A stretch of 64,000 nt of DNA from Kineococcus siccus (GTDB lineage: Bacteria; Actinomycetota; Actinomycetes; Actinomycetales; Kineococcaceae). The translations under genes were made by a program, and so were the position numbers. The notes beneath the pieces are model-generated. The model made no database searches, was not told the origin of the DNA, and saw only the letters and a list, made by a program, of their open reading frames with translations. The stretch lies in the NCBI RefSeq assembly GCF_009906795.1, contig NZ_JAAALN010000002.1, forward strand, positions 1 through 64,000, given 5' to 3'. Below, piece after piece: positions 1 to 64,000 of this stretch; position 1 is the stretch's first letter, and every line of letters starts with the position of its first letter.

Positions 1-100
1 CGGCGGGCTCCGACGTCACGACACGGCCCGAGAACGAGCAGCCGGTGAGCGCGAGCGCCACGGCGGCCGACAGCAGCGTCCCGCTCGTCGCCCTGCGCAC
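1..100 (-). CDS. Lipoprotein, N-terminal fragment (runs off the window)
   Basis: Only the first 33 codons are inside the window. Read on the minus strand from a GTG at 100 they give an Arg-containing n-region (VRRATSG), a hydrophobic h-region (LLSAAVALAL) and a lipobox LTGC, so Cys23 would be the lipidated residue and the protein would be anchored on the outer face of the membrane. Nothing of the mature domain is visible, so no function can be given. The gene is divergent from the two-component genes that follow, which makes it a candidate target or accessory protein of that system; this is inference from position only. Confidence 0.6.
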   Translation of the reverse strand, partial: MRRATSGTLLSAAVALALTGCSFSGRVVTSEPA

Positions 101-241
101 GCGGCCACCCTACGAGGGCGACCGGCGCCGACCGGCGGCTCCGGCCCGGTGCCGCGTCACGGTCCCGGCACACCTCGCCCGGTCCGGTCACACGCGCCGG
201 CGCCGGTCTCGCGGTGGCGGGCGGGGGAGCATCATGACGAG

Positions 242-946
242 GTGCCGACGATCCTGCTCGCCGACGACGAGTCGGCGATCACCGACAACCTCGCCCCGCT
301 GCTGCGCCGCGCGGGCTACGAGGTGGTCGTGACCTCCGACGGCCGCCAGGCGCTGGACGGGATCCGCGCGCACGCGCCCGACCTCGTGGTGCTCGACGTG
401 ATGATGCCGGGGCTGGACGGCCGGGCCGTCCTGCGCACGCTGCGCGCCGAGCGGCGCAGCACGCCCGTCATCCTCCTGACGCAGGTGGGGGAGTCCAGCG
501 AGCGGGCCATGGCCCTGGAGGAGGGCGCGGACGACTACCTGAACAAGCCGTTCGACCCGCAGGAGCTCATCGCCCGCATCCGCGCGGTGCTGCGGCGCGG
601 CGCCGCCAGCGGGGGTGGGCTCGGGCAGTCGCCGCGGCTGCGCAGCGGGACCGTCGTGCTGGACCGGGTCTCCCAGCGCGTCTCGCGCGACGGCCGCGAC
701 GTCGTGCTCACCCCGCGCGCCACGGCCCTGCTCGCCTACCTCATGACCCACCCCGACGAGGTCATGACCCGGGAGCGGCTGCTGGAGGCGGTGTGGGGGT
801 GGACGTTCCAGACCAGCACGCGCAGCGTCGACACCCGCGTCGCGGAGCTGCGGCGCGAGCTCGAGGTCGACTCGGGCGACCCGCAGCTCATCACGACCGT
901 CCTGGGCACCGGCTACCGGTTCTCCGGCCGCGTCGAGAGCGCCTGA
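242..946 (+). CDS. OmpR/PhoB-family two-component response regulator
   Basis: A 234-residue receiver plus winged-helix DNA-binding regulator. The receiver domain (about residues 1-115) has the acidic pair Asp8/Asp9, the phospho-acceptor Asp52 in LVVLDVMMPGLDG, the switch Thr80 and Lys102 in NKPFD. The C-terminal trans_reg_C domain (about 135-232) ends with the typical wing sequence TVLGTGYRF. A longer frame opens at 149, but homology starts at VPTILLADDES, so the GTG at 242 is preferred; a purine-rich GGGGGAG lies 12 bases upstream. The stop codon is one base from the start of the histidine kinase gene, so the two are surely co-transcribed. The signal sensed is unknown. Confidence 0.93.
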   Translation: MPTILLADDESAITDNLAPLLRRAGYEVVVTSDGRQALDGIRAHAPDLVVLDVMMPGLDGRAVLRTLRAERRSTPVILLTQVGESSERAMALEEGADDYLNKPFDPQELIARIRAVLRRGAASGGGLGQSPRLRSGTVVLDRVSQRVSRDGRDVVLTPRATALLAYLMTHPDEVMTRERLLEAVWGWTFQTSTRSVDTRVAELRRELEVDSGDPQLITTVLGTGYRFSGRVESA

Positions 947-947
947 G

Positions 948-1904
948 GTGCGCGGGCGCGCGGCCCGCCGGGTCCTGCGCGGGCTGCCGCCGCTGCTCCC
1001 GGTCCTGGCCGGGGTGCTGCTGTGGGGGCTGTGGCGCGCGGGTGAGCTGCCCGGTGGTGCGAGCCGCGTCGGCGCGGAGGTCACCGCGCGCCCGGGGGAC
1101 TGGGTGCTCGCGGCGGGCGCCCTCGCGACGGTCGTGCTCCTGCTCGGGGCGCTGCGCCGGCGCCGCGCCCGGGTGGCGCGCGAGCGTGCGCTGCGAGCGG
1201 TCGCCGCGCAGGGCGCGGGGGACCGGCAGCGCCTGGTCGGGCGCCTGGACCACGAGCTGAAGAACCCGCTGACCGCCATCCGCCTCGCGCTGGCCAACCT
1301 GGCCGCCGACGACCCCCGCCCGCAGCAGGCCGCCGGCCTGCGCAGCATCGAGGAGCAGGTCCTCCGGCTGAGCCGGCTCACCACCGACCTGCGGAAGATC
1401 GCCGACGTCGAGACCAGCCGCCTGGACACCACCGACGTCGACGTCACGGCCCTGCTCGAGGAGGCGCTCGAGGTCGTCGGGGAGCAACCCCGCGCGGCCG
1501 GGCGCACGCTGCGCCTGGACGCGCCCCGCGCCCCGTGGCCGCTGCCGCGCGTGCAGGGCGACGCCGACCTGCTGGTGCTGGCCTTCGTCAACCTCGTCGA
1601 CAACGCCGTGAAGTACACCGCCGACGGCGCGACCGTGGAGGTGCGCGCGCGCGAGAGCGGGCCCGACGTCCTCGTCGAGGTCGCCGACACCGGTCACGGC
1701 ATCAGCGCCGACGACCTGCCGCACGTCTGGGAGGAGCTGTTCCGCAGCCAGCAGGCGCGCGCCGTCCCGGGCAGCGGTCTCGGCCTGCCGTTCGTGCGCG
1801 CCGTCGTGCACCGCCACGGCGGGTCCGTGACCGCGGACAGCCGGGAGGGTGAGGGCACGGTCGTGCGCGTCGTGCTGCCCGTGCGGCAACCCGCCGAGGC
1901 GTGA
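948..1904 (+). CDS. Membrane sensor histidine kinase, partner of the upstream regulator
   Basis: A 318-residue HisKA/HATPase kinase. Two hydrophobic segments (about 13-31 and 50-69) flank an extracytoplasmic loop of only about 20 residues, too short for a normal sensory domain, and no HAMP linker is visible. The H-box is DHELKNPLTA with His102 as phosphorylation site. The ATP lid has the N-box LVNLVDNAVKYT (Asn219), the G1 box DTGHG (247-251) and the G2 box GSGLGL (275-280). The short loop suggests that the signal is sensed within the membrane or through a partner such as the divergent lipoprotein; that is inference. It forms an operon with the response regulator. Confidence 0.92.
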   Translation: MRGRAARRVLRGLPPLLPVLAGVLLWGLWRAGELPGGASRVGAEVTARPGDWVLAAGALATVVLLLGALRRRRARVARERALRAVAAQGAGDRQRLVGRLDHELKNPLTAIRLALANLAADDPRPQQAAGLRSIEEQVLRLSRLTTDLRKIADVETSRLDTTDVDVTALLEEALEVVGEQPRAAGRTLRLDAPRAPWPLPRVQGDADLLVLAFVNLVDNAVKYTADGATVEVRARESGPDVLVEVADTGHGISADDLPHVWEELFRSQQARAVPGSGLGLPFVRAVVHRHGGSVTADSREGEGTVVRVVLPVRQPAEA

Positions 1905-1925
1905 GCGTCAGGAGTTCCCGGGCGG

Positions 1926-2867
1926 TCAGAAGTACCAGGGGAACGGGCTCCAGTCCGGGTCCCGCTTCTCCAGGAACGCGTCGCGGCCCTCGACGGCCTC
2001 GTCGGTCATGTACGCCAGTCGCGTCGCCTCGCCCGCGAAGACCTGCTGCCCCACGAGGCCGTCGTCGAGGGCGTTGAACGCGAACTTCAGCATCCGCTGC
2101 GCCGTCGGGGACTTGCCGTTGATCTCCGCGGCCCACTGCAGCGCCACGGCTTCCAGCTCCGCGTGGGGGACGACCTCGTTGACCATGCCCATGGCGTGCG
2201 CCTGCTCCGCGGTGTACGGCCGGCCCAGGAAGAAGATCTCCCGCGCGAACTTCTGGCCCACCTGCCGCGCGAGGTAGGCGGAGCCGAAACCCCCGTCGAA
2301 GGACCCGACGTCGGCGTCGGTCTGCTTGAACCGGGCGTGCTCGGCGCTCGCCAGCGTCAGGTCGGCGACGACGTGCAGGCTGTGCCCGCCGCCCGCGGCC
2401 CAGCCGCCGACGACGGCCACGACGACCTTCGGCATCATCCGGATCAGCCGCTGCACCTCGAGGACGTGCAACCGCCCGCCCTCGGCCTTCGCGCGCGCCG
2501 CGTCGACCGTGTCGGCGGTCTCGCCCTCGGCGTACTGGTAGCCCGAGCGGCCGCGGATGCGCTGGTCCCCACCAGAGCAGAACGCCCAGCCGCCGTCCTT
2601 CGGGCTCGGCCCGTTGCCGGTGAGCAGGACGCAGCCGACGTCGGGCGTGCGGCGGGCGTGGTCCAGCGTCCGGGCCAGCTCGTCGACGGTGCCGGGGCGG
2701 AACGCGTTGCGCACCTCGGGGCGGTCGAAGGCGATGCGCACCGTGCCGCGCTCGGGGCCCGGGCGCACGCAGCGGTGGTAGGTGACGTCGGTGAGGTCCT
2801 CGAACCCGGGCACCTCCGCCCACGCCGTCGCGTCGAAGGTCTCGCTGACACCGGGGAGGGCGGACAC
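1926..2867 (-). CDS. menB: 1,4-dihydroxy-2-naphthoyl-CoA synthase (MenB)
   Basis: A crotonase-fold enzyme that cyclises o-succinylbenzoyl-CoA to DHNA-CoA in menaquinone synthesis. Diagnostic MenB blocks are all present: WAFCSGGDQRIRGRSGYQY (about 94-112), the oxyanion segment GGWAAGGGHSLH, TDADVGSFDGGFGSAYLARQVGQKFARE with the catalytic Asp, and the C-terminal SPFPWYF. The frame is open upstream to a TTG at 2960, but homology begins near FDATAWAEVPGFEDLTD, so I place the start at the GTG at 2867. No good Shine-Dalgarno is visible there, so the exact start is uncertain. It is divergent from menC across a region with paired inverted sites. Confidence 0.93.
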   Translation of the reverse strand: MSALPGVSETFDATAWAEVPGFEDLTDVTYHRCVRPGPERGTVRIAFDRPEVRNAFRPGTVDELARTLDHARRTPDVGCVLLTGNGPSPKDGGWAFCSGGDQRIRGRSGYQYAEGETADTVDAARAKAEGGRLHVLEVQRLIRMMPKVVVAVVGGWAAGGGHSLHVVADLTLASAEHARFKQTDADVGSFDGGFGSAYLARQVGQKFAREIFFLGRPYTAEQAHAMGMVNEVVPHAELEAVALQWAAEINGKSPTAQRMLKFAFNALDDGLVGQQVFAGEATRLAYMTDEAVEGRDAFLEKRDPDWSPFPWYF

Positions 2868-2901
2868 GTCGTCGAACGGTAGGGCATGGGTGCGGGAAGT
2901 C

Positions 2902-2913
2902 CCCCGATCGGGG
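2902..2913. promoter_or_regulatory. Perfect 12-bp GC palindrome in the menB leader
   Basis: CCCCGATCGGGG is a perfect dyad about 35 bp upstream of the menB start and next to the left copy of the 17-bp inverted site. It may be an operator half of the same regulatory region, or simply a chance palindrome in GC-rich DNA. No matching regulator is known to me. Confidence 0.3.
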
Positions 2914-2915
2914 CG

Positions 2916-2932
2916 GGCTGACAGTTGCGCTG
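2916..2932 (-). promoter_or_regulatory. Left copy of a 17-bp inverted site between menB and menC
   Basis: Read in the menB direction this is CAGCGCAACTGTCAGCC. The same 17-mer, with one change (CAGCGGAACTGTCAGCC), lies at 2983-2999 in the menC direction. Each gene therefore has the motif in the same orientation relative to its own transcription, 48 bp from the chosen menB start and 28 bp from the menC start. The CTGTCA core could serve as a -35 element. Pairing and symmetry suggest a shared promoter or operator for the divergent men genes. Confidence 0.5.
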
Positions 2933-2982
2933 CACCGAAAGCCCCAGGAGGGCCACGCAACCGCCTGACCGCGGCTCCGGGA

Positions 2983-2999
2983 CAGCGGAACTGTCAGCC
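2983..2999 (+). promoter_or_regulatory. Right copy of the 17-bp inverted site, in front of menC
   Basis: CAGCGGAACTGTCAGCC, matching the left copy in 16 of 17 positions on the opposite strand, with 50 bp between the two. A GAGACT hexamer at 3016-3021 lies seven bases upstream of the menC GTG and could be the -10 of a leaderless transcript, with CTGTCA as a poor -35 at 19 bp spacing. Confidence 0.5.
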
Positions 3000-3027
3000 T
3001 CCGCGCAGCGCGGGCGAGACTGGTCCC

Positions 3028-4029
3028 GTGGACACGACCCCGGAGCAGCCGCCGCCGCTCGCGGACCTGCTGGCCGCCGCGCACGTCGTGCGCCTGCCGC
3101 TGCGCACGCGCTTCCGCGGCATCACCGAGCGCGAGGCGCTCCTGCTGCACGGGCCCGCGGGCTGGGGGGAGTTCTCCCCGTTCCTGGAGTACGGCCCCGC
3201 GGAGTCCTCGCGCTGGCTGGCCGCCGCGGTCGAGGCCGCGTGGGTGGGATGGCCTGCGGCGCAGCGCGGCAGCGTCGAGGTCAACGCGACCGTCCCCGCC
3301 GTCCCCGCCACCGCGGTGGCGGACGTGCTCGCGACCTTCCCCGGTTGCCGCACCGCGAAGGTGAAGGTGGCCGAACCCGGGCAGGGGCTCGCCGACGACC
3401 TCGACCGGGTCCGCGCCGTGCGCGAGGTGCTGGGGCCGCAGGGGCGCGTGCGCGTCGACGCGAACACCCTGTGGAGCGTCGACGAGGCCGAGCGGGCCCT
3501 GAGCGAGCTGGCCGTCGTGGGGCTCGAGTACGCCGAGCAGCCCTGCCGGACGCTGGAGGAGATGGCCGAGGTGCGCCGCCGCCTCGCGCGCGCGGGGACC
3601 CCCGTCCTGCTCGCCGCCGACGAGAGCATCCGCAAGGCCGAGGACCCGCTGCGGGTGGCGGGCCTGGAGGCCGCGGACGTCGTCGTCGTCAAGGTCGCGC
3701 CGCTGTCGGGGGTGCGGGCGGCGCTGGACGTCGTCGCGGCCTGCGGGCTCCCGGCCGTCGTCTCCAGCGCGCTCGACACCTCGGTCGGGCTCGCGGGCGG
3801 GCTCGCGCTGGCCGCCGCCCTGCCGGCGCTGCCGTTCGCGTGCGGGCTCGGCACGGCGGCGCTGCTGGCCGCCGACGTGCGCGCCGACCCGCTCCTGCCC
3901 GTGGACGGCGCGATCGCGGTCGGGCCGGCGCACGCCGACGCCGACCTCCTGGCGCGCCACCGGGCCCCCGCCGCGCGCGAGCGCTGGTGGCGCGAGCGGC
4001 TGGCCGCGGCCTACGCCGAGCTCGCCTGA
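3028..4029 (+). CDS. menC: o-Succinylbenzoate synthase (MenC)
   Basis: A 333-residue enolase-superfamily enzyme that dehydrates SHCHC to o-succinylbenzoate. The barrel carries the KxK pair Lys111/Lys113, metal ligands Asp144 (RVDANTLW), Glu170 (EYAEQP) and Asp198 (AADES), and the second catalytic Lys222 (VVVKVAP). The GTG at 3028 is chosen because the upstream open frame covers the divergent promoter region and has no homology. There is no clear ribosome site, consistent with a leaderless start. The 3' end overlaps the end of the convergent hotdog thioesterase gene by 19 bp. Confidence 0.92.
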   Translation: MDTTPEQPPPLADLLAAAHVVRLPLRTRFRGITEREALLLHGPAGWGEFSPFLEYGPAESSRWLAAAVEAAWVGWPAAQRGSVEVNATVPAVPATAVADVLATFPGCRTAKVKVAEPGQGLADDLDRVRAVREVLGPQGRVRVDANTLWSVDEAERALSELAVVGLEYAEQPCRTLEEMAEVRRRLARAGTPVLLAADESIRKAEDPLRVAGLEAADVVVVKVAPLSGVRAALDVVAACGLPAVVSSALDTSVGLAGGLALAAALPALPFACGLGTAALLAADVRADPLLPVDGAIAVGPAHADADLLARHRAPAARERWWRERLAAAYAELA

Positions 4030-4466
4030 GGCCCCGCCCCGGCGCCCGGCGGCAGCGGCCGCACGAGGTTGGTGATGCGCGCGGTGCAGACCCGCCGGCC
4101 GGCCTCGTCGGTGATGACGACCTCGTGGCTGCACAGGGTGCGGCCCAGCGTGATCGCGGTGGCGGTGCCGGTGACGACCCCCGACGTGACGGCGCGGTGG
4201 TGGGTGGCGTTGATGTCGGTGCCGACCACCTGGGCGTCGGGCCAGACGTGCAGCATCGAGCCCAGCGAGCCGAGCGTCTCGGCGAGCACGCAGCTCGCGC
4301 CCCCGTGCAGCAGGCCCATGACCTGCGTGTTGCCCTCCACCGGCATGGTCGCGACCATCCGCTGCGGCGACGCCTCCACGACGACGATGCCCATCCGCTC
4401 GATGAGCGTGCCGCGGCTGCGCCGGAGCACGTCGTCGAGGAGGGACGGGGGAGTGACATCGCTCAC
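4011..4466 (-). CDS. menI: Hotdog-fold thioesterase, probable DHNA-CoA thioesterase (MenI-like)
   Basis: A 151-residue PaaI/YdiI-type single hotdog protein. The helix signature [16 protein letters not shown] gives His54, Gly55, Glu63 and Ser67, and Gln48 precedes it; these positions coincide with the active-site residues I recall for E. coli MenI (YdiI). It sits between menC and menD on the opposite strand, exactly where an enzyme releasing DHNA from DHNA-CoA is needed. The PaaI family is broad, so the substrate is inferred from context and residues. The start GTG at 4466 lacks a strong Shine-Dalgarno. A phenylacetyl-CoA-type or general acyl-CoA thioesterase is the alternative. Confidence 0.75.
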
Positions 4467-4529
4467 CCGGGGGAGGGTGCCACACGATCGGGGAGGGCAC
4501 CGGCACCCCGGCGGGGGGAAGATCTGGGG

Positions 4530-6251
4530 GTGAACCCCTCGACCGCGCTGGCGACGGTCCTCGTCGACGCGCTGGTCCGCCTCGGACTGCGCCACCTCGT
4601 CCTCAGCCCCGGCTCGCGCAGCGCGCCGCTCGCCTACGCCGCCGCGGCCGCCGACGCCGCGGGCCGGCTGCAGCTGCACGTCCGCATCGACGAGCGCAGC
4701 GCCGGCTTCCTCGCCCTGGGCCTCGCCCGCGGGGGCGGTTCCCCCGCCGACGCGGGCCTCGTGGCCGTCGTCACCACGAGCGGGACGGCCGTCGCGAACC
4801 TGCACCCCGCCGTCCTCGAGGCCCACCACGCGGGCGTGCCGCTCATCGTCCTGTCCGCCGACCGGCCGCACGAGCTGCGCGGGTCCGGCGCGAGCCAGAC
4901 CGCCGACGCGCAGGCGCGGATGTTCCTGCCCTCGGTGCGCTTCTCCGCCGACGTGCCGGCGCCCTCGGACCCGTGGCGGCAGGCGCCGGGCTGGCGCTCG
5001 ACGGCCTCGCGCGCCGTCGCCGCCGCCCGCGGCCTGCGCGGGGGGACCCCGGGGCCCGTGCACCTCGACGTCGGCTTCGCCGACCCGCTCGTGCCGGGCG
5101 CCGACGACGTCGCCCTCACGGGCGAGACGGGCCTGACCCGCGTGGCCCTGCCCGAGGCGCCCCGCCCCGTCGTGCTGCCCCGCGGGCCTCGCACCCTGGT
5201 GCTCGCGGGCGACACCCCGGACCCGGCGGTGGGTGTGGCCGCGCGGGCGCTCGCGGAGCGCGCGGGCTGGCCCCTGCTGGCCGAACCCTCCTCGGGCGCG
5301 CGCGGCGGGCCGCAGGCCATCGGCCCCTACCGGCTGCTGCTCGACGCGGTCGACGAGGAGGGCCCGCTCGGCGCGGCCGTCCAGCGCGTCGTCGTGCACG
5401 GGCACCCGACCCTCTCGCGGCCCGTGACCCGGCTGCTGGCGCGCGACGACGTCGACATCGTCGTCGTCAGCCCCGGCGGCACGTGGGCCGACGCGGGCTT
5501 CCGCGCCGCGGCCGTGGTGCCGGCCGCCACCGTCGAGGAGCCGCCGGCCACGGGCGAGCACGCCTGGGCCGCGCGCTGGCAGCAGGCCGGCAAGCGCGCC
5601 ACGGCCGCCGTCGACGCCGTGCTGGACGCGGAGGCGGCGCAGGGCCGGCTCAGCGGCCCGTGGATCGCCCGGGCCACGAGCGCCGCGTGCGCGGCCGACG
5701 GGGCGGCCCTCGTCGTCGCCGCCAGCAACGCCGTGCGCGACGTCGACCTGGCGGCGTTCCCCGACGGCGTCACGGCCGTCTCCAACCGCGGGCTCGCGGG
5801 CATCGACGGGACGGTGTCCACCGCCTCGGGCGTGGCCCTCGCGCGCACCGACCGCGGCGAGGCCGGCGCGCGCGTCCTCATCGGGGACCTGGCGTTCCTG
5901 CACGACGCCGGCGCCCTCGTGCTGGGCCCGGCCGAACCCCGCCCGGACCTCACCGTCGTGCTCGTCGACGACGACGGCGGCGGCATCTTCGAGACCCTCG
6001 AGCACGCCGGGGCCGTCGACCGCGCGGTGTTCGAGCGGGTGGTCGCGACCCCGCACGGCACCGACGTCGCGGCGCTCGCCGCGGCGCACCACGTGCCGCA
6101 CGTGCTGGCGCGCACGCCCGCGGAGTTCCTGGCCGCGGTCACGCCCGCGCCGTCCGGGCTGCGCGTCGTCCAGGTGCGCGTCGAGCGCGCCGCGGTCCGG
6201 CCACGCCTCGAGGCGATCACCGCGGCGGTCCGGGAGAGGATGGCCGAGTGA
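4530..6251 (+). CDS. menD: SEPHCHC synthase (MenD)
   Basis: A 573-residue thiamine-diphosphate enzyme that joins 2-oxoglutarate to isochorismate, the first committed step to menaquinone. The N-terminal block [12 protein letters not shown] and Glu55 in RIDERSAGF (the glutamate that activates ThDP) are present. The C-terminal ThDP/Mg site is at about 451-480 ([13 protein letters not shown], then [11 protein letters not shown]). The start is the GTG at 4530 behind GGGGGGAAG; the much longer upstream frame only shadows menC. The stop overlaps the menG start (GTGA), which implies translational coupling. Confidence 0.95.
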
Positions 6252-6967
6252 GCACCCCCGCGCGCGAGACCGCCGACCTGACGAAGAAGCCGCACGAGGT
6301 GTCGGCGATGTTCGACGGCGTCGCCGAGCGCTACGACGTGACGAACGACCTGCTGTCCGCGGGCCAGGACCGGTGGTGGCGCCGGGCGGTCGTGCGGGCC
6401 GTCGACGCGCGCCCGGGGGAGCGGGTCCTCGACCTCGCCGCGGGCACCGGGACGTCGAGCGAGCCCTTCGCCGACCGCGGTGTGCTCACCGTCCCGTGTG
6501 ACTTCTCTCTCGGCATGGTCCGCACGGGCAAGCGCCGGCGCCCCGACCTGGGCTTCGTGGCGGGCGACGCGACCCGCCTGCCGTTCGCCGACGGGGTGTT
6601 CGACGCGGTGACGATCAGCTTCGGCCTGCGCAACGTGGTGGACGTCGACGCGGCCCTGCGCGAGATGGCGCGGGTCGTCCGCCCGGGGGGCCGGCTGGTC
6701 GTCGCCGAGTTCTCTACCCCCCCGAACACGTTGCTGCACAAGGGCTACCGCTTCTACCTGCACCGCGTGCTGCCGCGCGTCGCCGCGCTCGTCAGCTCGC
6801 ACAGCGACGCGTACACGTACCTGACGCGCTCGATCGACGCGTGGCCCGACCAGCGCACGCTCGCCGCGAGGATCGGCGCCGCGGGCTGGGCCGACGTCGC
6901 GTGGCGCGACCTGTCGGGCGGGATCGTCGCGCTGCACCGGGGCGTGCGGATCGGCCCGACGAACTAG
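6248..6967 (+). CDS. menG: Demethylmenaquinone methyltransferase (MenG/UbiE)
   Basis: A 239-residue SAM-dependent class I methyltransferase catalysing the last ring step, demethylmenaquinone to menaquinone. The family blocks are visible: [28 protein letters not shown] (18-45), the SAM loop [11 protein letters not shown] (60-70), [24 protein letters not shown] and [14 protein letters not shown]. The GTG start overlaps the menD stop by four bases. The stop TAG at 6965-6967 lies within a TAGACT hexamer that may be the -10 of the next promoter. Confidence 0.95.
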
Positions 6968-6980
6968 ACTGGCGAGTACT

Positions 6981-6998
6981 TCGTGAAAGCGTTCACGA
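6981..6998. promoter_or_regulatory. Rex-like operator upstream of the MenJ-like gene
   Basis: TCGTGAAAGCGTTCACGA is a perfect dyad (7-bp arms, 4-bp centre). It matches the general Rex operator form TTGTGAA-N4-TTCACAA except for C/G at the second and penultimate positions, and it resembles the TGTGAACGCGTTCACA form I recall from Streptomyces. It begins 11 bp after a TAGACT hexamer (6965-6970), so it would overlie the transcription start, a usual repressor position. Rex senses NADH/NAD+. No rex gene is in this window. Confidence 0.65.
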
Positions 6999-7023
6999 TC
7001 TCCCCGAGCAGCGGAGGACGAGG

Positions 7024-8322
7024 GTGCACGAGCCACACGTCGAGGCCGATGTCGTGGTCGTCGGTGCCGGGCCCGCGGGCTCCACGGCGGCCCGCTACCT
7101 CGCTGCCGGTGGGCGCCGCGTCGTCGTGCTGGAGAAGGCCGCGTTCCCGCGCGAGAAGGTGTGCGGCGACGGGCTGACGCCCCGCGCCGTCCGCGAGCTC
7201 GAGCTCATGGGCCTGCCCACGCCGCGCGAGGACGGCTGGATGCGCAACCAGGGCCTGCGGATGCTGGGCGGGGGCGTGCGCCTGCAGGTGCCGTGGCCGG
7301 ACCTGGCCGAGTTCCCCGGTCACGGCCTCGTGCACACCCGCTCCCGCTTCGACGAGGCGCTGGCCCGGCACGCCGAGGCCGCGGGCGCGGACCTGCGCGA
7401 GCGCACGTCGGTCTCGGGCCCGGTCCTCGACGAGCGCACCGGCCACGTCGTCGGGGTGCGGGCGCGCCCGGTGGACGAGAAGGGCCGCAAGGCGGGCGAG
7501 GAGACCACCTACCGCGCGCCCGTGGTCGTCGCGGCCGACGGCGTCGGCGGCCGGCTGGCGCTGTCGATGGGCCTCGCCAAGCGCGACGACCGCCCGCTGG
7601 GCATCGCCGTGCGCACCTACTTCCGCAGCCCCCGCCACGACGACGACTGGCTCGAGAGCTGGCTGGAGCTGCGCGACGGCGAGCCGGGCGGCCGCGCCGG
7701 GGGCCTGCTACCCGGGTACGGCTGGGTGTTCGGCGTGGGCGACGGCACGAGCAACGTGGGCCTGGGCATCCTCGACTCCACGGCCGGGGCGGGCGACCTC
7801 GACTACCGGGACCTGCTTCGCCGCTGGCTCGCCGGCATGCCGCCGGAGTGGCGGTTCCGGCCCGAGGACCAGGTCGGGCCGATCCGCGGGGCCGCCCTGC
7901 CGATGGCGTTCAACCGCACCCCGCACTACACCCGCGGGCTCGTCCTCGTGGGCGACAGCGGGGGGATGGTCAACCCGTTCAACGGCGAGGGCATCGCCTA
8001 CGCCATGCAGTCGGCGCGGCTCGCGGCCCAGGCCGTCGACACGGCGCTCGACGCCCCCGACGACCGCGGCCGCGAGCGCGCGCTGCAGGGCTACCCGGCG
8101 GCGGTTCGCGCGGACCTGGGCGGGTACTACACCCTGGGGCGTGTGTTCGTCTCGCTCATCGGCCACCCCGAGGTCATGCGCATCGCCACGCGCTTCGGCC
8201 TGCCGCGGCCCGGGCTGATGAAGCTCGTGGTCAAGCTGCTCGCCAACCTCGCCGACCCGACCTCGCGCGACGCCACGGACCGCGTCGTCGTGGCGCTGCA
8301 GCGTCTGGCCCCGGCGTCGTGA
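7024..8322 (+). CDS. FAD-dependent geranylgeranyl-reductase-family protein (MenJ-like)
   Basis: A 432-residue flavoprotein of the GGR/PHBH fold. The N-terminal dinucleotide site is VVVGAGPAGSTAARYL (11-26), the family motif KVCGDGLTPRAV follows at about 47-58, and the second FAD motif GDSGGMVNPFNGEGIAYAM is at about 309-327. Location directly after menG and before a polyprenyl diphosphate synthase supports a role like mycobacterial MenJ, saturating one isoprene unit of the menaquinone tail. A polar-lipid or carotenoid GGR remains possible. The start GTG at 7024 has GGAGGA about 6 bases upstream. A Rex-like operator lies in its leader. Confidence 0.8.
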   Translation: MHEPHVEADVVVVGAGPAGSTAARYLAAGGRRVVVLEKAAFPREKVCGDGLTPRAVRELELMGLPTPREDGWMRNQGLRMLGGGVRLQVPWPDLAEFPGHGLVHTRSRFDEALARHAEAAGADLRERTSVSGPVLDERTGHVVGVRARPVDEKGRKAGEETTYRAPVVVAADGVGGRLALSMGLAKRDDRPLGIAVRTYFRSPRHDDDWLESWLELRDGEPGGRAGGLLPGYGWVFGVGDGTSNVGLGILDSTAGAGDLDYRDLLRRWLAGMPPEWRFRPEDQVGPIRGAALPMAFNRTPHYTRGLVLVGDSGGMVNPFNGEGIAYAMQSARLAAQAVDTALDAPDDRGRERALQGYPAAVRADLGGYYTLGRVFVSLIGHPEVMRIATRFGLPRPGLMKLVVKLLANLADPTSRDATDRVVVALQRLAPAS

Positions 8323-9377
8323 GCGCGCGCGGCAGCTCCACCCCGGCGGGCCGGGTCCTCGGCGGGACGGCCGTCGCGAGCGCGGCCTCGCTGCCCACGA
8401 GCGACGTCGACCTCGAGGCGTCGCTGCGCGAGGGCCTGGCCGTCGTGGAGGCGCGGCTGCGCGAGGCGGTGGGCAACACCGACCCGCTCGCCGACGCCAC
8501 GTCGCGCCACCTCGTCCTCGCGGGCGGCAAGCGCGTGCGCCCGATGCTGACCCTGATCGCCGCCCACTTCGGCGACCCGACGTGCCCCGAGGTCACGTCC
8601 GCCGCGGTCGTCGTCGAGCTCACCCACCTCGCGTCCCTGTACCACGACGACGTCATGGACTCGGCGCCCACGCGGCGCGGTGCCGTTGCGGCGCACCAGA
8701 AGTGGGGCAACAACGTCGCGATCCTCACGGGCGACCTGCTGTTCGCGCGCGCCTCCAACGTCGTGGCCGACCTGGGTCCGCAGGCCGTGAAGATCCAGGC
8801 CGCGACCTTCGAGCGGCTGTGCCTCGGGCAGATGCGGGAGACGGTCGGCCCGGACCTGCACGACGACGCCGTCGCCCACTACCTGGGCGTGCTGTCGGAC
8901 AAGACGGCCTCGCTCATCGCCACGGCCGGCCGCTTCGGCGCGATGTTCGCGGGCGCCGAGCCCCGCGTCGTGGACGCGATGGTCCGCTACGGCGAGGACG
9001 TCGGCGTCGCCTTCCAGCTCGCCGACGACGTGCTCGACCTCACGAGCGCGGTGGACGACTCGGGCAAGCGCCCGGGCACCGACCTGCGCGAGGGCGTGCC
9101 CACGCTGCCCGTGCTCTACGCGCGCCGCGCCGCCCGCGCGGGGGACGCGGAGGCCGCCGCGGTCGTCGCGCTGCTGGACTCCGGGCGGCTCGACGACGAC
9201 GCCGTCCTCGCCGACGCCGTGGCGGGGCTGCGCGCGCACCCCGCGACCGAGGAGGCCCGCCGGACCGCCCGCGAGTGGGCCGAGCGGGCGACGACGCACC
9301 TCGCGGGCCTGCCCGACCGTCCCGCGCGCGACGCGCTGGCCACCTACGCCGCGACGGTGGCCGACCGCGTCGGTTGA
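8319..9377 (+). CDS. Long-chain polyprenyl diphosphate synthase (HepT/GrcC type)
   Basis: A 352-residue trans-prenyltransferase that builds the side chain of menaquinone from IPP. The first aspartate-rich motif is DDVMD (110-114) followed by TRRG, the GGKRVRP basic motif is at 69-75, and the second aspartate motif is DDVLD (236-240). The residues before the first Asp motif (SLYHD) are small or aromatic as in nona/octaprenyl synthases, but chain length cannot be read safely. Its GTG overlaps the stop of the MenJ-like gene by four bases, so the two are one transcription unit. In several other actinobacteria the nuo operon separates these two genes. Confidence 0.9.
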   Translation: MSARGSSTPAGRVLGGTAVASAASLPTSDVDLEASLREGLAVVEARLREAVGNTDPLADATSRHLVLAGGKRVRPMLTLIAAHFGDPTCPEVTSAAVVVELTHLASLYHDDVMDSAPTRRGAVAAHQKWGNNVAILTGDLLFARASNVVADLGPQAVKIQAATFERLCLGQMRETVGPDLHDDAVAHYLGVLSDKTASLIATAGRFGAMFAGAEPRVVDAMVRYGEDVGVAFQLADDVLDLTSAVDDSGKRPGTDLREGVPTLPVLYARRAARAGDAEAAAVVALLDSGRLDDDAVLADAVAGLRAHPATEEARRTAREWAERATTHLAGLPDRPARDALATYAATVADRVG

Positions 9378-9443
9378 CCCGTCCGGGTGATCCGCGACGC
9401 GCTGCGGCGGGGCACCGCCGCCCGCGTCGGGCAGCATCGCGAG

Positions 9444-9659
9444 GTGCCCTCCCGACACCGCGCCTCCCCCCGCCCCGGCGGCGCGGGCGTCGCCGAGCGC
9501 CTCGGCCTCGTCCTCGCCGTGGCCTGCAGCGCCCTCGGGGTCCTGCTGACGGTGGAGGGGCTGCGCCCGGCGGCCATCGCGGTCGCCGCCGCCGGGCTCG
9601 CCCTCGCGGTCGCGGCCCTGCTGCTCGGCCGGGCCCGCCGTGCGCGCGGCGGCACCTGA
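9444..9659 (+). CDS. Small two-helix membrane protein of unknown function
   Basis: A short protein (71 residues from the GTG at 9444, or 90 from a GTG at 9387). It has a basic N-terminus (PSRHRASPRPGG), two hydrophobic stretches separated by a short VEGLRP turn (about 22-37 and 42-60) and a basic tail (RARRARGG), so both ends are probably cytoplasmic. I do not recognise a family. It lies 66 bp after the polyprenyl synthase gene and just before the rhomboid-like gene on the same strand, and may belong to either transcript. Confidence 0.5.
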   Translation: MPSRHRASPRPGGAGVAERLGLVLAVACSALGVLLTVEGLRPAAIAVAAAGLALAVAALLLGRARRARGGT

Positions 9660-9696
9660 GGGTCCGCCTCTGGGGGAGGTCGTGCACAGTGGGGCG

Positions 9697-10332
9697 GTGA
9701 GACGCCTGGCGTGGGTCCGGCGGGGTGGGCGGGGAGCCCTGCTGCGCGGCAGCGACCTCGCCCTGGTCTACGCGCTGGTCGTCGCCGCGGTCGCCGTCGC
9801 CCTGCACGCCGCTCCGGACCACCTGCAGGTCCGCTTCGTGCAGGAGACGAGCAGCAACCTCGTCAACCTCCGGCGCTTCCCGCTGCGCGTGCTGCTGCTC
9901 AGCGCGCTCGTCGTGCCGGACCTGGCGGGGCTGTGGATCCTCGTCCCGCTCGTGGTGGCCCTGACCGCGGCCACCCGGTGGCTGGGGCGCGGCCCGACCC
10001 TCGTGGCCCTGGTGTTCGGCCACGTCGGCGCCACCCTGTTCGTGGCGTCGCTGCTGCTGGCCGGGGTCACCGACGGGCGGCTGGACCCGAGCGTGGCCCG
10101 CGCTCCCGACGTCGGCGTCAGCTACGCCCTGGCCGGGGTGTGCGGGATGCTCGCGGCGCGGGTGCCCCGGCGCTGGCGCTGGGCGTACGTGCTCGTCCCG
10201 ACGCTCGGGCTCGGCGCGGTGCTCGCCGCAGCCCCCGACTTCACGGCCGTGGGCCACCTCACGGCCCTGGCCATCGGCCTGGGCCTCGGGGCGGTCGCCC
10301 ACCGCGCCGCGACGCCGGCGGCGGGGCCCTAG
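9697..10332 (+). CDS. Rhomboid-like integral membrane protein
   Basis: A multi-pass membrane protein (about six helices) of the actinobacterial rhomboid-like type. The conserved order is VGATL after GH, then DVGVSYALAGVCGML in a central helix and GHLTALAIGLGLG near the C-terminus. In true rhomboid proteases the serine sits in GxSG and pairs with a late histidine. Here the serine is in GVSYALAG, so the catalytic motif is not canonical, and proteolysis is uncertain. Starts at 9640, 9682 and 9697 are in frame; 9697 is chosen because it avoids overlap with the small upstream gene, but GGGGGAGG at 9672-9679 would also fit a different choice. Confidence 0.65.
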   Translation: MRRLAWVRRGGRGALLRGSDLALVYALVVAAVAVALHAAPDHLQVRFVQETSSNLVNLRRFPLRVLLLSALVVPDLAGLWILVPLVVALTAATRWLGRGPTLVALVFGHVGATLFVASLLLAGVTDGRLDPSVARAPDVGVSYALAGVCGMLAARVPRRWRWAYVLVPTLGLGAVLAAAPDFTAVGHLTALAIGLGLGAVAHRAATPAAGP

Positions 10333-11453
10333 CCCCAGACCTCGGCGGCTGTCTCGACGACGAGCCGCAGCTTCGCGCGCTGCTCCTCGGCCGTGAGGGA
10401 GTTCCCCTCCACCGTGGAGGAGAACCCGCACTGCGGGGACAGGCACAGCTGCTCCAGCGGGACGTACCGCGCGGCCTCGTCGATCCGCCGCTTGAGCGCG
10501 TCCTTGTCCTCCAGCGCACCGCGCTTGGTCGTCACGAGGCCCAGCACGACGGTCTTGCCCGGCGGCACGAACCGCAGGGGCTCGAACCCGCCGCTGCGCT
10601 CGTCGTCGAACTCCAGGAAGTACCCGTCGACCGCGAGTTCGCCGAACAGCACCTCGGCGACGAAGTCGTACCCGCCCGAGGCGACCCACGAGGAGCGGAA
10701 GTTCCCGCGGCACAGGTGGGTCGTGACCCGCATCGACGCGGGACGGTCGGCGATGGCCGCGTTCATCTGGCGGACGTAGCGCTCGTGCTGGTGGGCGGCG
10801 TCGCGGCCCTGCCCCTGCAGGGCCTCGCGCTGCGCGGGGTCGTTGAGGTAGGCGAGGCTCGTGTCGTCCAGCTGCACGTGCGTGCAGCCCAGCTCGCCGA
10901 GCCCGGCCAGCTCCGCGGCGTAGGCCCGGCTCAGGTCGTCCCAGAACTCGCCCTCGTCGGGGTAGACGGCCGGGTCGAGCGCGGCGCGGCCGCCGCGGTA
11001 GTGGACCATGCTGGGCGAGGGGATCGTCAGCTTCGGCGTCGTCCCCGTGCCCTCCGCGGCGTCGCGCAGGAACGTGAAGTCGTCGCCGAAGATGGTCTCG
11101 CGCAAGCCGATCCGCCCGTCGACCTTCAGCGCGGCGGGCGCCCAGTCGAGGTCGCCGGCCTCGTTGTGGAAGGTCACGTGCAGCGTCTCCTGCGCGCGGG
11201 AGACGCCCGCCAGGCGGTAGATGAAGTCCATGTGCCACGTGGAGCGGCGGAACTCACCGTCGGTCACCGTCTGCAGCCCGGTCTCGGACTGCAGGGCCAC
11301 GGCGTCGCGCACCGCGACGTCCTCCGCGGCCCGCAGACCGGCCGCGTCCAGCTCCCCGCGGGCGGCCTGCTCGCGCGCCTCGAGGAGCGCCGCGGGTCGC
11401 AGCAGGCTCCCCACGTGGTCGGCGCGGAAGGGCGGTTCGAGCCTGCGTGCCAC
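10329..11453 (-). CDS. MetE C-terminal-like zinc methyltransferase
   Basis: A 374-residue protein equal to the catalytic half of cobalamin-independent methionine synthase (the YxjG/YxjH type), without the MetE N-terminal half. The opening FRADHVGSLLRP is typical. Zinc ligands appear in THLCRGN (His/Cys near 246), EFDDE (near 280) and LSPQCGFSST (Cys near 339). Such stand-alone proteins transfer a methyl group to a thiol; whether the acceptor is homocysteine here is not known. The stop codon is shared back-to-back with the convergent rhomboid-like gene through a CTAG palindrome. A short dyad GCGTCG-CGG-CGACGC lies in its leader. Confidence 0.85.
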   Translation of the reverse strand: MARRLEPPFRADHVGSLLRPAALLEAREQAARGELDAAGLRAAEDVAVRDAVALQSETGLQTVTDGEFRRSTWHMDFIYRLAGVSRAQETLHVTFHNEAGDLDWAPAALKVDGRIGLRETIFGDDFTFLRDAAEGTGTTPKLTIPSPSMVHYRGGRAALDPAVYPDEGEFWDDLSRAYAAELAGLGELGCTHVQLDDTSLAYLNDPAQREALQGQGRDAAHQHERYVRQMNAAIADRPASMRVTTHLCRGNFRSSWVASGGYDFVAEVLFGELAVDGYFLEFDDERSGGFEPLRFVPPGKTVVLGLVTTKRGALEDKDALKRRIDEAARYVPLEQLCLSPQCGFSSTVEGNSLTAEEQRAKLRLVVETAAEVWG

Positions 11454-11547
11454 GGGGGTCCCCTCGTCCTCGGGTGCGTCGCGGCGACGCTACAACACCG
11501 CTGCGCCACCGCGACCCGGGTGCGACCCCGCAGGACGCGGTGCGACC

Positions 11548-13143
11548 TCAGACCCGGAAGCGGCTCACCAGCGTCGTCAGCTCGCCCGCCATCCGGGACA
11601 GCTCCTCGGTCGCGGCGCGGGTGTCGTCGACGCCCTGCCGGGTCGCGGCCGCCGCGCCCGCGATGTGCTGGATGCCCGCGGCGATGTCGGACGTGCCGGT
11701 GGCGGCCTCGCCCACGTTGCGGCTCATCTCGGCGGTCGTGGCGCTCTGCTCCTCCACCGCGGAGGCGATGGTCGTCTGGAAGGAGTTGATGTCGCCGATG
11801 ACCTCGCTGATGCCGGCGATGGCGCGCACGGCGTCCCCGGTGTCGCCCTGGATGGAGCTGACGCGGGCGACGATGTCCTCGGTGGCGCGCGCGGTCTGGG
11901 CCGAGAGCTCCTTGACCTCGCCGGCGACGACCGCGAACCCCTTGCCCGCGTCACCCGCACGGGCCGCCTCGATGGTGGCGTTCAGCGCGAGCAGGTTGGT
12001 CTGCTCGGCGATCGCGGTGATGGTCTTCACGACGTCGCCGATCTGCAGGGACGACTGGCCCAGGCGCGCGACGGTGACGCTCGTCTGCTCGGCCAGCCCC
12101 GCGGCGCGCGCGGCGACCGTGGTGGCGTCCGCGGCGCCCGAGGAGATCTCCCGGATCGCGGCCTGCATCTCGTCCGCGCCGGCGGCGACGGTCCCGACGC
12201 TCGCGGAGACCCGGCCCGCGACGTCCGCCGCGGTCTGCGCGGCCTGCGCGGTGTCGCCCGCGGCGCCCGCGATGCGCTCGGAGCTCGACGACAGCTGGCT
12301 GGACGCCGCGGCCAGCGAGGTCGCCGAGGAGACGACGGCCGTGACCGTCTCGCGCACGCCCTGCTGGGCGCGGGTCAGGGCGTCGGCCATCCGGCCGACC
12401 TCGTCGCGGCCGTGGCTGCCGGGGGAGACCGTGAGGTCACCCGCGGCCATCGCCTCGAGCGAGGCGGACACGGCGCCGAGCGGGCGCACGATGAGGCGCG
12501 TCGCCCGCACCGCCAGGGCCAGGGCGAGGGTCAGGCCCACCAGCAGGGCGACGACCACGGCCGTGCGGGCCTCGTCCGCCGTGGCGCGCGCGGCGGCCAC
12601 GGTCGCGGCGGCCTCGGCGTCCTCGGCGGCCTCGGCCAGGTCGAGCGCGTCGGCGAGGACGCTGATGACGGGCTGCGCGACGTCGTTGCTGGCGGCGGCC
12701 CACGCGACCGCGTCGCGGGCGTCGGACAGCGGCAGCAGCTGCGCGTCGCGGATCGAGCGCCACTGCGCCCAGCCGTCGACGAACGCCTTCCACTGCACCG
12801 GGTCGGCCACCCCCGTGGCCTCGTACGTCGCGGCCCAGTCGTCGAGCTCGGCGTCGCTGTCGGCGATCTTGCCCCGCAGCTCGGCCTTGCCCTCGGTGTC
12901 CGGCGCCGCGGCGTGCTGCGCCACGAGCATGCGGGTCTTGATCTCCTCCTGGTGCACCCGGCCCAGGGCGGTCAGCCCGACGACGTTGCGCTCGCGCACC
13001 TGCGCGGTCTGCTCGGCGACGCTCGACAGCGCGCTCACGGACAGGACGCCCACGGCGGCCGAGACGGCCGCCAGGACCCCCACGGACGACAGGATCTTGG
13101 TGCCGACGCGCCGGTCGGCGAACCAGCCGTGGGAGTTCGTCAT
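11548..13143 (-). CDS. Methyl-accepting chemotaxis protein
   Basis: A 531-residue transmembrane chemoreceptor. TM1 is about 15-37, then a periplasmic four-helix-bundle type sensor of about 150 residues, TM2 about 189-211, a HAMP domain ([24 protein letters not shown]) and a long coiled-coil signalling region. The hairpin tip [18 protein letters not shown] and the following [15 protein letters not shown] (about 378-410) are the invariant CheA/CheW contact region. The ATG at 13143 is preferred over earlier in-frame starts, which would overlap a FliA-type promoter. There are no che genes nearby, so this is an orphan receptor; its ligand is unknown. It implies a motile organism. Confidence 0.92.
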
Positions 13144-13199
13144 GGGGAGGTGTCCTCGGGGTCGAGCGGGGCGGGCCGGCGAGTGCCGGTGCACTGTGC

Positions 13200-13227
13200 T
13201 CATCGGCGTCCCCGCCCGCCGCTTGAG
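13200..13227 (-). promoter_or_regulatory. FliA (sigma-28)-type promoter of the chemoreceptor gene
   Basis: On the minus strand CTCA (13227-13224) is followed by 16 bases and then GCCGATGA (13207-13200). This matches the FliA/WhiG-type promoter form TAAA-N15-GCCGATAA and the CTCA-N15-17-GCCGATAA form I recall from motile actinomycetes. The -10 ends about 56 bases before the chosen ATG. The gene it precedes is a chemoreceptor, the expected class of target. Confidence 0.65.
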
Positions 13228-13273
13228 GCGCACTTCTAGATCGTGACCAGGAGGGCCCGGGGGCTGCCCGCGC

Positions 13274-14299
13274 TCAGGTGTCCGAGCGGGCCCGCGAGGG
13301 CTGCACGCGCTTCGGCTCGCCGGGCATCTTCGGGTAGTTCGGCGGGTACGGCAGGTCCCCGAGGCCGCCCGCCTCGTCGCGGTCGGCGAGCTCCAGCAGG
13401 GCGTCGAGGGAGTGCACCCGGGCCCGGCGGCCGGCCCACAGGTCGCCGAGGGCCGCGTACCGGTCCGCGAACGTCAGCAGGGTGAAGTCGTCGGGGTCGG
13501 CCCCCGCGGCGAGCTCCTCCCACGTCAGCGGCGCCGACACGGTCGCGCGGGCGGTGCGGCGCAGCGAGTAGGCGCTCGCGATGGTCCGGTCGCGCGCGTT
13601 CTGGTTGTAGTCGACGAAGACCTGCCGGCCGCGCTCCTCCTTCCACCACGCGGTGGTCACGCGGCCACCCGCGCGGCGCTCGACCTCACGGGCGAGGGCG
13701 ATCGCGGCGCGGCGCACCTCGGTGAACGTCCAGCGGGGTTCGATCGAGACGAACACGTGCAGGCCGCGGCCCCCGGACGTCTTCACGGCCGCGTCCCAGC
13801 CGAGTTCGTCGAGGTAGGGCCGCAGCACGTCGAGGGCGACCGCCGCGGCCTCGGGGAAACCCGTGCCCGGCTGCGGGTCGAGGTCGATCCGCAGTTCGTC
13901 CGGGTGCTCGACGTCGGGGGCCGTGCAGTGCCACGGGTGGAACGTGATGGTGGCCTGCTGCGCGGCCCAGACGAGGGCGGGCGCGGCCTCGGGCTTCAGG
14001 GCGTCGGCGCTGCGGCCCGAGGGGAACTGCACCCGCACGGTGGCGACGTGGTCGGGGGCGTGCGCGGGAACCCGCTTCTGGTACACCTCCTCGCCCTCGA
14101 TGCCGTCGGGGAACCGCTGCAGGTACGTGGGGCGGTCGCGCACGGCCTCGAGCAGCGCCGGGGCCACGAGGCGGTAGTGCTCCACGACCGCGCGCTTGGT
14201 GCCGCGCTCGCCGAGGCCCGGGTAGTAGACCTTGTCGGGGCTGGTCAGCCGCACGGGCACCCCGTCGACGTCGATCTCCTCAGCCGGTGGCTTGGCCAT
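13274..14299 (-). CDS. LigD-type polymerase domain protein (stand-alone PolDom)
   Basis: A 341-residue archaeo-eukaryotic-primase-type polymerase, homologous to the polymerase domain of LigD but without ligase or nuclease domains. The metal-binding motif is RIDLDPQPG (two Asp), followed by [12 protein letters not shown] and, further on, [22 protein letters not shown] with the third-motif Asp. The start ATG at 14299 has GAGAGGGGA upstream. It is divergent from a LigC-type ligase gene over 55 bp, the same partnership as mycobacterial PolD1 (Rv3730c) and LigC (Rv3731). A role in gap filling during excision or end-joining repair is inferred from these homologues. Confidence 0.9.
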
Positions 14300-14354
14300 G
14301 CGGTTCCCCTCTCGCCTGACGCGGAGACTACGGGCCCGAGGGCATGATGAGCCC

Positions 14355-15419
14355 GTGGACCTCCCCGTGATGCCGCCCGTCGCCCCGATGCTGGCCAAGC
14401 CGGCCGCGGGGATCCCCGCGGGGCAGCACTACGAACCCAAGTGGGACGGCTTCCGCTCGATCGTGTTCCGCGACGGCGACGACGTCGAGATCGGCAGCCG
14501 CAACGAGAAGCCCCTGACGCGCTACTTCCCGGAGGTCGTCGAGCTCGTGCTCGCGAACCTCCCGGAGCGCAGCGTCGTCGACGGCGAGATCGTCATCGCC
14601 GACACCGACCGGAACACCCTCGACTTCGAGGCGCTGCAGCAGCGCATCCACCCCGCCGCGAGCCGCGTGACGACGCTGTCGCAGCAGACGCCCGCGAGCT
14701 TCGTGGCGTTCGACCTGCTGGCCCTGGGCGACGAGGACCTCACGTCGCGGCCGCTGACGCAACGGCGCGCCCTGCTCGAGGAGGCGCTCGCGGGCGCCGC
14801 GCCCGGGGTGCACGTGACCCCCGCGACGCGCGACGCCGACGTCGCGCAGCGCTGGTTCGAGCAGTTCGAGGGGGCGGGTCTGGACGGCCTCGTCGCGAAG
14901 GCGCTGGACCTGCGCTACCTGCCGGACAAGCGGGTCATGACGAAGGTCAAGCACGAGCGCACGGCCGACTGCGTCGTGGCCGGGTACCGCGTGCACAAGT
15001 CCGGGCCGGACGCGCTGGGGTCGCTGCTGCTGGGGTTGCACGACGAGCGCGGGGTCCTGGTCTCCGTGGGGGTGGCGGGCTCGTTCACCATGGCGCGCCG
15101 CCGGGAGCTGCTCGCGGAGCTGCAGCCCCTCGTGACGACGTTCGACGACCACCCGTGGGCCTGGGCGAAGCAGGCCGACGGCGAGCGCACGCCGCGCAAG
15201 TCCGAGACCAGCCGGTGGAACGCGGGCAAGGACCTGTCGTTCGTGCCGCTGCGGCCCGAGCGGGTCGTCGAGGTGCGCTACGACTACATGGAGGGGGCGC
15301 GGTTCCGGCACACGACGCAGTTCGTGCGCTGGCGCCCCGACCGGGAGGCGGCCTCGTGCCGCTACGACCAGCTGGAGCGGCCGGTCTCCTTCGACCTGGC
15401 CGAGGTCCTGCGCTCGTGA
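14355..15419 (+). CDS. ligC: ATP-dependent DNA ligase, LigC type
   Basis: A 354-residue minimal ATP-dependent ligase: nucleotidyltransferase domain plus OB fold, no zinc finger or extra domains. Motif I is EPKWDGFR with the adenylated Lys29; motif III-like VAFDLLAL, motif IV DGLVAKALD and motif V MTKVKHERTADCVVAG follow. The last residues form the OB-fold motif VRYDYMEGARFRHTTQFVRWRPD. The GTG at 14355 is used because two nearby ATGs are out of frame. Divergent position to the PolDom gene suggests coordinated repair function; no Ku gene is in the window. Confidence 0.93.
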   Translation: MDLPVMPPVAPMLAKPAAGIPAGQHYEPKWDGFRSIVFRDGDDVEIGSRNEKPLTRYFPEVVELVLANLPERSVVDGEIVIADTDRNTLDFEALQQRIHPAASRVTTLSQQTPASFVAFDLLALGDEDLTSRPLTQRRALLEEALAGAAPGVHVTPATRDADVAQRWFEQFEGAGLDGLVAKALDLRYLPDKRVMTKVKHERTADCVVAGYRVHKSGPDALGSLLLGLHDERGVLVSVGVAGSFTMARRRELLAELQPLVTTFDDHPWAWAKQADGERTPRKSETSRWNAGKDLSFVPLRPERVVEVRYDYMEGARFRHTTQFVRWRPDREAASCRYDQLERPVSFDLAEVLRS

Positions 15420-16051
15420 GGTCGCGCGCCGCGGGGACGGGCGTCCTCGCGGTCGCGGTCGTGGCGGCCGTCGCGAACGCCAACTTCCTGCTGGCGGGGC
15501 CGCTGGGCTCGCCGCTGGACCTCGGGCGCGACGTCATCAGCGACCTGTCGGCGGCGGGTCAGCCGGGCGCCGGGTGGTTCCGGCTGGGCGACGCGGTGGC
15601 CGGGCTGGGTTCGGCCGTGCTCGCCGTCCCGCTGCTGCGCAGCGCCGTCCGGGCCCGCCGGCTGCGCGCCGCGGCGCTGCTGGCCTTCGGCGTCGGCACG
15701 CTCGTGTCCGCCCTCGTGCCGGTGTCGGCCTCGGCCCTGCTGCACGACGGCGTCAGCGTCGCCGGGACGGCGGGGGCGCTGGGCGGGGTCGTGGTCCTCG
15801 CCTGGTGCCACCGCGAGCGGCTGCCGCGGCCGCACGCGCTGCTGACGCTCCTCGCCGCGGCGCTCACCGTGGCGACGGGGGTCTGGGAGGTGCTCACGTT
15901 CGCCGCGGGCGGCAACGGCGGCGGCGGGAACGCCCAGCGCGTGCAGGTGTGCGCGCTGTCGGCGTGGCTCGTGCTCGAGGCCGTCGACGTCGTGCGCGCC
16001 GGTGCCCGTCAGGACGACGGGAGGAAGCGGGCCGCGAACACCAGGCCGTAG
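15416..16051 (+). CDS. DUF998-type membrane protein
   Basis: A 211-residue protein with about six transmembrane helices and the DUF998-like opening NANFLLAGPLGSPLDLGRDVISDLSAAGQPGAGWFRLGD, in which the SDLSA...GQPG loop is typical. Function is not known for this family. The GTG overlaps the ligase stop codon (GTGA), so it is translated with the ligase, although I see no functional reason. The C-terminal tail (QDDGRKRAANTRP) overlaps the end of the convergent esterase gene by 43 bp. Confidence 0.75.
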   Translation: MRSRAAGTGVLAVAVVAAVANANFLLAGPLGSPLDLGRDVISDLSAAGQPGAGWFRLGDAVAGLGSAVLAVPLLRSAVRARRLRAAALLAFGVGTLVSALVPVSASALLHDGVSVAGTAGALGGVVVLAWCHRERLPRPHALLTLLAAALTVATGVWEVLTFAAGGNGGGGNAQRVQVCALSAWLVLEAVDVVRAGARQDDGRKRAANTRP

Positions 16052-17043
16052 GGCAGGGCGATCCGCGCGGTGTTCCAGGTGTGACCCTGACCGGCCTCGT
16101 CGCGCCGCAGCACGGGCCAGCCCCGCGCCCGCAGCTCCGCCTCGACGTGGTCGGTGTCGGCCTGCTCCGCGGCGACCGCGTCGGTGCCGATGTCGAGGAA
16201 CACCGGCACCGGCGCCGGGACGGCGATCGTCGGCAGGTAGTGCGACGGCGAGACGGCGGCGAACTCGGCCGCCGTCAGCTCCCGCCGCCAGTCCGGGCCG
16301 GGGTCGCCGTACGGCTCGATCGCCAGGACCGGCCCGAACAGGTCGCGGTGCCGCAGCCCCTGGTCGAGCGCGCAGTACCCGCCCGCCGACATGCCACCGA
16401 TGATGCGCGCGGCCGGCCGGGCGTCGGTGCGGAAGTGCGCGTCGACGTAGGGCACGACGACGGTCGTGAGGTACCGCTCGACCTGCGGGCCGCCGTGCGG
16501 GTCGTCGAGGCACTCGGTGTCGCGCAGCCCGCCGCCGTTGGTGTCGGGGGCCACGACGATCATCGGCGGCACCAGGTGGTGGCGGATGAGGACGTCGAGG
16601 GTGTCCGCCGCGTCGCCGGCCGCGAACCAGTCCGTCGACCGGCCCGGCGAGCCGTGCAGCAGGTAGGCCACGGGGTAGCGGCGCGCGCCCCCCGCGCGGT
16701 ACCCCGGGGGCAGGTAGACGTAGGTGGTGCTGGGCGGGACGCGCAGCGCGGGCGACCCGATCCGCACCGTCTGCACGACCCCGCCGGCGGTGCCGACGCG
16801 GCCCGTGACGAGGAAGCCCAGCGCCTGCGGCGTCGGCACGTACGCCGAGAGCGCGTTGGCCACGGTCGCGGCGGCGAGGACGGTCGCGAGCAGCGCAGGG
16901 GCGAGCAGCCGTCGCCACCACCGGCGCCGCACGACGAGGACGGCCAGCAGGCCCGCCGCGAGGGCGCACGCGCCGGCCGCCAGCGGCCAGGAGTCGAACC
17001 ACCCGCTGCCCGGCGCGAGCTCGCGGAGCACCTCGGGGCTCAC
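16009..17043 (-). CDS. Membrane-anchored esterase of the FrmB/antigen-85-like fold
   Basis: A 344-residue protein with two N-terminal transmembrane segments (about 19-38 and 45-64) followed by an extracytoplasmic alpha/beta-hydrolase domain. The nucleophile elbow is GGMSAGGYCALD (Ser near 217), the oxyanion region is YLLHGSPGRSTDW, an acid lies near FLDIGTDA and the catalytic His is in GQGHTWNTARIALP. The family includes esterase D and mycolyltransferases; the substrate is unknown. The GTG at 17043 overlaps the stop of the transporter gene (GTGA). GGAGG sits directly against it, so a second GTG at 17031 is a possible alternative. Confidence 0.8.
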   Translation of the reverse strand: MSPEVLRELAPGSGWFDSWPLAAGACALAAGLLAVLVVRRRWWRRLLAPALLATVLAAATVANALSAYVPTPQALGFLVTGRVGTAGGVVQTVRIGSPALRVPPSTTYVYLPPGYRAGGARRYPVAYLLHGSPGRSTDWFAAGDAADTLDVLIRHHLVPPMIVVAPDTNGGGLRDTECLDDPHGGPQVERYLTTVVVPYVDAHFRTDARPAARIIGGMSAGGYCALDQGLRHRDLFGPVLAIEPYGDPGPDWRRELTAAEFAAVSPSHYLPTIAVPAPVPVFLDIGTDAVAAEQADTDHVEAELRARGWPVLRRDEAGQGHTWNTARIALPYGLVFAARFLPSS

Positions 17044-17882
17044 CTCCGCCCCGCCCGGGCGGTCCCGCGTTCGCGGCCGGCCGGCGCCTCGGCGAGCACC
17101 GCGGCGGGGGCGCCGGCCAGGACGAGTGCGGCGCCGAGGACCGCGACGACCGCGACGACGGCCGCGGCCAGCCAGCCCTTCCGGACGCCGTCGCCCAGGA
17201 GCAGGGCGCCGAGCACCGCGGGGACGACGACCTCCACGGCCCACAGCAGGGCCGTGGCCGCCCCGACCGACCCGCGCTCCAGGGCCGCCGCGTACGCCCA
17301 GGTGCCCACGGCCCCGGCGACCAGGACGGTCCAGGTCAGCGGCCGCGTCACCAGCGCGGTGAGGCCGCCGTGCAGGTCGACGGCGCGCGCGGCCAGCGCC
17401 GCGACGGAGTAGGCGAGCCCGGCCAGGACCGCGAGGGCCGCGGACGGGGCCCGGCGCAGCAGCGGCGCCGCCACCCCCAGCAGCACCGCCCCACCCGCGA
17501 GGGCGGCGACCGCGGCGCCACCGGCGCGCGGGGCCGCCTGCTCGCTGCCCGCGCCCCCCACGACGGCGAGCGCCGCGACCATCGCGAGCACCGCCACGAC
17601 GTCGCGGCGGCGCAGCACGGCCCGCAGGAGGACCCGGGCGAGCACGACGGTCAGCGCGAGCGACCCCGCGAGCAGCGCCTGCACCGCGAAGGCGGGCAGG
17701 CGCCGCAGCGCCAGCAGGGACAGCAGCCAGGAGACGCCGTCCGCCCCGAGGCCCGCGAGGTAGGCCGGGGAGCGCAGCAGGTCGCGGGGCGAGGCGCCGC
17801 CGCGCACGCCGACCGCCTGCAGGACCGACCCGGCGGCGTAGCCGACGGCGGCGAGCACGGCCGCGGCCAGCGCGGTGCTCAC
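17040..17882 (-). CDS. DMT-superfamily (EamA-like) membrane permease
   Basis: A 280-residue protein of about ten short hydrophobic helices in two related halves, the drug/metabolite transporter arrangement. Charged residues are almost confined to loops (for example RVLLRAVLRRRD and the basic tail GRERGTARAGRR). It overlaps both neighbours by four bases (GTGA at each end), so MprF-like protein, permease and esterase are made from one message. By analogy with MprF, whose flippase half is missing in the upstream protein, it could move a modified lipid, but that is speculation. Confidence 0.75.
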   Translation of the reverse strand: MSTALAAAVLAAVGYAAGSVLQAVGVRGGASPRDLLRSPAYLAGLGADGVSWLLSLLALRRLPAFAVQALLAGSLALTVVLARVLLRAVLRRRDVVAVLAMVAALAVVGGAGSEQAAPRAGGAAVAALAGGAVLLGVAAPLLRRAPSAALAVLAGLAYSVAALAARAVDLHGGLTALVTRPLTWTVLVAGAVGTWAYAAALERGSVGAATALLWAVEVVVPAVLGALLLGDGVRKGWLAAAVVAVVAVLGAALVLAGAPAAVLAEAPAGRERGTARAGRR

Positions 17883-19603
17883 CGCGCCGTCGCGGCGGTG
17901 CGCGCCCCGAGGAAGCGGCCGACGACGGGCAGGTCCGCGAGCCCCTCGGCCCCGGCGATGGTCAGGCCCTGGGCCGCCGAGAACTCCACCGAGTCCAGGA
18001 CCACGTAGCGCGGCACCCACTGCGGGTCGTACTTGGCGTTGAACCGCCACAGCGACTCGATCTGGGCGCTGTGCGAGAGGGCGTGCAGCGCACGGCGTCC
18101 CAGGTCGGCGCCGCGGCCCTCGCGCTCGCCCGCGACGACCTCGCGCAGCACGGCGAAGTTCAGCCCGAGGCCCCGCATGCCCCGCTCGGCGAGGTGCTGC
18201 GCGGTGGCGACGATGAGCAGGTCGGTGAGGCCGTTGGGCACGTCCTCGGCCGTGGAGCGGCGCATGACGTCGAGGGAGTAGCCGTCCACGGCGGCCGCCG
18301 GGACCCACTGCACGAACCCCGCGGCCCGCCCGTCGGCGAAGCGCGCGACGCTCACCAGGACGCCCGTGTCGGCCGGGTCGAACATCCGCGAGAGCGTCAT
18401 GGAGTACCCGCGCTCGGCCTCGCCGCGGCGGCTGTCCCCGCTGAGCCCCTCCAGGTCGGCCCGCTCGGCGTCGGTGAGGGACGGGCCGTCGTGGAACGTC
18501 ACCGTGACGCCGGCCTTCTGCACGCGGTTGACGGCGCCGCGCAGGCTCTTCATCGCCTTGCCCTGCAGCGAGAACGACTGGCAGTCCAGGACGGCCTCGT
18601 CACCCAGGTACACGGGCCGCAGGCCCGTCGCCTCGTACAGCGGCAGCCACTCGGTGCCCGCGCCGACGACGGCCACCGACCAGCCGTGCCGCTCGACGTG
18701 CCCGAGGAACTCGGTGAGCAGCGCGCCGCGCCGGTCGGGCGGGCCGATGGGGTCGGGGGAGACGAGGCACACGCCGTTGCGCACGCTGTGCGCGACGACG
18801 CCGTCCTCGGCGAAGAAGAAGTCCTTGTCGTCGCGCAGGGCGAAGTAGTCCAGCGTGCCGCCGCCCCAGCGGGCGACGACCTCGCGGGCGCGCTCGCGCT
18901 CGGTCCTGCGCTCCGCGGCGGAGAGGCGGACCGCGGCGCGCGGGCCGAGCAGGACGGCCAGCAGCAGGACCAGCAGGCTGAGGCCCAGGATCAGCAGGGT
19001 CGGGCTGAGCAGCGGGTCCACGAGCGACCCGCCCCGGCCGTGCAGGTGCGGCAGCGGCGACCGGCGGTCGCCCACGAGGCGCTCGACGACGGCGCGGACG
19101 GTCTCGCCGGGGTGGCGCTCCGCCCCCACGCCGACGACGAGCGCGGCCGAGACCAGGAGGGTCGTCAGGAACCCGGCGACGAGGACCCGGCCGGCGCGGC
19201 GCGCCCGGGCCGCCGAGGGCAGCACGGGGAAGGCGCGCACGCGGGTCGCGAGCCACGTGGCGACGCCGAGGTCGAGCAGCGCCTCCTCGCCGTCGACGCC
19301 CTTGAGCAGGTGCAGCACGGCGGAGGTGAGCAGGAGCGCCACGGTGACCGCCCACGCGAGGCGGAGCCCGCGGCGCAGTCCCGCGGCGAGCGGCAGCAGG
19401 GCCACCGAGACCGGGACCAGGACCGTGCGGGCGCCCAGGGGCACCCCGAGCGGCAGGACCTCGAGCAGGGGGCCGAAGCGGTCCCGCAGGGGCGGGGTGA
19501 GGGCGGAGACCAGTCCGAGGACCGCGACGACCCCGACGAGGACGGCGGCGGCCCGGCGGGTCCGCTCGCGCCGGGCGCGGCCGGCGAGCAGGGGAGGGAG
19601 CAC
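17879..19603 (-). CDS. MprF-like DUF2156 aminoacyl-lipid synthase
   Basis: A 574-residue membrane protein. The first roughly 235 residues hold six or seven hydrophobic helices; the rest is a soluble DUF2156/GNAT-like domain related to the C-terminal half of phosphatidylglycerol lysyltransferase. Typical blocks are DKDFFFAEDGVVAHSVRNGVCLVSPDPIGPP, LYEATGLRPVYLGDEAVLD, KAMKSLRGAVNRVQKAG, GFVQWVPA and LNFAVLREV, with LWRFNAKYDPQWVPRYVV near the end. It has neither the large MprF flippase nor the LysRS domain of LysX. It may transfer an amino acid from tRNA to a membrane lipid; the amino acid cannot be read from the sequence. No clear ribosome site precedes the GTG. Confidence 0.82.
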   Translation of the reverse strand: MLPPLLAGRARRERTRRAAAVLVGVVAVLGLVSALTPPLRDRFGPLLEVLPLGVPLGARTVLVPVSVALLPLAAGLRRGLRLAWAVTVALLLTSAVLHLLKGVDGEEALLDLGVATWLATRVRAFPVLPSAARARRAGRVLVAGFLTTLLVSAALVVGVGAERHPGETVRAVVERLVGDRRSPLPHLHGRGGSLVDPLLSPTLLILGLSLLVLLLAVLLGPRAAVRLSAAERRTERERAREVVARWGGGTLDYFALRDDKDFFFAEDGVVAHSVRNGVCLVSPDPIGPPDRRGALLTEFLGHVERHGWSVAVVGAGTEWLPLYEATGLRPVYLGDEAVLDCQSFSLQGKAMKSLRGAVNRVQKAGVTVTFHDGPSLTDAERADLEGLSGDSRRGEAERGYSMTLSRMFDPADTGVLVSVARFADGRAAGFVQWVPAAAVDGYSLDVMRRSTAEDVPNGLTDLLIVATAQHLAERGMRGLGLNFAVLREVVAGEREGRGADLGRRALHALSHSAQIESLWRFNAKYDPQWVPRYVVLDSVEFSAAQGLTIAGAEGLADLPVVGRFLGARTAATAR

Positions 19604-19701
19604 GCACAGCAGAGTGCGCCCGTTTCCTCAGCCGGGACCGGGATCCGGCGGCATCCACCGGCAACTCCCAGGTGACGGTCAGGCAGCGGGCCCGTCGCGG
19701 A

Positions 19702-20616
19702 TCAGGCGGGGACGGGCACGGGCCGGCGGCGGCCGCGCAGCGCGTCGGTCGACAGCAGCAGCAGCGCGACCCAGACCAGGGCGAACCCCGCCCACTGCGA
19801 CGCGGCCATCCGCTCGCCGAGCACGAGCGCGCAGCCGAACTGCAGCACCGGGGTCAGGTACTGCAGCAGCCCGATGGTGCTGAGCGGCACGCGGCTGGCG
19901 GCGACCGCGAAGAGGACGAGCGGGACGACCGTCGTGACGCCCGTCAGCGCGAGCAGCAGCGTGTGCCCGGGCCCCTCGGTCGTGAAGGTGCTGCCGCCGG
20001 TCGCCGTGAGGACGGCCACGGCGGCGGCGGCGGGGACGCCGAGCAGCAGGGTCTCCACCGACAGGCTCGTGATGGCGTCCACGCCCTTGCCGTCGGCCCC
20101 GGCGACCTGGCCCAGCCGGTTCTTCATCAGCCCGTAGGTGGCGAACGAGGCCGCGAGGAGCAGTGCGATCCACGGCGGCCGGCCCAGGTCCACCGTGATG
20201 ACGGTCACGGCCACCGTGCCCACCGCGACCGCGACCCACTGCAGGCGCCGCAACCGCTCGCGCAGCACGACGACCCCGAGCAGGACGGTCACGAGCGGGT
20301 TGACGAAGTAGCCCAGCGAGGCCTCGAGGACGTGCCCCGAGGCGACGCCGTGCACGTAGACGCCCCAGTTCACGGCGATGACGACGGCGGCGACGGCCAG
20401 CAGCCCGCGCTGGCGGGGGCTGCGCAGCACGGCCGCCACGGCGCCCCAGCGGCGCAGCGCGGTGAGCAGCACCAGGCACACCAGCAGCGCCCACAGGATG
20501 CGGTGGGCCAGCACCTCGACGGCCGGGGCCGGCGCGAGCGCGTGGAAGTAGAAGGGGAAGACGCCCCAGATGCCGTAGGCGATCGCACCGGCCACGAGTC
20601 CCCGGCGCTGTTCCAC
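19702..20616 (-). CDS. rarD: RarD-type EamA permease
   Basis: A 304-residue, ten-helix transporter of the RarD subgroup (chloramphenicol-sensitive protein). Recognisable blocks are GIWGVFPFYFHAL, ILWALL, VNWGVYVHGVASGHVLEASLGYFVNPLVTVLLG and LLQYLTPVLQFGCALVLGE. The GTG at 20616 is chosen over the longer frame (to 20664) because VEQRRGLVAGAIAYGIWG is where the family normally starts. The transported compound is unknown. It lies 98 bp upstream of the MprF-like gene in the same direction and may be a separate unit. Confidence 0.88.
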   Translation of the reverse strand: MEQRRGLVAGAIAYGIWGVFPFYFHALAPAPAVEVLAHRILWALLVCLVLLTALRRWGAVAAVLRSPRQRGLLAVAAVVIAVNWGVYVHGVASGHVLEASLGYFVNPLVTVLLGVVVLRERLRRLQWVAVAVGTVAVTVITVDLGRPPWIALLLAASFATYGLMKNRLGQVAGADGKGVDAITSLSVETLLLGVPAAAAVAVLTATGGSTFTTEGPGHTLLLALTGVTTVVPLVLFAVAASRVPLSTIGLLQYLTPVLQFGCALVLGERMAASQWAGFALVWVALLLLSTDALRGRRRPVPVPA

Positions 20617-20690
20617 CCCCGCATCGTCGCAGCCGCGGCGCGCGCCACGAGAGCTGCCTCTCACCCGACGGGCCGCGCGCCCGGGCGGCG

Positions 20691-20709
20691 TTAGGCTTGG
20701 CTCACCCCG
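20691..20709 (+). promoter_or_regulatory. Possible iron box (IdeR/DtxR type) overlapping a TAGGCT -10 element
   Basis: TTAGGCTTGGCTCACCCCG agrees at 14 of 19 positions with the actinobacterial iron-box form TTAGGTTAGGCTCACCTAA. The left half is good and the right half has lost its last three bases. TAGGCT at 20692-20697 also reads as a -10 hexamer, so a regulator bound here would block the promoter of the ferredoxin reductase gene. The similarity of TTAGGCT to ordinary -10 elements makes chance agreement possible. Confidence 0.4.
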
Positions 20710-20769
20710 ATCTCCGCGACCGCTCCGGCGCGCAGGTCACGACGCGAGACGAGAGGTTCCCGACACCCC

Positions 20770-22197
20770 GTGAGCACGCAGCCCTCCGCGAGCCCGCAGC
20801 GGCCCCTCCGCGTCGCCGTCGTCGGGGCCGGCCCGGCCGGGATCTACGCGGCGGACATCCTGTCCAAGGCCGACGTCGACGTGTCGATCGACCTGTTCGA
20901 GCGGCTCCCCGCCCCCTTCGGCCTCGTGCGCTACGGCGTCGCCCCGGACCACCCCCGCATCAAGCAGATCGTCGTGGCCCTGCAGAAGGTGCTCTCGCGC
21001 GGGGACATCCGGCTGCTCAGCAACGTCGACTACGGCACCGACCTCACGCTCGAGGACGTCCGCCGCTTCTACGACGCGGTGATCTTCTCCACGGGCGCGA
21101 TCCGCGACGCCCCGCTGCCGCTGCCGGGCGTGGACCTGGAGGGCTGCTTCGGCGCCGCCGACTTCGTCTCCTGGTACGACGGGCACCCCGACCACCCCCG
21201 CGAGTGGCCCCTGGACGCGACGAGCATCGCGGTCCTCGGCGCGGGCAACGTCGCGCTCGACGTGGCCCGCATGCTCGTCAAGCACGCCGACGACCTGCTG
21301 CCCACCGAGATCCCGCAGAACGTCTACGACGGCCTGCGCGCCTCGAAGGCGACCGACGTGCACGTCTTCGCCCGCCGGGGCCCCGCGCAGGTGAAGTTCT
21401 CGCCGCTGGAGCTGCGCGAGCTCGGGCACGTGCGCGACGTCGACGTGATCGTGCACCCCGAGGACTTCGAGTTCGACGAGGGCTCGATGGCCGCGATCCA
21501 GGGGTCGAACCAGACGAAGCAGGTCGTGAAGACCCTCACGGACTGGACGCTGAAGGAGGGCGACGGCACCGCCTCGCGCCGCCTGCACCTGCACTTCCTG
21601 CACGCGCCCAAGGAGGTCGTGGGCGCGGACGGCCGGGTGACCGGCCTGCGCACCGAGCGGACCCGCCTCACGGGCGACGGCACCGTGGAGGGCACGGGCG
21701 AGGTGCACGACTGGGACGTCCAGGCCGTCTACCGCGCCGTGGGCTACTTCGGCTCCCCGCTGCCCGGGCTGCCCTTCGACGACCTCGCGGGCGTCATCCC
21801 CAACCAGGAGGGCCGCGTCCTGACGCCCGAGGGCGAGCACCTGGCCGGGGTCTACGCGACGGGCTGGATCAAGCGCGGGCCCGTCGGGCTCATCGGGCAC
21901 ACCAAGTCCGACGCCACCGAGACGATCCGCCACCTGGTCGAGGACGTGACCGCCGAGGGCGCGCAGCGGAGCGCCACCGACCCCGACCCCGACGCGGTGG
22001 TGGACTTCCTGCGCGGCCGCGACGTCGACGTGCTGACCTGGACCGAGTGGGAGGTGCTCGACGCCTACGAGCGCCTGCTGGGCGCGCCGCACGGCCGCGA
22101 GCGCATCAAGGTCGTCTCCCGCGAGGACATGGTCCGCTACTCCCGCGAGGCCATCGCGGCCGCGCACGACGCGAGCGTCGGCGGGGGCGGGGCCTGA
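20770..22197 (+). CDS. fprA: Ferredoxin/ferredoxin-NADP reductase (FprA type)
   Basis: A 475-residue adrenodoxin-reductase-like flavoprotein that moves electrons between NADPH and ferredoxin. The FAD fingerprint is VAVVGAGPAGIYAADIL (16-32), followed by LFERLPAPFGLVRYGVAPDHP, characteristic of FprA. The NADP site is VLGAGNVALDVARML (about 156-170), and GWIKRGPVGLIGHTKSDATET lies near the C-terminus. The GTG at 20770 gives the normal family N-terminus. It is directly followed by etfB with no gap, which suggests one electron-transfer operon. Upstream sequence resembles an iron box. Confidence 0.93.
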   Translation: MSTQPSASPQRPLRVAVVGAGPAGIYAADILSKADVDVSIDLFERLPAPFGLVRYGVAPDHPRIKQIVVALQKVLSRGDIRLLSNVDYGTDLTLEDVRRFYDAVIFSTGAIRDAPLPLPGVDLEGCFGAADFVSWYDGHPDHPREWPLDATSIAVLGAGNVALDVARMLVKHADDLLPTEIPQNVYDGLRASKATDVHVFARRGPAQVKFSPLELRELGHVRDVDVIVHPEDFEFDEGSMAAIQGSNQTKQVVKTLTDWTLKEGDGTASRRLHLHFLHAPKEVVGADGRVTGLRTERTRLTGDGTVEGTGEVHDWDVQAVYRAVGYFGSPLPGLPFDDLAGVIPNQEGRVLTPEGEHLAGVYATGWIKRGPVGLIGHTKSDATETIRHLVEDVTAEGAQRSATDPDPDAVVDFLRGRDVDVLTWTEWEVLDAYERLLGAPHGRERIKVVSREDMVRYSREAIAAAHDASVGGGGA

Positions 22198-23013
22198 GTG
22201 CGCGTCGTCGTCTGCGTCAAGCACGTCCCGGACATCCAGTCCGAGCGCACCTTCCGCGAGGACGGGCTGCTGCGCCGAGGCGGTGACGACGACACCCTCA
22301 ACGAGCTGGACGAGGACGCCCTCGAGGCCGGGCTCCGGCTCGTCGAGGCGCACCCGCCCGCGCACGGGGAGGACCCGCACGACGTCGTCGTGCTCACCGT
22401 GGGGCCCGCGTCCGCGGTCGAGGCGCTGCGCCGCGGCCTGGCCATGGGCGCGACCACGGCCGTGCACGTGCGGGACGACGCGGTGGCCGGCTCGGACGCG
22501 ATCGCGACCGCCCGCGTGCTCGGCGCGGCCGTCGCGACGCTGCACGAGGAGGCGCCCGTGGACGTCGTCGTGGCCGGCATGGCGGCGCTCGACGGCCTGA
22601 CCTCCCTGGTGCCGGCGGCCCTGGCCGCCGTGCTGGGCTGGCCGCAGCTCACGCTCGCCGACCGCGTCGACGTGGATCCGGCCGCGCGCACCGTCGTGGT
22701 GCGCCGCGAGACGTCCGCGGCCACGGAGACGCTGCGGGCCGCGCTGCCCGTCGTCCTGTCGGTCACCGACCAGGCGTTCCGGGCCCGCTTCCCCGCGTTC
22801 ACTGGCATCCTGGCGGCGCGCAAGGCCCCCGTGCGCGTCCTGGACCTGGCGGCGCTGGGCGTCGACCCCGCGACCGTGGGCCTCGACGGGTCCACGACGC
22901 GCGTGCTGCACACCGCCCCCCGCCCCGAGCGCCCCGACCGGGTCGTCGTCACCGACGACGGCTCGGCGGCCGTGGCGCTCGCGGACTACCTGGCGCAGAA
23001 GGGCTTCGCGTGA
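22198..23013 (+). CDS. etfB: Electron transfer flavoprotein beta subunit
   Basis: A 271-residue EtfB. It opens with [12 protein letters not shown], has the signature [14 protein letters not shown], the nucleotide-binding region [23 protein letters not shown] and the ETF-beta motif near [25 protein letters not shown]. The GTG follows the fprA stop codon without a base between. EtfAB accepts electrons from acyl-CoA and other flavin dehydrogenases and hands them to a quinone reductase, here presumably to menaquinone; no ETF-quinone oxidoreductase gene is in the window. Confidence 0.93.
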
Positions 23014-24005
23014 CGGACACGGTCCTCGTCCTGGTCGACCACGAGGGCGCCCGCGTGCACCCGACGGCGACGGAGCTGCTCACGCTGGCCCGCTCGCTGG
23101 GCGACGACGTGCGCGCCGTCTGGCTCGACGACGGCGCCGCCCCCGACGCCGCGGCGCGCGAGCTGCTGGGCCGCTTCGGCGCCGTCAGCGTCCTGCCCGT
23201 GCGCGTGACGGGCGCGGACCCGCACCTGACCGCGACCGTCGTCGACGGCCTCCTGGCCGCGCTCGAGGCCGCCCCCGCGCGGCTGCTGCTGCTGGGCTCC
23301 ACCTTCGAGGACCGCGAGGTCGCGGCCCGGCTGGCCGTGCTGGCGCACGGCGGCGTGGTGACGGGCGCGACGAGCGTCGTCGCGGACGCCGACGGCCGCG
23401 TCGTGGCGGGCAAGGAGGTGCTGGCCGGGTCCTGGTCCAGCCGGTGCGCCGTGACGGGCGACGTCGCGGTCGTCACCGTCAAGCCCCACTCCACGCAGGC
23501 CCTGCCCGTCGAGGCCCCCGTGGCCGCCGCGGCCGCGGACCCGCTCGTCGTCGAGGCGGGCCCCGCGGCCCGCGCGGTCGAGGTCACCGGGCGCGAGCCG
23601 CGGCCGGCGTCGGACCGCCCGTCCCTGGCCGACGCCGAGGTCGTCGTCGTCGGCGGTCGCGGGACGAACGGGGACTTCGCGCCGCTGGAGGAGCTCGCCG
23701 ACGTCCTCGGCGGTGCCGTGGGCGCCACCCGCGTCGCGACCGACGAGGGCTGGATCGGCCACGAGGCGCAGGTCGGGCAGACGGGCGTGACCATCAGCCC
23801 GCGCCTCTACATCGGCGCCGGCGTGTCGGGGGCGGTCCACCACCGCGGGGGCATGGACGCCGCCGTCACCGTCGTCGCCGTCAACGAGGACCCGGACGCC
23901 CCGATCTTCGAGTTCGCCGACTACGGGATCGTCGGCGACCTCACCGAGGTCGTCCCGGCGCTGACGCAGGAGCTGCGGCGGCGCCGAGGCGCCGCCACCT
24001 CCTAG
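23010..24005 (+). CDS. etfA: Electron transfer flavoprotein alpha subunit
   Basis: A 331-residue EtfA whose GTG overlaps the etfB stop. The N-terminal half is a ladder of VLVLVDHEG-type strands; the C-terminal FAD domain carries [61 protein letters not shown] (near 250-280) and [31 protein letters not shown], all diagnostic. The stop codon forms a CTAG palindrome shared with the convergent pyridoxal kinase gene. Confidence 0.94.
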
Positions 24006-24853
24006 CGGACGCGCTCCGCCCGGAACTGCAGGCGGGGGTGCGCGAAGACGTCCTGCGCCTCGACGATGCGCATCTCGCGCTCCCCCGAGGCGAGCGTCGC
24101 CGCGAGGAGGTCGAAGACGCTGGAGACGGTGTGCTCGAGCGCGGTCGCGGCGTCGCCCGTGCGGCGCAGGTGCGCGGCGAACAGCGCCGCGGTGACGTCG
24201 CCGGAGCCGTTGGCCTTGAAGGGCAGCAGCGGGGTGGCCAGGAGCCACGCGCCGGTCGCGTCGACGACGGCCGTCTCGATCGTGCCCTCCTCGCGGTCGG
24301 GGCGCTCGACGCTGGTCACGAGCACGGTCGAGGGGCCCGCGGCGCGGGCCAGGTCGGCCGCGGCGAGCGTGGACTCGAGCGTCGTCGGCTCCGTGCCCGT
24401 GAGGTAGCCGAGCTCGAACTGGTTGGGGCAGATGACGTCCGCGACGGGCACCACGCGGTCGCGCAGCAGCGCGGGGATCTCCGGCGCCACGAAGCACCCG
24501 GACCGGGCGTTGCCCATGACGGGGTCGCACACGTACACGGCCGCGGGGTTGGCGGCCTTGACGCGGCGGACCGCGTCGACGATCACGTCACCGATGCCGG
24601 TGCCCCCCTGGTACCCGGACAGCACGACGTCGATCGTCGGGAACACCCCCCGCTCCTCCACGCCGGTGATGACGGCGGCGACGTCCTCCGCGGACATGAC
24701 GGGCCCGCGCCACGCGCCGTAGCCCGTGTGGTTGGAGAAGTTCACGGTGTGGACGGGGACCACTTCGACGCCCATGCGCTGCAGGGGGAACGTCGCCGCC
24801 GAGTTGCCGACGTGGCCGTGCGCGACGGCCGACTGGATCGAGAGGACCTTCAC
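24002..24853 (-). CDS. pdxY: Pyridoxal kinase (PdxY)
   Basis: A 283-residue ribokinase-fold enzyme phosphorylating pyridoxal in the B6 salvage path. It begins KVLSIQSAVAHGHVGNSAATFPLQRMGVEVVPVHTVNFSNHTGYG, the PdxY/PdxK signature. CDPVMG and the C-terminal anion-hole motif PLLPFKANGSGDVTAALFAAHL with the catalytic Asp confirm it. The GTG at 24853 is four bases after the stop of the upstream ABM-domain gene, so the two form an operon. The link between them is not obvious. Confidence 0.92.
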   Translation of the reverse strand: MKVLSIQSAVAHGHVGNSAATFPLQRMGVEVVPVHTVNFSNHTGYGAWRGPVMSAEDVAAVITGVEERGVFPTIDVVLSGYQGGTGIGDVIVDAVRRVKAANPAAVYVCDPVMGNARSGCFVAPEIPALLRDRVVPVADVICPNQFELGYLTGTEPTTLESTLAAADLARAAGPSTVLVTSVERPDREEGTIETAVVDATGAWLLATPLLPFKANGSGDVTAALFAAHLRRTGDAATALEHTVSSVFDLLAATLASGEREMRIVEAQDVFAHPRLQFRAERVR

Positions 24854-24857
24854 CGGC

Positions 24858-25154
24858 TCAGAACCCCTCGAGCGGGGTGAGCTTCGTCAGGACCGGCGGC
24901 GAGGCCAGCACGCTCCCGAGCTGCGACGCCCCGTCGGGGGTCGAGCGCCACACGCGGTAGGCCGAGTCGTGCTCCAGCGACTCCCACGTCTCGACCAGCA
25001 CGACGTGCGTGGGGTCGGTCGCGTCGACCAGCACGTCGACCCCGAGGAACCCGTCGAAGGCCCGCGTCGCGACGAGGGTCTCCGCGATCACCCGCGGGGC
25101 GTCGGCGACGGCCTCGGGCTTGAGGGTCAGCTCGAGCAGGGACGTGATGGCCAT
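24858..25154 (-). CDS. Small ABM-domain monooxygenase-like protein
   Basis: A 98-residue dimeric ferredoxin-like alpha+beta barrel protein (antibiotic biosynthesis monooxygenase type). It has the usual plan: strand TSLLELTLKPEAV, helix, strand GFLGVDVLVDATDPTHVVLVETWESLEHDSAYRVWRST. The ATG at 25154 has a good GAGGAG site. Members range from quinol monooxygenases to heme-degrading enzymes and proteins with no known reaction; nothing in the sequence decides which. It is first in a two-gene unit with pdxY and divergent from the amidase gene. Confidence 0.75.
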   Translation of the reverse strand: MAITSLLELTLKPEAVADAPRVIAETLVATRAFDGFLGVDVLVDATDPTHVVLVETWESLEHDSAYRVWRSTPDGASQLGSVLASPPVLTKLTPLEGF

Positions 25155-25198
25155 GGGTGCTCCTCGTCGACGGGGGTGTGAGGGCGAGACTAGGGCCC

Positions 25199-26122
25199 GT
25201 GACGCTGCACCGCCTGGAGCCCGCCCGCGACCTCGTGACCGACGCCTTCGACCCCGGCCTGGCCCCGGTCCTCACGGTGGACCCGGGCGACGAGCTCCTC
25301 GTCCGCACGCTGGACGCGGCGGGTCACGTCCGGCGGCAGGAGTTCCCGGGCCAGCGCGCCGAGCGCCTCCTGCCGGCCGCCGGCGGGCACTGCCTCGCGG
25401 GCCCGGTCGCCGTGCGCGGGGCGCAGCCCGGTGACGTCGTCGCGGTGCAGCTGCTCTCGCTGCGCCCGGACGACTGGGGCTGGACGGTGGCCGGGGCCCG
25501 CGACACCCCGCTGAACCGCCGGCTCGCCACCACCGAGGAGGTGTGGCTGCTGTGGGACGTCGACGCGGACGCGGGGACCGCCCGCAACCAGTTCGGCCTC
25601 CTCGTGGACACCGCGCCCTTCCTCGGGGTGGTCGGCACGACCCCCGCCGAGCCGGGCCGGCACTCCACCGTCCCCCCGCGCCCGGGGACCGGGGGGAACG
25701 TGGACTGCCGCGCGCTCGTCGCCGGCAGCACCCTGCACCTGCCCGTGCAGGTGCCCGGCGCGCTGCTGTGCCTGGGCGACGGGCACGCGGCCCAGGGCGA
25801 CGGCGAGGTCGGCGGCACCGCCCTCGAGTGCGGCATGACGACCCGGCTGCGGGTCGACCTCGTGCGCGAGCCCCCGGTGCCGGGCGTGCACGCGACGACC
25901 CCGTCGGAGCGGATCACCTTCGGCTTCGGCACCGACCTCAACGCGGCCACGGAGGACGCGCTCGACGCGATGGTCACGTGGATCGCGGCCGACCTCGGCG
26001 TCGGGCGCTCGACGGCGCTCGCGCTGGCCAGCCCGACCGTCGACCTGCGCATCACCCAGGTCGCGAACGAGACGTGGGGCGTGCACGCCGTCCTGGCGCA
26101 CGACGCGCTGCGCCGCCGTTGA
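25199..26122 (+). CDS. Acetamidase/formamidase family protein
   Basis: A 307-residue FmdA/AmdA-type amidase. Diagnostic blocks are PVLTVDPGDELLVRTLDA, GPVAVRGAQPGDVVAVQLLSL, GGNVDCRALVAGSTLHLPVQVPGALLCLGDGHAAQGDGEVGGTALE and a C-terminal region of ANETWGVHAVL. These enzymes hydrolyse short amides to ammonia and acid. The frame is open to 25157, but the GTG at 25199 is preferred: a GAGACT hexamer at 25186-25191 lies seven bases upstream, which would fit a leaderless transcript. No urea or amide transporter is adjacent. Confidence 0.88.
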   Translation: MTLHRLEPARDLVTDAFDPGLAPVLTVDPGDELLVRTLDAAGHVRRQEFPGQRAERLLPAAGGHCLAGPVAVRGAQPGDVVAVQLLSLRPDDWGWTVAGARDTPLNRRLATTEEVWLLWDVDADAGTARNQFGLLVDTAPFLGVVGTTPAEPGRHSTVPPRPGTGGNVDCRALVAGSTLHLPVQVPGALLCLGDGHAAQGDGEVGGTALECGMTTRLRVDLVREPPVPGVHATTPSERITFGFGTDLNAATEDALDAMVTWIAADLGVGRSTALALASPTVDLRITQVANETWGVHAVLAHDALRRR

Positions 26123-26131
26123 CGCGCCAGG

Positions 26132-26155
26132 AACGCCCGGACCGCGCGGGGCGTT
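26132..26155 (+). terminator. Weak hairpin after the amidase gene
   Basis: AACGCCC and GGGCGTT form a 7-bp stem around a 10-base loop ten bases after the amidase stop. There is no T-run. It may end the amidase message before the htpX gene. Confidence 0.3.
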
Positions 26156-26215
26156 GGCACCCTCGCCACCCGACAGCAGCGCCGGGCTCCCGTGAGCGAC
26201 GAACGAGAGGGCCGG

Positions 26216-27091
26216 ATGCACCGCCACTTCAACGGTCTGAAGACCGCCGCGCTGTTCGGCGCGATCTGGGCCGTCCTGCTGCTGGTCGGGGGCGTGCTCG
26301 CCTCCGCGGCGCGCAGCCCCGGGATCATCCTGGTGTTCGCGGTGCTGGGGATCGCCACGTCCGCCTACGGCTACTGGCGCTCGGACGCGCTGGCGATCCG
26401 GGCCATGCGGGCCCGTCCCGTGTCGGAGGCCGAACAGCCTGCGCTGCACCGCACCGTCCGTGAGCTGTCGACCACCGCGCGGCAGCCCATGCCCCGGCTG
26501 TTCGTGTCGCCGACGATGGCCCCGAACGCCTTCGCGACGGGCCGCAACCCCGAGAACGCGGCCGTGTGCTGCACCGAGGGCATCCTCCAGCTGCTCGACG
26601 AGCGCGAGCTTCGGGGAGTCCTGGGGCACGAGCTGATGCACGTCTACAACCGCGACATCCTCACGTCGTCGGTCGCGGGCGCCCTCGCGGGCGTCATCAC
26701 GTCCGTCGCGCAGTTCGGCATGCTCTTCGGCGGCGGCCGCGACCAGGAGGGCCGCAGCAACCCCCTGGCGCTGCTGCTGCTCGCGCTCGCGGCGCCGCTG
26801 GCCGCCTCCGTCATCCAGCTCGCCATCTCGCGGACCCGCGAGTACGACGCCGACGAGGACGGCGCGAAGCTCACGGGGGACCCGCTGGCCCTGGCGTCCG
26901 CGCTGCGCAAGCTCGAGCTGGGCACCCGGCAGCTGCCGCTGCCGCCCGAGCGCGAGCTCGTCAACGCGAGCCACATGATGATCGCCAACCCCTTCCGGGG
27001 CGGACCAGGCGTGGCGCGGCTGTTCTCGACGCACCCGCCCATGGCCGAGCGCATCGCCCGCCTCGAGGCCCTGGCCGGCTACCGCCGCTGA
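26216..27091 (+). CDS. htpX: HtpX-family membrane zinc metalloprotease
   Basis: A 291-residue M48 peptidase for membrane-protein quality control. Two N-terminal helices (about 9-28 and 33-50) precede the zinc motif HELMH (138-142); the third ligand is the Glu of EYDADEDGA (about 209). Two more hydrophobic segments lie between them (VAGALAGVITSVAQFGMLF and LALLLLALAAPLAASVIQLAI). The C-terminal FSTHPPMAERIARLEAL is typical. The ATG at 26216 with GAGAGGG upstream is preferred over a GTG at 26192. HtpX expression often responds to envelope stress; no control site was recognised here. Confidence 0.92.
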   Translation: MHRHFNGLKTAALFGAIWAVLLLVGGVLASAARSPGIILVFAVLGIATSAYGYWRSDALAIRAMRARPVSEAEQPALHRTVRELSTTARQPMPRLFVSPTMAPNAFATGRNPENAAVCCTEGILQLLDERELRGVLGHELMHVYNRDILTSSVAGALAGVITSVAQFGMLFGGGRDQEGRSNPLALLLLALAAPLAASVIQLAISRTREYDADEDGAKLTGDPLALASALRKLELGTRQLPLPPERELVNASHMMIANPFRGGPGVARLFSTHPPMAERIARLEALAGYRR

Positions 27092-27118
27092 CGGGCGGTC
27101 GCCGGCCGGGGCCGCGGC

Positions 27119-28051
27119 TCAGCCGAGCGAGGCCTCGATCCAGTCCAGCGCAGCGCCCCACACGGGCTCACCCGGGAACAGCGGGTCCCCGTGGGTCGCG
27201 CCCTCGATGAGCCGCAGCTCGACCTGGTCGCCCGCGGCGACCGCGAGGTCGGTGAACTCCTGCGCCTGCGACGGCGGCACGGTGTCGTCGGCCAGCCCGT
27301 GCAGCACGAACAGCGGCATGCCGATCGGGACCAGCCGCGCCGGGTCGCCGAGCGCGTAGTGGTCGCCCACCTCCTCGGGCGTGCCGGCGAAGACGTTGAC
27401 CACGTTGGGGTCGCTCGCCGCGAGCGTCGTCGGGTGCAGCACACCGGACATCGACCCGGCGAACAGCGGCACGACGCGGGGGTCGGAGCCCGGGGCGCCC
27501 GACGGCAGCCGCCGGCGCGCTGCGGTCCACATGGCCAGGTGGCCACCCGCGGAGTGGCCCATGACGAGCAGGCGCGAGGCGTCGACGCCCTGGGCGTCCT
27601 GCGCCTCGGCCGCCTGGTCCAGCGCGGTGGCCACGTCGGTGAACGTCCCGGTCCAGCCGCCGCCGTCGTCCACGCCGCGGTAGTCGAGGTTGAGCACGGG
27701 CCAGCCGCGCCCGACGAGGTCGGCCACGAGGTTGTCGACGTTGCTGCGGTCGGTGCCGACCTGCCAGGCCCCGCCGTGCACGAGCGCCACGATCCCGTCG
27801 CGGCGGTCGCCCTCGGGCAGCCACAGGTCCGAGACCTGCCGGGGGTGCTCGCCGTAGCGGTAGACCGTGCGCTGCGACTCCTGCAGGCCCTGCGGCAGCG
27901 TCGGCGAGCCGTCGATGCGCTCGGGCGTGCTCGGCGTGGCGCTGGGCGTCGGGGTCGGCTCCGGCTCGGGCTCCTGCGCCGAGCAGGCGCCGGCGAGCAG
28001 CGCCGCCCCCGTGAGCAGCGACCCGTGCAGCACGCTGCGGCGGGCGGTCAC
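27119..28051 (-). CDS. Secreted alpha/beta-hydrolase lipoprotein (BD-FAE/esterase type)
   Basis: A 310-residue protein with a signal sequence ([26 protein letters not shown]) and a probable lipobox cysteine at about 23, followed by a Pro/Thr/Glu-rich spacer. The catalytic domain has the oxyanion motif [11 protein letters not shown], the nucleophile elbow [12 protein letters not shown] (Ser near 165), an Asp in HGLADDTVP and a His in GATHGDP. This is the arrangement of kynurenine-formamidase-like and feruloyl-esterase-like enzymes; the substrate is unknown. Its GTG overlaps the yajQ stop by four bases. Confidence 0.8.
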
Positions 28052-28539
28052 CGGTAGTTGACGAACTGGAGGGCGACGTCGAGGTCGGCGCCCTTGAGCA
28101 GCGCGATGACCTCCTGCAGGTCGTCCCGGTTCTTGGAGCTCACCCGCATCTCGTCGCCCGTGATCTGCGTCTTGACGCCCTTGGGCCCCGAGTCGCGGAC
28201 GATCTTGCCGATCTTCTTCGCGACGTCCTGCTCCAGACCCTCCTTGAGGGTCGCGGTGATGCGGTACTCCTTGCCCGACGGCGCCGGGTCGCCCGTCTCG
28301 AGCGCCTTGAGCGAGACGCCCCGCTTGATCAGCTTGGTCTGCAGCACGTCGAGCACGGCCTTCACGCGGTCCTCGGAGCTGGCGACCATGAGGATGGCCT
28401 CGCCGCTCCAGCGGACGTCCGCGTCGGTCCCCTTGAAGTCGTAGCGCTGCTGGATCTCCTTCGCCGCCTGGTTCAGGGCGTTGTCGACCTCCTGGCGGTC
28501 GATCTTGCTGACGACGTCGAACGACGACTCGCTGGCCAC
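28048..28539 (-). CDS. yajQ: YajQ-family nucleotide-binding protein
   Basis: A 163-residue YajQ protein: two ferredoxin-like repeats, beginning [38 protein letters not shown], with [22 protein letters not shown] and a C-terminal ALQFVNYR. YajQ proteins bind nucleotides (cyclic di-GMP in some species) and have been linked to RNA and stress functions; the role in actinobacteria is not settled. The GTG at 28539 lies after GGAGGG; earlier in-frame codons are not conserved. Confidence 0.92.
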
Positions 28540-28665
28540 GCGGGAGCCCTCCTCGGTGCGGTGTCCCGGGTGCGTCCCCCGGGGTCCCTCCGCCCGGCGC
28601 ACCGGTGGCGCGCAGCACGCGGAGGAGTTGCTATCCTCTCACCGCACCTGCTTCGCCGGGTGCAC

Positions 28666-28747
28666 GGCGGGTTGCCCGAGCGGCCAAAGGGAGCGGATTG
28701 TAAATCCGCCGGCACAGCCTACGTTGGTTCGAATCCATCACCCGCCA
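28666..28747 (+). tRNA. tRNA-Tyr (anticodon GTA)
   Basis: The acceptor GGCGGGT pairs with ACCCGCC, the anticodon stem-loop is GCGGA-TTGTAAA-TCCGC with anticodon GTA, a class II variable arm follows, and the T-loop is TTCGAAT. The discriminator is A and CCA is not encoded. A TATCCT hexamer at 28632-28637 is a plausible -10. It is the first of three clustered tRNA genes, each apparently with its own promoter. Confidence 0.95.
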
Positions 28748-28756
28748 CGTCGCGAA

Positions 28757-28788
28757 GCGACCCGGAGCCGTCTGCGGCTCCGGGTCGC
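28757..28788 (+). terminator. Strong hairpin between tRNA-Tyr and tRNA-Thr
   Basis: GCGACCCGGAGCCG and CGGCTCCGGGTCGC form a perfect 14-bp stem with a TCTG loop, ten bases after tRNA-Tyr. No T-run follows. It is the likely end of the tRNA-Tyr transcript; a TAGGCT -10 for the next tRNA begins at 28795. Confidence 0.75.
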
Positions 28789-28825
28789 GGCGTGTAGGCT
28801 CTCCGAGCGTCACGCGACGTGACCG

Positions 28826-28897
<72 letters not shown>

Positions 28898-28934
28898 CGC
28901 AGCACCGGCGGGCTCCTGCCCGGCGGGACCGCGG

Positions 28935-29008
28935 GGCGGAGTAGCTCAGTTGGTTAGAGCGAACGGCTCATAATCGTTAGGTCGCCGGTTCGAGTCCGGC
29001 CTCCGCTA
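28935..29008 (+). tRNA. tRNA-Met, elongator (anticodon CAT)
   Basis: Acceptor GGCGGAG pairs with CTCCGCT (first pair G-U), D-arm AGCTCAGTTGGTTAGAGC, anticodon stem-loop AACGG-CTCATAA-TCGTT gives CAT, T-arm GCCGG-TTCGAGT-CCGGC, discriminator A. The three consecutive G-C pairs of initiator tRNA are absent from the anticodon stem, so this is the elongator or possibly a tRNA-Ile2 precursor; elongator Met is more likely because of the actinobacterial context next to rpmG. Confidence 0.9.
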
Positions 29009-29016
29009 CCCCAGAG

Positions 29017-29041
29017 ACGGCCGCCCCCCGTGGGCGGCCGT
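29017..29041 (+). terminator. Hairpin after tRNA-Met
   Basis: ACGGCCGCCC and GGGCGGCCGT make a perfect 10-bp stem with a CCCGT loop, nine bases after the tRNA, followed by TCC rather than a T-run. Confidence 0.65.
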
Positions 29042-29073
29042 TCCACGTGCCCCGGGCACCACGCCCGGGCGCG

Positions 29074-29079
29074 TACCCT
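29074..29079 (+). promoter_or_regulatory. -10 element for rpmG-hadAB
   Basis: TACCCT, 65 bp before the rpmG start and after the tRNA terminator. The same hexamer is used in the rpoB promoter of this window. A -35 is not evident. Confidence 0.45.
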
Positions 29080-29144
29080 GGGCCGAGATCGCGGCGCGTC
29101 GCTCGTCGCCCGCCGGACCGAGAACCTGAGAGAGGCACCCAGCC

Positions 29145-29312
29145 GTGGCCAAGACGACTGACGTCCGCCCGAAGATCACGCTCGCCTGCACGGAGTGCAA
29201 GGAGCGGAACTACATCACGAAGAAGAACCGTCGGAACGACCCCGACCGGCTCGACCTCGCCAAGTTCTGCCCGCGCTGCGGCAAGAAGACCACGCACCGC
29301 GAGACCCGCTGA
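29145..29312 (+). CDS. rpmG: 50S ribosomal protein L33, zinc-binding form
   Basis: A 55-residue L33: [18 protein letters not shown], then [37 protein letters not shown]. The two CxxC pairs (Cys15/18 and Cys42/45) make this the zinc-containing C+ form; many actinobacteria also have a Zur-controlled C-minus copy elsewhere. GTG start with AGAGG upstream. It is followed after 14 bp by the hadA-like gene, the same order (rpmG-hadA-hadB) as in mycobacteria. Confidence 0.95.
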
Positions 29313-29326
29313 CCTCTCCGCCCCGC

Positions 29327-29788
29327 GTGGCCGCCCCCACCGTCGACGAGTCCTTCCAGGGCCGGGTGTACCCGGCCCGTCCGGCGGGGACCGTCACCGC
29401 CGACGCCGTGCGGGCCTTCGCCCGCGCGGTGCACGCCGCGGACCCCGTCCACCACGACGCGGCCGCGGCGCGTGCGGCGGGGTACGCCGACGTCGTGGCG
29501 CCGCCCACGTTCGCGGTGACGCTGGCGCAGCGCGCCGAGGCCGTCTTCGTCGAGGACCCGCAGGCGGGCATCGACTTCTCGCGCGTCGTGCACGGCGAGG
29601 AGCAGTTCGTCCACCACCGCCCCGTCGTGGCCGGTGACGAGCTCACCGCGGAGCTGCACGTCGACCGCGTCCGCGTGGTCCGCGGCAACGCCATGGTCAC
29701 CACGCGCGTGGAGCTCGCGGCCGCCGACGGTCCCGTCTGCACCGTGACGTCCATGCTCGTGGTGCGCGCCCCGGAGGAGCAGCCGTGA
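29327..29788 (+). CDS. hadA: HadA-like (3R)-hydroxyacyl dehydratase subunit
   Basis: A 153-residue hotdog/MaoC-type protein (FAS1-type dehydratase domain). Visible blocks are FQGRVYPARPAGTVTADAVRAFARAVHAADPVHHD, YADVVAPPTFAVTLAQRAEAVF and VHGEEQFVHHRPVVAGDELTAELHVDRVR. It lacks the complete Asp/His hydratase pair carried by its neighbour, as expected for the substrate-binding partner of a heterodimer. In mycobacteria HadAB dehydrates FAS-II intermediates; this organism need not make mycolic acids, so the substrate here is open. GTG start at 29327, overlapping end with hadB. Confidence 0.82.
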   Translation: MAAPTVDESFQGRVYPARPAGTVTADAVRAFARAVHAADPVHHDAAAARAAGYADVVAPPTFAVTLAQRAEAVFVEDPQAGIDFSRVVHGEEQFVHHRPVVAGDELTAELHVDRVRVVRGNAMVTTRVELAAADGPVCTVTSMLVVRAPEEQP

Positions 29789-30207
29789 CCGTCGCCTTCG
29801 ACGCGGCCGGCGTCGGGACGACCCTGCCCGCCACCCGCTTCGAGCTGACCCGCGCCGACCTCCGGGCCTACGCCGAGGCCAGCGGGGACCGGAACCCCAT
29901 CCACCTCGACGCCGACGTCGCCCGGTCGGTGGGGCTGCCCGACGTCATCGCCCACGGCATGCTCACCATGGGTCTCGGGGGCTCGGTCGTCACCGCCTGG
30001 GCGGGGGACCCGGGAGCCGTCGTCTCCTACGCGACCCGCTTCACCCAGCCGGTCGTCGTGCCCGCCACGGGGGCCGCCGCCGTCGACGTCACGGGGACCG
30101 TGGTCGCCGTCGACGCGGCCGCCCGCACGGTGGCCGTCGACCTCACCGTCACGAGCGCCGGCGTCAAGGTCCTGGGCCGGGCGCGAGCGGTCGTCCGGCT
30201 CCCGTGA
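29785..30207 (+). CDS. hadB: HadB-like MaoC (3R)-hydroxyacyl dehydratase, catalytic subunit
   Basis: A 140-residue single hotdog R-hydratase. The hydratase motif is SGDRNPIHLDADVARSVGLPDVIAHGMLTMG with catalytic Asp35 and His40, followed by a tail of GRARAVVRL. The GTG overlaps the hadA stop and the gene in turn overlaps the MFS gene (GTGA), giving a tightly coupled row. No hadC is present, so only one heterodimer type is encoded here. Confidence 0.88.
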   Translation: MTVAFDAAGVGTTLPATRFELTRADLRAYAEASGDRNPIHLDADVARSVGLPDVIAHGMLTMGLGGSVVTAWAGDPGAVVSYATRFTQPVVVPATGAAAVDVTGTVVAVDAAARTVAVDLTVTSAGVKVLGRARAVVRLP

Positions 30208-31430
30208 GCACGGCCGCCGTCCCGCGCGACGCGCTGCGCGCCCGCACCGCGGTCTACGCCGCCTTCGCCGTCAACGGGTTCGCGCTGGCCTCCTGGGTGG
30301 CCCGCATCCCCTCGGCCCGCCAGGCGCTCGACCTGACGCCGGGCGACCTCGGGCTGCTGCTGCTGGCCGGCTCCTTCGGCTCGGTGGCCACCATGCCCGT
30401 CGCCGGGGCGGTCGTCATGCGCCTCGGCCGCGCCCGCACCGTGACGGCCGCCGGCGCCACCGTCGCCTCCGGCCTGGCCCTGCTGGCCCTCGCGGTCGAC
30501 GGCCTGGCGGACGTCTGGCTGGCCGGCGCGGCGCTGGTCGTCGTGGGCGCGGGCATCGCGGCCTGGGACGTGGCCATGAACGTCGAGGGCGCGGCCGTGG
30601 AGCGGCGGCTGGACCGGGCGATCATGTCGCGCTTCCACGCCGCCTTCAGCTTCGGCACGGTCCTCGCGGCCGGCCTCGCGGTCCTGCTCGTGCGCGCCGG
30701 GGTCCCCACCTGGCTGCACCTGTCGGTCGTCGCCGTGCTCGCCGCGAGTGGCGCGGCCCTCGCCGCCCGCGCCTTCCTGCGCGCGCCCACCGCGGCCGAG
30801 ACCGCGGAGGCCTCCCGGGGGATCGGCCTGCGCCGGGCCTGGCGCGAACCCCGGACCCTGCTCATCGGGCTCATGGTGCTGTGCATGGCGTTCGTCGAGG
30901 GCAGTGCCAACGACTGGCTGGCCGTGGCCCTCGAGGACGGGTACGGCACCTCCACCGACGTCGGGGTCGCCGGCTTCGCGGTGTTCGTGACGGCCATGAC
31001 CGCGGGCCGGCTCCTGGGTCCCGTCCTCCTCGACCGCCTCGGGCGGGTGGTGGCCCTGCGCGCGTGCGCGGCGCTGGCCGTGGCCGGCGTCCTGCTCTTC
31101 GTCCTCGCACCGTCGGTGCCCCTCGCGGTCGTGGGCGCGGCCTGCTGGGGCGTGGGCGCCTCGCTCGGGTTCCCCCTCGGCATGAGCGCCGCCGCCGACG
31201 AGGAGGTCAACGCGGCCGCCCGGGTCAGCGTCGTGTCCTCGGTCGGCTACGCGGCGTTCCTCGCCGGCCCCCCGCTGCTGGGGCAGCTGGGCGACCGGGT
31301 CGGCGTCCTGTCGGCCCTGCTCGCGGCGGCCGTGGCCGCGGCCGTCGCCCTCGTGCTCTCCGGCGTGGCGCGCCCGCACGCCGACGGCACCGAGCTGAGC
31401 TCGGCGCGGACCCCCGCGCGGTCGTCGTGA
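30204..31430 (+). CDS. MFS permease
   Basis: A 408-residue twelve-helix major facilitator protein. It opens with RTAVYAAFAVNGFALASWVARIPSARQALDLTPGDLGLLLLAGSFGSVATMPVAG, a pattern of the YbjJ-like subgroup, with a short cytoplasmic loop after helix 6 and EGSANDWLAV in helix 7. The substrate is unknown. It is translationally coupled both to hadB upstream and to murB downstream (four-base overlaps). Confidence 0.85.
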   Translation: MSTAAVPRDALRARTAVYAAFAVNGFALASWVARIPSARQALDLTPGDLGLLLLAGSFGSVATMPVAGAVVMRLGRARTVTAAGATVASGLALLALAVDGLADVWLAGAALVVVGAGIAAWDVAMNVEGAAVERRLDRAIMSRFHAAFSFGTVLAAGLAVLLVRAGVPTWLHLSVVAVLAASGAALAARAFLRAPTAAETAEASRGIGLRRAWREPRTLLIGLMVLCMAFVEGSANDWLAVALEDGYGTSTDVGVAGFAVFVTAMTAGRLLGPVLLDRLGRVVALRACAALAVAGVLLFVLAPSVPLAVVGAACWGVGASLGFPLGMSAAADEEVNAAARVSVVSSVGYAAFLAGPPLLGQLGDRVGVLSALLAAAVAAAVALVLSGVARPHADGTELSSARTPARSS

Positions 31431-32506
31431 GCGCCGTGGCGCTCGCGGACCTCACGACCTTCCGGCTGGGCGGGCCGGCGCGCCGCTGCGTCGAGGCGCG
31501 CACCGAGACCGAGCTGGTGGACGCGGTCGCCCACGCCGACGCGGCGGGGGAGCCGCTGCTGCTCGTGGCCGGCGGGTCCAACCTCCTGGTCGCCGACGAG
31601 GGCTTCGACGGCACCGTCGTGCGGATCGCGACGTCCGGGGTGCGCTTCGGCAGCGAGGACGTGTGCAGCGGCTCGTTCGTCACCGCGGCCGCGGGCGAGG
31701 ACTGGGACGCGTTCGTCGCGACCGTCGTCGAGCGCGGCTGCGCGGGCGTCGAGGCGATGGCGGGCGTGCCCGGCTCGGTGGGCGCGACCCCCGTGCAGAA
31801 CGTCGGCGCGTACGGCCAGGAGGTCTCGCAGACGCTCGCGAGCGTGCGGACCTACGACCGCGTGGACCGCCGGGTGCGCACGCTGGCGGCCGGCGACCTC
31901 CGGTTCGGCTACCGCACGTCGCTGCTCAAGACCTCCCGCGTCGCGCTCGCCGGCCCGCACGCCGAGAGCCGCTACGTCGTGCTCGACGTCACCTTCCAGC
32001 TCGTCCTCGCGGGTGGCGTCTCGGCCCCCGTGGCCTACCCCGAGCTGGCCCGCGCGCTCGGCGTGGAGGTCGGTCAGCGCTCGACCGTGACCGCCGTGCG
32101 CGACGCCGTCCTCCGCCTGCGCGCCGCCAAGGGCATGGTCCTCGACCCCGCCGACCACGACACGTGGAGCGCCGGGTCCTTCTTCACCAACCCCGTCCTG
32201 ACCGAGGAGGAGGCCGCCGCGCTGCCCGCGGGGGCACCGCGCTTCGGCGCCGGCGCCGACCCGGAGGGGCGGCCGCTGGTCAAGACGAGCGCGGCCTGGC
32301 TCATCGACCGCGCCGGGTACGCCAAGGGCCACGGCTCGCCCGGGCCGGCGACCCTGTCGACCAAGCACACGCTCGCGCTGACCAACCGCGGCGACGCGCG
32401 CACGGCCGACGTCCTGGACCTGGCCCGCGAGGTCGCCGCCGGGGTCGAGCGGGCCTTCGGCGTGCGGATCGTCAACGAGCCCGTGCTGGTGGGCTGCTCG
32501 CTCTGA
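31427..32506 (+). CDS. murB: UDP-N-acetylenolpyruvoylglucosamine reductase (MurB)
   Basis: A 359-residue FAD enzyme reducing UDP-GlcNAc-enolpyruvate to UDP-MurNAc in peptidoglycan synthesis. FAD-binding motifs are LLVAGGSNLLVADEG (45-59) and GVEAMAGVPGSVGATPVQNVGAYGQEV (107-133). The catalytic Ser is in SAGSFFTNP (near 250) and the C-terminal block is ALTNRGDARTADVLDLAREV. Start GTG overlaps the permease stop. Its last 35 bp overlap the convergent GntR gene. Confidence 0.95.
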   Translation: MSAVALADLTTFRLGGPARRCVEARTETELVDAVAHADAAGEPLLLVAGGSNLLVADEGFDGTVVRIATSGVRFGSEDVCSGSFVTAAAGEDWDAFVATVVERGCAGVEAMAGVPGSVGATPVQNVGAYGQEVSQTLASVRTYDRVDRRVRTLAAGDLRFGYRTSLLKTSRVALAGPHAESRYVVLDVTFQLVLAGGVSAPVAYPELARALGVEVGQRSTVTAVRDAVLRLRAAKGMVLDPADHDTWSAGSFFTNPVLTEEEAAALPAGAPRFGAGADPEGRPLVKTSAAWLIDRAGYAKGHGSPGPATLSTKHTLALTNRGDARTADVLDLAREVAAGVERAFGVRIVNEPVLVGCSL

Positions 32507-32864
32507 CGGCGAGGGCGCCGCGCACGACGTCCAGGGCCTGCTCCGGGGTCAGTCCCGAGCTCAGGGCCCGCTCGACGAAGCCCTCGGCCGCCCACCGCAC
32601 GTCCTCCTCGACGCGGGCGGCCCGCGCCACGACCGTGCCGGTGCGCCGCCGGGAGACCACGGTGCCCTCCGCCTCGAGCTCGCGGTAGGCGCGCTGCACC
32701 GTGCCGAGGGCCAGGCCGAGGTCCGCGGCCAGCGTCCGGGCGGCGGGCAGCCGGTCGCCCGCCGCGAGCGCCCCGGTCGTCGTGAGCGTCGTGACCTGGC
32801 GGCGCAGCTGCTCGTAGACGGGGACGGCGGAGGCGGCGTCGACGACGACGCGCAGCTCGCTCAC
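32472..32864 (-). CDS. GntR-family regulator, short YtrA-like type
   Basis: A 130-residue regulator with a winged helix (residues about 15-80: VPVYEQLRRQVTTLTTTGALAAGDRLPAARTLAADLGLALGTVQRAYRELEAEGTVVSRRRTGTVV) and a short helical tail of about 45 residues, the plan of the YtrA subfamily, which usually regulates a co-transcribed membrane or ABC system. Its GTG overlaps the stop of the preceding membrane protein, and an AT-rich inverted repeat lies in front of that gene, so autoregulation of the pair is likely. Confidence 0.88.
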   Translation of the reverse strand: MSELRVVVDAASAVPVYEQLRRQVTTLTTTGALAAGDRLPAARTLAADLGLALGTVQRAYRELEAEGTVVSRRRTGTVVARAARVEEDVRWAAEGFVERALSSGLTPEQALDVVRGALAVRASSPPARAR

Positions 32865-33757
32865 GCGCGCACCGCGCGGGCCGGGACGAGCAGGACGGCC
32901 AGGGCCGCCAGCGCGAGGACGGCTCCGGCGAGGGCCACCGCCGTGCTCGTGGTCGTCCACAGCGCCCCGGGCCCGTCGGTGTGCCAGGTGCCGTCGACGG
33001 CCCAGTGGACGTCGAGGCCGCGCGCCGCGAGTCCGCCGAGCACCAGCAGCGCCGCGGCAGTCGCGGCCGTGGCCGCGGTCGAGACGCGGAGCACCCGGTG
33101 CGCGGCGGCCCGGCGCAGCGTCCCGTCGGTCGCGGCGTCGGCGCCCGCGGCGGCGGGCCGGTGAGGCACCCGGACCAGCAGGGCCGCCGTGAGCAGGGCC
33201 ACGACGAGCACGCCCACGGCGATCGGCGCGGCGTAGAAGGCGCCGGGGAACGGCCCGCGGGTCGAGGCCGCGAGCCCGTCGGCGGCCCGCCAGCCGATCG
33301 CCCGTCCGGTGCCGTCGGCGAGGAGCGTGCCCGCGACGCACACGAGGAGAGCCACGGCGACGCTCGCCGCGTAGGCCAACAGCAGGCCGCGCGGCGCGTC
33401 GGCGCGCACGGACCGCACGGCGAGCCGCGCGCTGCGCACGCGCTGCCGCGGTCGCGGCCAGGTGAGCTCGCCGACGAGGAGGACGAGAGCGTGCGCGGCC
33501 GCCGCGGCCAACGGCGTGACGGCCACGAGCTGGGTGCGGCGCAGGCTGTCCTGGGGCAGGGACGTGCCGACGACGAGCAGGGTGCCCGCGACCGCCAGGG
33601 CGGCGAGCGCGAGGGCTGCACCGCGCCGCCGGGCCGCGGCCACCGGCAGCGGGAGCCGCCCCGCGGGGACGCGGCGGGCGAGCAGGAAGCCGGCCACACC
33701 GGCTCCGCCCACCAGCAGGAGCAGCAGCGGGGCGGCGAGCAGCAGCGGTCCGAACAC
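32861..33757 (-). CDS. Integral membrane protein paired with the GntR regulator
   Basis: A 298-residue protein with six to eight hydrophobic helices (VFGPLLLAAPLLLLLVGGAGVAGFLLARR first, LWTTTSTAVALAGAVLALAALAVLLVPARAVRA last) and two extracytoplasmic loops rich in Gly/Ser/Trp. I do not recognise the family; proteins encoded beside YtrA regulators often have this look. The GTG at 33757 is chosen because AGGAGG lies five bases upstream; an ATG at 33817 is inside the operator. The four-base overlap with the GntR gene indicates one transcript. Confidence 0.7.
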   Translation of the reverse strand: MFGPLLLAAPLLLLLVGGAGVAGFLLARRVPAGRLPLPVAAARRRGAALALAALAVAGTLLVVGTSLPQDSLRRTQLVAVTPLAAAAAHALVLLVGELTWPRPRQRVRSARLAVRSVRADAPRGLLLAYAASVAVALLVCVAGTLLADGTGRAIGWRAADGLAASTRGPFPGAFYAAPIAVGVLVVALLTAALLVRVPHRPAAAGADAATDGTLRRAAAHRVLRVSTAATAATAAALLVLGGLAARGLDVHWAVDGTWHTDGPGALWTTTSTAVALAGAVLALAALAVLLVPARAVRA

Positions 33758-33790
33758 GAAGGCCTCCTCGGTCGGGTCGAGGACCCGGTC

Positions 33791-33814
33791 ATTGACTCGA
33801 CTCATTGAGTCAAT
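33791..33814. promoter_or_regulatory. Inverted repeat, probable operator of the membrane protein-GntR unit
   Basis: ATTGACTC and GAGTCAAT are perfect 8-bp arms separated by GACTCATT; the inner GACTC repeats the arm core, giving a second nested dyad with GAGTC. The site is far more AT-rich than its surroundings. Each arm also contains TTGACT, a good -35 hexamer. It is 34 bp upstream of the chosen start of the membrane protein gene and 19 bp from the end of the adenosine deaminase gene. Confidence 0.6.
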
Positions 33815-33832
33815 CATCTGGCGAGGCCCGTG

Positions 33833-34879
33833 TCAGCCGATCGCCGAGACGGCCAGGGCCTGGCTCAGCCAGGCGTCGACGTCGGTGAGCAGCCGCGCCT
33901 TGGTGGCCGCCGGGGCGCGCGAAGCGGTGATCGACCCCCGCGCGAGGCCGGCGAGCGCGGCGTCGTCGAGGCCGTGGTCCTCGCGGGCGCTGCGGTACTG
34001 CTCGACCAGGCGCGGGCCGAAGAGCAGCGGGTCGTCGGCGCCCAGGGCGAGCGTCGCGCCGGCGGCGAGCAGGCGCCGCAGCGGCACGCCGGCGAGCTCC
34101 GAGTACACGCCGAGGGAGACGTTGCTCGTCGGGCAGACCTCGAGCGCGACCCCCGCGTCCACCAGCCGCGCCAGCACGGCCGGGTCCTCAGCGCTGCGCA
34201 CGCCGTGGCCCAGGCGGTCGGGCCGCAGCGTCCGCAGGGTCTCGGTCACGTGCGCGGGCCCCAGGAGCTCCCCGGAGTGGGGGACCGCGGCCAGCCCGGC
34301 GCGGCGGGCGATGGCGAAGGCGCCCGCGAACTCGGCCGTCGTCCCGCGCCGCTCGTCGTTGGACAGCCCGAAGCCGACGACCGTGCCGGGGCCTTCGCCC
34401 GCGTAGCGGGCCGCGAGCCGGGCCAGGACGCGCGCGTCCAGCGGGTGCCGCATCCGGCTGGCCGCGACGACGACGGCCACGCCGGTCCCCGTGAGCTCGC
34501 TCGCCTCCCGGGCCGCCGCCAGGACGATCTCCAGGGCCGGGGTGATCCCGCCGACGTGCACCGCGTAGGAGGTCGGGTCGACCTGCAGCTCCAGCCAGCG
34601 CGACCCCTCCGCGGCGTCGTCGGCCGCGGCCTCCAGGACGATGCGGCGCATGTCCTCGGCCGTGCGCACGCACGCGCGGGCGGCGTCGTAGAGCCGCTGG
34701 AAGCGGAACCAGCCGCGCTCGTCGGGCGACAGCGTCACCATCTGCTGCCCCGTCAGGGCCGACGGCAGGCGCACGCCGTTGCGCTGCGCCAGGTCGACGA
34801 GCGTCGTGGGCCGCATGGACCCGGTGAAGTGCAGGTGCAGGTGCGCCTTGGGCAGGGTGTCGAGCGGACGCTGCGTCAC
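33833..34879 (-). CDS. add: Adenosine deaminase
   Basis: A 348-residue amidohydrolase-fold deaminase converting adenosine to inosine. Metal ligands are in KAHLHLHFTGS (His13/15 region), the general acid Glu is in VPHSGELLGP, then LGHGVR, CPTSNVSLG and the Asp pair in ALGADDPLLFG. The motif HLHLHFTGS is the variant common in actinobacterial Add proteins. Related enzymes act on other aminopurine nucleosides, so the substrate is likely but not certain. GTG start at 34879. It follows aspC in the same direction after a hairpin. Confidence 0.88.
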   Translation of the reverse strand: MTQRPLDTLPKAHLHLHFTGSMRPTTLVDLAQRNGVRLPSALTGQQMVTLSPDERGWFRFQRLYDAARACVRTAEDMRRIVLEAAADDAAEGSRWLELQVDPTSYAVHVGGITPALEIVLAAAREASELTGTGVAVVVAASRMRHPLDARVLARLAARYAGEGPGTVVGFGLSNDERRGTTAEFAGAFAIARRAGLAAVPHSGELLGPAHVTETLRTLRPDRLGHGVRSAEDPAVLARLVDAGVALEVCPTSNVSLGVYSELAGVPLRRLLAAGATLALGADDPLLFGPRLVEQYRSAREDHGLDDAALAGLARGSITASRAPAATKARLLTDVDAWLSQALAVSAIG

Positions 34880-34932
34880 AGCGAGCGAGTCTGCCAGCGC
34901 GGAGCGTGGCGCGGAGGGATGGGTGGCGGACC

Positions 34933-34959
34933 GGCCGAGGCGGTCAGACCGCCTCGGCC
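34933..34959 (-). terminator. Hairpin spanning the aspC stop codon
   Basis: GGCCGAGGCGGT and ACCGCCTCGGCC form a perfect 12-bp stem with a three-base loop. The stem starts within the last codons of aspC and includes its stop, so a terminator would form as the ribosome leaves. There is no T-run. Confidence 0.6.
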
Positions 34960-36191
34960 AGCAGCTGCTGCACGCGCGTGACGCCCTCGACGAGGTCGTC
35001 GTCGGCCAGCGCGTAGGAGAAGCGCAGGAACCCGCTGGGGCCGAAGGCCTCCCCGGGCACCACGGCGACCTCGGCGTGGGCGAGGACCAGCTCCGCGAGG
35101 ACGGCGGAGGAGGTGATCGGGGTCCCGCGCAGCGTGCGGCCGATGAGCCCCTCGACCGAGGGGTAGGCGTAGAACGCGCCCTCCGGCAGCGGGCAGGAGA
35201 CCCCGTCGACCGCGTCGAGCATCCCGACGATCCGCCTGCGGCGGCGGTCGAAGGCCGTGCGCATCTCCGCCACGGCCTCGAGGTCGCCCGTGAGCGCGGC
35301 CACGGCCGCGCGCTGGGAGACGTTGGCGACGTTGGAGGTGAGGTGCGACTGCAGGTTGGCGACGCCCTTGACCAGGTCCGGCGGGCCCACGAGCCAGCCC
35401 ACGCGCCAGCCCGTCATGGCGTAGGTCTTCGCGACGCCGTTCAGCACGACGCACCGGTCGGCGAGCTCGGGCACCTCCACGGGCATCGAGGCGGCGCGGG
35501 CGCCGTCGTAGACGAGGTGCTCGTAGATCTCGTCGGTGACGACCCAGAGGTCGTTCTCGAGCGCCCAGCGCCCGATGGCCCGCACCTCCTCGGGGGAGTA
35601 GACGGCCCCGGTGGGGTTGGACGGGGAGTTGAACAGCAGCACCTTCGAGCGCGGTGTCCGCGCCGCCTCCAGCTGCTCCACGCTCACGCGGTAGCCCGTC
35701 TCGGGGCCCGCGAAGACCTCGACGCAGCGCCCGCCGGCCAGGCGGGCCGCCTCGGGGTAGGTGGTCCAGTAGGGCGTCGGCAGGACGACCTCGTCGCCCG
35801 GGTCCAGCAGCGCCGCGAAGGTCTCGTAGACGGCCTGCTTGCCGCCGTTGGTCACGAGGACCTGCGACGCCGCGACCTCGTAGCCGGAGTCGCGCCGCGT
35901 CTTGGCGGCGATCGCCTCGCGCAGGACCGGCAGCCCGCCCGCGGGCGTGTAGCGGTGGTTGGCCGGGTCCGTGCACGCCGCCACGGCGGCCTCGACGATC
36001 GCGGCCGGGGTGGGGAAGTCCGGCTCGCCCGCGCCGAAGCCGATGACGGGGCGCCCGGCCGCCTTCAGGGCCTTGGCCTTCGCGTCCACCGCCAGGGTCG
36101 CGGACTCGGCGATGCCCGCGACGCGCGCGGACACGCGGGCCCGCGGGCCGGCGGCCGGGGTCGTGGACGTGGGGGCGCTGGAGGCGGTCAC
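34944..36191 (-). CDS. aspC: Aspartate/aromatic-type aminotransferase (class I)
   Basis: A 415-residue fold-type I PLP enzyme of the Iota/AspC subgroup. The region [14 protein letters not shown], the block [12 protein letters not shown] with the substrate-carboxylate Asn, [11 protein letters not shown], and the Schiff-base Lys in [16 protein letters not shown] (near 253) are all present, with [18 protein letters not shown] carrying the C-terminal Arg. It exchanges amino groups between aspartate (or prephenate/aromatic acids) and 2-oxoglutarate. Its place just upstream of tRNA-Trp and secE, divergently, is common in actinobacteria. Confidence 0.88.
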
Positions 36192-36276
36192 GCGCCCATC
36201 GTGGCACCGGGCCCCGCCGGGCGGCAGCCCGCCGCGGGCCCGGCGTGCTGGTTCGACGGCCCGCCGGTCCGTCGCC

Positions 36277-36282
36277 TAGACT
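36277..36282 (+). promoter_or_regulatory. -10 element for tRNA-Trp (and perhaps secE-nusG)
   Basis: TAGACT, 60 bp before the tRNA. TTCGAC at 36252-36257 is a possible -35 with a 19-bp spacer, the same arrangement as proposed for rpsJ. A small dyad ACGGCGG-CCGCCGT lies just downstream (36288-36307). Confidence 0.5.
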
Positions 36283-36341
36283 CCCCGACGGCGGGTTGCA
36301 CCGCCGTGGTGACGCACGCCCCAGGGGGTGCCGAGCCGCTC

Positions 36342-36414
36342 AGGGCAGTGGCGCAATTGGTAGCGCACCGGTCTCCAAAACCGGCGGTTGTGGGTTCGAG
36401 TCCCTCCTGCCCTG
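36342..36414 (+). tRNA. tRNA-Trp (anticodon CCA)
   Basis: Acceptor AGGGCAG pairs with CTGCCCT, anticodon stem-loop CCGGT-CTCCAAA-ACCGG gives CCA, T-arm has TTCGAGT, discriminator G, CCA tail not encoded. It is 71 bp upstream of secE; the trpT-secE-nusG order is the standard actinobacterial one. Confidence 0.96.
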
Positions 36415-36485
36415 CGAGCAGCACCGTGTCCGTGCCGGACGCGACCGCACGACGAGCACCGGAGACGGTGGGGAGCAGGGTCGAC

Positions 36486-36725
36486 GTGAGCGAGACGACG
36501 AAGACCGAGGAGGACCACGCCTCGGCCAAGCGCCGCACGGGCGTGCTGCTCTTCCTGCGCCAGGTCGTCGAGGAGCTGCGCAAGGTCGTCTGGCCGACCC
36601 GCCGCGACCTGCTCAACTACACCGCGGTCGTCCTGGTCTTCGTCGTCGTGATGATGCTCTTCGTGTCCGCGCTGGACTACGGCATCGGCAAGCTCGTCCT
36701 GCTGGTGTTCGGGTCCGGTTCCTGA
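36486..36725 (+). CDS. secE: Preprotein translocase subunit SecE
   Basis: A 79-residue single-span SecE. A charged N-terminus (SETTKTEEDHASAKRRTG) precedes the conserved amphipathic helix FLRQVVEELRKVVWPTRRDLLNYT and one transmembrane helix (AVVLVFVVVMMLFVSALDYGIGKLVLLVF). It clamps SecY in the membrane channel; the secY gene starts at the right edge of the window. GTG at 36486 with GGGAG ten bases upstream; a longer frame begins near the tRNA and is not conserved. Confidence 0.95.
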   Translation: MSETTKTEEDHASAKRRTGVLLFLRQVVEELRKVVWPTRRDLLNYTAVVLVFVVVMMLFVSALDYGIGKLVLLVFGSGS

Positions 36726-36761
36726 CGCGACCACCGAACCCGAAGGAAGCAGGCAAGCACC

Positions 36762-37661
36762 GTGTCCGAGCGCCCGACCGAGGTCGGCGACCCGTTCGTC
36801 GCCACGCAGTCCTACGACGCCGACGACCTGGCCGCTGACCACGAGGCCGACGTCGAGGCCGCCCAGGAGCAGGCCGCGGACACCCCGGACCTGCCTGTCG
36901 AGGACTTCGAGGCCGAGGCGCCCGGCGCCGAGGCCGCGGCCGAGGCGGACGTGCTCGACGCCGTGGCCCCCGAGGGCGCCGAGACGGCCGAGGACGTGGC
37001 CGGTGACCCCGACGCCGCCGTCGAGGACGCCGTCGTCGAGGACGCCGCCGAGGAGGAGGTCGACGAGGCCGAGGAGTTCCGCAAGCAGCTGCGCCGGATG
37101 CCCGGCGAGTGGTTCGTCATCCACAGCTACGCGGGCTACGAGAACCGCGTCAAGACGAACCTCGAGACCCGCATGACCTCCCTCAACATGGAGGACTACA
37201 TCTTCCAGGTCGAGGTCCCCATGGAAGAGGTCGTCGAGGTCAAGAACGGCCAGCGCAAGAACGTCCGGCGCGTCCGGATCCCCGGCTACGTCCTCGTCCG
37301 CATGGACCTCACCGACGAGTCGTGGGGCGCCGTGCGCCACACACCCGGCGTGACGGGCTTCGTGGGCAACACGCACCAGCCCGTGCCGCTGTCCAACGAC
37401 GAGGTCTTCTCGATGCTGGCCGCGACGCTCACGCCGAAGCAGGCCAAGACGGCCGACGGCAAGCCCGTGGCGGCCCAGCCCGAGCGCGTCGTCGACTTCG
37501 AGGTCGGCGAGTCGGTCACCGTCATGGAGGGGCCGTTCGAGACCCTCCCGGCGACCATCTCGGAGATCTCCGCGGACCGCCAGAAGGTCACCGTGCTCGT
37601 CTCGATCTTCGGCCGCGAGACCCCGGTCGAGCTGAGCTTCAACCAGGTCGCCAAGATCTGA
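36762..37661 (+). CDS. nusG: Transcription termination/antitermination factor NusG
   Basis: A 299-residue NusG. The first roughly 105 residues are a highly acidic, Ala/Glu/Asp-rich extension (over 40 acidic residues) without predicted fold, a feature of actinobacterial NusG. The NGN domain starts at [23 protein letters not shown] and includes [31 protein letters not shown]; the KOW domain is at the C-terminus ([46 protein letters not shown]). GTG start after GAAGGAAG. It binds RNA polymerase and the ribosome or Rho. Confidence 0.96.
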
Positions 37662-37670
37662 CCCGCCGCA

Positions 37671-37705
37671 CGAGAGGACCCCGGCCACCGGCCGGGGTCC
37701 TCTCG
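37671..37705 (+). terminator. nusG terminator hairpin
   Basis: CGAGAGGACCCCGGCC (37671-37686) and GGCCGGGGTCCTCTCG (37690-37705) form a perfect 16-bp stem with an ACC loop, nine bases after the nusG stop. No T-run. Its 3' arm is the first unit of the tandem repeat that follows. Confidence 0.85.
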
Positions 37706-37833
37706 CGTGCGGGGTCCTCTCGCGTGCGGGGTCCTCTCGCGTGCGGGGTCCTCTCGCGTGCGGGGTCCTCTCGCGTGCGGGGTCCTCTCGCGTGCGGGGT
37801 CCTCTCGCGTGCGGGGTCCTCTCGCGTGCGGGG
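37694..37833 (+). repeat. Tandem repeat, 8 perfect copies of a 17-bp unit plus 4 bases
   Basis: The unit GGGGTCCTCTCGCGTGC is repeated head-to-tail eight times without a mismatch (37694-37829) and ends with GGGG. The first copy is most of the 3' arm of the nusG terminator, so the array looks like local amplification of that arm. Every copy can pair with the single 5' arm at 37671-37682. The array stops 18 bp before the rplK -10 element, so its last unit occupies the -35 region. Frames through it are open but not coding (17 is not a multiple of three). Confidence 0.95.
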
Positions 37834-37851
37834 CGCCCCCGGCGCCTCGCG

Positions 37852-37857
37852 TAGACT
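37852..37857 (+). promoter_or_regulatory. -10 element of the rplK-rplA promoter
   Basis: TAGACT within GTAGACTGCTGCCACCG, a 17-base segment repeated with one change at the rplJ promoter (39281-39297). No TTGACA-like -35 is visible; the end of the 17-bp repeat array lies there. Confidence 0.7.
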
Positions 37858-37947
37858 GCTGCCACCGGCCTCAACCCCTCGTCGCCCGATCCGCGGGCAC
37901 CGATACGGCCGGCACGCCCCGCACCGGGGCCCGACGGAAGGACACGC

Positions 37948-38379
37948 ATGCCCCCCAAGAAGAAGGTCTCCGGCCTCATCAAGCTGCAGATCAAGGCCGG
38001 CATGGCGACTCCCGCCCCGCCGATCGGTCCCGCGCTCGGTCAGCACGGCGTGAACATCATGGAGTTCTGCAAGGCGTACAACGCCCAGACCGAGGCCCAG
38101 CGCGGGAACGTCATCCCCGTCGAGATCACGGTCTACGAGGACCGCTCCTTCACCTTCATCACGAAGACCCCGCCAGCCGCGGAGCTCATCAAGAAGGCCG
38201 CCGGCGTCGACAAGGGCTCGGGTGAGCCCCACGTGAAGAAGGTCGCGAACCTCACGCAGGCCCAGGTCCGCGAGATCGCCGAGACCAAGCTGCAGGACCT
38301 CAACGCCACGGACGTCGAGATGGCCTCGCGCATCATCGCCGGCACCGCCCGGTCGATGGGCATCACCGTCTCCGACTGA
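37948..38379 (+). CDS. rplK: 50S ribosomal protein L11
   Basis: A 143-residue L11: [48 protein letters not shown], with the Pro-rich thiopeptide-facing region, and the RNA-binding C-terminal domain ending [10 protein letters not shown]. Forms the GTPase-associated centre with 23S rRNA and is needed for RelA-dependent stringent response. ATG preceded by GGAAGGA. First gene of a two-gene unit with rplA, 101 bp apart. Confidence 0.98.
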
Positions 38380-38480
38380 CGCACCACCCCCGGCCGGGCC
38401 CGGCCCGGCCGGGCACCCAGTGGCAGGGCCGCGCGCGGCCCGACCGACCACGACTCCCTCTCACCCCCCCAGGAGCAGAA

Positions 38481-39197
38481 GTGAAGCGCAGCAAGGCCTA
38501 CCGCGCCGCCGCCGAGAAGATCGACGGCGACGCCCTCTACGCCCCCCTCGACGCCGTGAAGCTCGCCCGCGAGACCTCCACGACGAAGTACGACGCCACC
38601 GTCGAGGTCGCCTTCCGCCTCGGCGTGGACCCGCGCAAGGCGGACCAGATGGTCCGCGGCACCGTCAACCTGCCGCACGGCACCGGCAAGACCGCCCGCG
38701 TGCTGGTCTTCGCGACCGGTGACCGCGCCGCGCAGGCCGAGGCCGCCGGCGCCGACATCGTCGGCGGCGACGAGCTCATCGACGAGGTCGCCAAGGGCCG
38801 CCTGGACTTCGACGCCGCCGTCGCGACGCCGGACCTCATGGGCAAGGTCGGCCGCCTGGGCAAGGTGCTGGGGCCCCGCGGTCTCATGCCGAACCCGAAG
38901 ACGGGCACGGTGACGATGGACGTCGCCAAGGCCGTGACCGAGATCAAGGGCGGGAAGATCGAGTTCCGCACCGACAAGCACGCCAACCTGCACTTCGTCA
39001 TCGGCAAGGCGAGCTTCGACGACCGCCAGCTGGTCGAGAACTACGCCGCGGCGCTGGACGAGGTGCTGCGGCTCAAGCCGTCCGCGTCGAAGGGCCGCTA
39101 CCTCAAGAAGGCCACCGTCACCACGACGATGGGCCCGGGCATCCCCGTGGACCCGACGCTGGTGAAGAACCTGGCCGAGGACCCCGCGACCGTCTGA
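38481..39197 (+). CDS. rplA: 50S ribosomal protein L1
   Basis: A 238-residue L1, the L1-stalk protein and in many bacteria a translational repressor of its own operon. Diagnostic stretches are [58 protein letters not shown] and [11 protein letters not shown] near the C-terminus. GTG start behind AGGAG. The 101-bp gap before it could hold an L1 target site, but I cannot point to one with confidence. Confidence 0.98.
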
Positions 39198-39221
39198 GGA
39201 CGCCGCACCGCTCGCCGACCG

Positions 39222-39249
39222 GGGCGGGACCGCAGCCGCGGTCCCGCCC
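39222..39249 (+). terminator. rplA terminator hairpin
   Basis: GGGCGGGACCGC and GCGGTCCCGCCC make a perfect 12-bp stem with an AGCC loop, 24 bp after the rplA stop and before the rplJ promoter. Confidence 0.8.
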
Positions 39250-39281
39250 TCGTCGCGTCCGGGGGGGCCTGCGCGCGCGTG

Positions 39282-39287
39282 TAGACT
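39282..39287 (+). promoter_or_regulatory. -10 element of the rplJ-rplL promoter
   Basis: TAGACT inside GTAGACTGGTGCCACCG, nearly identical (16 of 17) to the rplK promoter and its first transcribed bases. No clear -35. It gives a leader of about 197 nt before rplJ. Confidence 0.7.
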
Positions 39288-39293
39288 GGTGCC

Positions 39294-39491
39294 ACCGAAG
39301 ACCGCCGGTCGCTGCCGCAGTCCTCTGGACGTCGGCAGCAGAAGGTCCCGTGCACGCGGGCGACCTGCGCAGGTGAGCAGAGCTCCAGCCGTCCTCTCCG
39401 AGGTCCGGCCCGACGCCCCCGCGCACCTGCGCCGGGGCGTCTCGTGCGTCCGGGCCCCGACCGGATCCCCCGATGAGTGAGAGGAGGGCCC
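39294..39491 (+). promoter_or_regulatory. rplJ leader, probable L10 autoregulatory RNA
   Basis: About 198 nt of untranslated RNA precede rplJ, where bacteria usually carry an L10(L12)4-binding leader. GACGCCCC (39412-39419) and GGGGCGTC (39434-39441) form an 8-bp stem whose loop contains ACCTGCGC; this can pair instead with GCGCAGGT at 39367-39374, itself half of the dyad ACCTGCGCAGGT. Two alternative folds are therefore possible. I could not place the kink-turn of known L10 leaders. Confidence 0.55.
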
Positions 39492-40079
39492 ATGGCACGG
39501 GCTGACAGGGCAGCTGCCGTCAAGGAGATCACGGCGCTGTTCACCGGTTCCAACGCTGCGGTGCTCACCGAGTACCGGGGTCTGACCGTCGCGCAGATCA
39601 CCGAGCTGCGTCGATCGCTGGGTCGCGAGACGACCTACGCGGTGGTGAAGAACACGCTCGCCAGCATCGCGGCGAAGGAGGCCGGAGTCTCGGCCTTCGA
39701 GGGGCAGCTCTCCGGCCCCACCGCGATCGCCTTCGTGACCGGTGACCCGGTCGAGGCGGCCAAGGGCCTGCGCGACTTCGCCAAGGCCAACCCCCAGCTG
39801 GTCGTCAAGAGCGGTCTCCTCGACGGTCGCGCGATCAGCGCCGCCGACGTGGCCGCGCTCGCGGACCTCGAGTCCCGCGAGGTGCTGCTCTCCAAGGTCG
39901 CGGGTGTCCTCAAGGCCACCCAGTCCAAGGCGGCAGCGCTCTTCCAGGCGCCCCTGTCCAAGACCGTCCGCACCGTGGACGCGTTGCGGGAGAAGGTGGC
40001 CGAGGGTGCTCCCGCGGCCGCCGAGGCGCCCGCGGAGGCCGCCGAGCCGGCCGTCGCCGAGGAGACCGCGGACGCGTGA
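39492..40079 (+). CDS. rplJ: 50S ribosomal protein L10
   Basis: A 195-residue L10: [44 protein letters not shown] with the rRNA-binding domain first, and a C-terminal helix that anchors L7/L12 dimers, followed by an Ala/Glu-rich tail ([22 protein letters not shown]) typical of actinobacteria. ATG at 39492 with GAGGAGG; a GTG at 39477 is in frame but lies upstream of that ribosome site. Confidence 0.97.
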
Positions 40080-40151
40080 GCGCCCGCCCAGCTGACAGCA
40101 CCACCCCCCGCACCACCCAGACGCACCCCTGACGAGGAAGGACCGCCCACC

Positions 40152-40535
40152 ATGGCGAAGCTCAGCACCGACGACCTGCTCGACGCGTTCAAGGAGCTCA
40201 CGCTCATCGAGCTGTCGGAGTTCGTGAAGAAGTTCGAGGAGACCTTCGACGTCACCGCGGCCGCCCCCGTGGCCGTCGCCGGCGTCCCCGGCGGCGGCGC
40301 CCCGGCCGCCGAGGTCGAGGAGCAGTCCGAGTTCGACGTCGTCCTCGAGGCCGCCGGCGAGAAGAAGATCGGCGTCATCAAGGAGGTGCGCGCGCTCACG
40401 AGCCTCGGCCTGAAGGAGGCCAAGGACCTCGTCGACGGCGCCCCCAAGCCCGTCCTGGAGAAGGTCGCCAAGGACGTCGCCGAGAAGGCCAAGGCGCAGC
40501 TTGAGGCCGCCGGCGCCACCGTCACCCTCAAGTGA
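40152..40535 (+). CDS. rplL: 50S ribosomal protein L7/L12
   Basis: A 127-residue L7/L12: N-terminal dimerisation helix region ([31 protein letters not shown]), Ala/Gly/Pro hinge ([23 protein letters not shown]), and the C-terminal factor-binding domain ([46 protein letters not shown]). Recruits EF-G and EF-Tu. ATG start, 72 bp after rplJ; a GGAAGGACC site precedes it. Confidence 0.98.
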
Positions 40536-40572
40536 CACCCCGCTCCGCGGCCTGAGGGCTGCGGAGCTCCGC

Positions 40573-40606
40573 CAGGGGCGGTCGGGCTGCGGCCCGGCCG
40601 CCCCTG
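40573..40606 (+). terminator. Hairpin after rplL (terminator or attenuator)
   Basis: CAGGGGCGGTCGGGC pairs with GCCCGGCCGCCCCTG (15 bp with one G-U) around a TGCG loop. In many bacteria partial termination between rplL and rpoB sets the ribosomal-protein to polymerase ratio; this hairpin could do so here. Confidence 0.75.
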
Positions 40607-40790
40607 CGCGCGTCCGGGGGGCCACCCGGGCGACACGCCGTCCACAGCCGCGGCCCGGTCCCTTGACGCGGCGGGCCGCGGGGGACATCCTCATCACCGG
40701 CTGTCGATCCGCCGTGGTTCCCCGCGACACCGTCGTCGCACCGGGGGGGCCGGCGCCGGAGGGCGTCCGGTGCTCCGCCGGGAGGGGGGC

Positions 40791-40820
40791 TTGGACAGTC
40801 CTGCCCTCGTGGGGTACCCT
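40791..40820 (+). promoter_or_regulatory. rpoBC promoter
   Basis: TGGACA (40792-40797), a 17-bp spacer and TACCCT (40815-40820). This is one of the few sites in the window with both hexamers recognisable, and it would start transcription about 100 nt before rpoB. Confidence 0.7.
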
Positions 40821-40927
40821 GCTGTTTTGCGCTGCCCAGCGTCATATGACCGGATGTCGACCAGTGGGACGTCCGAGTGGGACCGGGTAGTGCACGTCAC
40901 GTTCGCAGGCCCGTGGAAGGACCCCTC

Positions 40928-44410
<3,483 letters not shown>

Positions 44411-44535
44411 CGGGCGTGGGCCGCAGGTGAAGCGCACCTGCGGCCCGCACCGCCGGCCAACGGAGCCCCCGGGACGTCCCGGGCGGGTTCCACGGAATGT
44501 CAGACCTCTCAGCACACGACAGAAAGAAGATCACG

Positions 44536-48429
<3,894 letters not shown>

Positions 48430-48437
48430 CGCCCTCC

Positions 48438-48480
48438 GGCACCGCCCGTCCCCCGCTGCGTGCGGGGGACGGGCGGTGCC
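48438..48480 (+). terminator. rpoBC terminator
   Basis: GGCACCGCCCGTCCCCCGC and GCGGGGGACGGGCGGTGCC form a perfect 19-bp stem with a TGCGT loop, starting eight bases after the rpoC stop. No T-run. It is the longest perfect hairpin in the window. Confidence 0.9.
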
Positions 48481-48511
48481 GCGGTGGGGGAGAGGGTGGC
48501 CACGAGCCGTT

Positions 48512-48540
48512 TTGACCCTCCCCAGCCCAGCGGGTAGATT
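48512..48540 (+). promoter_or_regulatory. Promoter of the str operon (rpsL-rpsG-fusA-tuf)
   Basis: TTGACC (48512-48517), a 17-bp spacer and TAGATT (48535-48540): the closest match in the window to the consensus vegetative promoter. It produces a leader of about 163 nt. Confidence 0.85.
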
Positions 48541-48607
48541 CGTGTCCGCTTGACATGAGTGTGCCCGCACGCAGTCGACAGGACGTCGACGTGAGGGCCC
48601 TCACCTT

Positions 48608-48635
48608 GAACGACACGCCCGACCTCGTGGGTCGG
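48608..48635 (+). promoter_or_regulatory. 28-nt leader element shared with the rpsJ leader (str-operon copy)
   Basis: The segment starts GAACGACACGCCCGACC and ends GGGTCGG; 27 of 28 bases are identical to 53509-53536 in the S10-operon leader, the single difference being T48628 versus G53529. CCGACC and GGTCGG form a 6-bp stem with a five-base loop inside it. It lies 74 nt upstream of the rpsL start. An identity of this length in two non-coding leaders is hard to explain without selection. Confidence 0.7.
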
Positions 48636-48709
48636 CACAAGCGTGTAGCGCCGGCTCACGACGAGCAGCGCAGGCCGACACACCAGATCGAACGGATTAC
48701 GGAGACAGG

Positions 48710-49084
48710 GTGCCCACCATCCAGCAGCTGGTCCGCAAGGGCCGGGAGGACAAGGTCGTCAAGACCAAGACCCCCGCTCTCAAGGGCAGCCCCCAGCGCC
48801 GCGGTGTCTGCACCCGCGTGTACACCACGACGCCGAAGAAGCCGAACTCCGCGCTCCGCAAGGTGGCGCGCGTGAAGCTCACGAGCGGCATCGAGGTCAC
48901 GGCCTACATCCCGGGCGTCGGCCACAACCTCCAGGAGCACTCGATGGTCCTGGTCCGCGGCGGACGTGTGAAGGACCTCCCCGGGGTCCGGTACAAGATC
49001 GTCCGCGGTTCGCTCGACACGCAGGGTGTCAAGAACCGCAAGCAGGCGCGCAGCCGCTACGGCGCGAAGAAGGAGAAGAGCTGA
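48710..49084 (+). CDS. rpsL: 30S ribosomal protein S12
   Basis: A 124-residue S12: [48 protein letters not shown], and [13 protein letters not shown]. Both lysines whose change gives streptomycin resistance (in TPKKPNS and in RVKDLPG) are wild type. Lies at the decoding centre. GTG start with GGAGACAGG upstream. First gene of the str operon; its stop overlaps the rpsG start by one base. Confidence 0.98.
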
Positions 49085-49554
49085 TGCCCCGCAAGGGCCC
49101 CGCACCCAAGCGTCCCCTCGTGGTGGACCCCGTCTACCAGTCCCCGCTGGTGACGCAGCTCGTCAACAAGATCCTCCTCGACGGCAAGAAGTCGGTCGCG
49201 GAGAGCATCGTGTACGGCGCGCTCGAAGGTGCTCGCGACAAGACCGGCGGCGACCCCGTCGTGGTCCTGAAGCGCGCGCTCGACAACGTCAAGCCGGCCC
49301 TCGAGGTCCGCTCCCGCCGCGTCGGCGGCTCGACCTACCAGGTGCCGATCGAGGTCCGCCCGAGCCGTTCCACGACGCTCGCGCTGCGCTGGCTCGTCGG
49401 CTACTCCCGGCAGCGTCGCGAGAAGACGATGACCGAGCGCCTGCTCAACGAGATCCTCGACGCGTCCAACGGCCTCGGTGCCGCGGTGAAGCGCCGCGAG
49501 GACACCCACAAGATGGCCGAGTCGAACCGGGCCTTCGCGCACTACCGCTGGTGA
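49084..49554 (+). CDS. rpsG: 30S ribosomal protein S7
   Basis: A 156-residue S7, the assembly initiator of the 30S head: [36 protein letters not shown], then [43 protein letters not shown] and the C-terminal [14 protein letters not shown]. In other bacteria S7 represses translation of the str operon. ATG start in a one-base overlap with rpsL. Confidence 0.98.
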
Positions 49555-49616
49555 CCCCGGCGGCGTCCGCACCTCGCCGACTCACCCCCTCGATCCCAGG
49601 GAAGAGGCAGTAAACC

Positions 49617-51719
<2,103 letters not shown>

Positions 51720-51833
51720 GAACCTCGGCAGGGCACGGCGAACACCATCTGGGCCACCACACGGTGGGCCGGACACCCACCCACCCGATCCACCGGGTCG
51801 GGGAAGAAGCTATGAGTCCGAGGAGGACACCCA

Positions 51834-53027
<1,194 letters not shown>

Positions 53028-53067
53028 GCTGATCCGGTCCGCTCCGGCGGGCCGGTCGCCGCGTGCG

Positions 53068-53097
53068 CAGGGCCCCACCGTCCGCGGTGGGGCCCTG
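53068..53097 (+). terminator. tuf terminator
   Basis: CAGGGCCCCACCG and CGGTGGGGCCCTG form a perfect 13-bp stem with a TCCG tetraloop, followed by TTCGCG, the nearest thing to a T-run at the hairpins of this window. Confidence 0.88.
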
Positions 53098-53240
53098 TTC
53101 GCGTGGTGAGGCACCAGGACGAGGCGCCCCCGGGGCGCCCACTCCTGCTGCGTCGCACCGGGATCCGGCGGCCGTGCAGCCGCACGGGGCACCGGGCCAG
53201 CCGGGCGCCTGGAGCGTCCGGCGGGGCCCGAGGACGGCGA

Positions 53241-53271
53241 TTCGACGTACCGACGGTGCGTCTGCCAGAAT
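53241..53271 (+). promoter_or_regulatory. Candidate promoter of the S10 operon
   Basis: CAGAAT (53266-53271) as -10 and TTCGAC (53241-53246) as -35 with a 19-bp spacer. TTCGAC-N19 also precedes the tRNA-Trp -10. The long spacer makes the -35 assignment weak. Confidence 0.45.
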
Positions 53272-53508
53272 GGTCGGCGCTGCTGTGCTCACGTCAGGTG
53301 TTCGCGCTGCCCCCCGGGGCGACGCGCAGGACGCCGGAGGGGGCGGGCAGCCGCGAACGTCGAACGTCTCGAACGGGCGGCGGACGGTTCACCGGGGTCC
53401 TGCGGGAGCAGGGCCTTGCGGGCCGGCAGGGAGACCTGAACAGGACAGGACCACACCGGGCACCGGGGGTGGGGCTGGGTCGGGAACCGCGCAGTCCTCT
53501 GCGCGAGG

Positions 53509-53550
53509 GAACGACACGCCCGACCTCGGGGGTCGGAGCCCCGAGGCTCC
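53509..53550 (+). promoter_or_regulatory. S10-operon leader: shared 28-nt element with mutually exclusive hairpins
   Basis: 53509-53536 repeats the rpsL-leader element with one change. Hairpin A pairs CCGACC (53520-53525) with GGTCGG (53531-53536). Hairpin B pairs CCTCGGGG (53524-53531) with CCCCGAGG (53539-53546). A third stem CGGAGCC (53535-53541) with GGCTCCG is compatible with A only after minor adjustment. A and B share bases and cannot form together, which is the layout of an attenuator or protein-controlled switch. Confidence 0.6.
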
Positions 53551-53601
53551 GCGCCGCTCGCGAGTCAGTAGCGGGACGAAGAGAGAGAGTCAGACGACGC
53601 C

Positions 53602-53910
53602 ATGGCGGGACAGAAGATCCGCATCCGGCTCAAGGCCTACGACCACGAGGTCATCGACAGCTCGGCGCGCAAGATCGTCGACACGGTGACCCGTACCGGC
53701 GCTTCGGTCGCCGGGCCTGTGCCGCTGCCGACGGAGAAGAACGTCTACTGCGTGATCCGCTCGCCGCACAAGTACAAGGACAGCCGCGAGCACTTCGAGA
53801 TGCGCACGCACAAGCGCCTCATCGACATCATCGACCCCACGCCGAAGACGGTCGACTCGCTCATGCGACTCGACCTCCCCGCGGGTGTCGACATCGAGAT
53901 CAAGCTCTGA
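53602..53910 (+). CDS. rpsJ: 30S ribosomal protein S10
   Basis: A 102-residue S10 (NusE), which also takes part in antitermination and can bind Nus[80 protein letters not shown] start. First gene of the S10 operon after a leader of about 325 nt. Confidence 0.98.
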
Positions 53911-53923
53911 GGGACTGCAGACG

Positions 53924-54583
53924 ATGAGCGACAGGCAACAGCGAGGGGTGCTCGGCACCAAGCTCGGCATGACCCAGTTGTGGGACGAGGCCAACCGCCT
54001 CGTGCCCGTGACGGTGGTCCGCGTCGAGCCCAACGTCGTGACCCAGGTCCGCACCGCGTCCACCGACGGCTACGAGGCCGTGCAGCTGGCCGCCCAGGTC
54101 GTCGACCCGCGCAAGGCGAACAAGCCCTCGACCGGGCACTTCGACAAGGCCGGCGTCGCGCCGCGCCGCCACCTGGTCGAGCTGCGCACGTCCGACGCCG
54201 GGCAGTACACCGCCGGCCAGGAGGTCACCGTCGAGGTGTTCACCGCCGGTGAGACCGTCGACGTCGTCGGCACCACCAAGGGCAAGGGCTTCGCGGGCGT
54301 CATGAAGCGCCACGGCTTCCACGGCGTCGGCGCCTCCCACGGTGCGCACCGCAACCACCGCAAGCCCGGTTCGATCGGTGGCTGCGCGACGCCCGGTCGC
54401 GTGTTCAAGGGCATGCGCATGGCCGGCCGCATGGGCGGGGCCCGCCAGACCACCCAGAACCTGACGGTCCACGCGATCGACGCGGAGAAGGGTCTGCTGC
54501 TCATCACGGGCGCGGTCCCCGGCCCCCGCGGCGGCGTGGTCCTCGTCAAGAACGCGTCCAAGGCGCGCACGAAGGAGGCCTGA
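53924..54583 (+). CDS. rplC: 50S ribosomal protein L3
   Basis: A 219-residue L3: [30 protein letters not shown], then the conserved [50 protein letters not shown] loop that reaches the peptidyl-transferase centre. The ATG at 53924 is preferred; an in-frame start at 53885 would lie within rpsJ. 13 bp after rpsJ. Confidence 0.98.
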
Positions 54584-54587
54584 GCAG

Positions 54588-55286
54588 ATGACCACGACGA
54601 TCGAGGCCACCGAGCCCATCACCGTGCCGCTGCGGACCGCCGACGGCGGGACCAACGGCACCGTCGAGCTGCCGGCCGAGCACTTCGGCCGCCAGGTCAA
54701 CGTGCCCCTGATCCACCAGGTCGTGACGGCGCAGCTCGCCGCCGCCCGCCAGGGCACGCACGCGGTCAAGCGCCGCGGCGAGGTCCGCGGTGGCGGCAAG
54801 AAGCCGTACAAGCAGAAGGGCACCGGCCGCGCCCGCCAGGGTTCGCTGCGCGCGCCGCAGTTCACCGGTGGTGGCGTGGTGCACGGCCCCAAGCCGCGCG
54901 ACTACTCGCAGCGCACGCCCAAGAAGATGATCGCCGCGGCTCTGCGCGGGGCGCTCTCCGACCGGGTCAACCACGACCGGGTGCACGTCGTCGAGGGCCT
55001 GGCCCTGGGTGACGTGCCCTCCACGCGCACGGCGTCGAACCTCATCGCCACCATCAGCGGGCGCAAGCACGTGCTCGTCGTCGTCCGCCGCGGCGACGAG
55101 GTGGCCGAGAAGAGCCTGCGCAACATCGCCGGCGTCCACGTCCTCGTGGCCGACCAGCTCAACACCTACGACGTCATGGTGTCCGACGACGTCGTGTTCA
55201 CCCGCGACGCGCTCGACGCGTTCGTGGCGGGTCCCCTCCGGTCGGCGACCGCGGTGGCCTCGGAGTCGGAAGGGAGCACCCTGTGA
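54588..55286 (+). CDS. rplD: 50S ribosomal protein L4
   Basis: A 232-residue L4, with the long tunnel loop [53 protein letters not shown]. The N-terminal 20 residues ([19 protein letters not shown]) are an extension common in actinobacteria. In E. coli L4 autoregulates the S10 operon through the leader; whether that holds here is unknown, but a structured leader exists. Four-base overlap with rplW. Confidence 0.97.
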
Positions 55287-55594
55287 GCGCCATCGGCGGC
55301 ACGCAGAAGGACCCGCGCGACATCCTCATCGCGCCGGTCGTCTCGGAGAAGAGCTACGGGCTCATCGACGAGGGCAAGTACACGTTCATCGTCGACCCCG
55401 GCGCGAACAAGACCGAGATCAAGATCGCCGTCGAGAAGGTCTTCGGCGTGAAGGTCTCGTCCGTGAACACCGCCAACCGCCAGGGCAAGACCCGGCGCAC
55501 GCGGAACGGGATCGGCAAGCGCAAGGACACCAAGCGGGCCATCGTGACGTTGCGCGAGGGCACGATCGACATCTTCGGCGGCTCGGCCGCCTGA
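55283..55594 (+). CDS. rplW: 50S ribosomal protein L23
   Basis: A 103-residue L23, the docking site of trigger factor and SRP at the exit tunnel: [67 protein letters not shown] start overlapping the rplD stop. Confidence 0.97.
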
Positions 55595-55640
55595 CCGGCG
55601 ACCGTCGCAGACCACCATCGAACCCGAGGACTGACGCACC

Positions 55641-56480
<840 letters not shown>

Positions 56481-56494
56481 GGAGTCTGATCACC

Positions 56495-56776
56495 ATGCCT
56501 CGCAGCCTGAAGAAGGGCCCCTTCGTCGACGACCACCTTCAGAAGAAGGTGGACGTCCAGAACGAAGCGGGCACCCACACCGTCATCCGGACCTGGTCCC
56601 GCCGTTCGGTCATCACGCCGGACTTCCTGGGCCACACGTTCGCGGTGCACGACGGCCGCAAGCACGTCCCCGTCTTCGTCACCGAGGCGATGGTGGGGCA
56701 CAAGCTCGGCGAGTTCGCGCCCACGCGCACGTTCCGCGGTCACGAGAAGGACGACCGCAAGGGGCGTCGTCGCTGA
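56495..56776 (+). CDS. rpsS: 30S ribosomal protein S19
   Basis: A 93-residue S19: [72 protein letters not shown]. Sits in the 30S head near the A-site finger. ATG, 14 bp after rplB. Confidence 0.98.
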
Positions 56777-56856
56777 CCACCGAGTCGGCACGCACGTCAG
56801 CCCGAGCAAGTGATCGAACGCCAGTCACGAGACTGAGACCAGAAGGCAGGACAGGG

Positions 56857-57237
56857 ATGGAAGCCAAGGCGCAGACGCGGTACCTCCGCGTCACGCCCCA
56901 GAAGGCGCGCCGAGTCGTCGACCTGATCCGGGGCAAGAAGGCCAACGAGGCCGTCGCCGTGCTCTCGTTCGCCCCCCAGGCGGCCGCCGAGCCGGTGCTG
57001 AAGCTCGTCGAGAGCGCGATCGCCAACGCGCGGTTCCTCGCCGACAAGCACTCTGAGGCGTTCGACCCGAACGACCTCGTCGTGCAGAGCATCTCCGTGG
57101 ACGAGGGGCCGACGATGAAGCGCTTCCGTCCCCGCGCCCAGGGTCGGGCGGGACGCATCCTGAAGCGCACGAGCCACATCACCGTGGTCGTCGCGCCCGC
57201 GGTTCCGGGCGCCAAGAAGACGAGGAGGACCCGCTAG
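56857..57237 (+). CDS. rplV: 50S ribosomal protein L22
   Basis: A 126-residue L22: [57 protein letters not shown], and the beta-hairpin that lines the exit tunnel ([31 protein letters not shown]), wild type at macrolide-relevant positions as far as can be judged. Stop overlaps the rpsC GTG by one base. Confidence 0.97.
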
Positions 57238-58085
57238 TGGGACAGAAGGTCAACCCGCACGGGTTCCGACTGGGCATCACCACCGACCACAAGAGCCGGT
57301 GGTTCGCGGACTCGACGAAGTCGGGTCAGCGCTACGCCGACTACGTGAAGGAAGACGTCGCGATCCGTCGCCTCATGTCCAAGGGCATGGAGCGGGCCGG
57401 CATCTCCAAGGTCGAGATCGAGCGGACGCGCGACCGCGTGCGCGTCGACATCCACACCGCCCGGCCGGGCATCGTCATCGGCCGTCGCGGCGCGGAGGCC
57501 GACCGCATCCGCGGGGAGCTCGAGAAGCTCACCGGCAAGCAGGTGCAGCTGAACATCCTCGAGGTGAAGAACCCCGAGGTGGACTCGCAGCTGGTGGCCC
57601 AGGGCATCGCCGAGCAGCTCGCGAGCCGCGTCTCGTTCCGCCGCGCGATGCGCAAGGGGATGCAGACGTCGCTGCGCTCGGGCGCCAAGGGCATCCGGGT
57701 CCAGTGCTCCGGCCGTCTCGGTGGCGCGGAGATGAGCCGCTCGGAGTTCTACCGCGAGGGCCGTGTGCCGCTGCACACGCTGCGCGCGAACATCGACTAC
57801 GGCTTCTACGAGGCCAAGACGACCTTCGGCCGCATCGGCGTGAAGGTCTGGATCTACCACGGCGACGTCACCAGCCGTGAGCTCGCCCAGTCGCAGGCGG
57901 CCGCCCCGCGCGCGCCCCGGCGCCCTGAGCGCGGTGACCGACCCGAGCGCGCCGGTGCCCCCCGGCGTCGTCCCACCGAGACCAGCGCGCCCGTGGCCGA
58001 GGCCGCGGCCGGCGCTGCCGCGCCCACCGGTGAGGCGGCTGCCCAGCCGGTCACCGGCAAGGGCTCGAACGGAACGGAGGCCTGA
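57237..58085 (+). CDS. rpsC: 30S ribosomal protein S3
   Basis: A 282-residue S3 with KH domain ([35 protein letters not shown]) and C-terminal domain ([12 protein letters not shown]-type region at about 203-215). The last roughly 65 residues are an Ala/Pro/Arg-rich extension ([21 protein letters not shown]..., then acidic/Ala) beyond the E. coli end; such tails are usual in actinobacteria. GTG start. Confidence 0.97.
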
Positions 58086-58088
58086 GTC

Positions 58089-58508
58089 GTGCTCATCCCA
58101 CGGCGAGTCAAGCACCGCAAGCAGCACCACCCCACGCGGCGTGGTGCGGCTTCCGGCGGCACCCGCGTGACGTTCGGCGAGTACGGGATCATGGCGGTGG
58201 AGGGTGGCTACGTCACCAACCGCCAGATCGAGTCCGCTCGTATCGCCATCACCCGCCACATCCGTCGTGGCGGCAAGGTCTGGATCAACATCTACCCGGA
58301 CCGGCCGCTCACCAAGAAGCCCGCCGAGACCCGCATGGGTTCCGGCAAGGGCTCGCCGGAGTGGTGGATCGCGAACATCAAGCCCGGACGCGTCATGTTC
58401 GAGCTGTCGTTCCCCAACGAGAAGACCGCTTCGGAGGCGCTCACCCGCGCCATCCACAAGCTGCCGGTCAAGTGCAAGATCGTGCGTCGTGAAGGCGGTG
58501 AGGCGTGA
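58089..58508 (+). CDS. rplP: 50S ribosomal protein L16
   Basis: A 139-residue L16: [105 protein letters not shown]. Needed for A-site tRNA accommodation. GTG start, three bases after rpsC; the end overlaps rpmC. Confidence 0.98.
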
Positions 58509-58756
58509 TGTCCGTCGGGACCAAGGGCCTCGGCCCGGACGAGCTGCGCGAGTTCGAGGACGCGAAGCTGGTCGAGGAGCTCAAGAAGGCGAAGGAAGAG
58601 CTCTTCAACCTGCGCTTCCAGTCGGCGACCGGTCAGCTGGAGAACAACAGCCGGCTCCGCGCCGTCAAGCGGGACATCTCCCGCATCTACACGACGATGC
58701 GTGAGCGCGAGCTCGGCATCACCGAGGCGCCGATCACGAAGGAGGCTGCTGAGTGA
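58508..58756 (+). CDS. rpmC: 50S ribosomal protein L29
   Basis: An 82-residue L29: a short lead ([12 protein letters not shown]) then the two-helix core [58 protein letters not shown]. The ATG at 58508 or the GTG at 58505 could both start; both overlap the rplP stop. Located beside L23 at the tunnel exit. Confidence 0.96.
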
Positions 58757-59034
58757 GCGAGCAGAGCCCCGAGACGACGACCGACCGCGGGCAGCGCAAG
58801 ACGCGTCGCGGCTACGTCGTCAGCGACAAGATGCAGAAGACCGTCGTCGTGGAGGTGGAGGACCGCGTCAAGCACCCCCTCTACGCGAAGGTCATCCGCC
58901 GCACCACCAAGGTCAAGGCGCACGACGAGGTCTCGTCGGCGGGTGTGGGCGACCTCGTCCTCATCGCCGAGACCCGGCCGCTGTCCGCGACCAAGCGCTG
59001 GCGCGTGGTCGAGGTCCTCGAGCGCGCCAAGTGA
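58753..59034 (+). CDS. rpsQ: 30S ribosomal protein S17
   Basis: A 93-residue S17: [45 protein letters not shown], then [30 protein letters not shown]-fold primary 16S binder. GTG overlaps the rpmC stop. Last gene of the S10 operon, before a hairpin. Confidence 0.97.
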
Positions 59035-59039
59035 CCTCA

Positions 59040-59066
59040 GGCGCCCCGGCTGCGGCCGGGGACGCC
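59040..59066 (+). terminator. Hairpin between the S10 and spc gene groups
   Basis: GGCGCCCCGGC pairs with GCCGGGGACGCC (11 bp with one bulged A) around a TGCG loop, six bases after the rpsQ stop. It could be a terminator, an attenuator or a processing site in a continuous transcript. Confidence 0.6.
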
Positions 59067-59149
59067 CGAGACGAGTCCATGTCCGTTCCGCCAGGCTCGC
59101 CGTCCGGCCAGACCGCACGGCGAGAACCGGCGCGACGAAGGAGTAGAGA

Positions 59150-59518
59150 GTGATCCAGCAGGAGTCGCGGCTCAAGGTCGCCGACAACACGGGTGCCAAG
59201 GAGATCCTTTGCATCCGCGTGCTCGGCGGCTCCGGCCGCCGCTACGCAGGCATCGGTGACGTGATCGTGGCCACGGTCAAGGACGCGATCCCCGGTGGCA
59301 ACGTCAAGAAGGGCGACGTCGTCAAGGCGGTCATCGTCCGCACCAAGAAGGAGCGTCGGCGCGCCGACGGTTCCTACATCCGCTTCGACGAGAACGCGGC
59401 CGTCATCCTCCGGGCTGACGGGGACCCGCGGGGTACGCGCATCTTCGGGCCGGTCGGCCGCGAGCTGCGCGACAAGAAGTTCATGCGGATCATCTCGCTG
59501 GCTCCGGAGGTGCTCTGA
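59150..59518 (+). CDS. rplN: 50S ribosomal protein L14
   Basis: A 122-residue L14: [86 protein letters not shown], complete and standard. GTG start with AAGGAG upstream. First gene of the spc group, 115 bp after rpsQ. Confidence 0.98.
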
Positions 59519-59520
59519 CC

Positions 59521-59892
59521 ATGGGGAAGATCAGGATCAAGAAGGGTGACCTCGTGCAGGTGATCACGCGCGTGCGTGGTCGTCGCAACGAGGACGGCAC
59601 CAAGACCTCCGACCTGGGCAAGCAGGGCAAGGTCCTGGAGGTCTTCGCCGACACCGAGCGCGTCCTCGTCGAGGGCGTCAACCAGATGAAGCGCCACACG
59701 AAGGCGCGTCCGGGCGTCGCCGGTGGCATCGAGGTCCGCGAGGCCCCGCTGCACATCAGCAACGTCCAGCTCGTCGACCCGGAGACGGGCAAGCCGACCC
59801 GCGTCGGCATCCGCACCGAGTCCGTGGAGCGCGACGGTCGTCAGAAGACCCAGCGGATCCGCGTCGCCAAGCGTTCCGGCAAGGACATCTGA
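59521..59892 (+). CDS. rplX: 50S ribosomal protein L24
   Basis: A 123-residue L24 with KOW motif: [59 protein letters not shown]. Assembly initiator of the 50S. The insertion [14 protein letters not shown] in the first loop makes it longer than the E. coli protein. Two bases after rplN, one-base overlap with rplE. Confidence 0.97.
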
Positions 59893-60464
59893 TGACGACT
59901 GAGACCACCACCGCCCGCCCGCTGCCTCGTCTGAAGCAGCGCTACCGGGACGAGATCAAGAGCGCGCTGCAGACGCAGTTCGAGTACGGCAACGTCATGC
60001 AGATCCCCGGCCTGGTCAAAGTCGTGGTGAACATGGGTGTCGGCGAGGCTGCGCGCGACTCCAAGCTGATCGACGGCGCGATCCGCGACCTGACCGTCAT
60101 CACGGGGCAGAAGCCCCAGGTGACCAAGGCCCGCAAGTCCATCGCGCAGTTCAAGCTCCGCGAGGGCATGCCGATCGGTGCGCACACCACGCTGCGCGGC
60201 GACCGCATGTGGGAGTTCGTCGACCGCCTCGTGTCGCTCGCGCTGCCGCGCATCCGCGACTTCCGCGGTCTCTCGCCGAAGCAGTTCGACGGCAACGGCA
60301 ACTACACCTTCGGTCTCAACGAGCAGTCCATGTTCCACGAGATCGACCAGGACCGCATCGACCGGGTCCGGGGCATGGACATCACCGTCGTGACGACGGC
60401 GAAGACCGACGAGGAGGGCCGTGCGCTGCTCCGCGCGCTGGGCTTCCCCTTCAAGGAGAACTGA
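59892..60464 (+). CDS. rplE: 50S ribosomal protein L5
   Basis: A 190-residue L5, the 5S rRNA binder: [86 protein letters not shown], then [23 protein letters not shown] start. Confidence 0.98.
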
Positions 60465-60466
60465 CC

Positions 60467-60652
60467 GTGGCGAAGACCGCTCTGATCATGAAGGCTGCGC
60501 GCAAGCCGAAGTTCGCGGTGCGCAGCTACACCCGCTGCCAGCGCTGCGGGCGACCGCACGCGGTGTTCCGCAAGTTCGGCCTGTGCCGGATCTGCGTCCG
60601 CGAGATGGCGCACGCCGGCGAGCTGCCCGGCGTGACGAAGAGCAGCTGGTGA
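60467..60652 (+). CDS. rpsN: 30S ribosomal protein S14, type Z (zinc-binding)
   Basis: A 61-residue short S14: [60 protein letters not shown]. The zinc cluster is Cys24, Cys27, Cys40 and Cys43. With the C+ L33 at 29145 it shows that the housekeeping ribosome here uses zinc-dependent versions. GTG start two bases after rplE. Confidence 0.97.
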
Positions 60653-60680
60653 CCTCTCTGTACACGACGACGCCGCAGGT

Positions 60681-60703
60681 CCGGACCACGTCCCGTGGTC
60701 TGG
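60681..60703 (+). promoter_or_regulatory. Small hairpin in the rpsN-rpsH gap
   Basis: CCGGACCACG pairs with CGTGGTCTGG (one G-U pair) around a TCC loop, 31 bases before rpsH. S8 regulates the spc operon in E. coli at a site near rplE; this hairpin does not obviously resemble the 16S S8 site, so its role is unknown. Confidence 0.35.
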
Positions 60704-60734
60704 AAACCCCGGTGAGGAAGGGCGGACGAGCCCG

Positions 60735-61133
60735 ATGACGATGACCGACCCCATCGCGGACATGCTGACCCGTCTGCGCAACGCCAACTCGGCGTACCAC
60801 GACACGGTCTCCATGCCGTACAGCAAGCTGAAGTCGCACATCGCGGAGATCCTCCAGGCCGAGGGCTACATCGCCTCCTGGACCGTCGAGGACGCCGAGG
60901 TCGGCAAGAAGCTGACGATGAACCTGAAGTTCGGCCCGAACCGCGAGCGCTCGATCGCCGGCCTGCGCCGCGTGTCGAAGCCCGGCCTCCGGGTCTACGC
61001 GAAGTCGACCAACCTGCCGCGCGTGCTCGGTGGCCTGGGCGTGGCGATCCTGTCCACGTCCTCGGGGCTGCTGACCGACAAGCAGGCCAACAAGAAGGGC
61101 GTGGGTGGGGAAGTCCTCGCCTACGTCTGGTGA
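60735..61133 (+). CDS. rpsH: 30S ribosomal protein S8
   Basis: A 132-residue S8: [52 protein letters not shown], and the C-terminal [34 protein letters not shown] at 60735; a second ATG six bases later could also be used. 82 bp after rpsN. Confidence 0.98.
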
Positions 61134-61146
61134 GGGAGGAGGACTC

Positions 61147-61686
61147 ATGTCGCGCATCGGTCGACTTCCGATCCCCGTCCCCGCCGGCGTGGACGTGACC
61201 ATCGACGGCTCCACCGTCACGGTCACGGGCCCCAAGGGCACGCTCGCGCACACCGTCGCCGACCCGATCACGGTCGAGCGGCCGGAGGACGGCGTCCTCC
61301 GGGTGGTGCGTCCCGACGACGAGCGCGCGTCGCGCTCGCTGCACGGGCTGACGCGGACGCTCATCAACAACATGCTCGTCGGCGTCACCGAGGGCTACGT
61401 CAAGCGCCTCGAGATCGTCGGCACCGGTTACCGCGTGGCCGCCAAGGGCTCGGACCTCGAGTTCGCCCTGGGCTTCAGCCACCCGGTGGTCGTCACGGCT
61501 CCCGAGGGCATCACGCTGGCCGTCGAGAACCAGACCCGGTTCTCCGTGGCGGGGATCGACAAGCAGCAGGTCGGCGAGGTCGCCGCCAACATCCGCAAGC
61601 TGCGCAAGCCCGACCCGTACAAGGGCAAGGGCGTGCGGTACGCGGGCGAGGTAGTCCGCCGCAAGGTCGGAAAGGCTGGTAAGTGA
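61147..61686 (+). CDS. rplF: 50S ribosomal protein L6
   Basis: A 179-residue L6: [70 protein letters not shown] and the signature [28 protein letters not shown] with GGGAGGAGG upstream; overlaps rplR by four bases. Confidence 0.98.
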
Positions 61687-62066
61687 CGATGGCTCTCTCC
61701 ACGCAGCGCACCACCAAGGGCAAGTCCGCGTCGCTCAAGCGCCGCCACACCCGCGTGCGCAAGAAGGTCGTCGGCACCGCCGTGCGGCCGCGCCTCGTCG
61801 TCACGCGGTCGACCCGGCACGTCTTCGTGCAGGTCATCGACGACGCGGCCGGCCACACGCTGGCGTCCGCCTCGACCATGGAGGCGGACCTGCGCGGCTC
61901 CACCGACGACAAGTCGGCGAAGGCCAAGCAGGTCGGTCAGCTCGTGGCCGAGCGCGCCCGGGCGGCCGGCATCGAGGCCGTGGTCTTCGACCGCGGCGGC
62001 AACCGCTACGCGGGACGTGTCGCGGCCATCGCCGACGGCGCCCGCGAAGCCGGACTGGCCCTGTGA
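61683..62066 (+). CDS. rplR: 50S ribosomal protein L18
   Basis: A 127-residue L18 (5S rRNA binder): [63 protein letters not shown], then [31 protein letters not shown] at 61683 overlaps the rplF stop; an ATG at 61689 is an alternative. Confidence 0.97.
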
Positions 62067-62106
62067 GGGCGACGACCGTGACCGCAGCAGAGAAGAGGAA
62101 CGTCTG

Positions 62107-62757
62107 ATGCCTGGACCCCAGCGCCGAGGCGCCGGTGGCACCGGCGCGGCCGGCGGAGCCGGCGGCAACGACCGAGGAGGCCGTGACGGCGGCCGCCGCG
62201 ACGGCGGGCGCGGTGACGCCCGCGGCGGTCAGGGCGACCGCAGCAACTTCGTCGAGCGCGTCGTGACCATCAACCGCGTGGCCAAGGTCGTCAAGGGCGG
62301 CCGTCGCTTCAGCTTCACGGCCCTCGTGGTCGTGGGCGACGGCGACGGCACCGTCGGTGTCGGCTACGGCAAGGCCAAGGAGGTGCCCGCGGCGATCGCC
62401 AAGGGCGTCGAGGAGGCCAAGAAGAACTTCTTCAAGGTGCCCCGCATCCAGGGCACCATCCCGCACCCCATCCAGGGTGAGAAGGCGGCCGGCGTGGTCA
62501 TGCTGCGCCCCGCCTCCCCGGGTACCGGCGTCATCGCCGGTGGTCCGGTGCGCGCCGTGCTCGAGTGCGCGGGGATCCACGACGTCCTGTCGAAGTCCCT
62601 GGGCAGCGACAACGCGATCAACATCGTGCACGCGACGATCGAGGCCCTCAAGGGCCTCGAGCGCCCGGAGCAGGTCGCGGCGCGCCGCGGCCTGACCGTG
62701 GAGCACGTGGCCCCGGCCGCGATGCTGCGCGCCCGTGCCGCGGGGGTGGGTGCCTGA
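62107..62757 (+). CDS. rpsE: 30S ribosomal protein S5
   Basis: A 216-residue S5. The first about 45 residues are a Gly/Arg/Asp-rich disordered extension ([25 protein letters not shown]...). The core follows: [60 protein letters not shown], and [50 protein letters not shown] start, 40 bp after rplR. Confidence 0.97.
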
Positions 62758-62939
62758 TGGGCAGGATCAAGGTGACCCAGGTCAAGTCGGGCATCGGCGG
62801 CAAGCAGAACCAGCGGAACACGCTGCGCAGCCTCGGGCTGCACAAGATCGGGCAGAGCGTCGTCAAGGACGACAAGCCCGAGTTCCGCGGCATGGCGAAC
62901 ACGGTGGCCCACCTGGTCACCGTCGAGGAGGTGGACTGA
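62757..62939 (+). CDS. rpmD: 50S ribosomal protein L30
   Basis: A 60-residue L30: [63 protein letters not shown] in one-base overlap with the rpsE stop. Confidence 0.98.
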
Positions 62940-62940
62940 C

Positions 62941-63402
62941 ATGGCCGGCACTCCGGGCGAGCACGTCCTGAAGGTGCACCACCTGCGTCCCGCGCCCGGC
63001 GCGAAGACCGCCAAGCAGCGCGTCGGCCGTGGTGAGGGCAGCAAGGGCAAGACCGCCGGTCGAGGGACCAAGGGCTCGAAGGCGCGCTACCAGGTGCCCG
63101 CCGGGTTCGAGGGCGGGCAGATGCCCCTGCACATGCGCCTGCCGAAGCTGCGCGGGTTCAAGAACCCGTTCCGCGTCGAGTACCAGGTCGTCAACCTCGA
63201 CAAGCTCGCGTCCCTCTTCCCCGAGGGTGGCAGCGTGTCCGTGGACGACCTCGTCGCCAAGGGCGCCGTGCGCGACGGGCACCTCGTGAAGGTGCTCGGC
63301 ACGGGCGAGGTGGGCGTGGCCCTGCAGGTCAGCGCCCACAGGTTCTCCGCGTCCGCCGTGGAGAAGATCGCCGCAGCGGGTGGGTCCACCACCGCGCTGT
63401 GA
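62941..63402 (+). CDS. rplO: 50S ribosomal protein L15
   Basis: A 153-residue L15: [66 protein letters not shown], and [21 protein letters not shown] one base after rpmD. Last ribosomal gene before a hairpin and secY. Confidence 0.98.
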
Positions 63403-63437
63403 GCGGCCCGCAGCACTGATCGACCCCGCAGGACGTC

Positions 63438-63476
63438 CGCGGCGGTAGCGACGAGTGATCGTCCGCTACCGCCGCG
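63438..63476 (+). terminator. Hairpin between rplO and secY
   Basis: CGCGGCGGTAGCG pairs with CGCTACCGCCGCG (13 bp), continued above a single bulged C by ACGA-TCGT and closed by a GTGA tetraloop. No T-run. It is 35 bp after the rplO stop and could end or attenuate the spc transcript before secY. Confidence 0.75.
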
Positions 63477-63495
63477 TCGTCGTTCTGGGGGGCGG

Positions 63496-63501
63496 TAAGG
63501 T
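63496..63501 (+). promoter_or_regulatory. Candidate -10 for a secY promoter
   Basis: TAAGGT, about 98 bp before secY and after the hairpin; no convincing -35. A secY-headed unit separate from spc is common in actinobacteria. Confidence 0.4.
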
Positions 63502-63598
63502 CTCCACCGTGGTCGGCGCCCGCCGCCGGCCACCGCACCACCGTCCGTCAGTCCCCAGTCCGCCCCTGCGTGCCGCAGGGCCGGTGCAGGAGGTTCGA

Positions 63599-64000
63599 GT
63601 GCTCACCGCATTGGCCCGGGCGTTCCGCACGCCGGACCTGCGCCGCAAGCTGCTGTTCACGCTCGGCATCATCGTGCTCGTCAGGGTCGGCTCGTTCGTG
63701 CCGACCCCGGGCGTCGACTACTCCGCCGTGCAGCAGTGCATCGCGCAGGCCGAGACCGGCAACAGCCTGCTCGGCCTGGTCAACCTCTTCTCCGGCGGCG
63801 CACTGCTGCAGCTGTCGGTCTTCGCGCTCGGGATCATGCCGTACATCACGGCGAGCATCATCATCCAGCTGCTCACCGTGGTCATCCCGCGCTTCGAGGA
63901 GCTGAAGAAGGAGGGCCAGCAGGGCACCACCAAGCTGACCCAGTACACGCGCTACCTCACGATCGCCCTGGCGGTCCTGCAGTCGACGACCTACGTGTCG
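63599..64000 (+). CDS. secY: Preprotein translocase subunit SecY (5' part)
   Basis: The first 134 codons are in the window and stay open to the edge. VLTALARAFRTPDLRRKLLFTLGIIVLVRVGSFVPTPGVDYSAVQ contains TM1, followed by a plug-region segment (NSLLGLVNLFSGGALLQLSVFALGIMPYITASIIIQLL, including TM2) and the cytoplasmic PRFEELKKEGQQGTTKLTQYTRYLTI. GTG start at 63599 with AGGAGG upstream. Forms the translocation channel with SecE (36486). Confidence 0.97.
   Translation, partial: MLTALARAFRTPDLRRKLLFTLGIIVLVRVGSFVPTPGVDYSAVQQCIAQAETGNSLLGLVNLFSGGALLQLSVFALGIMPYITASIIIQLLTVVIPRFEELKKEGQQGTTKLTQYTRYLTIALAVLQSTTYVS

Follow-up and report, generated by a model that had tools for sequence, protein, structure and literature searches.

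The spacer between nusG and rplK in this genome carries a tandem array of eight perfect 17-bp copies of GGGGTCCTCTCGCGTGC, arranged head-to-tail on the forward strand of the window (the whole stretch of 64,000 nucleotides analyzed here). We conclude that the array is a real and recent minisatellite, and probably a near-neutral one. In our judgment, it is quite likely a young, VNTR-like locus born by slippage, with little or no effect on termination after nusG because copy 1 already forms a local hairpin. The features of the region are as follows.

36762..37661, forward strand: nusG, with a GTG start and a TGA stop (37659-37661), 299 aa (TIGR00922, E 2e-60)
37671..37705, forward strand: post-nusG hairpin, with a 16-bp stem and the 3-nt loop ACC; arms at 37671-37686 (5') and 37690-37705 (3')
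37694..37829, forward strand: GGGGTCCTCTCGCGTGC repeated in tandem eight times without mismatch; the 3' arm of the hairpin runs into copy 1 (37694-37710)
37830..37833, forward strand: GGGG, an incomplete ninth unit that forms the direct-repeat flank on the 3' side, found too in the single-copy congener G007
37830..37848, forward strand: small inverted repeat GGGGCGCC-CCC-GGCGCCTC, including GGCGCC-CCC-GGCGCC, upstream of the -10 box
37852..37857, forward strand: presumed rplK -10 box TAGACT, from the comparison of 12 genus/family loci
37867..37910, forward strand: conserved rplK leader segment, GGCCTCAACC...TCGTCGCCCGATCCGCGGGCACCGATACGGCC
37948..38379, forward strand: rplK, encoding 50S ribosomal protein L11 (TIGR01632, E 1.3e-61)

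nusG and rplK are 286 bp apart. The period-17 run between them extends without a mismatch from 37693 to 37833 (141 bp, 8.29 copies, 100% matches, score 282), with GGGG left over after copy 8 and a short GC-rich sequence between it and the TAGACT box. This score was the highest of the 13 tandem-repeat rows in the window, the runner-up reaching 73, and the 124 consecutive period-17 matches are more than chance. The initial annotation had described eight 17-bp copies without mismatch, and eight exact copies were indeed found. Minisatellite or VNTR loci consist of head-to-tail copies of a 10-100 bp unit; with 8.29 perfect copies of 17 bp, the array adds to the loci of this kind already known. In its own draft genome, it is the only array of its unit, and the three GGGGTCCTCTCGCGTGC matches found outside it carry 1-2 mismatches, with no array around any of them. 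A dispersed repeat family in this genome was considered and rejected; exact GGGGTCCTCTCGCGTGC is confined to the array. In the titles and abstract openings of the open-access literature searched, we found no description of this array or of tandem repeats in the genus, and seven of the eight matches for nusG-rplK dealt with Liberibacter or its citrus disease.

The genome is a draft of 495 contigs, and an assembly artefact, that is, a wrong copy number or a spurious array, was therefore weighed. Besides the draft state, the length of the run speaks for this explanation, since a k=127 de Bruijn graph can hold a period-17 run without a repeated k-mer up to 143 bp, just above the 141 bp seen here. 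However, the array, flanked by nusG and rplK, is internal to a contig of 80,673 bp, and assembly errors are expected to collapse, not expand, such repeats, as argued in the accessible part of PMC12817950. We regard an artefact as highly improbable. Nine copies would occupy 158 bp, above the 143-bp limit of the k=127 graph; therefore, eight copies may be a lower bound arising from short-read assembly.

The NusG product matched TIGR00922 over residues 117-299 with 203.6 bits (cut-off 135.7). Its N-terminus is extended by an acidic stretch of about 115 aa (window 36762-37110), inside which a 15-bp tandem repeat lies at 37011-37068. The hairpin downstream starts at the 10th base past the nusG stop codon and is stable (-50.7 kcal/mol over the 55-nt stretch 37661-37715, z -8.0). 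Every copy begins with 12 bases to which CGAGAGGACCCC in the 5' arm of the hairpin (37671-37682) is exactly reverse-complementary, and the GGCC that completes the 16-bp stem precedes copy 1 alone. It had been proposed that the first copy is the hairpin's 3' arm and that all copies are able to pair with the one 5' arm; copy 1 does overlap the 3' arm, and the second statement is true as sequence.

Measured against a canonical intrinsic terminator, the site has the stable GC-rich hairpin near the stop codon and lacks the U-tract: the tail directly past the stem is CGTGCGGGGTCC. A terminator scan of the region returned 0 sites. Because of the missing U-tract, we treat the hairpin as a putative intrinsic terminator only; protection of the 3' end, or action together with a termination factor, would be equally conceivable. 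Czyz et al. (2014) reportedly dealt with the U-tract requirement of mycobacterial RNA polymerase.

The initial annotation had also suggested that the array reinforces termination by offering many alternative hairpins. Although each copy is complementary to the 5' arm, transcript folding did not bear this out. The 5' arm paired with copy 1 at a probability of 0.98 and with copies 2-8 at no more than 3e-7, and forcing it onto copies 2-8 cost 11.5-16.3 kcal/mol. These values alone make the alternative-hairpin mechanism unlikely, and the order of transcription counts further against it, as copy 1 is the first to be transcribed and leaves a loop of just 3 nt. A hairpin cluster would be a second route to reinforcement. 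Clusters of hairpins past stop codons are reported to take part in termination in the available portion of PMC8355165, and the RNA of the whole spacer folded better than shuffles (z -4.6), with the array RNA pairing copy to copy. This self-folding, however, is not particular to the array, as 128 of 300 permuted-unit arrays folded equally well, and a special self-structure of the array RNA was rejected. As far as the same portion of the source describes them, hairpin-cluster terminators share with the nusG site a strong GC-rich hairpin less than 80 bases from the stop and the lack of a U trail; unlike them, the nusG site has one 5' arm, for which the extra 3' arms cannot compete (PMC8355165). 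Taken together, it is very unlikely that the array reinforces termination after nusG through alternative 3' arms or a hairpin cluster.

We then compared the locus with its relatives. Two adjacent units (at most 3 mismatches) were found in one of 396 genomes of the order, namely the own genome, and in none of the other 395; likewise, none of the other 10 genus genomes (11 searched) contained them. An exact two-unit match was absent from genome_contigs and viral_contigs, two collections that may lack records from this genome or its close neighbours. Among 110 parsed nusG-rplK spacers, one held a perfect array of at least 3 copies (period 6-79). These spacers came from 111 loci (L076 was dropped as no NusG end was found), which were the closest RplK matches and are thus biased to near relatives.

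The spacer of the congener G007 (locus L013) has a similar hairpin and promoter and ONE unit. Its layout is the hairpin, GGGGTCCTCGTGCGTGC, GGGG, CGCC and then a -10 box identical to that of the window, and the single unit is flanked by GGGG on each side. Copy number between these related genomes is 8 in the window genome and 1 at the orthologous site of G007, a difference between species only, with one genome per species in the comparison. In the other nine congeners and one other family member, the hairpin and a -10-like box were present and the array was absent.

A hairpin lies near the stop codon in all 12 genus/family loci, with differing sequences. Nine of them have unbroken stems of 14-19 pairs, and the stems of L011, L012 and L028 are interrupted; the comparison scored unbroken stems only, and these three were judged from their folds. 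The first 70 nt of the genus/family spacers gave z values of -3.0 to -6.9 against mononucleotide shuffles. Outside the family, the hairpin is less widespread: 20 of the 98 other spacers had an unbroken stem of at least 10 pairs within the first 90 nt. The -10 box is TAGACT in 9 of the 12 genus/family loci and TAAGAT, TACACT or TAGAAT in the remaining three, and begins 83-96 bases ahead of the rplK start. Conservation of the hairpin and the -10 box, but not of the array, points to constraint on the hairpin and the promoter and not on the array.

The G007 site also allowed the origin of the array to be traced. G007 is the closest of four congeners by four-fold differences in rplK (13/77, versus 19/76, 22/75 and 22/75); rplK was compared for all four, and nusG for G007 only. 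Ungapped nusG comparisons with L010-L012 were set aside as evidently misaligned, with differences at 156-163 of 340 first and second positions. With the array collapsed to one copy, the alignment with G007 contained 3 gap columns and 31 mismatches in 164, versus 122 gap columns when it was left uncollapsed. Unit positions 10-11 read TC in all eight copies and GT in G007, and the copies therefore stem from the arm version of the window lineage itself. Between the two genomes, 40 of 176 four-fold sites have changed (rplK plus the last 170 nusG codons). Among the copies, we observed 0 differences versus about 16 substitutions expected over the 119 added bp for an array as old as the split from G007, and the array is therefore recent or homogenised. 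Barring homogenisation, its age has a rough upper bound of 19% of the age of that split, although four-fold sites keep time imperfectly in highly expressed genes. Perfect identity of the copies could instead be maintained by conversion or selection.

A unit bounded by short direct repeats is the classic layout for a first duplication, whether by slippage or by template switching. The single G007 unit with GGGG on both sides fits the pre-expansion state, which argues for duplication between the 4-bp direct repeats followed by slippage. This single-copy site and the identity of the copies support the recent slippage expansion that had been proposed from the initial reading of the DNA, and the suggestion that the array is perhaps neutral also fits the evidence.

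We envisage the following course of events. To judge from the single-copy relative, the ancestor would have carried a single unit that began inside the 3' arm of the hairpin and had GGGG on both sides. Replication slippage from one GGGG run to the other, possibly promoted by the strong hairpin, would have duplicated 17 bp, and once two copies were present, slipped-strand mispairing could have raised their number to eight or more. The added copies all lie past the hairpin and short of the rplK promoter, and the hairpin itself is intact. Such an expansion would be expected to have little or no effect on termination, and a small effect on the rplK promoter through the changed far-upstream DNA is possible. 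The hairpin may have driven the slippage; against this, the five other own-genome arrays of at least 3 copies in the sample have inverted partners of just 6-8 bp, and arrays abound in the congener samples too. Of the seven own-genome arrays listed, none has a nearby inverted partner as long as the 13 bp of the nusG-rplK array. In the congener G005, an array of 2.31 copies also has a 13-bp inverted partner (L234:13714).

On its rplK side, the array replaces the DNA upstream of the -35 region. A -35 element at 17-bp spacing from TAGACT would start at 37829, and the periodic run stops at 37833. The proposal that the array ends at the would-be rplK -35 is thus fair as to position, the last repeat bases overlapping it, but the promoter scan of the region gave 0 consensus sites and no sigma-70-type site. 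The -10 box was assigned by comparison. The small inverted repeat at 37830-37848 spans the -35 region and is kept in G007 with one loop base changed.

This arrangement raises the possibility that copy number alters the DNA upstream of the rplK -35 and tunes rplK-rplA as a phase-variable rheostat. Such tuning is possible by analogy with the promoter tandem repeats of M. tuberculosis, which in the accessible text of PMC12817950 are phase-variable, vary within isogenic populations and include an lpdA repeat of which four copies are reported to raise expression 12.5-fold over one. According to the same text, these intergenic VNTR loci share with the nusG array a short head-to-tail unit beside a promoter, a lineage-specific copy number and a structure hard to resolve by short reads. 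The nusG unit is 17 bp long, versus 54-58 bp for the cysG and lpdA repeats; unlike the M. tuberculosis repeats described there, it comes from a hairpin arm, leaves the core promoter unrepeated and is known from one genome sequence (PMC12817950). Against tuning, although the array adjoins the -35 region, neither a -10-like nor a -35-like box was seen in the unit by eye, the 26 bp ahead of the -10 box align to G007 without a gap and with one substitution, and no congener has the array. A core translation operon would also seem an unusual target for phase variation. We consider such a rheostat unlikely.

Short perfect head-to-tail units next to a promoter could also be a multiplied protein-binding site, serving as an operator or a decoy array. 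However, the exact unit occurs nowhere else in the own genome, its three near matches stand outside any array, the congeners lack the array, and the single unit of G007 is explained by the hairpin arm. We find this exceedingly improbable. The TAACTGA arrays of Beggiatoaceae, as described in the part of PMC4679880 at hand, are likewise short intergenic direct repeats, some of them near ribosomal protein genes; they are dispersed over many loci, mostly just before start codons, whereas the nusG array is a single locus.

Further downstream, the rplK leader (37867-37910) is strongly conserved, occurring in the same place in 33 of the 110 nusG-rplK spacers by a strict search; a looser one (82/110 within 8 edits) included many chance matches. 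Outside the family, 21 loci had TGCAACCGGGTCATCGCCCACGGCGTCGGCCCA or a sequence near it, and the 12 genus/family loci had a related variant. No Rfam match for the leader was obtained in the window at E <= 1, and the consensus fold of the mixed alignment had 3 pairs only. Our guess is that the leader is possibly a ribosomal-protein operator.

To place the array in its genus, we surveyed perfect arrays in several genomes. The own genome contained 88 of them (period 8-119, at least 2 copies) in 440,114 unmasked bases, window included. Six had at least 3 copies; among these, the nusG-rplK array leads in copy number and alone has a period that is not a multiple of 3. Arrays of at least 3 copies numbered 3 in G007 (238,261 bases), 4 in G001 (400,000), 9 in G005 (388,000) and 9 in G009 (400,000), of which 0, 2, 3 and 1, respectively, had periods that are not multiples of 3. 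The congener samples have arrays of their own, so that a perfect tandem array is in itself a common feature of the genus. Arrays with 6.6-7.8 perfect copies lie at L171:12981 in G007 and at L243:7664 and L233:8868 in G005; their periods of 15, 21 and 27 are multiples of 3, and they lie perhaps in coding sequence. Counting open frames across an array was no guide at this GC content, as even the intergenic array of the window has 2.

A different kind of repeat was observed in G001, in which the 12-mer GTGCTTGATCAC recurs at period 16 in head-to-tail runs that mostly face each other, such as >>>>>><< or <<<>>>>>. Examples are found at L193:7715-7823, L200:17747-17887, L202:18798-18841 and L205-L224. 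Tandem pairs with at most 2 mismatches numbered 102 in G001, with none in the other 10 genus genomes, and sorting of 100 listed places gave at least 45 separate loci. At 0 mismatches, G001 was the only match among the 396 genomes of the order. None of 12 elements examined was spanned by a predicted high-GC3 ORF, and for 5 of the 12 the longest adjoining high-GC3 ORF had its 3' end no more than 10 bp away, these ORFs being predicted. Both this family and the nusG array are hairpin arms multiplied in tandem; the family differs in having another sequence, in being dispersed and in having both arms multiplied.

It seems rather improbable, with one case at nusG and the GTGCTTGATCAC family of G001, that the tandem multiplication of one post-gene hairpin arm recurs in the genus and that the nusG-rplK copy number is then a possible heritable dial. 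If this were true, copy number could be such a dial between the gene of the transcription factor NusG and the L11-L1 operon. As it stands, the array is a clean natural example of the birth of a minisatellite, for which a sister genome shows the single-copy state, the 4-bp direct repeats and the descent from a hairpin. It would gain in importance if copy number varied within the species and changed the expression of the L11-L1 operon, or if the multiplication of hairpin arms were general in the genus.

Follow-up and report, generated by a model that had tools for sequence, protein, structure and literature searches.

A sharply bounded 25-nucleotide sequence shared by the str and S10 operon leaders of Actinomycetes, probably a WhiA-type operator

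The leaders of the str and S10 ribosomal protein operons of Kineococcus siccus share a 28-base sequence. The signal is genuine, has sharp bounds and is conserved throughout the class Actinomycetes. We suggest that the 25 bp conserved within the shared sequence are probably a bipartite WhiA-type operator on DNA. This reading is the best supported because the GACACRCC core matches the published motif, the ChIP peak of WhiA at rpsJ fits its position, and the genome has a gene for a complete WhiA. As a WhiA site, the rpsJ copy is essentially known; that WhiA also binds the str copy is what we infer from its sequence.

In the window (the whole stretch of 64,000 nucleotides that was analysed), the str copy at 48608-48635 and the S10 copy at 53509-53536 are identical at 27 of 28 bases, the sole difference being T at 48627 against G at 53528. 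Both carry the arms CCGACC/GGTCGG (48619-48624/48630-48635 in str and 53520-53525/53531-53536 in S10), which bears out the identity and the stem on which the original prediction was built. The copies end 74 nt and 65 nt before the start codons of rpsL and rpsJ, respectively. No further copy with three or fewer mismatches occurs in the whole 4.58-Mb genome, and the number of chance matches to the 28-nt sequence expected from dinucleotide-preserving shuffles of the window is 0.00. The two operons had been described as unlinked, but they are adjacent: the gene order is rpsL, rpsG, fusA, tuf and then rpsJ, the S10 operon follows directly after the str operon, and the copies lie 4.9 kb apart. In relatives, the two operons are often close enough to resemble one super-operon.

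Table 1. Positions in the window of the two copies of the element, their parts, and the neighbouring genes and predicted promoter.
Feature	Coordinates	Strand	Basis
str copy of the 25-nt element, CGACACGCCCGACCTCGTGGGTCGG	48611..48635	+	sequence; bounds from conservation profile
WhiA core motif GAYACRCY, str copy, GACACGCC	48612..48619	+	sequence compared with PMC11701221, PMC3781837
Conserved 3' half, str copy, CGTGGGTCGG; candidate auxiliary motif	48626..48635	+	conservation
S10 copy of the 25-nt element, CGACACGCCCGACCTCGGGGGTCGG	53512..53536	+	sequence
WhiA core motif, S10 copy, GACACGCC	53513..53520	+	sequence compared with PMC11701221, PMC3781837
Conserved 3' half, S10 copy, CGGGGGTCGG	53527..53536	+	conservation profile
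rpsL (S12), first gene of the str operon, GTG start	48710..49084	+	
rpsJ (S10), first gene of the S10 operon	53602..53910	+	
Predicted sigma-70-type str promoter, TTGACC-N17-TAGATT	48512..48540	+	0.0 expected; same type before rpsL class-wide

The conserved unit, CGACACRCCCGACCNCGKGGGTCGG, is 25 nt long and, across the class, precedes rpsL, rpsJ or both by 34-199 nt, so that the search for copies in the leaders of related species, proposed at the outset as a check, found them class-wide. At both genes, the information profile rises abruptly over 25 conserved positions and is near random on either side, and the element carries 41 bits at rpsL and 47 bits at rpsJ. Counting the first C as position 0, the letters vary at position 6 (R, G/A), 14 (N) and 17 (K, G/T); at position 6, all variants have G or A except two that bear T. 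The 5' half GACACRCC is nearly invariant in relatives; the 3' half never varies at its first C, G and the G that follows K, and its other positions are variable in rpsL copies. A scan of GTDB genomes with GACACGCCCGACCNNNNGGGTCGG returned at least 120 matching stretches. Among the matches listed, which come from organisms including Streptomyces, Micromonospora, Nocardioides, Arthrobacter, Brevibacterium, Frankia, Nocardiopsis and Mycobacteroides, rpsJ or rpsL directly follows in all assignable stretches but one; the exception is a Hymenobacter stretch with neither gene, and two stretches were too short to assign. To these, 80 more rpsL regions of the class were added, and both leaders were obtained in many genomes. 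In 59 relatives, the bipartite pattern mostly has one or two sites, with pairs ~4.7-4.9 kb apart, and the reversed control pattern matched two of the same genomes, once each; most congeners have exactly two sites at this spacing. A third match to the bipartite core in the genome of the window (L268:1501-1520; G000:C451:28177-28196), ~50 nt before a Ski2-like helicase gene, is absent in ten congeners and is probably a chance match rather than a real operator.

The placement of the element follows the heads of transcription units. Among the 65 genomes in which a single piece carries rpsL, tuf and rpsJ, it stands before rpsL alone in 32, before both genes in 26 and before rpsJ alone in seven, and none lacks it at both. 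The rpsJ copy is present in all 29 genomes in which the gap between tuf and rpsJ exceeds 330 nt and in 4 of the 36 with a shorter gap (Fisher p=2e-14, uncorrected for relatedness and with the 330-nt cut-off chosen after seeing the data). This dependence on the gap is what membership of the element in the unit head would predict.

The predicted promoter upstream of the str copy (Table 1) supports the original description of this copy as part of an untranslated leader; with a predicted start at ~48547, the copy would lie ~60 nt into the transcript. For the S10 operon, no promoter of the TTGACC type was found in the window. Across the class, 85 promoters of the form TTGACC-17/18-TANNNT precede rpsL elements, where shuffles give 16.6, and most of their predicted starts come 45-200 nt before the element. 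Before rpsJ there are 42 promoters (15.3 in shuffles), whose second hexamer is often CATACT and whose predicted starts precede the element by ~110-190 nt. The rpsL promoters are strikingly uniform across the class, and those of rpsJ have a -35 of the TTGGCC type with CATACT. Because the predicted promoters lie upstream of it, at variable distance class-wide, the element seems to be inside the transcribed leader, without the overlap of the -35 box found in Mollicutes. Just after rpoC, the window also holds a perfect 20-bp inverted repeat with a 5-nt spacer (48437-48481), which is terminator-like and has no T run.

The 5' half of the element matches the WhiA core GAYACRCY, degenerate purine included, which is bound by the HTH domain of WhiA and precedes rpsJ in several phyla (Fisunov et al. 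2024, PMC11701221). In M. gallisepticum, WhiA is an ATP-sensing repressor, and its LAGLIDADG-like domain contacts a clade-specific auxiliary motif downstream of the core (PMC11701221). In S. venezuelae, the WhiA footprint motif is GACAC, rpsJ is a ChIP target with a peak 75 bp before the start codon, and rpsJ expression falls when whiA is mutated (Bush et al. 2013, PMC3781837). Published WhiA occupancy at rpsJ comes from S. venezuelae only, and MEME at the WhiA targets of this species gave nothing beyond GACAC (PMC3781837). In Streptomyces-type rpsJ leaders, all from organisms other than S. venezuelae, a median of 76.5 bp separates the centre of the element from the start codon. The genome of the window encodes one complete WhiA (G000:C484), with the Pfam domains WhiA_N, LAGLIDADG_WhiA and HTH_WhiA and a match to the WhiA chains of PDB 8dy7/8dy9 at E=1e-159. 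Because whiA is near-universal in the class (157 of 158 genomes, the exception G488 being a draft of ~190 contigs), its co-occurrence with the element inside the class is uninformative.

The system of Fisunov et al. (PMC11701221) has the same core, the same gene rpsJ and a conserved downstream part, and Actinobacteria are among the groups listed there. Its auxiliary motif is -35-like in Firmicutes and Mollicutes, whereas the 3' half here is CGKGGGTCGG and the predicted promoters lie upstream; moreover, there is a second copy on the str operon here, whereas rpsL has no occurrence in the main text of that paper. By the predicted promoters, the element does not carry a -35-overlapping auxiliary motif of the Firmicutes/Mollicutes type. 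As auxiliary motifs are clade-specific (PMC11701221), this excludes that subtype but not the WhiA operator family. The WhiA/WhiB sites of S. venezuelae (PMC3781837; Bush et al. 2016, PMC4850268) have GACAC and the rpsJ target in common with the element, but consist of GACAC alone in either orientation, whereas the element spans 25 bp; the main text of the S. venezuelae ChIP paper makes no mention of rpsL.

Outside the class, intergenic GAYACRCY at rpsJ was found at one site in 32 whiA-bearing genomes, sampled at about one genome per family, and the motif was absent from all 40 rpsL leaders taken from two other classes. A possible exception is a rpsJ leader of family f48 (L337, G119), in which GACACGCC and then CGCGGGGG stand ~105 nt upstream of the gene; judged by its letters, this might be a diverged copy of the element. 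The rpsL matches of a related class (G153:C142, G077:C1, G054:C4) each have one in-frame TAG, probably from a match running past the stop codon near the gene end.

The WhiA reading has to be weighed on both sides. It gains from the presence of at least one copy in 65 of 65 genomes, one at each unit head, from the two sites at a fixed spacing in most congeners, and from the conservation of letters and not of pairing. Against it, known sites need GACAC alone; the site is downstream of predicted promoters, unlike the Mollicute and Firmicute sites with their -35-like auxiliary part; the core is absent at rpsJ and rpsL in most genomes of other classes of the phylum although many have whiA; and the extended 25-bp motif has not been reported at other WhiA targets. 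It is the leader position, the 25-bp extent and the missing core in other classes that leave an appreciable, if clearly smaller, chance that the element is a site for another factor, be it some other protein that binds DNA, or a small RNA or RNA-binding protein acting on an unstructured leader, with the overlap with GACAC partly coincidental. The 41-47 sharply bounded bits exceed what the WhiA HTH domain needs, but the core and its degenerate purine fit the WhiA consensus, and the ChIP peak falls on this core.

The original prediction proposed an RNA element or protein-binding site that co-regulates both operons. A shared site, probably co-regulating, has held up, and the protein-binding half of the guess fits best, albeit on DNA and with the WhiA core as its invariant part; a stem-defined RNA has not. 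A structured RNA, in which the CCGACC/GGTCGG hairpin of both leaders would bind a ribosomal protein, a processing enzyme or an elongation factor, is in our view unlikely. It would agree with a position inside the predicted leader, with the sense orientation of all collected copies (the sense strand being the one searched) and with a hairpin that is intact in most rpsJ copies. However, all six pairs are complete in only 14 of 56 distinct rpsL variants, where the 3' arm alone is changed 73 times, the 5' arm alone 18 times and both arms 5 times, two of the latter still pairing. Compensatory changes, suggested as a check, did not rise above shuffles (covariation score 0.056 vs 0.060, every measure being near the shuffled mean), and in most rpsL variants the stem is lost uncompensated. 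The alternative hairpin CCCG/CGGG is broken in all variants with K17=T and never covaries, K17=T shows no link with an intact CCGACC/GGTCGG hairpin (Fisher p=0.36), and neither hairpin forms in 7 of the 56 variants. Folding z-scores of the window copies, taken as single strands, are an unremarkable -0.9 and -1.2, and Rfam, searched up to E=10, has nothing that matches the element. Given the lack of covariation, the unremarkable folding and the lack of an Rfam match, it is the primary sequence and not pairing that is under selection, read probably on DNA and less probably as single-stranded RNA. Rfam offers no named RNA family that fits, but a described element, the WhiA core at rpsJ, does match. 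Two of the outcomes named at the outset as counting against the original prediction have thus turned up in part, the lack of covariation and the match to a described element, while the str copy is absent from the main texts of the WhiA papers. Known leader RNAs (Eckert and Weinberg 2020, PMC7247131; the Peptostreptococcaceae rpsJ motif, PMC11109978) likewise reside in the leaders of ribosomal protein operons, but have covarying structure and usually one lineage-specific ligand, whereas the element has no such structure; the 25-nt element was not found listed in either paper.

It is less probable still that the element serves WhiA/WhiB-type activation of a second, proximal promoter (P2) whose -35 region would lie in the 3' half. 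Streptomyces rpsL leaders do keep TTAGCTT ~38 nt after the element start, by which GACAC would precede a -35, but there is no class-wide -10 enrichment at that position and none at rpsJ. Chance or a recent local duplication without function, which the distance of just 4.9 kb between the copies might suggest, is refuted by the class-wide conservation between near-random flanks at both sites and by an expectation of 0.00. In Streptomyces rpsL leaders (e.g. L039, L054, L068), CCAGGTTAGCTT is kept downstream of the element and might be a second promoter at the level of the genus.

Returning to the WhiA-type operator, we propose that the HTH domain of WhiA would dock on GACACRCC, while the 3' half CGKGGGTCGG might be read more loosely by the LAGLIDADG-like domain or by a partner such as WhiB. 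With an operator at the head of every str/S10 transcription unit, occupancy that changes with growth, energy or division state may alter transcription of both operons together, and the regulator would thereby tie rpsL-rpsG-fusA-tuf and the S10 operon to that state. Bound 60-190 nt past the predicted start, it could either impede or assist the polymerase. As to the sign of regulation, analogy suggests activation as in S. venezuelae or repression as in Mycoplasma: the sole actinobacterial data point to net activation (PMC3781837), and the Mollicute data to repression (PMC11701221).

The str copy, the 25-bp bipartite consensus, the rule of one copy per unit head and the position 60-190 nt downstream of predicted promoters appear to be new. 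None of them was found in the literature searched, where the str site may stand in supplements; no paper was found for the literal 13-mer, and titles and abstracts on WhiA together with rpsL yielded nothing on this site. To our knowledge, control of the main ribosomal protein operons in Actinomycetes such as Streptomyces, mycobacteria and corynebacteria is poorly understood, and WhiA in actinobacteria has so far been viewed mainly as a regulator of division and sporulation. A site so conserved on both operons offers a defined target for tests. We put forward, as a tentative proposal that is possible but far from assured, that it may be a class-wide Actinomycete control element, one per str-S10 unit head, read over its full 25 bp inside the leader by WhiA or by WhiA and WhiB, such that a division regulator would directly set S12, S7, EF-G, EF-Tu and the S10 operon from the transcribed region and not from the promoter. 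If this is true, ribosome supply would be linked to WhiA.
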